Of a stretch of DNA of 35,938 bases, positions 1-35,938 are shown in pieces. How positions within the stretch are numbered: position 1 is the stretch's first letter; each line of letters begins with the position of its first letter. The position numbers and the translations under genes were made by a program. Below the pieces are notes generated by a model, which saw only the letters and a list, made by a program, of their open reading frames with translations, did no database searches and was not told where the DNA came from. The stretch covers positions 1 to 35,938 of the IMG/VR virus record IMGVR_UViG_3300046777_002572; one strand, written 5' to 3'. The DNA comes from a virus.

Positions 1-24
1 GCACAACTCGTTGGAGCAAAGTGA
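1..24 (+). CDS. 3' end of an unidentified gene (truncated by window edge)
   Basis: Only the last seven codons (AQLVGAK) and a TGA stop are visible, so the product cannot be identified. The frame is inferred from the coupled TGATG junction: the TGA at 22-24 overlaps the ATG of the next small gene by one base, and a GGAG Shine-Dalgarno-like sequence lies inside these last codons. A gene-end call is reasonable, but nothing can be said about function. Confidence 0.35.
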   Translation, partial: AQLVGAK

Positions 25-107
25 TGTTTGCAATACTACAAATTGCCGCAGGATCTGCGGTTGTACTTGTTTTATTGTCTCTTTATATTCAATTTTTATT
101 CAAATAA
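24..107 (+). CDS. 27-residue single-pass membrane micropeptide
   Basis: A 27-codon frame starts at an ATG that overlaps the preceding TGA stop and has a GGAG sequence 7 bases upstream, which argues for translational coupling. The peptide is almost entirely hydrophobic: residues 2-25 form one predicted transmembrane helix, followed by a single C-terminal lysine. A strong intrinsic terminator follows four bases after the stop, so this is the last gene of its operon. It resembles in size the tiny single-helix subunits of photosynthetic complexes, but I do not recognise a specific family. The coding call rests on start context and hydrophobicity only. Confidence 0.45.
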   Translation: MFAILQIAAGSAVVLVLLSLYIQFLFK

Positions 108-111
108 AATC

Positions 112-137
112 GGGGGGGTTGATCCCCCCCTTTTTTT
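112..137 (+). terminator. Strong intrinsic terminator
   Basis: Seven G, a five-base TTGAT loop, seven C and then seven T form a textbook Rho-independent terminator on the + strand. It closes the operon ending with the 27-residue peptide. The loop doubles as a candidate -35 element (see the overlapping promoter). Confidence 0.9.
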
Positions 138-147
138 ATGTTATGAT
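119..147 (+). promoter_or_regulatory. Sigma-70-like early promoter overlapping the terminator
   Basis: TTGATC (119-124, in the loop and first stem base of the terminator) and TATGAT (142-147) are separated by exactly 17 bp. It would restart transcription just after the terminator and drive the small genes at 169 and 323 and possibly thyX. The call is inferred from sequence only. Confidence 0.5.
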
Positions 148-168
148 GTTCAGAGAGAATACTATCTT

Positions 169-339
169 ATGGACAGAGACAAATTAAAGCTAATAGTCCG
201 TAATCTAGAACTTTTGGTTGATTCTCTGAAAGCAGAAGTGTATTCTGATGTTTCTGCCTACAAAGTACCAAAGAAACAAACAAGAGTGCATACAGATTAC
301 GACGAAATTTTTGATGATGACGATGGATACGCAGACTAA
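169..339 (+). CDS. Small conserved-looking hypothetical protein (56 aa)
   Basis: No family recognised. The ATG at 169 is preceded by a purine-rich AGAGAGAA stretch that can serve as ribosome binding site. The N-terminal half (residues 1-24) is a charged amphipathic helix with regularly spaced Leu/Ile/Val, suggesting a short coiled coil. The C-terminus is a very acidic tail (DDDDGYAD). It is the first gene downstream of the terminator-embedded promoter and overlaps the next small gene by 17 bases, so the two are probably co-translated. Confidence 0.55.
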   Translation: MDRDKLKLIVRNLELLVDSLKAEVYSDVSAYKVPKKQTRVHTDYDEIFDDDDGYAD

Positions 340-499
340 AAAAGCAAGAGAACTCTTGAAACTTGTCAGGAGATTGGCACAACAAAATCACTTATATAGC
401 GAAGAAGAGCTTCACGATATGAAAAAAAGAATACGTGAAGCAGAAAAAGAAGTCGCAGAACTCGAAGCAAAAACATCAAAAGGATTTGGAAAGAAATGA
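323..499 (+). CDS. Small charged coiled-coil hypothetical protein (58 aa)
   Basis: No family recognised. The protein is highly charged and helical throughout, with a long Lys/Arg/Glu/Ala-rich segment (about residues 5-52) typical of a coiled coil, and a basic Gly/Lys C-terminus. ATG codons at 314, 317 and 323 are all possible. I use 323 as the most conservative choice. It overlaps the preceding gene by 17 bases and its TGA overlaps the thyX start in an ATGA arrangement, placing it in the thyX operon. Confidence 0.55.
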   Translation: MDTQTKKARELLKLVRRLAQQNHLYSEEELHDMKKRIREAEKEVAELEAKTSKGFGKK

Positions 500-1152
500 C
501 CGTAAAACTCATTAGCGTAACACCAGATGCAGAAAAAACAATGGCATTTATTGCAAGAGTCTCTAATCCTGCTAATCAGGACAACGAGAACTATGCCAAG
601 TTGCTTGCTTATTGCATTAAGCATAATCATTGGTCTGTGTTTGAGCAGTCTTCTATGACTCTCGAAATTGAGACAACTCGTGGTATCGCGGCTCAAGTGC
701 TTCGACATAGGTCATTTACATTTCAAGAATTTTCACAGCGTTATGCAGATTCTTCACTGATTTCTGAATATATTCCTGTTCCTGATCTTCGTCGTCAGGA
801 TACGAAGAATCGTCAGAACTCCATTGATGATATTGGTGAGTATGAAAAACTGAGTCTTCAAAGTAAGATACAAGATCATTTTGCACACTCTATGCAACTC
901 TACAAGGAACTTCTTGCTCATGGTATAGCAAAAGAGTGTGCTCGCTTTGTACTGCCCTTGGCGACTCCTACACGCATCTATATGACGGGATCTTGTCGCA
1001 GTTGGATTCATTATATTAATCTTCGTTCTGCTAATGGAACTCAAAAAGAGCATATGGACATTGCTCTTGCCTGTAAAAATGTGTTCATCGAGCAGTTTCC
1101 ATCAGTATCTGAAGCATTGGAATGGACAAAGTTTGAAGGTTGGATTTACTAA
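496..1152 (+). CDS. thyX: Flavin-dependent thymidylate synthase ThyX
   Basis: ThyX methylates dUMP to dTMP using methylene-tetrahydrofolate and FAD/NADPH, supplying thymidine for phage DNA synthesis. The ThyX signature RHRX7S is present at residues 70-80 (RHRSFTFQEFS), with the expected QR just after it. A late-family motif with Arg and Ser near SCRSWIHY (about residues 163-170) fits the C-terminal substrate-binding segment. The length of 218 residues is normal for the family. The start is fixed by an ATGA overlap with the preceding gene. ThyX, rather than T4-type Td, is typical of cyanomyoviruses. Confidence 0.95.
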   Translation: MTVKLISVTPDAEKTMAFIARVSNPANQDNENYAKLLAYCIKHNHWSVFEQSSMTLEIETTRGIAAQVLRHRSFTFQEFSQRYADSSLISEYIPVPDLRRQDTKNRQNSIDDIGEYEKLSLQSKIQDHFAHSMQLYKELLAHGIAKECARFVLPLATPTRIYMTGSCRSWIHYINLRSANGTQKEHMDIALACKNVFIEQFPSVSEALEWTKFEGWIY

Positions 1153-1158
1153 TAAATA
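1151..1158 (+). promoter_or_regulatory. T4-like late promoter motif AATAAATA
   Basis: This matches the T4-type late -10 element (TATAAATA) in seven of eight positions. It overlaps the thyX stop codon and sits 24 bases before the FmdB-like gene at 1182. It is inferred to be read by host RNA polymerase carrying the phage late sigma gp55 and coactivator gp33. Confidence 0.45.
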
Positions 1159-1181
1159 AATTATCTTGATTTCGTAACTTT

Positions 1182-1430
1182 ATGGCGACTTATCCTGTTA
1201 TTAATAAAATCACTGGTGAACAGAAAGAAGTGGAGATGAGCATCCACGCCTGGGATCAGTGGAAAACGGACAATCCAGACTGGACTCGTGATTGGTCCGA
1301 CCCTTCTACCTGCCCCTCTCCTGGAGAGGTTGGTGAGTGGAAGGATAAACTTATCAATCGCAATCCTGGATGGAATGATGTCCTTGCAAAAGCTGCAAAA
1401 GCACCTGGTTCTACTGTAAAGAAACTCTAA
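1182..1430 (+). CDS. FmdB-like small protein (82 aa), function unknown
   Basis: The N-terminus (MATYPVINKITGE) followed by a charged helix and a 'DNPDW' segment resembles small phage proteins related to the FmdB zinc-ribbon family, which begin MPTYxFxNKxTGE and continue with a NPH segment. The zinc-binding cysteines of true FmdB are missing: only one Cys (in STCPSP) is present, so zinc binding is unlikely. The protein is Trp-rich for its size. Its stop overlaps the phoH ATG by one base (TAATG), so the pair is translationally coupled, and a late-type promoter motif lies upstream. The family assignment is tentative. Confidence 0.6.
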   Translation: MATYPVINKITGEQKEVEMSIHAWDQWKTDNPDWTRDWSDPSTCPSPGEVGEWKDKLINRNPGWNDVLAKAAKAPGSTVKKL

Positions 1431-2188
1431 TGGCAAGACGGAAAAGAGGAAATAGTGATCAACCTATCGGAGTTGGTCTGACCGCAAAACAAATGAAGAG
1501 GAGAAAACCTCTAAGTGCTGAATACTTAATTGATATTGATCCTCTTACAGACAATCAAAAAAGACTTTTTGAGTCTTATAATGATGGTAAACATTTAGTT
1601 GCCTATGGTTGTGCCGGAACTGGTAAGACTTTTATTACTCTTTATAATGCTCTTGTAGATGTTTTGGATGAATCAACTCCTTATGAAAGAATCTATTTGG
1701 TTCGTTCACTAGTTGCCACTCGTGAGATTGGTTTTCTTCCTGGTTCTCATGAAGACAAGGCAGATATTTACCAAATTCCTTATAAGAATATGGTCAAGTA
1801 TATGTTCCAACTCTCAAGCGATGCTGAATTTGAGATGCTTTACGGCAATCTTAAAGCACAGGAAACCATCAAGTTTTGGTCAACTTCTTTCCTTCGTGGA
1901 ACGACTCTTGATAATGCAATCGTTATTGTTGATGAATTCCAAAACCTAAACTTTCACGAATTGGATTCTATCATTACTCGTGTTGGTGAGAATACCAGAA
2001 TTTGTTTCTGTGGTGATGCTTCTCAATCAGACTTGCAGAAAACAAATGAACGTAATGGTATTGTAGATTTTATGTCGGTATTGCGTAAAATGCAATCATT
2101 TGATATAATTGAATTTGGTGTAGAAGATATTGTTCGTTCTGGACTTGTCAAGGAATACATTATTGCAAAAATGGATGCTGGTTTTTAA
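1430..2188 (+). CDS. phoH: PhoH-like P-loop ATPase
   Basis: This is a PhoH-family NTPase related to the helicase domain of superfamily 1. The Walker A motif GCAGTGKT is at residues 60-67 and the Walker B motif VDEFQN at 167-172. A further conserved segment, FCGDASQ-like, follows near residues 193-200. The length of 252 aa matches cyanophage PhoH proteins. The biological role in phage is unsettled; in the host family it is linked to the phosphate regulon and to RNA metabolism. The gene is in a tightly coupled run: its ATG overlaps the preceding stop and its own TAA overlaps the next ATG. Confidence 0.95.
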   Translation: MARRKRGNSDQPIGVGLTAKQMKRRKPLSAEYLIDIDPLTDNQKRLFESYNDGKHLVAYGCAGTGKTFITLYNALVDVLDESTPYERIYLVRSLVATREIGFLPGSHEDKADIYQIPYKNMVKYMFQLSSDAEFEMLYGNLKAQETIKFWSTSFLRGTTLDNAIVIVDEFQNLNFHELDSIITRVGENTRICFCGDASQSDLQKTNERNGIVDFMSVLRKMQSFDIIEFGVEDIVRSGLVKEYIIAKMDAGF

Positions 2189-2868
2189 TGTTTAATCATA
2201 TTGATATTGAACTCCCTAAGTTGGAGCGTGAAACCATTGATGGCATTCGCTATTATAAAGTTCCAGATGAAGAAGAACTTCTTCGGTTAGTTTCAATTAC
2301 TTCTGTTACTAGTCATTTTAATCGTGAAATCTTCGATAACTGGCGCAAAAAGATTGGTGAGGATGCGGCGCAAAAGATTACTAAGGCGGCTACTTCTCGT
2401 GGTACAGATTTACACTCTCTTGTGGAGAATTATCTTTACAATAAGGATCTCCCGCCTGTTGCGCCGATGGCGGATTTTTTGTTTAAAATTGCGAAAGCGG
2501 AATTTAAGCGTATAAATAATATTTACGCCCTTGAAGGGTCCCTATATAGTAAGCAACTAGGCATTGCTGGGACTGTTGATTGTATTGCCGAATATGACGG
2601 CGAGTTGTCAATAATCGACTTTAAGACTTCTAAAAAACCAAAACCACGAGAGTGGATTGAACATTATTTTGTTCAGTGTATGGCATATGGTTGTATGCTG
2701 TACGAACTGACTGGTATTTCAGTCAAAAAACTTGTAATCATCATGGCTTGTGAAAATGGAGAATGCGTCGTTTATGAAGAAAGAGACAAAGCAAAATACA
2801 TCAAACTTCTCACCGAATACATTAGAAAGTTTGTTAGAGATAAACTGGAGCTCTATGGAACCAAATAA
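2188..2868 (+). CDS. PD-(D/E)XK superfamily nuclease (RecB/Cas4/YqaJ-like exonuclease)
   Basis: The core of a PD-(D/E)XK nuclease is visible: GTVD with Asp131, then IIDFKTS giving Asp144-x-Lys146, then a downstream Gln163 in the FVQCMAYG segment, as in the QxxxY motif of RecB/Cas4-type exonucleases. Likely metal ligands are Asp131 and Asp144, with Lys146 catalytic. The protein of 226 aa probably acts as an exonuclease in recombination or DNA processing. It starts by TAATG overlap with phoH and its end overlaps gp33, placing it at the head of a gp33-gp59 replication and transcription operon. Confidence 0.85.
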   Translation: MFNHIDIELPKLERETIDGIRYYKVPDEEELLRLVSITSVTSHFNREIFDNWRKKIGEDAAQKITKAATSRGTDLHSLVENYLYNKDLPPVAPMADFLFKIAKAEFKRINNIYALEGSLYSKQLGIAGTVDCIAEYDGELSIIDFKTSKKPKPREWIEHYFVQCMAYGCMLYELTGISVKKLVIIMACENGECVVYEERDKAKYIKLLTEYIRKFVRDKLELYGTK

Positions 2869-3115
2869 AGAATTAGAACAAGCCATCGAGAATAAGTTTT
2901 TAACGCCTTCTAAGTTTGCTCTTGAGATTGAAAAAATTGTTGCAGAAGAAAACTTCAATTATATTGATGCAATCGTTCACTATTGCGAAATCAATAGTCT
3001 TGAGGTAGAATCAGTAACAAAACTCATTTCAAAACCTTTGAAAGAGAGATTAAAGTGGGACGCAACCCGTCTCAACTTTATGAAGAAAACTTCGAGAGCA
3101 CGACTTCCGTTATGA
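2855..3115 (+). CDS. 33: gp33-like late promoter transcription accessory protein
   Basis: T4 gp33 bridges the sliding clamp gp45 and host RNA polymerase and acts with the late sigma gp55 at late promoters. This 86-residue protein is assigned from size, helical and acidic character, and position directly upstream of gp59, as in the T4 order 33-59-32. The C-terminal TSRARLPL resembles the conserved end of cyanophage gp33 proteins and would be the clamp-binding tail. The start at 2855 gives a 14-base overlap with the nuclease gene. The stop overlaps the gp59 start as ATGA. The T4 protein is slightly longer (112 aa). Confidence 0.75.
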   Translation: MEPNKELEQAIENKFLTPSKFALEIEKIVAEENFNYIDAIVHYCEINSLEVESVTKLISKPLKERLKWDATRLNFMKKTSRARLPL

Positions 3116-3702
3116 GTCCTTTTGAGACATATCAAACTTATCTTTCGATGAAAAGTCATTTTACGAATAGTAAATATGACTTTTTTAAGTATGGAGGTAA
3201 GTCCAAAGCTACATTGACATCATTCAATAAAAGAAAAGACAAATACTGGTTTGAGAAAACTAGTCGTAAGTATTCTGATAAAGAAGTTGTAGACTTTTTG
3301 TTATCAAACTTTGTATCCGCAGACAACCCACAAAACCTATGGATTGGAGAAATTATCAATTCTGGAGAAAGGACCTACGCAGATTGGATGCGGAGACAAC
3401 AGAGTTTGACCTACTTGTTCAAAGAACAAAGCAGCGAATTGTTCTTGGAAACAAAATTAGAGGATGCCTTGAACTGCTCCAAAGGTCATCCACCCGTTCT
3501 AAAAAGATTCCTGAGCGGGAAGATTTCTATTGAAACCCTAGTCATTTATGATAAAATATTCCTGTTCGGGAAAAAGTTTGATAAAAAACTTTTAGATCCG
3601 GTGTGGGAATCCGTAAGTTTAAGAATTAAAAAATATAATCCGTTTCTAAATATTGATGTATTCCAGTTTAAAAAAATTTTACGGGAAATTGTAAATGAGT
3701 AG
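3112..3702 (+). CDS. 59: gp59 loader of gp41 replicative helicase
   Basis: gp59 binds fork DNA and gp32 and loads the gp41 helicase in T4 recombination-dependent replication. The sequence matches T4 gp59 from memory along much of its length: YxTYLSMKSHF then KYDFFKY near the N-terminus, the KRKDKYWFEKTSRKYS segment, an LLSNFV...WIGEI region, and a C-terminal half beginning SIETLVIYDKIF. The 196 residues from the ATG at 3112 compare with 217 in T4. This start overlaps the gp33 stop in an ATGA and is preferred over an in-frame upstream start at 3055. The end overlaps the next gene by 8 bases. Confidence 0.9.
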   Translation: MSPFETYQTYLSMKSHFTNSKYDFFKYGGKSKATLTSFNKRKDKYWFEKTSRKYSDKEVVDFLLSNFVSADNPQNLWIGEIINSGERTYADWMRRQQSLTYLFKEQSSELFLETKLEDALNCSKGHPPVLKRFLSGKISIETLVIYDKIFLFGKKFDKKLLDPVWESVSLRIKKYNPFLNIDVFQFKKILREIVNE

Positions 3703-4027
3703 CTTTTTCGACTCCGATATTATTCAAGAAGAATTGAAAGAAATCAATAAGTTACAAGAGGATATTTACGGAAGTATTCTTACTTTTGGTGGAATGTCCC
3801 GTGAAGACAAACTGGAACACATTGAAAAACTACAAATACTTCTTGAAAAGCAACGTGTAATGTACACACGTCTGTCTCTTTCTGATGACCCTGAAGCGGT
3901 TGAGATGAAAGAGAATCTCCGTAAGTCGGTCGCCTTGATGGGATTCCCACCAGAGACTGATATGGGTATTTTGTTTAAGAGTATGGACAAAACAATCGAA
4001 TCTCTCAAGCAATACGTTGACCGCTGA
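3695..4027 (+). CDS. DUF1825-like protein (cyanobacterial family)
   Basis: The N-terminus (SSFFDSDIIQEE) and the overall helical pattern, with an LEKQRVMYTRLSLSDD segment in the middle and an 'MGFPPETDMGILFKSMDKT' segment near the end, resemble DUF1825, a small family found in cyanobacteria and cyanophages. The function is unknown. At 110 residues the length fits. It sits between gp59 and gp32, a position with no T4 counterpart, and overlaps gp59 by 8 bases. The promoter of gp32 lies inside its last codons. Confidence 0.7.
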   Translation: MSSFFDSDIIQEELKEINKLQEDIYGSILTFGGMSREDKLEHIEKLQILLEKQRVMYTRLSLSDDPEAVEMKENLRKSVALMGFPPETDMGILFKSMDKTIESLKQYVDR

Positions 4028-4045
4028 GAGCATCTTTGCTATAAT
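4017..4045 (+). promoter_or_regulatory. Sigma-70-like promoter of gp32
   Basis: TTGACC (4017-4022) and a perfect TATAAT (4040-4045) are separated by 17 bp, overlapping the end of the DUF1825-like gene. The expected start near 4052 gives a leader of about 37 bases with a GAGG ribosome binding site before gp32. This gives gp32 a transcription start independent of the gp33-gp59 operon. Confidence 0.8.
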
Positions 4046-4088
4046 ATCCGAGTAATCCCCCGAATCCAATTTATCCGAGGTAATCCAA

Positions 4089-5012
4089 ATGTCTTTTGCT
4101 GACCTTAAAAAGCAGTCTAAACTTGGCAATCTTACTGCCAAATTGGTTAAAGAAGTTGAAAAAATGAATACTAGTAGCGGTTCTAGTGATGACCGCGTAT
4201 GGAAACTGGATGTAGATAAAAGCGGCAATGGTTATGCCGTGATCCGTTTCCTTCCTGCTCCGAATGGTGAAGACCTTCCGTTCGTGAAACTCTACAGTCA
4301 CGCATTCCAAGGTCCTGGTGGTTGGTATATTGAAAACTCTCTGACTACTCTGGGTCAGAAAGATCCTGTGTCGGAACTGAACTCTGAACTCTGGAACAAC
4401 GGCACTGATGCTGGTAAAGAAGTTGCCCGTAAGCAGAAGCGTAAACTGACTTATGTTTCCAACATTTACGTGGTAAAGGATCCTGCCAATCCCGCCAACG
4501 AAGGTAAAGTCTTCCTGTTCAAGTTCGGTAAGAAGATCTTTGACAAATTGACTGCTGCGATGCAACCTGAGTTTGAAGATGAGGAAGCAATCGATCCGTT
4601 TGACTTCTGGCAAGGTGCCAACTTCAAACTGAAGGCAAAGAATGTTGCTGGTTATCGTAACTATGATTCCAGTGAGTTTGCTGCTGCTGCCCCTCTTCTG
4701 GACGATGATGACGCAATGGAAGCAGTATGGAAGAAGCAGTATTCGCTTGCCGAACTCATTGCTGCCGATCAGTTCAAGACCTATGATGAATTGAAGAAGC
4801 GCCTTGACTATGTGCTTGGAAACAAAGGCACTCCCCGTTATCAAGATCCCGAAGATCTGGATGAGGATAACACCCGTGGTTCGACTCGTGAACTGACTGA
4901 GGATCTTCGCACTGAACTCAGCAATCTTCAACCTACCCGTCGTGCTGCTGCGGTTGAGGAAGATGAGGACGATGATGCCCTGTCCTACTTTGCCCGTCTT
5001 GCCGAAGAGTGA
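4089..5012 (+). CDS. 32: gp32 single-stranded DNA-binding protein
   Basis: gp32 coats ssDNA cooperatively and organises the replisome. The sequence has the T4-type architecture: a basic N-terminal cooperativity segment, an OB-fold core containing SHAFQGPGGWYIEN (about residues 70-83), a basic RKQKRK cluster at 114-119 that corresponds to the T4 (Lys/Arg)3(Ser/Thr)2 motif, and a very acidic C-terminal tail (EEDEDDD) used in T4 for partner binding. Its length of 307 aa is close to T4 (301). Unlike T4, the protein has no cysteine at all: His71 is kept but the zinc-binding cysteines are replaced (for example Ser84), so the zinc site is lost. Confidence 0.95.
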   Translation: MSFADLKKQSKLGNLTAKLVKEVEKMNTSSGSSDDRVWKLDVDKSGNGYAVIRFLPAPNGEDLPFVKLYSHAFQGPGGWYIENSLTTLGQKDPVSELNSELWNNGTDAGKEVARKQKRKLTYVSNIYVVKDPANPANEGKVFLFKFGKKIFDKLTAAMQPEFEDEEAIDPFDFWQGANFKLKAKNVAGYRNYDSSEFAAAAPLLDDDDAMEAVWKKQYSLAELIAADQFKTYDELKKRLDYVLGNKGTPRYQDPEDLDEDNTRGSTRELTEDLRTELSNLQPTRRAAAVEEDEDDDALSYFARLAEE

Positions 5013-5596
5013 AGTCCGATTACACCATTGATCGTGTAAGCAAGTCCGAAGCCGCAGAGTTACTTCTGCGGTTTCATTATCTTAAGGACTTTTCAAAAAG
5101 TTTTAAGTCTGGGTATAACTATGGTCTTTATAAGAATAATGACTTCTGCCCATTGAATATTGGTGGTATTCAGGGAGTCTGTGTGTTCACTGGACTTCCT
5201 GTTCCTGAAATCGCACAAGGAGCATTTGGATTAGAACGAAATGAGCAAGAAGGACTCTTTGAACTTTCACGACTTTGCATACATCCTGACACCCAACAAG
5301 GAGAGCATAATATCACTTCTTGGTTCGTTTCAAGAGCGATTAAACAGTTACGAAAGGATACTGAAGTTAAAGCAATCATCTCTTACGCTGATAGTGATTT
5401 CCATAATGGTACAATCTATCGCGCTTGTAATTTTAAATATTGCGGACTCACAGACCCAAAGAAAGATTTCTACTATGCAGACGGAACTAAACACTCTAGA
5501 GGCAAAATTAAAGGTGCTGAAGGAGAATGGAAAGACCGCTCCCGCAAACACCGATATGTGATGGTTTTTGATAAGAATTTAAAACTTTTATGGTGA
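5009..5596 (+). CDS. Mom-like GNAT-fold DNA modification protein (putative)
   Basis: The sequence resembles the phage Mu Mom family, which converts adenine in DNA to N6-(methylcarbamoyl)adenine and protects against restriction. Visible family-type segments are ELSRL (85-89), SWFVSRAIKQL (104-114), ISYAD (124-128) and HNGTIYRACNF (132-142), which together form a GNAT-like core. The length is 195 aa, against 231 for Mu Mom. The start is a GTG that overlaps the gp32 stop (GTGA), with no good internal ATG, so it is probably co-expressed with gp32. A generic GNAT acetyltransferase is the alternative. It ends convergently with gp53, overlapping by 9 bases. Confidence 0.65.
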   Translation: MKSDYTIDRVSKSEAAELLLRFHYLKDFSKSFKSGYNYGLYKNNDFCPLNIGGIQGVCVFTGLPVPEIAQGAFGLERNEQEGLFELSRLCIHPDTQQGEHNITSWFVSRAIKQLRKDTEVKAIISYADSDFHNGTIYRACNFKYCGLTDPKKDFYYADGTKHSRGKIKGAEGEWKDRSRKHRYVMVFDKNLKLLW

Positions 5597-6235
5597 CTTG
5601 GTGAATGTATTTTCTGTTCTGATTAATTTCTCGTTGATGTATTGTGAAGATTCTGTATAATTCATTGCTGTTCTCATATCAAGTAAGAATTGTTGTAGGT
5701 AGATTTGTTTTAATGTATAAATCGATCTTTTTTTATCATTTAATCTAGTTTCATATTCAAAATTGCTAATTGCGATTACTGGATTAAGATTTGCCGTTGG
5801 TTGATTTGGGTTTGGAATAGTAAAATTTGAAGATACAATTTTTCCAGCAGGTAAAATTAAACGACCTGAAGAATCTTTTACTTCTGTCGTCTCATAAAAT
5901 TTAGTATCTGTTAATTCAGTTCCATACTTATTTTCGGCATAGTTATAAAGGGCATTGTTTGAAAGAGGCCATTCATTTCTTAAATGAATGATATTCGCTG
6001 TAATTAGAACTATCCAATCGTAATTTGCTTTTCCATACAATTCTTCTGCAACATTGTCTGGACGATAACCATCTGGTATTTGATACTTTTGAAAAGCCGT
6101 AAATGAATTATATAAATCATCACGAAGTTTGACTCTTCTAAAAAGATTTTTAACTAAGAGATAATCTCTTTCTGAAGTTTTATCTACTAAAAATGACTGA
6201 TATTCTAAATTTGGTAGATATGAAAAGTATCCCAT
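5588..6235 (-). CDS. 53: gp53 baseplate wedge subunit
   Basis: gp53 is a component of the T4 baseplate wedge that helps join wedges around the hub. The N-terminus (MGYFSYLPN, then DYLLVKNLFRRV) and the middle (AEELYGKANYDWIVLITANI followed by NEWPLSN) match the gp53/LysM-less wedge family; the 'YG...YDW.I...NI' segment is characteristic. At 215 aa it is close to T4 gp53 (196 aa). It lies on the minus strand one base downstream of gp48, forming an operon with it, and its 3' end overlaps the Mom-like gene convergently. Confidence 0.9.
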   Translation of the reverse strand: MGYFSYLPNLEYQSFLVDKTSERDYLLVKNLFRRVKLRDDLYNSFTAFQKYQIPDGYRPDNVAEELYGKANYDWIVLITANIIHLRNEWPLSNNALYNYAENKYGTELTDTKFYETTEVKDSSGRLILPAGKIVSSNFTIPNPNQPTANLNPVIAISNFEYETRLNDKKRSIYTLKQIYLQQFLLDMRTAMNYTESSQYINEKLIRTENTFTKSP

Positions 6236-6236
6236 T

Positions 6237-7184
6237 TTAGTATCCTACTCCTTCTGCAGCATTTTCATCATAATCAGTGCTATAAATTGGTTCAAGTTCT
6301 TGGAACGTTAAATCCATGATCATCGATACTGGTGTTCCATCTGCATATGTTGCATAAACATTTTCACCAGTATAATTGACACTCATGTCTTTAAGGACAC
6401 ATTTTTTTATTTTATTTAAGAACTTATGATCACCTGCTCCTGTTCTATATCTCAATTCAAACTGACCTGGAGTTCCTAAAAAGTCCCCTGCCGGAACTGG
6501 TGCCATGTGTCTTTTAAATGATGAAATAATTAATTTAACTTGCTCTCCTTCTTTTTCGTTTCTTGGCGTGAATTTGAATGAAAATTTGAAAGACCTAATA
6601 GTTGGACCATTGAATAGTAATTCCATATTTGGATTCAATATTTTCCCCTGAGATCTTGCAAGAATTTGATCTAATGATATGTTTCCAATACCTGCAAGAC
6701 CAGCTGCTTCTGCTGCTAATTTTGTTAGATAAACTTGTCTGAGAGTGTCTCCTCCAGCAAATGTCTTTTTTAATTCATCCATAGTATTTTTACCAAGATC
6801 CCTTAAAAATGCTTCTACACCTCCGTTATCTGGAAATTTTGTATTCATAATATTATAAGCGGCACCAGCAACTCTTGCTGTTATTGCATCTAATTTATCT
6901 TCTGAAAAATTTACACTATTACTATCTGCAATATTTGATGGTATTGGTAAAAGAATTATATCTCCAACTGATGCAACTTTTGCATTCGGTCTTAACGTTT
7001 TAGAAACATCGTTTCCATTTTTATTAGCTTTATAAGAACCTGGACTTCTAATTAAAGAATTGCTATCAAACGCTTCCAAAGCAGTTGATGCAATTTTTTG
7101 TCGCAGAAGAGTGATCTGCAAGTAATCTGTTTCTGCAGTATATAAATCGTATGGATATCTTAATACGCTAGATTTTTCTGCCAT
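6237..7184 (-). CDS. 48: gp48 baseplate tail tube cap
   Basis: gp48 sits on the baseplate hub and, with gp54, starts tail tube polymerisation. The assignment rests on the N-terminus SVLRYPYDL, a central ELLFNGPTIRSFKFSFKFTPR segment typical of the tube-cap family, a 'VYATYADGTPVSMIMDLTFQELEPI' pattern near the C-terminus, and the neighbouring gp53 and gp54. The length is 315 aa (T4: 364). A CTAAATA late-type motif lies 21 bases upstream of the ATG on the minus strand. The alanine-rich helical region around residues 95-180 has no cysteine or catalytic motif. Confidence 0.85.
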   Translation of the reverse strand: MAEKSSVLRYPYDLYTAETDYLQITLLRQKIASTALEAFDSNSLIRSPGSYKANKNGNDVSKTLRPNAKVASVGDIILLPIPSNIADSNSVNFSEDKLDAITARVAGAAYNIMNTKFPDNGGVEAFLRDLGKNTMDELKKTFAGGDTLRQVYLTKLAAEAAGLAGIGNISLDQILARSQGKILNPNMELLFNGPTIRSFKFSFKFTPRNEKEGEQVKLIISSFKRHMAPVPAGDFLGTPGQFELRYRTGAGDHKFLNKIKKCVLKDMSVNYTGENVYATYADGTPVSMIMDLTFQELEPIYSTDYDENAAEGVGY

Positions 7185-7199
7185 TATTTGGCTACTTTT

Positions 7200-7601
7200 T
7201 TAACTATTTAGACGTATTTTTCCAAAAGGAACTTCTACTAGATCTGGTATTTCTTCCGCATAAACCTCATATAAACCACCGGCAACTTCTTCCCAAGTGT
7301 ATTGGCGAGATTCTCCCCAATGAAAATTGACGCCTTTAAATCCCCAATCATAAATTTCGGTCACAGCAACGAGAGGATTTTGATCATAAGTGATGTTTGG
7401 TGTTTTGGGGAGGTAAACAAATGTATAATATTTTCCAACTCTTGGACCCTTCTTAGTCTCTGTCAAGACATTCATAATTTCTAGCATTAGATCATCGGGG
7501 TCTTCATCTCCCTGCAGATTATCAATTACAGATCTAACTCTGCTATTTTTATCGTCAGTTGGATTTTTTCCTTTTCTTTGTCTAAGAGTTTTTCTTGGCA
7601 T
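7200..7601 (-). CDS. Probable virion-associated protein (133 aa), unrecognised
   Basis: I do not recognise a named T4 homologue. The protein starts with a basic MPRKTLRQRKGK stretch, has an acidic helical segment (residues 30-50), and then a folded C-terminal part rich in aromatic residues, with GKYYTFVYLPKTP and YDWGFKGVNFHWG. It lies on the minus strand 15 bases before gp48 and contains gp48's late promoter in its last codons. Position alone suggests a structural or assembly role. No obvious sigma-70 promoter was found for it on the minus strand, so it may be read through from the gp4 side. Confidence 0.7.
   Translation of the reverse strand: MPRKTLRQRKGKNPTDDKNSRVRSVIDNLQGDEDPDDLMLEIMNVLTETKKGPRVGKYYTFVYLPKTPNITYDQNPLVAVTEIYDWGFKGVNFHWGESRQYTWEEVAGGLYEVYAEEIPDLVEVPFGKIRLNS
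7205..7211 (-). promoter_or_regulatory. Late promoter motif CTAAATA for gp48-gp53
   Basis: On the minus strand CTAAATA reads from 7211 to 7205, inside the end of the preceding gene and 21 bases before the gp48 ATG. The same heptamer occurs twice between gp4 and gp54, which supports it as a real phage late element. Confidence 0.5.
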
Positions 7602-7604
7602 TAC

Positions 7605-7633
7605 TTGATACCTAACTCATTTTCTGATATAAT
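7605..7633 (+). promoter_or_regulatory. Sigma-70-like promoter of the embedded oxygenase gene
   Basis: TTGATA (7605-7610) and TATAAT (7628-7633) are separated by 17 bp. The predicted start near 7640 leaves a leader of about 22 bases before the ATG at 7662. This gives an early-type promoter to a gene surrounded by late structural genes on the other strand. Confidence 0.7.
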
Positions 7634-7661
7634 TGTCTATTGTTAAAAGATCATCTATATT

Positions 7662-8282
7662 ATGTATCATACTATTGATAAAAAGATAGAGACAATTTTT
7701 CCCACAGTCGTAGTTGGATATAAAAATAAAAATCATTTGGAGATGAATTCAAAAATACTTGATCTTTTAGAAGAAGAAATCTTTGATATTTCATTTGATG
7801 GTATTTGTCCGGATCAAACTAGAAACAATCATCTAGAAAAAGTAGAAAAATATTCAGATTTTTTTGACTGGATTCAAATATGTTTGGATGACTATAAAAA
7901 TTATTTTAATTTGCAGACAGAAAAACTAAAGGTTTCACTTTCTTGGGTAAATAGGTCAATATCAACCTCAGAACATAGAGTTCATTGTCATCCAAACTCT
8001 TTTATTTCTGGAATTTATTATTTGAATAGTAAACCAGCGCCTACTTATTTTCATTCACCAGTAACTTCTAAAAGAACAGGTATTGTTGTACTCAGTGATT
8101 CAATTTTGGATTCAAATATTTGGCAACATCCAGCAAATGCAGGTGAATTGATTTTATTTCCATCTTGGTTGGAGCATAATACATTTCCTCAATCATTTGA
8201 GGGATATCGTTATACAATAAGTATTAATGTTATGCCAGTCGGTGTAACAAATCAAGGAATTAATATAGAAAATATTTACTAA
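7662..8282 (+). CDS. 2OG-Fe(II) oxygenase superfamily protein
   Basis: This is a double-stranded beta-helix oxygenase of the putative 2OG-Fe(II) type related to PF13759/TIGR02466. The segment HCHPNSFISGIYYLN carries His108-x-His110 at the metal site, GELILFPSWLEHNTFP supplies the distal His172, and Arg183 in GYRYTISINV is placed to bind 2-oxoglutarate. The length of 206 aa is normal. The substrate is unknown; related cyanophage enzymes are only predicted. The gene is transcribed opposite to its neighbours gp4 and the 7200-7601 gene and has its own sigma-70-like promoter, so it behaves as an inserted cargo gene. Confidence 0.85.
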   Translation: MYHTIDKKIETIFPTVVVGYKNKNHLEMNSKILDLLEEEIFDISFDGICPDQTRNNHLEKVEKYSDFFDWIQICLDDYKNYFNLQTEKLKVSLSWVNRSISTSEHRVHCHPNSFISGIYYLNSKPAPTYFHSPVTSKRTGIVVLSDSILDSNIWQHPANAGELILFPSWLEHNTFPQSFEGYRYTISINVMPVGVTNQGINIENIY

Positions 8283-8286
8283 ATCC

Positions 8287-8724
8287 CTATTTAATTCCTA
8301 ATTCGTCTTCTGTAAATACTCTAAATTCCCACATTCTATCTTTGCAAAATTCTTCTGCTGCTTTCCATTTTGCTTGATTTTTGGCATATTCATATGCCTC
8401 ATAAATGTATCCTTTAGTTTGTCTTTTTGGTTTTGGTGGTGGCAAAGTTTGTCTTTTGGGTTTAATTTCAATAATATATTTTTTTATTTGACCATTACTT
8501 TCTTTTACTTTAATGTAAAAATCGGGAAAGTATCTATGAATTTTACGATCAATTGGTGAACGATATGGAAGTGCAATTTCTTCAGAACCCCATTCTAGAA
8601 TATTTTCATTCAAATCACAATAAACCATAAATTTTCTTTCCCAGAGAGACCTATAAACAATATTTGTCACGTCTCCTCTATATTTTTGTGGATATGAAGG
8701 TTGATATTTTCCCTTATACGACAT
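8287..8724 (-). CDS. 4: gp4 head completion protein (nuclease fold)
   Basis: T4 gp4 (also called 50/4) completes DNA-filled heads before tail joining. The match to T4 gp4 is clear from memory: a GKYxP N-terminus, KYRGD, then YRSLWE, an ILEWGSEE segment, RYFPDFYI, EIKPK and a C-terminal WKAAEEF...FRVFTEDEL. The PD-(D/E)XK-like residues Asp68, Glu86 and Lys88 are intact, suggesting endonuclease chemistry. The length of 145 aa is near T4's 150. Its ATG faces the gp54 gene across a 35-base gap that holds two opposed late promoter motifs. Confidence 0.93.
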   Translation of the reverse strand: MSYKGKYQPSYPQKYRGDVTNIVYRSLWERKFMVYCDLNENILEWGSEEIALPYRSPIDRKIHRYFPDFYIKVKESNGQIKKYIIEIKPKRQTLPPPKPKRQTKGYIYEAYEYAKNQAKWKAAEEFCKDRMWEFRVFTEDELGIK

Positions 8725-8731
8725 CTAAATA
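8725..8731 (+). promoter_or_regulatory. Late promoter motif CTAAATA for gp54
   Basis: CTAAATA on the + strand begins one base after the gp4 start codon and lies 28 bases before the gp54 ATG, suitable for a late -10 element. It is paired with an opposed copy at 8753-8759. Confidence 0.55.
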
Positions 8732-8752
8732 TTTAATAATTCAAAGTAGAAG

Positions 8753-8759
8753 TATTTAG
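8753..8759 (-). promoter_or_regulatory. Late promoter motif CTAAATA for gp4
   Basis: Minus-strand CTAAATA (8759 to 8753) abuts the gp54 ATG and lies 28 bases before the gp4 start codon. With the + strand copy it makes a nearly symmetric back-to-back late promoter pair in a 35-base intergenic gap. Confidence 0.55.
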
Positions 8760-9569
8760 ATGGCCTTCGAGCAAACGACATCTGATATATTGATGAATGA
8801 TGCCAGAGAAATTTTTGGTAAATTGGCAACAACAAATCAATATCAGGTGTTTCTCGGACCTTTTAATGGTAAGTTCATTGCAGAAATGTCTCAATGGGGT
8901 GGTCAAGGTCTTAGAGAAAGTAGGATATACGCAGGTAATAAACTAGGATTACTTTGTACTGATGCATCAATTCCAGCATCAACTTATGCAACAGCCGAAG
9001 TGAAGGATAATTATATGGGTATTCCACAAGAGTTTGCTCATACAAGATTGTATACTGACATCGACTTCACTTTTTATATTGATAAAGAATATCATCTTTT
9101 GAGTTTTTTTGAATTTTGGATGAACTATGTTGGAGGAGCATCTGAGTTGGCTGCTTCTTCTTCAATTTCTCATAACGTTTATAGAAGATTTGCATGGCCA
9201 GATGACTATAAAACCGATAATGTTTTTATTCAAAAATTTGAAAGAGATTATAACAGACCAAGATCTAGAAAAATACAATATCAGTTGATTAATGCCTTTC
9301 CAAAATCAGTTACTTCTATTCCAATTTCTTATGGTCCCGCAGATCTATTGAAGATAACTGTCACAATGAATTATGATAGATATTTGGTTACGAGTTGGAT
9401 AAATCCAGTGGATGAGAGTTCTAATAATTCTCAAACTCAACAACCTCCAGCGACTTCTTCGGGAACACAAGCAGTAAAAAATAAACCAATTTCTCCTACT
9501 CTTCGTCGCCAAAATCCAGCTCTTACAGAGAAGCAACTTCAGGATTTAGCGAACACCGGATTGAGGTAA
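8760..9569 (+). CDS. 54: gp54 baseplate tail tube initiator
   Basis: gp54 binds gp48 on the hub and provides the first ring for the tail tube (a gp19-like fold). The sequence has a tube-family pattern: 'LLCTDASIPASTYATAEV' near residues 65-80, then 'IPQEFAHTRLYTDIDFTFYID', and a late 'YGPADLLKITVTMNYDRYLV' segment before a Gln/Ser/Thr-rich flexible tail. The length is 269 aa (T4: 320). Its position beside gp4 and upstream of gp26 fits a rearranged T4 baseplate operon. The assignment to gp54 rather than another tube-like protein is by context and pattern. Confidence 0.8.
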   Translation: MAFEQTTSDILMNDAREIFGKLATTNQYQVFLGPFNGKFIAEMSQWGGQGLRESRIYAGNKLGLLCTDASIPASTYATAEVKDNYMGIPQEFAHTRLYTDIDFTFYIDKEYHLLSFFEFWMNYVGGASELAASSSISHNVYRRFAWPDDYKTDNVFIQKFERDYNRPRSRKIQYQLINAFPKSVTSIPISYGPADLLKITVTMNYDRYLVTSWINPVDESSNNSQTQQPPATSSGTQAVKNKPISPTLRRQNPALTEKQLQDLANTGLR

Positions 9570-9575
9570 TAAATA
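9568..9575 (+). promoter_or_regulatory. Late promoter motif AATAAATA for gp26
   Basis: It overlaps the gp54 stop codon (TAATAAATA) and lies 27 bases before the gp26 ATG. The spacing is equivalent to that at gp54 and gp4. Confidence 0.5.
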
Positions 9576-9602
9576 ATTACAACTGAAGTTTTATAGGTCA
9601 TT

Positions 9603-10325
9603 ATGCCTTTACCAAAAATTAATACTCCAACATATGAGTTGGAATTGCCTTCTACTGGGAAAAAAATTAGATATCGTCCTTTCCTAGTAAGAGAAGAAAA
9701 AATTCTTTTAATTGCTCTTGAATCTGAGGATACAAAGCAAATTTCAGGTGCAATTGTTCAAATTTTATCAGATTGTATTTTAACTAAAACTGTAAAAGTA
9801 TCTGAACTTTCAACATTTGACATTGAATATCTGTTCCTCAATGTTCGTGCCAAATCAGTCGGTGAAACTGTTGAGGTAAATGTAACTTGTCCTGATGATA
9901 ATGAGACAAGAGTTAAAATGGAAATTGCCATTGATGATATTAAAGTTCAAAAAGATCCTGCACATACTAATACTATTAAATTAGATGAGAATCTTTCTAT
10001 GAAACTTCGATATCCTTCTCTTGAACAATTTGTTGAAAATAATTTTGAAGTCAACGAAGAAAACACAGATGTAGATAAGTCACTTTCTTTAATTATTTCT
10101 TGTATTGATACAGTTTATGATCAAGAAGAATCTTGGAGTGCTGCTGATTGTTCAAAGAAAGAACTAGAGGAATTTGTGGAGCAAATGAATACGAAGCAGT
10201 TTAAGGAAATTGAAAATTTCTTTACAACAATGCCTAAACTTTCTCATACAATCAAAGTTAAAAATCCAAATACAAAGGTTGAAAGTGATGTTGTTTTGGA
10301 GGGTCTAGCAAGTTTTTTCATCTAG
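9603..10325 (+). CDS. 26: gp26 baseplate hub protein / tail assembly chaperone-like
   Basis: The protein belongs to the T4 baseplate family (PF12322-like): an N-terminal beta region 'TYELELPSTGKKIRYRPF', then 'YLFLNVRAKSVGETVEVNVTCPDD', then an acidic helical C-terminus. T4 gp26 (208 aa) is an assembly protein of the central hub; here 240 aa. The last codons are GCA AGT TTT TTC ATC TAG, which contain a T TTT TTC slippery heptamer six bases before the stop. The following small ORF lies in the -1 frame with no stop between, so a minor gp26-gp51 fusion is possible. Confidence 0.88.
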   Translation: MPLPKINTPTYELELPSTGKKIRYRPFLVREEKILLIALESEDTKQISGAIVQILSDCILTKTVKVSELSTFDIEYLFLNVRAKSVGETVEVNVTCPDDNETRVKMEIAIDDIKVQKDPAHTNTIKLDENLSMKLRYPSLEQFVENNFEVNEENTDVDKSLSLIISCIDTVYDQEESWSAADCSKKELEEFVEQMNTKQFKEIENFFTTMPKLSHTIKVKNPNTKVESDVVLEGLASFFI

Positions 10326-10338
10326 GTATGGCTCATAC
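10313..10338 (+). other. Candidate programmed -1 ribosomal frameshift site
   Basis: The heptamer T TTT TTC (10313-10319) fits X XXY YYZ in the gp26 reading frame. After a -1 slip the ribosome reads CAT CTA GGT ATG, entering the gp51-like frame with no stop. Six bases downstream a small hairpin GTATG-GCT-CATAC (326-338) could act as stimulator. The organisation matches the G/GT frameshift in tail assembly chaperone genes just upstream of the tape measure gene. Confidence 0.6.
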
Positions 10339-10507
10339 TAGCCTTGAGTCATACTACGAGATTAATTTTGCCCTCATGCAGCACCATAAATATTCATTGA
10401 CAGAGATTGAAAATATGATGCCTTGGGAACGTGAAATTTACATTGGTCTGCTTCAAAATTATATCGAAGAAGAAAACTTAAAGGCACAGCAATCTAGTGG
10501 CATTTAA
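10328..10507 (+). CDS. gp51-like small hub assembly protein (59 aa), possibly made as gp26 fusion
   Basis: This 59-codon frame holds a compact helical protein: YSLTEIENMMPWEREIYIGL followed by an acidic Glu-rich tail. The 'W-E-R-E-x-Y' pattern resembles the C-terminal (T) part of tail assembly chaperones. By position, after gp26 and before the tape-measure-like genes, it corresponds to T4 gene 51, although it is much shorter. The ATG at 10328 has no good Shine-Dalgarno sequence and is only two bases after the gp26 stop, so it is expressed either by coupling or by -1 frameshifting from gp26. Its end overlaps the next gene by 11 bases. Confidence 0.7.
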   Translation: MAHTSLESYYEINFALMQHHKYSLTEIENMMPWEREIYIGLLQNYIEEENLKAQQSSGI

Positions 10508-12317
10508 CGATCAAATCTATAGAGCACCATCATTACCAAAGATGAACCGAAGAAATATTTCTTCTTCGGTAATGAGTGGTGCGGAGATTGCATCTACTCC
10601 TAGATTAAAAAGATCTACGTTTAGCTTTCTTGGTGGAGAGAGGCGTGGTGGGGTAGGATCTAACTTAAAAATGGAAGGTGCAAGTGTAGATATTCAGTTG
10701 CAAGAAACAAATAGAATTCTGGTAGAAATACAAAAACAATTATCTCTTGATTTTGCAAATAGAATTGTTGAAAAAAGACAAGCAATTCGAGCATCAAAAA
10801 CTAAGTTATATGCCGAAAGAGCAGGGGCAAAAGAGAAAGCTGTTGAATCTGTAAGAAGTTTTGGGTCGGGAATTTTAAAGACATTTGATGTTATTGCTGC
10901 TCCAGCAAAAAGCATCTTTCAAAAAATATTAGATTTTTTTAGTATTATTGTAAGTGGATTGCTTATCAATAATGCTTTTAGGTGGTTAGAAAATCCTGCA
11001 AACAGACAAAAAATTGATAAATTCTTTAAATTTGTTGCAAAACATTGGAAAGAACTACTTGCACTTTATGGTGCATATAAAGTATTAAAGATTGTTGGTG
11101 CTTTAAAGAGAATAGCAGATCTCTTTAAACGTCCACCAAGATGGCCAAGAGGGGGTGGTGGAGGAGGTGGACCACAAAAACCTGGTCCTAAAGGTCCTCA
11201 ACCAAATGATCCTTGTGCGGGAGTTTTAAAGTGTGGAGGATCAATATTAAAGGTTATTAAAGATAATGCATCTGCGATTGCCCTTATCCTTGCAAGTTTC
11301 CTTGGAGAGTATTTTTTACCTAAAGGGAAGCCTACCCTTGCCAAACCAACAGGATTAAAACCTGGTGAATTGGATACTGCAAAAGGAACTTCTAGATCTG
11401 CGGTAAATGCAGCTTTAATGAGTGCAAGACCTGATTTATTTGGTCCTGATGCTGGCATGACACCAGAAGAGAAATTATTTGATAAGATGAATTTACCTCG
11501 TTGGTTGGCACCAGTTGTAGAAAGCTTAGTAAGTGCTGCTATGATGCGAAGGGGTATGATGAGAACTTCATTCCTTCGTGGAAATCCAAATCAATATCCA
11601 GGGGGAATAGGTCCTTTTCAACCACCAACAAATAGAACTAGACCAACAAAAAAAGGTAATACAAGATTATCTTCATTTTCCATAAGAGATATTCTGGGTC
11701 GTGCTTCACAACCTGGTGGATTTGAGATAACAAATATTCAAGGAAAATCTTTAGGTGGAACGGTAGGTGGAACTGGATCTGGAACTGTTGATAGTGTTCC
11801 AGCAATGCTTGCGCCTGGTGAGGAAGTTATTCGTGCATCAGCAGCAATGCTGTTTAGACCACTTCTTAAAGACATTAATAATAATGCTGGTAGAATGTGG
11901 AATACATTTACTTCTGCCGTATCGAATTTGATTACATCAAATTCTGATATGAGATCTTCATTAACAATTCTTGCATCTCAATTGTCAGATTTTAAAAAAC
12001 AATTGGATCAATTTGTTAATGATGAAAAGATTAAAAAAACCAAAAATATTAAAAATGGTAGTATTGAAAATCACAGAACAAGTAGACCAGTTTCTCCTGA
12101 ACTTGTCTTACATTCAGATATTAAGAATCCACCAAAAAGAAGTGCAAAATCAGCATTTATTCCAATAAATCTTCCTACTCAGTCTTTACCTCCTTCCGGT
12201 ATACCAAAATATGATTCTGCCGGAGAAACGATGACAGAAGCACCAGAAATTTCTAGTATTAATATTGCAAATCCATATATGAAAATCGTACCAGAAATGT
12301 TAGGGATTTTTGTATAA
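10497..12317 (+). CDS. Large tail structural protein, tape-measure-like (606 aa)
   Basis: The protein has an N-terminal coiled-coil region (about residues 65-125), a hydrophobic stretch containing GLLINN (154-159) and further amphipathic helices to about 205, a Gly/Pro-rich linker, then a central-to-late segment DSVPAMLAPGEEVIRAS (432-448) that is a familiar motif of phage tape measure proteins. It starts with a GTG overlapping the gp51-like ORF by 11 bases. Its position after gp26-gp51 is that of T4 27-28-29. Residues about 100-160 are paralogous to the N-terminus of the next protein. A tape measure role is inferred from motif and place; other hub roles are possible. Confidence 0.7.
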   Translation: MAFNDQIYRAPSLPKMNRRNISSSVMSGAEIASTPRLKRSTFSFLGGERRGGVGSNLKMEGASVDIQLQETNRILVEIQKQLSLDFANRIVEKRQAIRASKTKLYAERAGAKEKAVESVRSFGSGILKTFDVIAAPAKSIFQKILDFFSIIVSGLLINNAFRWLENPANRQKIDKFFKFVAKHWKELLALYGAYKVLKIVGALKRIADLFKRPPRWPRGGGGGGGPQKPGPKGPQPNDPCAGVLKCGGSILKVIKDNASAIALILASFLGEYFLPKGKPTLAKPTGLKPGELDTAKGTSRSAVNAALMSARPDLFGPDAGMTPEEKLFDKMNLPRWLAPVVESLVSAAMMRRGMMRTSFLRGNPNQYPGGIGPFQPPTNRTRPTKKGNTRLSSFSIRDILGRASQPGGFEITNIQGKSLGGTVGGTGSGTVDSVPAMLAPGEEVIRASAAMLFRPLLKDINNNAGRMWNTFTSAVSNLITSNSDMRSSLTILASQLSDFKKQLDQFVNDEKIKKTKNIKNGSIENHRTSRPVSPELVLHSDIKNPPKRSAKSAFIPINLPTQSLPPSGIPKYDSAGETMTEAPEISSINIANPYMKIVPEMLGIFV

Positions 12318-12320
12318 GAT

Positions 12321-13976
12321 ATGGACTCTCAAATTACACGATTAAGAATCAATTCTACAAACATTAAAAACTCACTTGTTGGGTATAATAAAGAGTTGCG
12401 TAAAATTAGACTTGAAGAAAGTAGAATATCATTTAATACTCAAAAACAAAAACAAGCACAGGAAAAAGAAAAGAAATTAGAATCTGGAATTGGAAAAACT
12501 GTTGAAAGTGTTAAATCTAAAGTTCTTGCAGGACCTCTTGGATTCTTTGATAAATTAAAGGAATTTTTTGGATTAGTTTTTCTTGGTTTATTGATTAATA
12601 ACTTGCCACAAATGATTGCAAAACTTAAAGAATTTTTTGGTAAGAATGCTTGGTTGGTATCTGTAACAAAAATAACTCTGAAACTTATTGGTGATGGGAT
12701 TATGGGAATGATACGACTTGTTGATGAATATCCTTCATCAGTTATGGCTGCAATGGATAATGAACGTAAATATGTTGCTAATGAAATCGATAGAGTTATT
12801 GCTATTGCAGAGGGTGCATATAGTATTTGGAATAATTTTTTGAATGGTGGTAGTAGTTCTTCTGGACCTCTTCCTAAAGGTGCCCCTGTAATGGCACCAA
12901 CTATGCCTGGATCTATGTATCCATCAACAACGCCTTCAGTACCTTCAGCAGGACAATCATCTCCTCCAGGACCAACTGCACCTGCTCCTGATGGCACTCA
13001 AAGATATGCCAAGGGTGGAACTGTCAAATCAAAAGGTCAAAACTCTAAAAAATCGATGATAAGTAGTGGATTTAGAGGAGCATCTCCAACTCCACAAGGT
13101 CAGCAGGCAATTGAAAGTATAGATTCTTTTGAAAATTTTGAGACAGTATCTTTAGCGACAAAAATTAATGCGGAACTTCTTTCGGGTAAAGATGGTGTTA
13201 ATGATACTTTTGCACAAGTTAATAAAGCTTTTGCAGATTTCTTAAATGTAATAAGAGGTGAGAAAAGAGATGGTAAATCACCATCATTAGATCAAATGGA
13301 TCCAGGTACAACTAGACCTGGACAACAAGATCCTTTCAAACCATCAACAGCTGTTGAAGTTTCTGGAGATTATGTTGGAAGAATTGGCAGTACGGGAAGA
13401 TCTAGTGGTCCTCATTTGCATATTGAATGGGGAAATGGGTGGGGAGATCGAGGAAATCGTCCTCTATCAAAGAGTATTTTGAATGGTGTTTTCATTGGTG
13501 GAGTTCCTTTAAGTAAAATGACAAGGGGTGATGGACTAGGTGCTGGTAGAGGTCATAGAGGATTTGATTTTCCAGCAAATTCTGGTACCCCAATTACATT
13601 AGGACCTGGATTAAAATTTGTTGAGTATTCCCCAGGTGATAATGCAGGTTATGGAAATGTTACTATTATTGTTGACGAGAATGGGCAACAATATCTTCTT
13701 GGCCATTTAAGTGGTGGTCCATCACCATCAGTATTGAAAAAATTAAAAGGAAGTCAGAAGAAAAAAGATGTTGTTTCTGAGGGAATGCAACAACTTATAA
13801 GAACACTTGAGAGGAATCCAGAAACATCTTCAATAGGAAGTGAGACTACATATCTTATAACACAAACATTTGAAAAACCAGTCGTTGTTCCAACTCCATA
13901 TCCAGTTACAAAAGTAGTAACTAGATCCAAATCAGATTCGTTTTATGGAAATAGTTCATTCGACGTTCTTTCCTAA
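12321..13976 (+). CDS. Tail protein with circularly permuted M23 peptidase domain (551 aa)
   Basis: The N-terminus is a long Lys/Glu-rich coiled coil (about residues 15-65), then a hydrophobic segment with GLLINN (89-94) shared with the preceding protein, then a Pro/Ser/Thr-rich linker (about 175-240). The C-terminal half carries all LytM/M23 endopeptidase residues but in permuted order: GSTGRSSGPHLHIEW (His365, His367) comes first, followed by GRGHRGFDF (His412, Asp416) and YLLGHLSGG (His462). Inferred zinc ligands are His412, Asp416 and His367. It probably cleaves peptidoglycan peptides during tail penetration, replacing the lysozyme domain of T4 gp5. It starts three bases after the preceding stop. 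Confidence 0.8.
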   Translation: MDSQITRLRINSTNIKNSLVGYNKELRKIRLEESRISFNTQKQKQAQEKEKKLESGIGKTVESVKSKVLAGPLGFFDKLKEFFGLVFLGLLINNLPQMIAKLKEFFGKNAWLVSVTKITLKLIGDGIMGMIRLVDEYPSSVMAAMDNERKYVANEIDRVIAIAEGAYSIWNNFLNGGSSSSGPLPKGAPVMAPTMPGSMYPSTTPSVPSAGQSSPPGPTAPAPDGTQRYAKGGTVKSKGQNSKKSMISSGFRGASPTPQGQQAIESIDSFENFETVSLATKINAELLSGKDGVNDTFAQVNKAFADFLNVIRGEKRDGKSPSLDQMDPGTTRPGQQDPFKPSTAVEVSGDYVGRIGSTGRSSGPHLHIEWGNGWGDRGNRPLSKSILNGVFIGGVPLSKMTRGDGLGAGRGHRGFDFPANSGTPITLGPGLKFVEYSPGDNAGYGNVTIIVDENGQQYLLGHLSGGPSPSVLKKLKGSQKKKDVVSEGMQQLIRTLERNPETSSIGSETTYLITQTFEKPVVVPTPYPVTKVVTRSKSDSFYGNSSFDVLS

Positions 13977-13982
13977 TAAAAA

Positions 13983-15224
13983 ATGTCAGCAGTAAGCCCA
14001 TCACTATACGAAAGTATACAACTAATTAAGAATGGTAAATCTTTTCCAATATCTGGAGTAGATGAAAAAACTAGAACTGTTTCTTTTGATTATTATGAAA
14101 GTATATTTTCTCCTGTTGTAAGTGCTAATATTTCCTTACTTGATACTGGTCGTTTATCATCTAGACTTCCTATTGAGGGAAATGAATCAGTGTCATTTTC
14201 AATTAGATCAAAGTTAGGAGTTCTGGATTACACTAAGACGCCATTGAAATTATTAGGTGCCCCCGTTGGTGCAAAAGATCCAAATCGTGAAATTGTTGCC
14301 ATGTCTTTGATGAGTGACATGGCAATACAAAATTTAAAAACAACAATATCAGATAAGTATACTGGAAAAATATCTGATTCTGTTAGAAAAATCTTAAAAG
14401 ATCATTTGGGAGTTCCTTCAGAAAAATTAAGTAATATTGATGGAACATCAAATTCATATAAATTTTTGGGATCTAGCAAGGATGCATTTAAAATTATAAT
14501 AGAGTTATGTCAAAAATCTATTCCTTATGGAAGTGATGATATTCCAGGATATTTCTTTTATGAAAATCAAAGGGGAATACATTTTAAATCTATAAGCAAA
14601 TTAATATCTCAAGAACCATATCCAATACCTTATGTTTATAACACATTATTAAAGACTGATGAGACTCATGATTATAGAATTTTATCTTATACTGCATCAA
14701 GAAATCAAACGACTCTTAATGCATTAAAATCTGGTGTTTATTGTACTAGAAATATCTTTTTTGATCCTCGCAAATTAGAATATAAAGAATTAATTTTTAG
14801 AATTACTAGTGAAGGTAATATGCAACTCGGTGATAAAAATATTAAAAAACCCAATACCCTTGGAAAAAAAGTTAAAGTCTCTGATGATTTTGTCAAAGAA
14901 GATTCAGATTTTACTAGAACGCATTTTCATATATTGGATGTTGGTATGATGGATACAAAATCTACAGATGTGAATAATTCTGCAATGGAGTGGCAGGCGT
15001 ATTCTACTGCTAGATATAACATACTATTCAGTAAAATTTTAAATATAGTTGTTCCATGCAATCCAAATTTACTTGCTGGTGGATTAATTAATGTCCTTGT
15101 GAAAGGAGATGATGAATATGATGATATTGAAAGTGGTAAATATTTAATAGTTAATCTTTGTCATCATTTTGATACAACAAGATCCTACACATCTTTAACT
15201 TTAGCCAAAGATATGCCAGGTTAA
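13983..15224 (+). CDS. 27: gp27-like baseplate central hub protein
   Basis: The length of 413 aa (T4 gp27: 391) and the position immediately upstream of a gp5 OB-fold gene match the T4 hub, where a gp27 trimer forms the torus holding the gp5 needle. Visible features are a beta-rich N-terminus (TRTVSFDYYESIFSPVVSANIS), a middle helical segment, 'DIPGYFFYENQRGIHFKSI' and a C-terminal 'GKYLIVNLCHHFDT..SYTSLTLAKDMPG', typical of gp27/phage D-type hub proteins. There are no catalytic motifs. No strong Shine-Dalgarno sequence precedes the start at 13983, six bases after the previous stop, so coupled translation is likely. Confidence 0.75.
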   Translation: MSAVSPSLYESIQLIKNGKSFPISGVDEKTRTVSFDYYESIFSPVVSANISLLDTGRLSSRLPIEGNESVSFSIRSKLGVLDYTKTPLKLLGAPVGAKDPNREIVAMSLMSDMAIQNLKTTISDKYTGKISDSVRKILKDHLGVPSEKLSNIDGTSNSYKFLGSSKDAFKIIIELCQKSIPYGSDDIPGYFFYENQRGIHFKSISKLISQEPYPIPYVYNTLLKTDETHDYRILSYTASRNQTTLNALKSGVYCTRNIFFDPRKLEYKELIFRITSEGNMQLGDKNIKKPNTLGKKVKVSDDFVKEDSDFTRTHFHILDVGMMDTKSTDVNNSAMEWQAYSTARYNILFSKILNIVVPCNPNLLAGGLINVLVKGDDEYDDIESGKYLIVNLCHHFDTTRSYTSLTLAKDMPG

Positions 15225-15230
15225 TAAAAT

Positions 15231-15746
15231 ATGTCAAACACGGGATTTACAGGAAAGGATAATTTTCAATGGTGGATAGGGCAAGTTGCTATTAATCAAC
15301 TTGGGGATCGATATAATCCTGATGGATTCGATCGAGTAAGAGTAAGAATTGTTGGTATTCATGATAAATCCGGAGTTAAACTTCCAGATGATAAATTACC
15401 ATGGGCAATGGTTGAAAGACCAACATCACAAGGTAGTTTTAATCGGGCATCCACCGGACTTGCTGGTGGTGAATGGGTAAGAGGATATTTTTTAGATGCA
15501 TTTAATCAAGTTCCTGTTATAACTGCCGTTCTTACTAGATCTGTAAATAATGAAGAATTGGCTGATCTAGAAGAAGTTAAGTCAAATAAATCAACTCAAT
15601 TTATTAATGTTGTATCTTATAATTTTGGATTTGGTCCACCACCACACAAGGTAACTGGAGGTGCAAAACCTTCGGAACCTCTTATTCCTCCCAAGTCTGA
15701 ATTTGAAAAAGCAAAAGAATCCCAAAAGGATCCACCTACAGCATAA
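15231..15746 (+). CDS. 5: gp5-like OB-fold hub protein lacking lysozyme and needle domains
   Basis: Residues about 10-110 fit the OB-fold of T4 gp5: 'WWIGQVAINQLGDRYNPDGFDRVRVRIVGIHD', 'LPWAMVERP', and 'GEWVRGYFLDAFNQVPVITAVL', the last being the typical 'G..V.G.F.D....P.I.G.L' closing strand. At 171 aa it is far shorter than T4 gp5 (575 aa): no lysozyme domain and no beta-helix follow, only a Pro/Lys-rich tail. The missing functions appear in separate neighbouring genes (M23 peptidase upstream, beta-helix at 18163). It most likely plugs the gp27 hub. Confidence 0.8.
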   Translation: MSNTGFTGKDNFQWWIGQVAINQLGDRYNPDGFDRVRVRIVGIHDKSGVKLPDDKLPWAMVERPTSQGSFNRASTGLAGGEWVRGYFLDAFNQVPVITAVLTRSVNNEELADLEEVKSNKSTQFINVVSYNFGFGPPPHKVTGGAKPSEPLIPPKSEFEKAKESQKDPPTA

Positions 15747-15748
15747 AA

Positions 15749-15756
15749 GATAAATA
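15749..15756 (+). promoter_or_regulatory. Late promoter motif GATAAATA
   Basis: It lies in the 34-base gap, 25 bases before the 15781 ATG, with a GAGAAGG ribosome binding site between. It is identical to the motif before the fibre gene at 27406. Confidence 0.5.
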
Positions 15757-15780
15757 TCAACACGAGAAGGTATTTGTTAA

Positions 15781-18162
15781 ATGGTTAAACCAGCTAATGT
15801 TACTAGAAAAATTCAGGGGATAACATATAAACGTGTAAACAATACATGGTACGAAGTAGCATCAAATGGTCAATTGATAAAAGTTAGTGATAATGCTCTT
15901 CTTTATGATTTAAAAAATAATATTTCAAAGGATGAAACAATATATCCACAATCTGCTACTGCTAACCCTCAAAAAAATGATACCAAAACTGTAACTACCA
16001 TTCCTGCAGGCGCCACATATTTTGATTCGGTAAATAATACTAAATTTCAAGTAGATAACACAGGAATAAATGTAACAATTACATACTCTGATGGTAGTAA
16101 AGAACAATCTAAAACAACAAATCCAGATACAAGATCTGCTATACTTGATCAAGCAGCACAAGGAAATGGACCAGAACCAATAGTAACTATAGTACCAGCA
16201 AACACTACCGGTGGAGTACAAAGTTTAGAAGTAGTTCCTTTTACAGAACCACTAGGTTTAGATGAAGATCCTTCTCTTTATAAAAGTCGTACCGCAACAC
16301 AATTAGGGCAAGATAAGGCATTAATAGATGGATTTCTTAGTAGTTCCGTAACAGATCTTCAAAATACTGTACTTAATGGTGAGACTGGGGAAACTTTATA
16401 TGATCGATTAACTCAGGATGGTGGTAGTGGAATTACTGCTGAATTACGTGCTAAGTATGGAGATCAAATAGATAATTACCTTAGTTTGCGTAAAAGAAAG
16501 AAGGCAGTTTTAGATGCGATTAGGGAAAAGATTAAACAATGTCCGCCTGTTAATAATAGTAATAATAGTTGGTGCGCTGCTGATAGGGAGTGTCCTGATG
16601 GATTTAACTATAGTCAACTAAGAGCACTAGAAGAAGAACTTGATAATGAGATAAATGACCTGCCAGATCCTTGTGGTAAAAGTACACTAGCTTCAATTAA
16701 TAATGCATTGTTAAAATTTTTCAATTTTTTGAAAGAATCTAAAAAAGCGTATAACGTTTATTTTAAGGGTACAGTCAATAAAATTCAAAATATAACTGCA
16801 ATTATTAATAACGCTGCCCAAATAATCGGAGCGGTATTAAAACTATTAGTGCAGAGAATGAGAAATTGGATGTTGAATCTTTTAAGAAAATTAATTGAAA
16901 AAGTAATCAACAAAATTTTAACTTCATTAACAAAAGCATTAAAAAATACTGTTATTAAAGGTATTGTTGATTCTTTAATTTGTGCGTTCGATAAAATTAT
17001 TGATGGGTTAACTCAACTAGTTACTGATTTCTTATTCTCTCTAATTGGAAACGTTATTAATTCTGCATTTTGTGCAGTTGAGCAATTTACAAATGCATTG
17101 ATCAATAATCTTGCAGCACAAATTGATAAGACTTTGAAACCAATTTTAAACCAAATTAACGATGTTCTTGGTGGTGTAGCAAAAATTGCAGGATCTGTGT
17201 TTCAAGCAGTTGATTTTATTTTGGGATTCGAGGCATTTTTATGTGCAAAACCAGATTGCCCTGAAATTAAATCATTTAAAATTGGAAGTGGCGCCACTAA
17301 TTCAATGAAAGAAAATTTTGATAAGTTAATACCGATTCCTGACGCTGCACAAGCTGAACAATGGGTTTTAGATCAAGTCGGTGGATTCTTAGATAAAAAT
17401 AATTTATTCACAGGTGCAACAGTTTTTGGTGATAAGTATACTAATTTAAATGAGAATATACCTGGTAGATATGAAAGTCTTTTAACTTGTAATACAGGTG
17501 CTTGGAGATGTGGACCACCTCAAGTGGAATTTTTTGGTGGTGGTGGAGCAGGAGCAATTGGTGATGCTGTTGTAAATAGCATTGGCGAAGTTGTCGGTGT
17601 CAACCTTAGATATGGCGGTAAAGGGTATACTGCACCTCCATTTGTAACTTTTACCGATAATTGTGAAAATGGAAACTTTGCTTCAGCGTATACTGTTATT
17701 AATAATGTGGGTGAAGTTATTAAGGTAATTATGGTGAATAGTGGAAGAGGGTATTTAAATACATCAACAGGACTAAATGAATTCCAGCAACTAGATGATG
17801 ATGGTGGAACTGTCGTAAATGAAATAAGAGAATATGTTGGGTGTCTCGATGAAATAGAAGTTTTGGATACGGGAATTGGTTATACTGCAAATGATTCTGT
17901 TTCAATTTCTCCAGATATACCTGGATTGCAAGTTAAAATACAAATGACTGATGTTGGGCAAATTGTAGCAATGGAAGTTTTAACTCCTGGTTGTGGAGTT
18001 ACTGAGATCCCAACAATCACAATAAATAGTAAAACGGGCGCTGGACTGCAAGTTCGACCTATTTTATCATTTACTGATAAAAATGATTATCTCATCACTC
18101 AGCAAAGACCTGACTTTAATGAAAAGAATCTAATAAAAGTTATTGATTGTGTTTTAAAATAA
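15781..18162 (+). CDS. Large virion structural protein with C-terminal Gly-Tyr beta repeats (793 aa)
   Basis: I do not recognise a T4 counterpart. The N-terminal 170 residues are Thr/Asn-rich and beta-like. Residues about 320-500 are a run of amphipathic helices (many Ile/Leu/Val with Asn/Lys), reminiscent of a tail-tip or baseplate helical bundle. From about 600 onward at least four repeats spaced about 40 residues carry the pattern 'G-x-V-x-x-V-x-x-x-G-x-GY', e.g. VVGVNLRYGGKGYTAPP (604-620). Cysteine pairs such as CAKPDC and CNTGAWRC are notable. A GAGAAGG Shine-Dalgarno precedes the ATG. The position between the OB-fold gene and the spike gene suggests a central baseplate component. Confidence 0.75.
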   Translation: MVKPANVTRKIQGITYKRVNNTWYEVASNGQLIKVSDNALLYDLKNNISKDETIYPQSATANPQKNDTKTVTTIPAGATYFDSVNNTKFQVDNTGINVTITYSDGSKEQSKTTNPDTRSAILDQAAQGNGPEPIVTIVPANTTGGVQSLEVVPFTEPLGLDEDPSLYKSRTATQLGQDKALIDGFLSSSVTDLQNTVLNGETGETLYDRLTQDGGSGITAELRAKYGDQIDNYLSLRKRKKAVLDAIREKIKQCPPVNNSNNSWCAADRECPDGFNYSQLRALEEELDNEINDLPDPCGKSTLASINNALLKFFNFLKESKKAYNVYFKGTVNKIQNITAIINNAAQIIGAVLKLLVQRMRNWMLNLLRKLIEKVINKILTSLTKALKNTVIKGIVDSLICAFDKIIDGLTQLVTDFLFSLIGNVINSAFCAVEQFTNALINNLAAQIDKTLKPILNQINDVLGGVAKIAGSVFQAVDFILGFEAFLCAKPDCPEIKSFKIGSGATNSMKENFDKLIPIPDAAQAEQWVLDQVGGFLDKNNLFTGATVFGDKYTNLNENIPGRYESLLTCNTGAWRCGPPQVEFFGGGGAGAIGDAVVNSIGEVVGVNLRYGGKGYTAPPFVTFTDNCENGNFASAYTVINNVGEVIKVIMVNSGRGYLNTSTGLNEFQQLDDDGGTVVNEIREYVGCLDEIEVLDTGIGYTANDSVSISPDIPGLQVKIQMTDVGQIVAMEVLTPGCGVTEIPTITINSKTGAGLQVRPILSFTDKNDYLITQQRPDFNEKNLIKVIDCVLK

Positions 18163-18762
18163 ATGGCAAGTAAAAGACCACCCGAGTATATTATTACTGA
18201 TAATCCTCACGGGATTATGTTTTTTGGTCCCGGTGGACCACAAGAAGCTGATGATGGGACACAATTTCGTTTGGCAGTAGCGTCTAATTCTACGTGCAAA
18301 TATCTACAGGATGGTGCAAAAGTAGAACATATTCAAGGTCGATATCATATTACTTGTGGTAATAATTTACAACAGAATAGAGACAAAGCACCAAAAGAGC
18401 AAGTTGCATTTTCTGTAAATGCAAAAACTGGAGATCTTGTTTTTAGTTCTCCATCTGGAAATATTAAGTTTCTGTGTAAAAATATGTACATAGAAACTCG
18501 TGGCGATAAAAAAACAAATGGTTGTTTTATGGTCACCTCTAATGGTGCAGTTGTTGTCCATAGTGGTGAACAACTAACATTAACTGGTACCAAAGTTTGC
18601 TTAAAGGGATCTGCAGAAGTTAATATTGTAACGGATCATTTTATTAATTTTGTTGGCGATGTTCAAAAAGGTGGATCTCCATTATCTTCTATATTACAAA
18701 GTGTTGGAGTTCCATCAATTTTTGCAGATTTAGTTACGGGAGTAACCGAGAGTTGTAGGTAA
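18163..18762 (+). CDS. Beta-helix baseplate spike/needle candidate (199 aa)
   Basis: The middle and C-terminal parts consist of short alternating hydrophobic strands with Gly turns (GDLVFSSPSGNIKFLC, NGAVVVHSGEQLTLTG, GSAEVNIVTDHFINFVGD), the pattern of a triple-stranded beta-helix as in the needle of T4 gp5. The gene starts directly after the preceding stop (TAA ATG). The inference is that it supplies the membrane-piercing spike that the short OB-fold gp5-like protein lacks. I see no PAAR-type HxH/C metal tip motif, so identity as the spike is by fold pattern and neighbourhood only. Confidence 0.6.
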   Translation: MASKRPPEYIITDNPHGIMFFGPGGPQEADDGTQFRLAVASNSTCKYLQDGAKVEHIQGRYHITCGNNLQQNRDKAPKEQVAFSVNAKTGDLVFSSPSGNIKFLCKNMYIETRGDKKTNGCFMVTSNGAVVVHSGEQLTLTGTKVCLKGSAEVNIVTDHFINFVGDVQKGGSPLSSILQSVGVPSIFADLVTGVTESCR

Positions 18763-18767
18763 ATCTT

Positions 18768-19667
18768 ATGTTCGACGATTTTGATTGTTTCAGTTTTAGT
18801 GTCACACATCCACTATTTGATAGTGCAGTAGTTCTTCCTAAATTTCTGCGTAGTTTAGTGCCTGGCACAGCTTCGATTTATTCTGGATATTTTGGAAGTG
18901 GGGCAACTGCATTATATGGAACAGCATCTTTAGCTGCAGGACCTTGCTTAGACAAACCACTGACCACCAATTTTCTTGGTCTTGGTTTATTTACAGGATC
19001 TCACGTAACTGTTGGATCCAACATTACAATTGGCAATCATACTGTTTTGGGTGCGGCAGATACTTCCCTTTCTGCAATTATGCAGGGATTAAACGCATTT
19101 AGGGGTAAAGTTGTTCCAGAAGAAAATGTATGCACACCAGCTTTTAATATTAATGCTGCATCTATTGACATGAATGGTGGATTGATTGAAATTGGTGGAG
19201 GGGCATCTGGAATTACTATCACTACCGCATCAGGAGCTTTAACTGGAACTTGGACTTATAATGGTGCTCCTATATGTGCTCCTTGTCCATCTTCAGATAT
19301 TAGATTGAAGAAGGACATTGAACCACTAACAAACTCATTAGAAAAAATTCTTCAATTGCAGGGAGTTTCTTTTAATTGGAAAGAAGATCTATGGCCAGAA
19401 AAGGCAGAAGAAAATCCAAATGGTGAAATCGGTGTTATTGCACAAGAAGTTGAAAATATTGTTCCAGAAGTTGTAAGAGAATTTGAAATTATACCAAACT
19501 CTCCAGCGTTTGATGATCCAAATAGGGATGCAAAAACACAAAAAATGTCAATTAAAGGTGTTAAGTACGAGAATCTCGTGGCACTTTTAATTGAAGGTAT
19601 GAAAGAACAGCAGCAGCAAATAGAAGAATTGAAAGAAAGAATCGCTGTCCTAGAAGCAAATAAATAG
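18768..19667 (+). CDS. Tail/baseplate protein with C-terminal S74 intramolecular chaperone (299 aa)
   Basis: Residues 1-170 form a Gly/Ala/Thr-rich beta region with left-handed-helix-like periodicity (GSHVTVGSNITIGNHTVLG). From SSDIRLKKDIEPL (Ser176-Asp177) to the end lies a peptidase S74 / endosialidase-type intramolecular chaperone: KDIEPLTNSLEKI, then GEIGVIAQEVENIVPEVV, YENLVALLIEGMKEQ and a terminal coiled coil. Such domains help a trimeric beta-structured fibre fold and then cleave themselves off just before the Ser. The product is probably a short trimeric fibre or spike associated with the baseplate. The C-terminal codons AAT AAA TAG contain the late promoter motif for the next gene. 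Confidence 0.85.
   Translation: MFDDFDCFSFSVTHPLFDSAVVLPKFLRSLVPGTASIYSGYFGSGATALYGTASLAAGPCLDKPLTTNFLGLGLFTGSHVTVGSNITIGNHTVLGAADTSLSAIMQGLNAFRGKVVPEENVCTPAFNINAASIDMNGGLIEIGGGASGITITTASGALTGTWTYNGAPICAPCPSSDIRLKKDIEPLTNSLEKILQLQGVSFNWKEDLWPEKAEENPNGEIGVIAQEVENIVPEVVREFEIIPNSPAFDDPNRDAKTQKMSIKGVKYENLVALLIEGMKEQQQQIEELKERIAVLEANK
19659..19666 (+). promoter_or_regulatory. Late promoter motif AATAAATA inside a stop codon
   Basis: It is encoded by the last Asn-Lys-stop codons of the S74 gene and lies 26 bases before the next ATG at 19693. Confidence 0.45.
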
Positions 19668-19692
19668 AAAAAAATAATTGATTTGATCTAAA

Positions 19693-20667
19693 ATGCCAGA
19701 CGGTCCAGCACAAAGTGTAATTAATGTTTTAAAAAAAGAGCAAGAACAATATTCTACTGCCAAATCAGTACAAGAAGAAAATAATGTAACTATTCCAACT
19801 ACAATATCTTCAACAACTGCGACTCAATCTTCGGAAACTGGTGAGTGGGTTATACAGCAAATTGATAAAGATCCTCCAATAACGAGTAATAATCCAGAAC
19901 AAGAAGCATTTGCAGAAGTTAAATCTAAACCAGAATCTTTTAGACAATTTTGTAAAATAATAGATGATAAAATTCTTTCATTTAATGCACAAATTAATGC
20001 AAAAAAACAACAAATAGTTACTTTATCAATAGAAGCAACAGCAGGGAATTGTTGGCCAGGAATTGCAGTTAGTGTAACAACTTCTGGCGGAACTACACCT
20101 TCAACACCAACAGTAACTCAAGATTATTCGACAATTACAGTCTTTAAAGAAGATCGAGATTTATTATCAATCTATACAAACATTGATGGTCCGTCCCCAA
20201 ATTATGATGCTGTAAATCCATTTAATCCAGATTCTTCTATTGGATTAACAACGGCATATTCTGGATATGGTCGTGCTAATACTAAAGATGATAATGGTGG
20301 AACAACTTTAGGAAATGCAAGACTTGATATTTCTGCTACTTTATCTGATCATAATGCCAGAACAATTTCTGCAGCTGCACCTTTTAGATATTATGCTGGT
20401 GCTGGAGTTGCTCCATATGCTTCAAATACTATTGTTACAGCTGCTCGTTGTGTTGGACTTAATGGTCTTATTTCTCAATTGCAAAGTGAAATTACATCAC
20501 TTAGAGCACAGAGAGATGCATTACGCGCTGATTTGAATACAATTAAAGCTGAAAAAGCCACCAAAGATTTACAAGCTTGGGGAATCAACAATCATCAGAG
20601 AAAGATTGCATCACAATCATCATCTAAATCTAGTATCATTACTGCTATCACCAACCTATCCCCTTGA
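19693..20667 (+). CDS. Putative virion structural protein (324 aa), unrecognised
   Basis: No family recognised. Two helical segments (about residues 75-105 and 260-300, the latter with SQLQSEITSLRAQRDALRADL) look like coiled coils flanking a Thr/Ser/Gly-rich central part with 'GYGRANTKDDNGG'. The gene follows the S74 tail protein behind its own late motif, so it belongs to the late tail block and ends it: a perfect sigma-70-like promoter for early genes overlaps its stop codon. A head-to-tail or fibre-linker role is conceivable, but there is no direct evidence. Confidence 0.65.
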   Translation: MPDGPAQSVINVLKKEQEQYSTAKSVQEENNVTIPTTISSTTATQSSETGEWVIQQIDKDPPITSNNPEQEAFAEVKSKPESFRQFCKIIDDKILSFNAQINAKKQQIVTLSIEATAGNCWPGIAVSVTTSGGTTPSTPTVTQDYSTITVFKEDRDLLSIYTNIDGPSPNYDAVNPFNPDSSIGLTTAYSGYGRANTKDDNGGTTLGNARLDISATLSDHNARTISAAAPFRYYAGAGVAPYASNTIVTAARCVGLNGLISQLQSEITSLRAQRDALRADLNTIKAEKATKDLQAWGINNHQRKIASQSSSKSSIITAITNLSP

Positions 20668-20692
20668 CACCCGCCCCCAGATGCCCTATAAT
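20664..20692 (+). promoter_or_regulatory. Consensus sigma-70 promoter
   Basis: A perfect TTGACA (20664-20669) and a perfect TATAAT (20687-20692) are separated by 17 bp. The -35 element contains the TGA stop of the upstream structural gene. A CCCCC/GGGGG inverted pair (20673-20678 region and 20694-20698) flanks the -10 box and could form a weak hairpin or operator-like palindrome. It should drive the small gene at 20719 strongly and early. Confidence 0.9.
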
Positions 20693-20718
20693 ATGGGGGT
20701 AATCAACGGAACCACCCC

Positions 20719-20919
20719 ATGAGCATTGCACAAGAGACCGTCCAAGGCATTGTGATTGATGTCTGCACCCGCACTTTTCTTCTTCTGAGCGACCAAGGCA
20801 GCGAGCGTTTGGTAGAGTGCGAGACTGTTCAAGAGTTTATGAACGTGCTGGAAGTTGTCACCGCCCAACTTGACCCTGAACAGATTGAGTATGCTGACCT
20901 TGCGATTTATGGCGAGTGA
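20719..20919 (+). CDS. Small early hypothetical protein (66 aa)
   Basis: Family not recognised. The protein is small and acidic, with a beta-like N-terminal half (TVQGIVIDVCTRTFLLLSDQG) and a helical, Glu/Val-rich C-terminal half. It is the first gene behind a perfect sigma-70-type promoter and looks markedly more GC-rich than the late genes upstream, as is usual for the early genes here. Such small, strongly expressed early phage proteins often act on the host, but nothing in the sequence shows a target. Confidence 0.7.
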   Translation: MSIAQETVQGIVIDVCTRTFLLLSDQGSERLVECETVQEFMNVLEVVTAQLDPEQIEYADLAIYGE

Positions 20920-20928
20920 TGCTATAAT
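20900..20928 (+). promoter_or_regulatory. Sigma-70-like promoter for Phd-like gene and tRNAs
   Basis: TTGCGA (20900-20905) and TATAAT (20923-20928) are separated by 17 bp at the end of the 20719 gene. It is placed to transcribe the Phd-like gene and the tRNA-Ile that follows only 7 bases after it. Confidence 0.7.
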
Positions 20929-20935
20929 ATAAATA
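20928..20935 (+). promoter_or_regulatory. Exact T4 late promoter octamer TATAAATA
   Basis: A perfect T4 consensus late -10 element directly joined to, and sharing one base with, the TATAAT of the early promoter. It lies 16 bases before the Phd-like ATG and could switch the antitoxin/tRNA unit to late transcription. Confidence 0.6.
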
Positions 20936-20950
20936 TCGAAAAAGAAACGA

Positions 20951-21121
20951 ATGGAAGTTTTCACAGTGGCAGAATTTCAAGAACGTTTTGACGAACTAAT
21001 TGAGAGAGTGGAAAACGGAGAGCATTTAGGAATAGTAGACGAGAATGGTAAGGCAGCAGTTATGATACCTGCGGATGATGACCTCATACGAATACACACC
21101 GAGCATAACGAGGCATCATAA
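20951..21121 (+). CDS. Phd/YefM-like antitoxin domain protein (56 aa)
   Basis: The pattern VAEFQERFDELIERVENGEHLGI, then VDENGKAAVMIP, is that of the Phd/YefM (prevent-host-death) DNA-binding antitoxin fold: a helix with a repeated Phe/Leu pattern, 'V..GE...I', and 'G..AV..P'. At 56 aa only the DNA-binding half is present, lacking most of the toxin-neutralising C-terminus. There is no Doc/YoeB-like toxin next to it. It might autoregulate or counter a host toxin. The gene ends 7 bases before tRNA-Ile. An AAAGAAACGA stretch before the ATG is the only ribosome binding site candidate. Confidence 0.75.
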   Translation: MEVFTVAEFQERFDELIERVENGEHLGIVDENGKAAVMIPADDDLIRIHTEHNEAS

Positions 21122-21128
21122 ACCGCAA

Positions 21129-21200
21129 GGGAGCATAGCTTAATGGTTAGAGCGGCCTGCTTATAACGGGTTAGTCTGGGTTCAACTCCCAGTGTTCCTA
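21129..21200 (+). tRNA. tRNA-Ile (anticodon TAT)
   Basis: A full cloverleaf is visible. The acceptor stem GGGAGCA pairs with TGTTCCT (with G-T wobbles) and is followed by discriminator A. The T arm is CTGGG-TTCAACT-CCCAG. The anticodon stem GCCTG/CGGGT encloses the loop CTTATAA, giving anticodon TAT at positions 34-36, which reads AUA. CCA is not encoded. It immediately follows the Phd-like gene. Confidence 0.9.
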
Positions 21201-21202
21201 TC

Positions 21203-21240
21203 TGCTTACCCATTTTGTAGTGGGTTTTAGAGGGTAAGCA
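21203..21240 (+). ncRNA. Stable hairpin between tRNA-Ile and structured RNA candidate
   Basis: TGCTTACCC (21203-21211) pairs perfectly over 9 bp with GGGTAAGCA (21232-21240), enclosing a 20-base loop that has an alternative CCCA/TGGG pairing. It starts three bases after tRNA-Ile. It lacks a following T-run, so it is not an intrinsic terminator. It may guide processing of the tRNA transcript or be part of a small RNA with the next element. Confidence 0.5.
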
Positions 21241-21261
21241 ACAGTAAACCTACTTGAAAAA

Positions 21262-21352
21262 GGGAGAGTGAAAAACCCTAGCTGCAAGTCGGTGCGAAAC
21301 AGACCTATGACTTGTATTGCGACCTTCTGTTTCACTGTATGGATCTCTCCCA
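21262..21352 (+). ncRNA. Structured RNA candidate with tRNA-acceptor-like closing stem (about 91 nt)
   Basis: GGGAGAG (21262-21268) pairs with CTCTCCC (21345-21351), a 7-bp closing stem followed by an A, as in a tRNA acceptor plus discriminator. The helix continues inside as GTGAAA/TTTCAC (21268-21273 with 21330-21335). A second arm pairs GCTGCAAGTC with GACTTGTATTGC (21281-21290 with 21309-21320, with mismatches). GAAACAGA (21296-21303) can alternatively pair with TCTGTTTC (21326-21333). No valid T arm or anticodon arm is found, so this is not a normal tRNA; it ends four bases before tRNA-Met. It could be a degenerate tRNA or a cyanophage ncRNA comparable in position to T4 RNA C/D. Confidence 0.55.
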
Positions 21353-21355
21353 CTT

Positions 21356-21428
21356 GCTGGTTTAGCAATCTGGCGAATGCAATCGACTCATAATCGATGG
21401 GAGGCGAGTTCGATCCTCGCAACCAGCA
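21356..21428 (+). tRNA. tRNA-Met elongator (anticodon CAT)
   Basis: The acceptor stem GCTGGTT pairs perfectly with AACCAGC and is followed by discriminator A. The T arm GCGAG-TTCGATC-CTCGC is perfect. The anticodon stem ATCGA/TCGAT encloses CTCATAA, giving CAT. The G1-C72 pair argues against initiator tRNA, and the loop matches bacterial elongator tRNA-Met. A lysidine-modified tRNA-Ile2 cannot be fully excluded from sequence alone. Confidence 0.92.
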
Positions 21429-21429
21429 C

Positions 21430-21458
21430 TTGCCGTGGTTCAAAACTTATGATAGAAT
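21430..21458 (+). promoter_or_regulatory. Possible weak sigma-70-like promoter
   Basis: TTGCCG (21430-21435) and TAGAAT (21453-21458) are separated by 17 bp just after tRNA-Met. The match is weaker than at other sites. The stretch 21459-21513 that it would transcribe holds no recognisable gene, only a short TCAAAACC-type inverted repeat. Confidence 0.3.
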
Positions 21459-21513
21459 CCAGTGGGGCGTCTATCAAACGGTTTTGATTTAGTCTCACAA
21501 ACACACGGCATTC

Positions 21514-21542
21514 TTGACCACTACAACTCTCTGAGTTATAAT
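21514..21542 (+). promoter_or_regulatory. Sigma-70-like promoter for tRNA-Leu
   Basis: TTGACC (21514-21519) and TATAAT (21537-21542) are separated by 17 bp. The predicted start is almost at the 5' end of tRNA-Leu (21553), so this tRNA has its own promoter, separate from the upstream tRNA unit. Confidence 0.8.
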
Positions 21543-21552
21543 GGTCTCACAA

Positions 21553-21636
21553 GCGAGTATGGTGGAATCGGTAGACACACCAGACTTAAAATCTGTTGGG
21601 GGCAACCCCGTGGGAGTTCAAGTCTCCCTACTCGCA
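21553..21636 (+). tRNA. tRNA-Leu (anticodon TAA)
   Basis: A class II tRNA of 84 nt. The acceptor GCGAGTA pairs perfectly with TACTCGC, followed by discriminator A. The T arm GGGAG-TTCAAGT-CTCCC is intact, and the long variable arm GGGGGCAACCCC is typical of leucine tRNAs. The anticodon stem CAGA/TCTG encloses CTTAAAA, giving TAA, which reads the UUA codon favoured in AT-rich phage genes. Confidence 0.95.
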
Positions 21637-21641
21637 TGAAA

Positions 21642-21649
21642 AATAAATA
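21642..21649 (+). promoter_or_regulatory. Late promoter motif AATAAATA
   Basis: It lies six bases after tRNA-Leu and 20 bases before the ATG of the 21670 gene, the same spacing class as other late motifs here. Confidence 0.4.
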
Positions 21650-21669
21650 TAAGATATGGGAAGTTTCCT

Positions 21670-21975
21670 ATGTCTTATCGTATCGATCACGCATACTGCT
21701 GGTACAATAATGGCAGTGTGATTGTGAAGATGTACTTTATCAATCACATTCCATTTACATTTGACGAACTTCCCGATGGGCACTTATACGATCAAGATCT
21801 TTGCAGATTAGCGGATAAAGAAAGAACTTTCGAACCAGAAGACTTGTACAGAAACTCTTTCTATCTGATAGACGAAGAGGTACATCCTTGCTTCTTTCCA
21901 GTTGAGTTAGAGAACCCTGAAGATATGCCAGATGATATAGAATTTGAGTATGATGAGGAAGATTTGACTTCATAA
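21670..21975 (+). CDS. Hypothetical acidic protein (101 aa)
   Basis: Family not recognised. The N-terminal half contains aromatic residues (YCWYNNGS, MYFINHIPFTF) and two cysteines; the C-terminal half is strongly acidic (EDMPDDIEFEYDEEDL). The ATG follows a late-type motif by 20 bases, with a weak GGGAAG ribosome binding site. Its stop codon is part of the late motif of the giant fibre gene that follows. It sits between the tRNA cluster and the fibre genes; its role is unknown. Confidence 0.65.
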   Translation: MSYRIDHAYCWYNNGSVIVKMYFINHIPFTFDELPDGHLYDQDLCRLADKERTFEPEDLYRNSFYLIDEEVHPCFFPVELENPEDMPDDIEFEYDEEDLTS

Positions 21976-21978
21976 ATA
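21971..21978 (+). promoter_or_regulatory. Late promoter motif CATAAATA for the giant fibre gene
   Basis: It overlaps the TAA stop of the preceding gene and lies 29 bases before the ATG at 22008. Confidence 0.5.
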
Positions 21979-22007
21979 AAACATAGAAATGTTTTGACCA
22001 TAAGCAG

Positions 22008-25000
22008 ATGCCTCTTAATAAGCTAGAGAATTTCGTCAAGAATACGGAAGGTAGAATATTATATGTCAATCCAAATGACATCGATGCTACTGATGACATA
22101 GATAATCAAGGCAATTCTTTAAGTAAGCCTTTTAGGACGATCCAAAGAGCACTTCTTGAATCTGCAAGATTTTCATATGTAAGAGGTGGTAATAATGATT
22201 CAGTTGAAAAAACAACTATCCTTCTGTTCCCTGGTGAGCATGTAATTGATAATAGACCTGGTTTTGCAATTAAAGATGTAAATGGAACAGCAATAGCAGT
22301 TTCTCCATCTGGAGAACAGACCCCCGCACAAGAGACATTAACTTTAAATTTATCCTCTAATTTTGATTTAACGCAAAATAATAATATTCTCTATAGATTT
22401 AATAGCATTTATGGTGGCGTAGTCGTTCCAAGAGGAACTTCTATTGTTGGACTTGATTTAAGAAAAACAAAAATTCGTGCTAAGTATATTCCAAACCCAA
22501 CAGATTCAACTGTAAAATCTAGTGCAATCTTTAGAATCACCGGTGCTTGTTATTTCTGGCAGTTTTCTTTCTTTGATGGAGATGATTCTGGTCTTGTATA
22601 CACAGATCCAATTGATTTCTCTGTAAACAATCAATCAAGACCAACTTTTTCTCACCATAAACTCACTTGTTTTGAGTATTGTGATGGTGTAAATATTCCT
22701 TCTGGTTATGCGCTAACTGATCTTGACATGTATTATGGCAAGTTATCAAATGCGTTTAATGCTGCATCTGGTAGAGATATTGATCAGAAATTCCCAACTG
22801 AACCATTAGGATTTTCTAAACAACGTCCAGAATATGAAATTGTTGGTGCCTTTGCTTCTGACCCACTAAACATATCTGCCGTTTTCTCTGGAGATGGATT
22901 TACACCTGGAACTGTTGTAACTGTTTCAACTTCTTCTCCACATAATCTTACGGCTGGAACTCCAATTAAAATTGATGGTATAGATCCTCTTGATTATAAT
23001 ATCTCTACAAAAGTTCAATCGGTAATTAGCGCCACAGAGTTTACATATCTACTACCATTTGTTAGAGTTAACCTACCAGCAACTCCTTTAGTCTCTGGTT
23101 CGACAGTTACTGTTGAGACAGATACTGTATCTGGTGCATCTCCATATATCTTTAACTGCTCTTTGCGTTCCGTCTGGGGTATGCAAGGTATGCACGCAGA
23201 CGGATCAAAAGCGGCTGGATTTCGTTCAATGGTTGTTGCTCAGTTTACTGGCATTTCACTTCAAAAAGACGATAGAGCATTTGTAAGATATAATTCAACA
23301 TCAAGAGCATACGAATCATTAACTATTACAACTCAAAAAGGAGCTGAACTTTCATCGGGATCTTCATCAACCAATCCAGCAACTGTTTATCACTTAGATT
23401 CCGATTCAATTTACAGACCTGGATGGGAAACAAGTCATATTAAAATGTCGAACGATGCATTCGTTCAGATTGTTTCTGTGTTTGCAATTGGATATAATAA
23501 GCATTTTGATGTATTGTCTGGTGGTGATGGTTCTATTACTAACTCAAACTCAAACTTTGGTCAAATCTCTCTTAATGCAGAGGGATTTAAAAAGGAAGCA
23601 TTTTCCAAGGATAATCATGGATATATTACTTCTGTCATTCGTCCAAAGGCAATTACAAATTCTGAATTTAACGTTGATTGGACATCAATAAATGTTGGAT
23701 TGACAAGTGCTGTTGGTATTTCAAGTCACCTTTATCTTTTTGGATATACTGATATTGATGCTGAACCACCAATTATACTTCAGGGATATAGAGTAGGTGC
23801 AAAACAGGATGATGTTTTGTATCTGGATACATCTACTGGTGTAAAACAAGCAACCATCTGCATGTCAGATAATAATGTTGCAGTTGGTGCTACCGTTGTA
23901 TTTGGTACTACTACAAATAGAAAAATTTATTATGTAACTGGAGATCCAACAAATAATATTCTACTTATTGGTAATGTAACGAATCCTCACAAATTAAAAA
24001 CTGGAGAATCAATAAGAATTTTTAGTGATAATGGAGATCTTCCACAAAATATTGTTGAGAACACGCTCTATTATGCAATTAAAGTTGATGATTATTCAAT
24101 TAAAATTGCATCATCGAAAACAAATGCTGACAATGGAACGGCACTAACAATTTATGGTGGTAAATTCTTAAGAGTTGAAAGTAGAGTTAACGATAAATTG
24201 AGTGGAGATATTGGATCTCCAGTTCAATTTGATTCTATTAACAAAAACTGGTTCATTCATGTAAGTCCAACAAATAATACAATCTATTCCGAAATTGCAA
24301 CACAAGGAGTTGCTGGTTTAACAGAAAGAACGGATATTGCTTATATTAAGAGAATTGATGATTCTAGAAGTCTTGATGAAAAACTTTATAAAGTTCGTTA
24401 TGTAATTCCAAAAGAAGTTGTAAATGCTAGAAGCCCCGTAGATGGATACGTTTTACAGGAATCTAGTAGTACAGGTGCAAGAAGGAACACAGACTTTTCA
24501 ATCGCTGCGATTGGTCAAGATGATTATGGATACAACAGAAATCCAAGATTTATTTCTACTTGCACAGTCGCAACAAATACAATCACAGTTGTTTGTCAGT
24601 TACCACATAATTTAAATGTTGGTGATATCGTAAACATTAAAAATGTTGCTAGCACCACAAATCCAGCAGCAACACCTAATTTGGGATTCAATGGAACATT
24701 TGCTGTATCTGCAATTGTTGATGACCTACAATTCCAGTACACGACAACTGATGTTCTCGGGGTTGTTCATGGAGTTGGATCTTTTAATAGTAATATTAAT
24801 TCTAGAACAATTACATTACCTAGATTTGAAAGAAATGATCTTAAATCTAATCTTTACATCTATCGAAGTGAGGTTATTAAAGAATATATTGAGGATGTTC
24901 AGGATGGTATCTATCACTTATACATTCTCAATGCATCAAATGCTATTGAAACTGAATTCACTGACCTAAAATATAGTCAAAATCTTACTGATTTATATCC

Positions 25001-27389
25001 ACAGAGTGATAAAGACAATATTAATGATAACCCACAATCAACAAAAACTTATGCTAAGAGAAGTCCTCTTGGTGATGTTGTCACCAATGACATTTCAAAG
25101 AGTCTTACAAGAGAAACTATTGATAAAGTCTTAAAAGATTTTGGTGTAGGACTTAAAATTGTAGGAGTAACTACATTCTATACAACTGCAACAGCTGGAG
25201 TTGCAACGATTACGTTTGATAGGGCTCATGGATATGGTGGAATTTCGACTTATAGCACATTAATTCCTGGAAGTGGATACACCAATAGTGGGACATATCA
25301 TGATGTAAAATTATATAATACCACGACATTAAATTGGGATGGTGCAACTGCTAAAGTCGTTGTTTCTGGTGGATCTGTAACATCAGCAACTATTACAAAT
25401 GGTGGATCACAATACACGAATGGAGAAACATTAGACTTTGACAGCACAGCTCTTGGAGGCGGCGGATCAGGGGCAAGAATAACAATCGCAACAGCTGGTA
25501 TTAATACAAATATTGGTGATGTTCTTAACGTTACTGGTATTGGAACGACCAGCGATGGATATTATAGAATTACCAATGTTCCTTCTAAAACGACAATAAC
25601 TGTTCCAATAACTTCATCAGATCCAAAAATTATTTCTGGTCAGTATGCTGTTAATGTTGGACCTGCTGTTAATGTAAATTCTAATGTCTATGATTCGTCT
25701 AGTGGAATTTCAACATTTACTTGTGCGTTCTCTCATGGATTAGTCGTTGGTGAAAAGTTCAGATTAGTCAGTGCAACAAATGCTAATCTAGGTGAATTTA
25801 TCGTTAGAGAAAGAGTTGGTATTAATACATTTAATGCCATAACCAACGCATCATTGTCACCTGCTTATCTGTTCCATCTGGGATTAGTTCCTGGGTCTTC
25901 AACTTCTGATTCTTCGGCAGAAAACCTTGGTTCAAGAGGATTATCTTTCTATGCAGGTGATGATCTAATTTTACAAGCTGGTGTAACTACATCATCAATT
26001 CTTAGAGTTAGAGCAAAGAGTTCTGGAATTGGTACATTAACTAGATTCCCATTAGGTTCTTATATCCAATCTGGAAATGAGATCATGAGAATTACCAGCA
26101 GCACCTTAACTGGTTCTGGTCTGGATGAAATTAGTGTTATTCGTGGATCATTAGGAACTCCTGTAGAGAGTCATTCTACAGGACAGATTATTAGAAAGAT
26201 TAAACCAATTCCAGTAGAATCTCGTAGAGCTTCGATTATTCGTGCTTCTGGACATACATTTGAATATCTTGGTTATGGTCCAGGTAACTACTCAACTGGT
26301 TTACCACAAGTTCAGGTTAAAACTCTCAACGAAAGAGAGGAATTCCTAGTACAAGCTCAAGAAAGATCTTGTGGAAATGTTGCTTATACTGGAATGAATG
26401 GTAATGGTGATTTCTTTGTTGGAAATACCAAATACATATCATCTTCTGGAACTCAAAAAACTTTCGATATTCCAATTCCTACAGTTGCTGGACAAGATTC
26501 ATCGAGATTGAGTGTTGTATTTGATGAAATTGTTGCAAAAGAAAGAATTATTGTTGAAGGTGGTGCTTCTGGAACAGTACTATCACAATTTGATGGTCCT
26601 GTTAGCTTTAACAAAGAGTTGAAGTTTAATAGCAATACTACCACTAATGGTGTTCACAAAGTAACTGGATTATCTCAATATACCAATGCTACTGAAGCAA
26701 CAGGAGTTACTGCAACAGACACTGCTTCTGTAATCTTTACTGGTGGTGTTGCGATTAAGAAGAAATTATATATTGGTGGTGATTTAAGAATTGAATCTAA
26801 TAGTGATCTGTATTTAAAAGATAATGGTGTTATTAATCTTGGTGACTCTAATGATCTTCAGATTTATCATAATGGAACTGATAGTATTATTCAAGATACT
26901 GGAACTGGATCTCTCTATGTTCAAGGAACAGGTGGAGTTTATATTAGAAACGCAGCAGGCACTGAAACTTTAGCTGCATTTACTGCTGATGGAAATGTAG
27001 AACTTTATCATGATAATTCTAAGAAATTAGAAACTCAGTCCGGTGGTATTGCGATAACCGGTGCTTTAACAGTGTCAGGTGATATTACTGCATTCTTTAC
27101 TTCTGATCAAAGATTAAAGGACAACATTGTTCCAATTTCCAATTCTCTTGAAAAAGTCAATGCATTAAGTGGTAATACATATACTTGGAATGAAAAGTCT
27201 GGTAAAGAAGGACAAGACGTTGGTGTCATTGCACAAGAAGTTCAGGCAGTTCTTCCAGAGGCAGTAGTTGAAAGAGATAATGGATATCTTGCAGTTGATT
27301 ATCATAAACTTGTTCCACTACTTGTTGAGTCTATTAAAGATCTGACTATCAAAGTTGAAAAACTTGAGCAAAAACTATCAGATAAATAA
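22008..27389 (+). CDS. Giant tail fibre/appendage protein with C-terminal S74 chaperone (1793 aa)
   Basis: The N-terminus has a pectate-lyase-like beta-helix signature (PFRTIQRALLESARF and TTILLFPGEHVI), common in phage adhesins that contact or degrade glycans. Long beta-rich regions follow, including Gly-Tyr repeats (STLIPGSGYTNSGTY, about residue 1085) like those of the 15781 protein. The C-terminal 95 residues form an S74 intramolecular chaperone: SDQRLKDNI starting at Ser1699, GQDVGVIAQEVQAVLPEAVV, and a terminal coiled coil. Autocleavage before Ser1699 would yield a mature trimeric fibre of about 1698 residues. It is the largest gene in the window and a likely host-range determinant. The end (Asp-Lys-stop) encodes the next late motif. 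Confidence 0.88.
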   Translation: MPLNKLENFVKNTEGRILYVNPNDIDATDDIDNQGNSLSKPFRTIQRALLESARFSYVRGGNNDSVEKTTILLFPGEHVIDNRPGFAIKDVNGTAIAVSPSGEQTPAQETLTLNLSSNFDLTQNNNILYRFNSIYGGVVVPRGTSIVGLDLRKTKIRAKYIPNPTDSTVKSSAIFRITGACYFWQFSFFDGDDSGLVYTDPIDFSVNNQSRPTFSHHKLTCFEYCDGVNIPSGYALTDLDMYYGKLSNAFNAASGRDIDQKFPTEPLGFSKQRPEYEIVGAFASDPLNISAVFSGDGFTPGTVVTVSTSSPHNLTAGTPIKIDGIDPLDYNISTKVQSVISATEFTYLLPFVRVNLPATPLVSGSTVTVETDTVSGASPYIFNCSLRSVWGMQGMHADGSKAAGFRSMVVAQFTGISLQKDDRAFVRYNSTSRAYESLTITTQKGAELSSGSSSTNPATVYHLDSDSIYRPGWETSHIKMSNDAFVQIVSVFAIGYNKHFDVLSGGDGSITNSNSNFGQISLNAEGFKKEAFSKDNHGYITSVIRPKAITNSEFNVDWTSINVGLTSAVGISSHLYLFGYTDIDAEPPIILQGYRVGAKQDDVLYLDTSTGVKQATICMSDNNVAVGATVVFGTTTNRKIYYVTGDPTNNILLIGNVTNPHKLKTGESIRIFSDNGDLPQNIVENTLYYAIKVDDYSIKIASSKTNADNGTALTIYGGKFLRVESRVNDKLSGDIGSPVQFDSINKNWFIHVSPTNNTIYSEIATQGVAGLTERTDIAYIKRIDDSRSLDEKLYKVRYVIPKEVVNARSPVDGYVLQESSSTGARRNTDFSIAAIGQDDYGYNRNPRFISTCTVATNTITVVCQLPHNLNVGDIVNIKNVASTTNPAATPNLGFNGTFAVSAIVDDLQFQYTTTDVLGVVHGVGSFNSNINSRTITLPRFERNDLKSNLYIYRSEVIKEYIEDVQDGIYHLYILNASNAIETEFTDLKYSQNLTDLYPQSDKDNINDNPQSTKTYAKRSPLGDVVTNDISKSLTRETIDKVLKDFGVGLKIVGVTTFYTTATAGVATITFDRAHGYGGISTYSTLIPGSGYTNSGTYHDVKLYNTTTLNWDGATAKVVVSGGSVTSATITNGGSQYTNGETLDFDSTALGGGGSGARITIATAGINTNIGDVLNVTGIGTTSDGYYRITNVPSKTTITVPITSSDPKIISGQYAVNVGPAVNVNSNVYDSSSGISTFTCAFSHGLVVGEKFRLVSATNANLGEFIVRERVGINTFNAITNASLSPAYLFHLGLVPGSSTSDSSAENLGSRGLSFYAGDDLILQAGVTTSSILRVRAKSSGIGTLTRFPLGSYIQSGNEIMRITSSTLTGSGLDEISVIRGSLGTPVESHSTGQIIRKIKPIPVESRRASIIRASGHTFEYLGYGPGNYSTGLPQVQVKTLNEREEFLVQAQERSCGNVAYTGMNGNGDFFVGNTKYISSSGTQKTFDIPIPTVAGQDSSRLSVVFDEIVAKERIIVEGGASGTVLSQFDGPVSFNKELKFNSNTTTNGVHKVTGLSQYTNATEATGVTATDTASVIFTGGVAIKKKLYIGGDLRIESNSDLYLKDNGVINLGDSNDLQIYHNGTDSIIQDTGTGSLYVQGTGGVYIRNAAGTETLAAFTADGNVELYHDNSKKLETQSGGIAITGALTVSGDITAFFTSDQRLKDNIVPISNSLEKVNALSGNTYTWNEKSGKEGQDVGVIAQEVQAVLPEAVVERDNGYLAVDYHKLVPLLVESIKDLTIKVEKLEQKLSDK
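27381..27388 (+). promoter_or_regulatory. Late promoter motif GATAAATA inside a stop codon
   Basis: It is formed by the last Asp-Lys-stop codons of the preceding fibre gene and lies 17 bases before the next ATG. Confidence 0.45.
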
Positions 27390-27405
27390 CTAAAAACATT
27401 TTAAG

Positions 27406-30400
27406 ATGGCGAATATCAGAAAGACTTTTAATTTTCGTGATGGTGTTCAAGTTGATGATAGAGATCTTGTAGTACGTGGTACTCTGGTCGGAATTGGAAC
27501 AACGATTCCGACCGAACGATTAGATGTAAGGGGGACGGCAAGAGTAGTTGGATTAGTTACAGCTGCAGATGCATTTGTAACTGGAGTTGGAACGTTTGTT
27601 ACTCAACTTAGAGTAGGATCAACAATTCGCGTTGTTGGTAGTAGTGGATCAATAACAGCAACTTCTTTTTATGGTAATGGAGCAACTTTATCGAATCTTC
27701 CAACGTCTCAATGGGTTGACGTTGATGTTGGTCTTGGATTTACTTCAATTTATGCTGCAGGATATGTAGGAATTGCAACAATAGATCCAAGAAACACATT
27801 TCAAATTGGTGGAAATCCTGTTATAGGTCAAACAGGAGTTGGATTTAATACTGTAGGTGATATTATTACTTCTGGTATTATAACTGCGGCGTCATTTGTT
27901 GGTAGTGGAGCTGGACTTACTGCATTAACAGGACAAAATATTACAAACGGAGTTATAGGTACATCTGTTTTACCGACAATTCCTAATTCCAAATTACCAT
28001 CACCAATTAGTATTGCTGGAAGCATTACAGCAACTCAGTTTTATGGATCTTTCTTTGGTAACATCACCGGTAATTCTAATAGTGCAGATTCGGCACTTTC
28101 ATTGATTGGACAACCAAACATTAATGTTGGAATTATAACGGCAACTTCTTTAAATAGCCCATTTGCGACTGTTGGAGTTGGTACAATTCTGAATACTTTT
28201 AGAGTAGGTGTTGGTGGAACTGCAGTTGCAGCTACAGTAGATGGAAGAATAGGAGTAGGAACAGCACTTCCATCTGTAGAACTTCAAATTATTAAAACTG
28301 GAACTGGTTCTGTTGCTCCAACTATTGAGGTTGTTAATCCCACTGGAGAATCTCGAATTTCTTTAGGAAATTCAGTTGGACTTGGTAATAGCGTTGGATA
28401 TTTAAGATATGGAGCTACAACTGGAACACTTGAAATACTGAATAGAGCAACTGGATCGATTATTTCTGTTTTACATGCTGGTCCAGCAGGTGTTAATACT
28501 GGCACTATTCAATGGCTCTATGGACAAAATAACTCTGCAATAGCTGTACTGACTCATGATAAGAGATTGGGAATAGGACTTTCAAACCCAAGTTATAATC
28601 TTCATGTTGTTGGTACGGGAACCATTACATCAAATTTCACCGTTCAGGGTAATTTTGATACGGCTGGAACTTTGACCTATGGATCGGGATCTCAAAGAGT
28701 TACTTTGGGTGGAGGTGGCAATCCTCCCACTATAGTTGCTAACCTTAATGTCACAACTGGTGTTACAACTCTTAGTGAAGTACACATTCTTTCATCACAA
28801 AAAGTTGGTATAGGAACAACATTACCAAGAGTTTCTCTAGATTGTTTTCAATCAACAGCGTTATTTAATCAGATTGGTATTGGGACAACGAATCCATCAG
28901 CTGCAGCATTTGTCAATGCAAGCAACTCTTTATTCCGTGATAGAGTTGCCATCGGAGCGACGACTTCTCTCAGTCAAATTTATGGACGTGATAATGCAAT
29001 TTTAGATTTAAACGGACTTCAAGTTCATGGTGATTTAATTAATGTAAATGGTGACATTATATTGACAGGTTCTGGTAATAATCCACAAACTCATGGATTC
29101 ATTGGAATTGGTACGGGATCTCCTTTTGGTGCTATTGATTTGAGATGTGCAAATTATAGTGCTACAAGAAGAGCAGTTTTTTATCCTCCACAACTTTTAA
29201 AATCGGAAAAATACGATCTTACTTTTAATGTTAATCTGGGTTCTGGTGCGTTAATTTTTGAAAGAAATTCAAGAGTTCTTGAATATTATGACCTGAACTG
29301 GGGATGGCAGCCAGCATCATTTGTTGGTTATCACAACGTTATTATTGGATATACAAATGATAACTTCAGTGACGCTGATAGAACTGCTGGAAATAATGGA
29401 GTTTATGTCAGTGCAGGCGCTGGTGCTACAAACAACGTTTTCGTTGGAAGTAGAGTTGGATCTGGATTAACCGCTGGTTCTTTATACAATACTTTTATCG
29501 GAGATCGTTCTGGTTTTGATATTGCAGGAAACAATAATCTGTGCATTGGATATAAAGCTGGTAGAGCACAAGATGGACCCGCTACAAACGTTTCTCATAA
29601 TGTTGTGATTGGAGTTGGAAGTGGAGTTGCTATCAGTGAATTTAATAGAGTTTCTATTATATCAGGACAAGGATTTGCTGGTGTTGCCACTAGTCCTGCG
29701 AAAGGATATTTCTCACCACCAATTGCTGGGAACAAAGTTCTTGCAATAGGAGTTAATACTGGATCTTTCAATGAATATTGGATTGTTGGTAACTCTTCAA
29801 TGAATCTGGGCATTGGAACTATTACTCCAACTGCAAAATTAACTTTAGGTGCTGGATCTGCAGCAGCAAATACTGCTCCTCTTAAACTTAATTCTGGAGT
29901 AAACATGACAACCCCAGAGGGGGGTGCATTTGAATTTGATGGATCTACTCTAAACTTTACTCCAAATACAAATTATAGTAGAGCAGCAATTCCTCTAACC
30001 GTTTATACAGTTGGTGCTGGTACTACATTAACACTTCTCTCTGAAACAACTCAGGCAAACCTATTCCCTGCAGCAAATGATACAATCACACTACCAGTTG
30101 GTACATACTCAGTAACTATGAATGTTGTTGTTACCAGAGGTGCTACATCAACCACATCGGCTCAATTGATGGTTTCTTTTGGTGGATCTGGTGGTGCAGT
30201 TGGAACATTTATTGGAGTTGCAGACGGATCAGCAACGGATGCTGGAACTTCCAATAAGTATTTGCTCAATGGTGTTGCGCTTAATACATTCAGTAATGTT
30301 ACTCCAGCATCTACAACTGCAGGTGGAACGTATCTTTCCACAATCACTGGAATTTTAAGAGTAACAACTCAAGGAACATTTACACCTCAATATGAATTAA

Positions 30401-30513
30401 GTGCTAATCTGATTGGTGCTACAACTCCAACTGGACCAGCTGCATCAACTCATATGATTATTCAGCAAATGGGTACATCAGGTAGCGCAGCTTCAATTGG
30501 TGGATGGGCATAA
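27406..30513 (+). CDS. Tail fibre-like protein with GIGT-type repeats (1035 aa)
   Basis: The protein starts with MANIRKTFNFRDGVQVDDRDLVVRG-type residues typical of phage fibre N-termini and carries about eight copies of a short repeat of the form (V/I)GIGT-x-x-P-x-x-x-LxV, for example VGIGTTIPTERLDV at residues 28-41. This repeat is characteristic of trimeric phage fibres and gives a regular beta structure. A mid-region (about 650-720) has a 'YNTFIGDRSGFDIAGNNNLCIGYKAG' hexapeptide-like stretch. Unlike the two other fibre-type proteins it has no S74 domain; the C-terminus is a Thr/Ser/Ala-rich beta region. A terminator follows 21 bases after the stop. Confidence 0.85.
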   Translation: MANIRKTFNFRDGVQVDDRDLVVRGTLVGIGTTIPTERLDVRGTARVVGLVTAADAFVTGVGTFVTQLRVGSTIRVVGSSGSITATSFYGNGATLSNLPTSQWVDVDVGLGFTSIYAAGYVGIATIDPRNTFQIGGNPVIGQTGVGFNTVGDIITSGIITAASFVGSGAGLTALTGQNITNGVIGTSVLPTIPNSKLPSPISIAGSITATQFYGSFFGNITGNSNSADSALSLIGQPNINVGIITATSLNSPFATVGVGTILNTFRVGVGGTAVAATVDGRIGVGTALPSVELQIIKTGTGSVAPTIEVVNPTGESRISLGNSVGLGNSVGYLRYGATTGTLEILNRATGSIISVLHAGPAGVNTGTIQWLYGQNNSAIAVLTHDKRLGIGLSNPSYNLHVVGTGTITSNFTVQGNFDTAGTLTYGSGSQRVTLGGGGNPPTIVANLNVTTGVTTLSEVHILSSQKVGIGTTLPRVSLDCFQSTALFNQIGIGTTNPSAAAFVNASNSLFRDRVAIGATTSLSQIYGRDNAILDLNGLQVHGDLINVNGDIILTGSGNNPQTHGFIGIGTGSPFGAIDLRCANYSATRRAVFYPPQLLKSEKYDLTFNVNLGSGALIFERNSRVLEYYDLNWGWQPASFVGYHNVIIGYTNDNFSDADRTAGNNGVYVSAGAGATNNVFVGSRVGSGLTAGSLYNTFIGDRSGFDIAGNNNLCIGYKAGRAQDGPATNVSHNVVIGVGSGVAISEFNRVSIISGQGFAGVATSPAKGYFSPPIAGNKVLAIGVNTGSFNEYWIVGNSSMNLGIGTITPTAKLTLGAGSAAANTAPLKLNSGVNMTTPEGGAFEFDGSTLNFTPNTNYSRAAIPLTVYTVGAGTTLTLLSETTQANLFPAANDTITLPVGTYSVTMNVVVTRGATSTTSAQLMVSFGGSGGAVGTFIGVADGSATDAGTSNKYLLNGVALNTFSNVTPASTTAGGTYLSTITGILRVTTQGTFTPQYELSANLIGATTPTGPAASTHMIIQQMGTSGSAASIGGWA
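27487..29850 (+). repeat. Degenerate coding repeat encoding GIGTxxPxxxLxV units
   Basis: At least eight dispersed copies of a 13-14 residue unit are spread through the 27406 fibre gene (e.g. RIGVGTALPSVEL, LGIGLSNPSYNLHV, KVGIGTTLPRVSLD, QIGIGTTNPSAA, LGIGTITPTAKL). They are diverged at DNA level, implying old duplication and selection on protein shape. Confidence 0.7.
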
Positions 30514-30534
30514 GGACACTTTCATAACTGGCAC

Positions 30535-30558
30535 AAGGGGTCGCAAGACCCCTTTTTT
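30535..30558 (+). terminator. Intrinsic terminator after the fibre genes
   Basis: AAGGGGTC pairs with GACCCCTT around a GCAA tetraloop, followed by more T residues. It ends the late fibre operon 21 bases after the stop codon of the 27406 gene. Confidence 0.92.
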
Positions 30559-30569
30559 GCTGCTATAAT
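30541..30569 (+). promoter_or_regulatory. TATAAT promoter element just after the terminator
   Basis: A perfect TATAAT (30564-30569) lies 14 bases before the helicase ATG. At a 17-bp spacing the -35 would be TCGCAA (30541-30546) inside the terminator loop, matching consensus in only three of six positions, so an extra activator may be needed. The layout repeats the terminator/promoter overlap at 112-147. Confidence 0.5.
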
Positions 30570-30582
30570 AGTCCTATACGCA

Positions 30583-31875
30583 ATGAGGTCAGTGATTCAA
30601 CTCCGCCCCCACCAGCAACGTGCTCTGGATGCCCTGCTGCAGCATCGGAAAGGTCAGGTGATCATTCCGACTGGCGGTGGCAAGACTAATATTGCCATCT
30701 TTGATGCTCTGCGTGAGTTTCAATCTGATGCTCCTAAGACCATTGTGGTGGTGGCACCGCGCATCCTCCTGGCAGAGCAATTGTCCAGCGAGTTCCTTGA
30801 GTTTATCACGACTGCTGCTGTTCTTCACGTTCATAGTGGTGAGACGCATCACCAAAGCACGACCAAACCTTCCGAGATTCATAACTGGTCCCGTCGTGCT
30901 TACAAGCATCAACTGATCTTCACCACCTACAACTCCCTGCAGCGCCTGCAGCAGGCAGATCTTCACGTCGATACCATTTACTTTGATGAAGCACATAACT
31001 CTGTCCAGCGTCATTTCTTCCCTGCCACCGAGCATTTCGCTTCTGCTGCTGACCGCTGCTATTTCTTCACTGCTACTCCTAAGCATTCTGCCACTATTTC
31101 CAAACCTGGGATGAACGATTCCCGAGTTTATGGGCAGGTAATTTGTAACGTGCCTGCCCCTGAACTGGTGGAAGGTGGTTTCATCGTTCCTCCTAAGGTT
31201 GTTGTGCAGCAGTTTGAGATGCTTTCTAAGGGTCAGATTGTTGCTGACGTTGACTGTGAGAATCTGATTCAGACGATTGATGCTCAGGAAGTGGGTAAGG
31301 TTCTGATCTGCTCTAAGGCAACCAAACAGATTGTTTCCCTGGTTTCTCAGACTGATTTCTGCAAGCAACTGGAAGATCGTGGGTTCTCTTGGATGTATAT
31401 CACTTCCAAGACTGGTGCCGTGATTGATGGTCAGAAAGTCAATCGTGAGGTGTTCTTTGACACTCTGAGTGCTTGGGGTAAGGATGACTCTAAGAAGTTT
31501 GTGGTTCTGCATCACAGCATCCTGAGCGAGGGCATCAACGTGTCTGGTCTGGAAGCGGTCCTGTTTATGCGGTCTATGGATTACATCGGCATCTCTCAGA
31601 CCATCGGACGGGTCATTCGCCTGCACAAGGACGATGCAGAGGGTCTCAGGAGCGGCAGGATCGCCCCTGGTGCCCTTGTAGACTACACCAAGTCCTTTGG
31701 GTTGGTCTGCATCCCTGTCTACTCTTCTGTGGGCATCAGCACCGCTAAGAAGGTGCAAGCGGTGGTGGACACCGTGTTCCAGCAGGGTTTGCCTGCCATC
31801 AGCGTTCTCACACACAAGGAGGAATCCCCCAATGCGCTGCAAAGTCCAACTCTATGTCGCTGGCAAAGTTTTTGA
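30583..31875 (+). CDS. Superfamily 2 DEAH-box helicase, UvsW-like
   Basis: All main SF2 motifs are present in order: an N-terminal Q-motif-like LRPHQQRAL (7-15), Walker A TGGGKT (30-35), DEAH (135-138), TAT (163-165, within FTATP), SEGINV (315-320) and QTIGRVIR (339-346). T4 UvsW is an RNA-DNA/branched-DNA helicase that shuts down origin R-loops and aids recombination. At 430 aa this protein is shorter than T4 UvsW (503 aa) and lacks its N-terminal DNA-binding domain, so 'UvsW-like' is used rather than the gene name. The coding sequence is visibly GC-richer than the fibre genes upstream. The ATG follows a TATAAT box by 14 bases. Confidence 0.88.
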   Translation: MRSVIQLRPHQQRALDALLQHRKGQVIIPTGGGKTNIAIFDALREFQSDAPKTIVVVAPRILLAEQLSSEFLEFITTAAVLHVHSGETHHQSTTKPSEIHNWSRRAYKHQLIFTTYNSLQRLQQADLHVDTIYFDEAHNSVQRHFFPATEHFASAADRCYFFTATPKHSATISKPGMNDSRVYGQVICNVPAPELVEGGFIVPPKVVVQQFEMLSKGQIVADVDCENLIQTIDAQEVGKVLICSKATKQIVSLVSQTDFCKQLEDRGFSWMYITSKTGAVIDGQKVNREVFFDTLSAWGKDDSKKFVVLHHSILSEGINVSGLEAVLFMRSMDYIGISQTIGRVIRLHKDDAEGLRSGRIAPGALVDYTKSFGLVCIPVYSSVGISTAKKVQAVVDTVFQQGLPAISVLTHKEESPNALQSPTLCRWQSF

Positions 31876-31975
31876 TGAGATCGTTGAGGCACGTGATTAT
31901 GATGATGCCAAGCGGACTGCTCTGGCACGTAATCCTACTGCTAAAGTTGTTGGTGTGACCGCTGTATTCGGATGA
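31832..31975 (+). CDS. Small conserved-looking hypothetical protein (47 aa)
   Basis: The ATG at 31832 has a near-perfect Shine-Dalgarno (AAGGAGG) 9 bases upstream, which fixes this start even though the frame lies partly inside the helicase gene (44-base overlap). The small protein has a basic N-terminus with a beta strand (VQLYVAGKVF), a charged helix (ARDYDDAKRTALAR) and a final strand (AKVVGVTAVFG), suggesting a compact alpha-beta fold. Function unknown. The stop overlaps the next ATG (ATGA), so translation is coupled. Confidence 0.75.
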   Translation: MRCKVQLYVAGKVFDEIVEARDYDDAKRTALARNPTAKVVGVTAVFG

Positions 31976-32217
31976 GTGAAAACTTTCAGAAACCTTTTGT
32001 AGATCGTCCAGGAATCTTAAATCCAAAACCAGGAGATCCGAATGGTTACGTGACCAAAGATGGTATGTGGGCAGCAGTTCCATTTGGCAAGAAGTTTATG
32101 ATACTTCACAATGGGCAGCAAGTCCACGTCGCCAACAACTACAAGTCCGCAAAAACCTACATTCAAAAGTCCGCAAAAGGCGCATCGGTGTCCAGTCTAG
32201 ATCAATTTCTTGGTTAA
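31972..32217 (+). CDS. Hypothetical protein (81 aa)
   Basis: Family not recognised. The start overlaps the previous stop as ATGA. The protein is basic with aromatic residues: a Pro/Gly-rich N-terminus (RPGILNPKPGDPNGY), then a beta-like core (WAAVPFGKKFMILHNGQQVHVANNY) and a Lys/Ser-rich C-terminus. It belongs to a run of tightly packed early-type genes downstream of the helicase. Confidence 0.7.
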   Translation: MSENFQKPFVDRPGILNPKPGDPNGYVTKDGMWAAVPFGKKFMILHNGQQVHVANNYKSAKTYIQKSAKGASVSSLDQFLG

Positions 32218-32240
32218 ATAGTATAACTAAGTTACAGATT

Positions 32241-32411
32241 ATGGAAGAACCTCCCGAAGTTAAATGGAATCGTGGTCTTGATCTGTTTATTGAAAGCGTT
32301 CATAAACCAGATCACGAACTTCGTCAATGTGCTCACAATCAAAAGTGTTACTATGAATTGATGGAAGTACGTGAGCATGTGCTAGAATATCTAAAAACTA
32401 TAAGACGATGA
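32241..32411 (+). CDS. Hypothetical protein (56 aa)
   Basis: Family not recognised. The ATG at 32241 gives a compact helical protein rich in His/Cys/Glu (DHELRQCAHNQKCYYELM). Two Cys and two His within a short span could bind a metal, but the spacing matches no zinc motif I know. A TTAAATA and a TATAAC sequence lie just upstream (32214-32228) and might be a weak promoter. Its stop overlaps the next ATG by four bases. Confidence 0.65.
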   Translation: MEEPPEVKWNRGLDLFIESVHKPDHELRQCAHNQKCYYELMEVREHVLEYLKTIRR

Positions 32412-32638
32412 CTTATTACGCTTGGTTTATCGTATTCGCAGTGGTAGCATACTTCATCGTAACGGATGAAAGTATCGCTGCCGCTTTTTATTATGTGCTT
32501 AAGTTAGCAAAGTCTAACTATGAGAAACAAAAGTGGTGGTTATTGAACAATCCACGTAATCCTGTGGTAAAATATCTAATGTGGCGTCGTTCTATGAAAC
32601 TCGCAAAGGAGTTGATGGACGAAATGAAAAATAAATAA
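32408..32638 (+). CDS. Single-pass membrane protein (76 aa), hypothetical
   Basis: Residues 3-30 form one hydrophobic helix (YAWFIVFAVVAYFIV), followed by a basic, amphipathic cytoplasmic-type tail (KLAKSNYEKQKWW, MWRRSMKLAKELM). It starts by ATGA overlap with the preceding gene. It may be inserted in the host inner or thylakoid membrane; function unknown. The last codons Asn-Lys-stop contain a late promoter motif for the next gene. Confidence 0.7.
   Translation: MTYYAWFIVFAVVAYFIVTDESIAAAFYYVLKLAKSNYEKQKWWLLNNPRNPVVKYLMWRRSMKLAKELMDEMKNK
32630..32637 (+). promoter_or_regulatory. Late promoter motif AATAAATA inside a stop codon
   Basis: It is encoded by the Asn-Lys-stop end of the membrane protein gene and lies 21 bases before the next ATG at 32659. 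Confidence 0.4.
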
Positions 32639-32658
32639 CCCTATATCTGGTAATTCTT

Positions 32659-32976
32659 ATGCTCTCTACGCAATATCGATTGAGACTTGAAGCAATCTGC
32701 GAAAAGATTGTTCTTCATGAAGAGGTGAGTTTGGAAGATATGATTTGGGCAGAGAAACTTGCAAAAGCAAATCGCTCTGCTGGTACAATGCTCCGTCAGG
32801 CAAGACGTAAAGCAGAAAACCCTAATATGGATGAAATGGATGATTTTCTAAACTCAATGGACATTGGTGGTTTAGGACACGAAAGATTTGGCAGAAGAGG
32901 TTTTGATAACCCAGATGAATTGCATGATTGGTTCAAACGTGATGAAGACGAAACCGATTGGAGGACTAGGGATTGA
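32659..32976 (+). CDS. Hypothetical charged helical protein (105 aa)
   Basis: Family not recognised. The first 60 residues are helical with a high Glu/Lys/Arg content (RLRLEAICEKIVLHEEVSL, MLRQARRKAENP). The C-terminal part is acidic with Gly-Gly and ends DWFKRDEDETDWRTRD. No catalytic motif seen. It is part of the small-gene run; its TGA overlaps the TTG start of the next gene. Confidence 0.68.
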   Translation: MLSTQYRLRLEAICEKIVLHEEVSLEDMIWAEKLAKANRSAGTMLRQARRKAENPNMDEMDDFLNSMDIGGLGHERFGRRGFDNPDELHDWFKRDEDETDWRTRD

Positions 32977-33170
32977 CCTACGAAGAGTTTATTCATAAAG
33001 GCACTGAATTCTATATGGAAATGGTGCGTCTTGTTGATACTAAACTCAAATATCGCATGAACTTTACTGAAGAGGAGAAAGAAATAAAAGATCACATTAT
33101 GGAGTTTCAGCATCAAGTTAAACTCAATGAGTTGAGAGATAAGTTTGAAAAGTGCTTGGAGCAAGAATGA
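32973..33170 (+). CDS. Hypothetical protein with TTG start (65 aa)
   Basis: A TTG start at 32973 overlaps the preceding TGA (TTGA) and is preceded by a GGAGG Shine-Dalgarno at 8-base spacing, which favours it over the internal ATG codons. The protein is helical and charged throughout (MVRLVDTKLKYRMNF, EEEKEIKDHIMEFQHQ), probably a coiled coil. Function unknown. The stop overlaps the next ATG (ATGA). Confidence 0.65.
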   Translation: MTYEEFIHKGTEFYMEMVRLVDTKLKYRMNFTEEEKEIKDHIMEFQHQVKLNELRDKFEKCLEQE

Positions 33171-33358
33171 AACACGCTGTAATACTTTCACTTTGTTTCC
33201 TTCCACTGGTGGTTATATATCTTATAATGAAAGTATCCGTCTGGTTGTCCTCTAGCGTATCAGAAGTCAATTATGTCCGAGAAGATTCCAAACGAGAGCA
33301 CGGACCCTACGTGGAAAATGCATATGGAGACGTTGATGAAGAGGCAGAGAAGGATTGA
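33167..33358 (+). CDS. Small membrane protein (63 aa), hypothetical
   Basis: The ATG at 33167 overlaps the previous stop and has a GGAG 9 bases upstream. Residues 3-25 form a hydrophobic helix (HAVILSLCFLPLVVIYLIM) that could be a membrane anchor or uncleaved signal. The rest is hydrophilic and acidic (GDVDEEAEKD). Its 3' 86 bases are shared with the next gene in another frame, an unusually long overlap. Confidence 0.6.
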   Translation: MKHAVILSLCFLPLVVIYLIMKVSVWLSSSVSEVNYVREDSKREHGPYVENAYGDVDEEAEKD

Positions 33359-33491
33359 GATTGCTGAAGTGATTGATGAAGCAATCTGGAAATGGTATTT
33401 TGAGCACGGAAAAGAAGTTCCCAACTGGAAAATGAAAAAAGATCCACAATGGTGGACAGATTACCTAGCAGAACTTGACAACCCAGAGTAA
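33273..33491 (+). CDS. Hypothetical protein (72 aa)
   Basis: Family not recognised. It is rich in Trp, Lys and Glu (AIWKWYFEHGKEVPNWKMKKDPQWWTDYL), a composition seen in several small cyanophage proteins. It starts inside the preceding membrane protein gene, overlapping it by 86 bases. Its last codons contain the -35 box of the next early promoter. The coding call is supported by the protein-like, Trp-rich composition and lack of an alternative gene in 33359-33491. Confidence 0.6.
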   Translation: MSEKIPNESTDPTWKMHMETLMKRQRRIEIAEVIDEAIWKWYFEHGKEVPNWKMKKDPQWWTDYLAELDNPE

Positions 33492-33503
33492 ATACCCTAT
33501 AAT
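33475..33503 (+). promoter_or_regulatory. Consensus sigma-70 promoter of the oxygenase cassette
   Basis: A perfect TTGACA (33475-33480) and a perfect TATAAT (33498-33503) are separated by 17 bp. The -35 lies inside the end of the preceding gene. It should drive the 33526 gene and the three oxygenase genes that follow with almost no gaps. Confidence 0.9.
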
Positions 33504-33525
33504 ACACCCAAATACACCCATTATT

Positions 33526-33729
33526 ATGGACTACAAACCTTATAGTATGGAATGGAGTCGGCGGCGGTATCTTGCCGAAGCAATCCAACAATACTTTGAT
33601 ACTGATGCGTCTCTGAATGTTGTACTGGACGATATTGTGAGTGTGCTTGAGGAGAATGTAGAGCACCACAAGAGTCGTGCCGAACGCTTTCAGGAAGTTC
33701 TGGATGGTCTAAAATCTTTACCCTACTAA
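33526..33729 (+). CDS. Small early protein (67 aa), hypothetical
   Basis: Family not recognised. The protein is helical with an N-terminal aromatic stretch (MDYKPYSMEWSRRRYL) and an acidic helix (VLDDIVSVLEENVEHHKSRAERFQEVLDGL). The ATG at 33526 lies 23 bases after the TATAAT of a perfect promoter. It leads an operon with the three oxygenase genes; only one base separates it from the next ATG, so all four are probably co-transcribed. Confidence 0.75.
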   Translation: MDYKPYSMEWSRRRYLAEAIQQYFDTDASLNVVLDDIVSVLEENVEHHKSRAERFQEVLDGLKSLPY

Positions 33730-33730
33730 T

Positions 33731-34249
33731 ATGAGTTATAGAATAATTGATAATTTTCTTACCGAAGATGAATTTAATGAAGTTTATAATTTGATATTTC
33801 AAAACCCCGAAGGATTTGAATGGTTTTTCGCTACGGGTGTTACTTATACCCATGTAGATGAAATGGAAAATTGGGCAACATATTTTATCCATACATTTTA
33901 CATAGATGACATTGTAAATAGTCGTTATTTTCATGTCATAAATCCTATTTTTAAAGAAAAATTTAGAGAATTAGATATTGGATTTAAGAGTTGGATGAGA
34001 ATTAAGACAAATTTGTATCCATATACAGAAAAAGTTCAAGAACATGCATCACATGTTGATTATGTGTTTCCCCATAAAGCAGCTATATTTTCTTTGAATA
34101 CTTGTGATGGGTTTACTAGAATGTCAGACGGGTCTAAAGTTGACAGTGTTGCAAATAGATTGCTTTTGTTTGATGCAAGTTTAGAACATAATTCGACCAC
34201 TACTTCTAATTCTAAATATAGAGCAAATATAAACTTCAATTATTTGTAA
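33731..34249 (+). CDS. 2OG-Fe(II) oxygenase (first of cassette)
   Basis: The jelly-roll iron-binding residues are visible: His108-x-Asp110 in the ASHVDYVFPH segment, the distal His153 in FDASLEHNS, and Arg164 in KYRANINFNY for 2-oxoglutarate. The N-terminus (YRIIDNFLTEDEFNEVY) is that of prolyl-4-hydroxylase-type phage oxygenases. The length is 172 aa. Substrate unknown. It is the first of three oxygenases arranged head to tail, with one base between the 33526 gene and its ATG. Confidence 0.85.
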   Translation: MSYRIIDNFLTEDEFNEVYNLIFQNPEGFEWFFATGVTYTHVDEMENWATYFIHTFYIDDIVNSRYFHVINPIFKEKFRELDIGFKSWMRIKTNLYPYTEKVQEHASHVDYVFPHKAAIFSLNTCDGFTRMSDGSKVDSVANRLLLFDASLEHNSTTTSNSKYRANINFNYL

Positions 34250-34250
34250 A

Positions 34251-34907
34251 ATGTCTCTCTTTTTAGACTATCAAAAAATTCTTCCAGAATTAAAGGTATT
34301 AAGTGATAATTTTGAGTCTATTCATGATGAATTTATCACTCATCGAAATACTCTTGAAATTAGAGATTTTACTAGTCAGCAAGATGATTATATTTCAAAA
34401 AATAAAAGAGGTTTTCCTATTCAATTCAATAGTTATTTGGAAGCTAAACAGACAAACAAAGATATTGGGTGGCACATGGGAGCATTAAGTTATCATGGAG
34501 TTTTTCACCCATCTAATGCAGTATATCTTCCTATTTTATGTAAAACACTTTCTTCCATTCAGGGTATTCTAGCAGCAGGAATAAATGTTTTACATTCTGG
34601 TGCTTCTTTAGATTGGCATTCTGATAAAGATTATGGTGGTGGTGGAATGAATACTTATCGGGTGTTATGGGGTTTGGATGTTCCAGTTGAAGAAGATAAA
34701 TATTCCATCTTTCAGATGAAAGATTCTTCTGATAATGTTGAGACTCAAGTTTTTAAAAATAATGAGTTTTATATGTTTGATTCGAATACAACTCATAGAG
34801 TTGAAAATATGATGTCTAAACCAAGAACAGTATTGGCAATGGATGTATTTCCAATACAAAACCTCAAAAATAATAAAAATTCTGTCTTTTTAAAAAGTGT
34901 GCTATGA
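34251..34907 (+). CDS. 2OG-Fe(II) oxygenase, Asp/Asn-hydroxylase-like (second of cassette)
   Basis: Metal ligands His123-x-Asp125 in LDWHSDKD and distal His182 in TTHRVEN are present, with Arg192 in PRTVLAMDVFP placed for 2-oxoglutarate. The pattern 'H-x-D ... RVLWGLDVP ... HRVEN' resembles aspartyl/asparaginyl beta-hydroxylase-like proteins. The protein shares its whole architecture with the next gene (both have a 'WGLDV' strand after the HxD) and is probably its paralogue. It starts one base after the previous stop and overlaps the next start by four bases. Confidence 0.82.
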   Translation: MSLFLDYQKILPELKVLSDNFESIHDEFITHRNTLEIRDFTSQQDDYISKNKRGFPIQFNSYLEAKQTNKDIGWHMGALSYHGVFHPSNAVYLPILCKTLSSIQGILAAGINVLHSGASLDWHSDKDYGGGGMNTYRVLWGLDVPVEEDKYSIFQMKDSSDNVETQVFKNNEFYMFDSNTTHRVENMMSKPRTVLAMDVFPIQNLKNNKNSVFLKSVL

Positions 34908-35632
34908 ATAGTGTTAATGTTGCAAATAAAATAGATCGATTTTTTACCTTAGAAGAATTAAATCCAAAACTTAAAATTGTCGAAGAAAGATTTGAAGAAA
35001 TTCAGAAAGAATTTCTTGATAATTTTGATAAAATTTATTGGTGTAATTGGGGATATGATACTGGGTATTCTGGTCATACTGCAATTGCTTATGCTGGATG
35101 GAAGATCGCTCCCATTTTTATGGAGTGCAGAGATCCTTTCAGTGCAAAATTGATAACAGATGATGAATGGGATACTTTTATTAAAATAGCACCTACTATC
35201 ATTGGAAAGAATTTTGGCGATCCAATTTTTGTTAAAGAGGAAAAAATTGGATATCATAGAGAAAATTCTGAACTTCTTCCAATTTTAACTTCTACTATGA
35301 GAGAAGCTGGGATTAAGAGAAGATTTGGTATCAGTGTAGTTGGTCCTGGACAAGGAATTGGATGGCATCTTGATCCTGATCCTGAGCGTGATAATCTTGC
35401 AATTATTCGTGGATTGTGGGGATTAGATGTTCGTCAGGAAGAAGGAAAGGAGTGTTATCTTAAATTTGGTAATAAAAAAGAGGAAGCAGAAAAAAAATTA
35501 TTTGTAAATAATCAGCACATGTTTTTCTGGGGACGGGTAAGGCATATGGTACAGAATGATCTGAGTACACCTAGATATTGTCTTTGCTTTGATCAAGAAA
35601 TTGATAAAGATTACTTGCGGTCTCTGGGGTAA
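34904..35632 (+). CDS. 2OG-Fe(II) oxygenase, Asp/Asn-hydroxylase-like (third of cassette)
   Basis: His155-x-Asp157 in GWHLDPD, distal His214 in VRHMVQNDL, and Arg224 in PRYCLCFD form the 2OG-Fe(II) site. A GLWGLDVRQEE strand follows the HxD as in the preceding paralogue. The length of 242 aa includes a longer N-terminal helical part (FEEIQKEFLDNFD). The start overlaps the preceding stop in an ATGA. The substrate is unknown; candidates are host or phage proteins or nucleobases. The gene ends where the next sigma-70-type promoter begins. Confidence 0.83.
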   Translation: MNSVNVANKIDRFFTLEELNPKLKIVEERFEEIQKEFLDNFDKIYWCNWGYDTGYSGHTAIAYAGWKIAPIFMECRDPFSAKLITDDEWDTFIKIAPTIIGKNFGDPIFVKEEKIGYHRENSELLPILTSTMREAGIKRRFGISVVGPGQGIGWHLDPDPERDNLAIIRGLWGLDVRQEEGKECYLKFGNKKEEAEKKLFVNNQHMFFWGRVRHMVQNDLSTPRYCLCFDQEIDKDYLRSLG

Positions 35633-35643
35633 TCTGATATAAT
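35615..35643 (+). promoter_or_regulatory. Sigma-70-like promoter
   Basis: TTGCGG (35615-35620) and a perfect TATAAT (35638-35643) are separated by 17 bp, overlapping the end of the third oxygenase gene. It is placed to drive the small genes at 35666 and 35844. Confidence 0.7.
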
Positions 35644-35665
35644 AAGAGTAAAGACTCATTACCTG

Positions 35666-35851
35666 ATGAAACCCAACTTTCGTAAAGTATTGGAAATGGC
35701 ACTGGAAGAAGGTGTCCGTTATGGTTATTCCCGTGCCCATAAACACGTAGAGAATCCACATCAAGATGCTGTGGTTGATTGTGTTGTTGAAGGTGCGATG
35801 AACTCTCTGTATGAATGGTTTGACTTTGAGGAAGATTATAAAAATGACTGA
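35666..35851 (+). CDS. Small early protein (61 aa), hypothetical
   Basis: Family not recognised. A basic N-terminus (MKPNFRKVLEMALEEGVRYGYSRAHKH) is followed by an acidic C-terminus (WFDFEEDYKND). It is predicted to be helical. It is the first gene behind the promoter at 35615 and overlaps the next gene by eight bases. Confidence 0.7.
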   Translation: MKPNFRKVLEMALEEGVRYGYSRAHKHVENPHQDAVVDCVVEGAMNSLYEWFDFEEDYKND

Positions 35852-35938
35852 TAGAGCGCAAGAATTTATGAATGCAGTATGGGAACTCCGTAACAATGGA
35901 GCAGATACTGAAGAAAAGTTAGTAGCAGCAATACTTTC
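35844..35938 (+). CDS. 5' part of a small gene (truncated by window edge)
   Basis: Thirty-one codons are visible from the ATG at 35844, encoding a helical, acidic N-terminus (MTDRAQEFMNAVWELRNNGA, then a Glu/Lys/Ala segment). It overlaps the preceding gene by eight bases, in the style of other small early genes here. The rest lies outside the window, so no function can be given. Confidence 0.55.
   Translation, partial: MTDRAQEFMNAVWELRNNGADTEEKLVAAIL

Follow-up and report, generated by a model that had tools for sequence, protein, structure and literature searches.

A probable programmed -1 frameshift joining gp26 to gp51 in a cyanomyovirus and its relatives

Public cyanophage and T4-like records list gp26 together with a separate "gp51 hub assembly catalyst". 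We asked whether gp51 is a gene of its own or the C-terminal part of a protein made by ribosomal frameshifting at the end of gp26. The locus was examined in a virus record of 35,938 bases, analysed over its whole length and called the window here, whose nearest named relatives are Kyanoviridae (T4-like cyanophages). A tail tube-like gene lies on the 5' side of gp26 and a tape-measure-like ORF on its 3' side, which is the order expected of a tail assembly chaperone (TAC) pair (Table 1). The G/GT-like layout that a preliminary description had seen here is present, with the tape-measure-like ORF directly downstream, where it overlaps gp51 by 11 nt. A terminator-like hairpin on the minus strand at 10546-10570, inside the tape measure gene, is probably a chance occurrence.

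Table 1. Positions of genes and putative signal elements around the gp26-gp51 junction in the window.
Feature	Position	Strand	Evidence
Tail tube-like gene (Phage_TTP_2), upstream of gp26	8760..9569	+	Pfam PF23849 4.4e-19; phrog_45 tail tube 3.8e-30
gp26, short tail assembly chaperone by homology (TAC-N), 240 aa	9603..10325	+	PF12322 1.4e-74; phrog_150 3e-82
SD-like GGAGGG, putative 5' stimulator, 9 nt before heptamer	10298..10303	+	
Slippery heptamer T TTT TTC	10313..10319	+	in-register T TTT TTN in 148/154 non-redundant relatives
Zero-frame stop TAG of gp26	10323..10325	+	read from sequence
11-bp stem with 9-nt loop, putative 3' stimulator, burying ATG 10328	10325..10355	+	
gp51 domain (TAC-C), -1 frame, 62 codons + stop	10319..10507	+	phrog_634 3e-28; aligns with T4 gp51 C-terminus
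Candidate tape measure protein, 606 aa	10497..12317	+	PHROG tape-measure motif 3e-7, residues 414-465; position

The 3' codons of gp26 read GCA AGT TTT TTC ATC TAG. Direct reading bears out the preliminary description in two respects: T TTT TTC is in exact X XXY YYZ register near the end of gp26, and the downstream ORF is in the -1 frame and open back through the slip site. The distance of six bases before TAG given there holds for the start of the YYZ codon; the heptamer itself ends 3 bases before TAG, leaving one sense codon (ATC). In the -1 frame the junction reads TTT TTT CAT CTA GGT ATG GCT, and this frame is open for 11 codons upstream of the gp26 stop. A -1 shift would read base 10319 twice and end at the stop at 10505-10507. 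The predicted fusion has 239 + 62 = 301 aa, instead of the roughly 304 aa first estimated. Its predicted junction is ...LASFF followed by HLGMAHTSLESYYE..., and the tryptic peptides predicted across this junction are ...DVVLEGLASFFHLGMAHTSLESYYEINF...

The window's gp26 is homologous to T4 gp26 over nearly its full length. The gp51 domain, which had no match in a Pfam search, also matches the C-terminal end of the phrog_150 profile of the gp26 family (positions 239-278 of 282), so some phrog_150 members contain both parts. A profile built from the virtual fusion aligns end to end with T4 gp51 (probability 97%, E 4e-11). The viral protein A0A8S0HX62 matches the gp26 and gp51 models with 52% and 64% identity and looks like a deposited gp26-gp51 fusion. 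For the gp26 model (pLDDT 87), the top two Foldseek hits among 350,542 PDB chains are both to 2ob9, the tail assembly chaperone of HK97; these matches are not significant (E 1.2, probability 0.30-0.47) and give a hint only that gp26 may resemble the HK97 chaperone (gp13-like TAC) fold. Searching PDB sequences with the gp26 profile returned no credible match. The gp51 domain is modelled as a small helical domain (pLDDT 78).

Conservation of the heptamer and of the -1 phase was found across Kyanoviridae and beyond. A first scan gave 79 complete IMG/VR loci in addition to the window; in all 79, and in the window, a single codon separates TTTTTTC from the gp26 stop, and a gp51 homologue follows in the -1 phase. 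Further scans and annotated phages brought the set to 275 loci, of which four are truncated by the end of a contig; a scan with a Desulfovibrio phage gp26 gave no additional ones. Every one of the 275 has an uninterrupted -1 frame through the junction, and 254 have an in-register T TTT TTN (TTC 201, TTA 29, TTT 23, TTG 1). The other 21, which lack the heptamer, all belong to Ackermannviridae or to Vibrio phage D494. When the loci were clustered at 85% nucleotide identity, 154 non-redundant ones remained, 148 with the in-register heptamer, and the Z base is C in 127 of these 148.

Such a heptamer is rare outside the junction. Of the 33,591 codon positions away from the junction in gp26 relatives, 15 carry T TTT TTN in register. 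The spelling T TTT TTY is used for 3 of the 156 Phe-Phe dipeptides elsewhere in gp26, compared to 138 of the 148 junctions; the remaining 10 junctions encode Phe-Leu, as T TTT TTR. The preceding codon is AGT, TCT, AAT, GAT, GCT, GGT or CGT (S, N, D, A, G, R), always T-ending, and it changed at least 34 times on the gp26 tree among heptamer-carrying rows. Log10 probabilities of -27 and -20 assume independent relatives and are not p-values, and change counts on the tree are used instead.

In Ackermannviridae and Vibrio phage D494, the gp26 homologue is directly followed by an ORF in the -1 frame, about 50 codons long. This ORF is open across the junction and gp51-like (MPWHLD...), and it is unannotated in Maynard and K5lambda5. 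The sole slip candidate at these junctions is a T TTC tetramer (ATT TTC or CTT TTC). In a Melnitz-3-like clade, the zero-frame stop comes immediately 3' of T TTT TTT, and many members have a -1-frame stop immediately 5' of it; these flanking stops would confine a slip to two codons.

The annotated alternative is that gp51 is made separately, by termination-reinitiation or by fresh initiation at the ATG at 10328, 2 nt after the gp26 stop. This codon is an ATG in 62 non-redundant relatives, the window counted, and public records are annotated accordingly; that of P-SSM2, for example, has gp51 as a separate gene from its ATG. However, independent ribosome entry at 10328 is not conserved: 71 of the 148 non-redundant relatives have no ATG, GTG or TTG in the first seven -1 codons, and start-codon presence changed at least 13 times on the gp26 tree. 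The first ATG in these startless relatives is usually codon 19, inside the gp51 domain, yet codons 3-14 have a pN/pS of 0.38 in the -1 frame, compared to 1.24 and 1.12 in the other frames. Since purifying selection is seen in the -1 frame only, this startless stretch is translated, and frameshifting is the simplest route into it. A separate gp51 also leaves the conservation of the heptamer without explanation and puts its ATG within the 11-bp stem. The lack of a Shine-Dalgarno (SD) sequence at ATG 10328, which the preliminary description had raised, is real and holds in all 62 relatives having that ATG; it is weak evidence, uninformative taken alone, because just 8 of 62 gp26 starts in relatives have an SD core. 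We regard a wholly separate gp51 as very improbable.

Both routes could operate together, the frameshift making the fusion and ATG-keeping lineages also making some free gp51 by reinitiation. The window does belong to a large clade that has kept the ATG, but a conserved Met and the stem sequence can explain the conservation of this codon, and there is no sign of a ribosome entry site; we consider this combination unlikely. RNA polymerase slippage on the T run, adding or dropping bases so that standard translation then gives the fusion, is the least probable of the explanations weighed. The run is a homopolymer and reaches eight T in the Melnitz-3-like clade, but in the window, as in most relatives, it is just six T long, compared to the runs of nine A or T given for bacterial slippage (PMC5009743). 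The predominance of C as the Z base also counts against polymerase slippage. The way the run is set in the reading frame, and the elements on either side of it, fit slippage by the ribosome instead. The conserved product at the junction is, on this comparison, most likely the fusion and not a separate gp51. None of the 15 annotated junction records has a joined CDS. gp51 is annotated with a late internal start in Syn1 and S-RIM2 and is missing in ACG-2014b and Aswh_1, and these truncated or missing annotations are probably artefacts of the frameshift.

Criteria for -1 signals in E. coli place an SD-like element 6-17 nt upstream of the slip site and the start of a hairpin 4-10 nt downstream (PMC4066793). 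The window agrees with both spacings, as its GGAGGG ends 9 nt upstream of the heptamer and its stem follows a 5-nt spacer. GAGGG is found just upstream of the heptamer in 60% of the 148 relatives, compared to 0.6% of control windows. Glu is encoded by GAG in 89 of 109 cases at the SD-like element, compared to 24 of 99 for other Glu-Gly dipeptides of gp26. Pairing with the anti-SD has a predicted energy of -6.15 kcal/mol, compared to -3.74 after synonymous recoding, and it is stronger than the recoded median in 128 of 148 relatives. Judged by a broad motif, the SD-like element is missing in 29 of 146 relatives.

The downstream stem of the window, GGTATGGCTCA/TGAGTCATACT, pairs 10325-10335 with 10345-10355. 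Its predicted fold is -15.7 kcal/mol (45 nt), with a z of -4.6 against synonymous recoding. Because clades A and B were chosen for having a stem, the fair figure is the count across all 148 relatives, in 98 of which the downstream structure is stronger than synonymous recoding at p<0.05. In the window's clade (25 relatives), 96% of pair cells are standard, compared to 27-39% when slid, and a second clade has a stem of different sequence at nearly the same place. The structure is weak in the T TTT TTT (Melnitz-3-like) clade. Covariation is thin, with two double changes, both in one sequence, so support for the stem rests mainly on synonymous constraint. An Rfam search found nothing relevant. 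The 5-bp hairpin GTATG-GCT-CATAC, proposed earlier as the structure downstream of the heptamer, is present in the window but is an unlikely stimulator; it is kept in only 29 of 148 relatives and is outcompeted by the stronger 11-bp stem, with which it is mutually exclusive. The 11-bp stem-loop is the credible stimulator.

Taken together, we put at roughly 93% the probability that a programmed -1 frameshift yields two tail assembly chaperones from one start. The frameshift proposed in the preliminary description, fusing gp26 to the gp51 domain, is supported by the conserved register and phase and by selection on the startless -1 sequence. Register, phase, conservation, this selection and the presence of both flanking elements are established in the sequence, and from them we infer that the shift occurs, at what rate, and that the flanking elements stimulate it. 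Most ribosomes would stop at the TAG and release gp26. A minority, slowed both by the stem-loop and by base pairs between GGAGGG and the tail of the 16S rRNA, would allow two tRNA-Phe to re-pair from TTT TTC to TTT TTT and would continue in the gp51 frame, giving the 301-aa TAC-NC. Homology to T4 and analogy to lambda suggest that the products act as chaperones. By analogy with lambda gpG/gpGT, both forms would bind the product of the following gene, the tape measure protein; the C-terminal domain would recruit tail tube subunits, and neither form would stay in the virion.

The abstract of Vladimirov, Gautam & Davidson 2022 (Virology 566:9-15) reportedly deals with T4 genes 26 and 51 and with frameshifting in several T4-like groups. 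In passages that refer to it, this study is cited for T4-like phages in which a short gene is accompanied by a long, fused one (PMC10885494) and for poly-T signals of frameshifting in T4-like TAC-N genes (PMC12846349). As represented there, the proposal concerns the same protein family and the same pair of short and long chaperones as in the window, with T4 itself using two genes. The mechanism is therefore known in kind. The present analysis adds figures for all three parts of the signal, and evidence against a start of its own for gp51.

Lambda slips at G GGA AAG, compared to T TTT TTC in the window, and no sequence homology between lambda gpG/gpGT and the window's proteins was shown. As in the window, the lambda -1 frameshift lies near the end of the chaperone gene and directly before the tape measure gene, and its product gpGT is the rarer, C-terminally extended form (PMC5009743). 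The TAC locus of phage Adele (Vandenendeviridae/Andersonviridae) resembles the window in having a -1 frame open in all genomes, a conserved poly-T motif (GTTTTT) and a misannotated downstream frame (PMC12846349), but it belongs to other phage families and its motif is different. E. coli dnaX likewise has a 5' SD-like element and a 3' stem-loop around its heptamer (PMC5009743). In contrast to the window, dnaX has A AAA AAG as its slip site, the efficiency is about 50%, and the product of the shift is the shorter one.

T4 was still named as the exception to G-T frameshifting in a 2016 review (PMC5009743). T4 gp26 (208 aa, minus strand) and gp51 (249 aa, plus strand) both match PF12322 over its length, and the T4 record has two PF12322 genes, compared to one in each of 19 other records. 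The slip run is absent from both T4 genes; gp26 ends GAG TTC TTT GAG, and the gp51 junction is GTG TTT AAG. With two PF12322 genes and the slip run in neither, T4 has one gene for each of the two products that appear, in the window, to come from a single gene. By this homology, T4 encodes both products as separate paralogues, gp26 being the short form and gp51 the long one.

The three-part signal makes the frameshift directly testable, and the contrast with T4, where the two paralogous genes are on opposite strands, shows how T4 gp26 and gp51 relate to one frameshifted gene elsewhere. We tentatively suggest, at a little under even odds, that in cyanomyoviruses a complete dnaX-type signal (SD-like element, T TTT TTC and clade-specific stem-loop) sets the chaperone ratio and was kept while the gp51 start came and went, with T4-type phages having moved to two paralogous genes and Ackermannviridae perhaps slipping at a bare T TTC tetramer.
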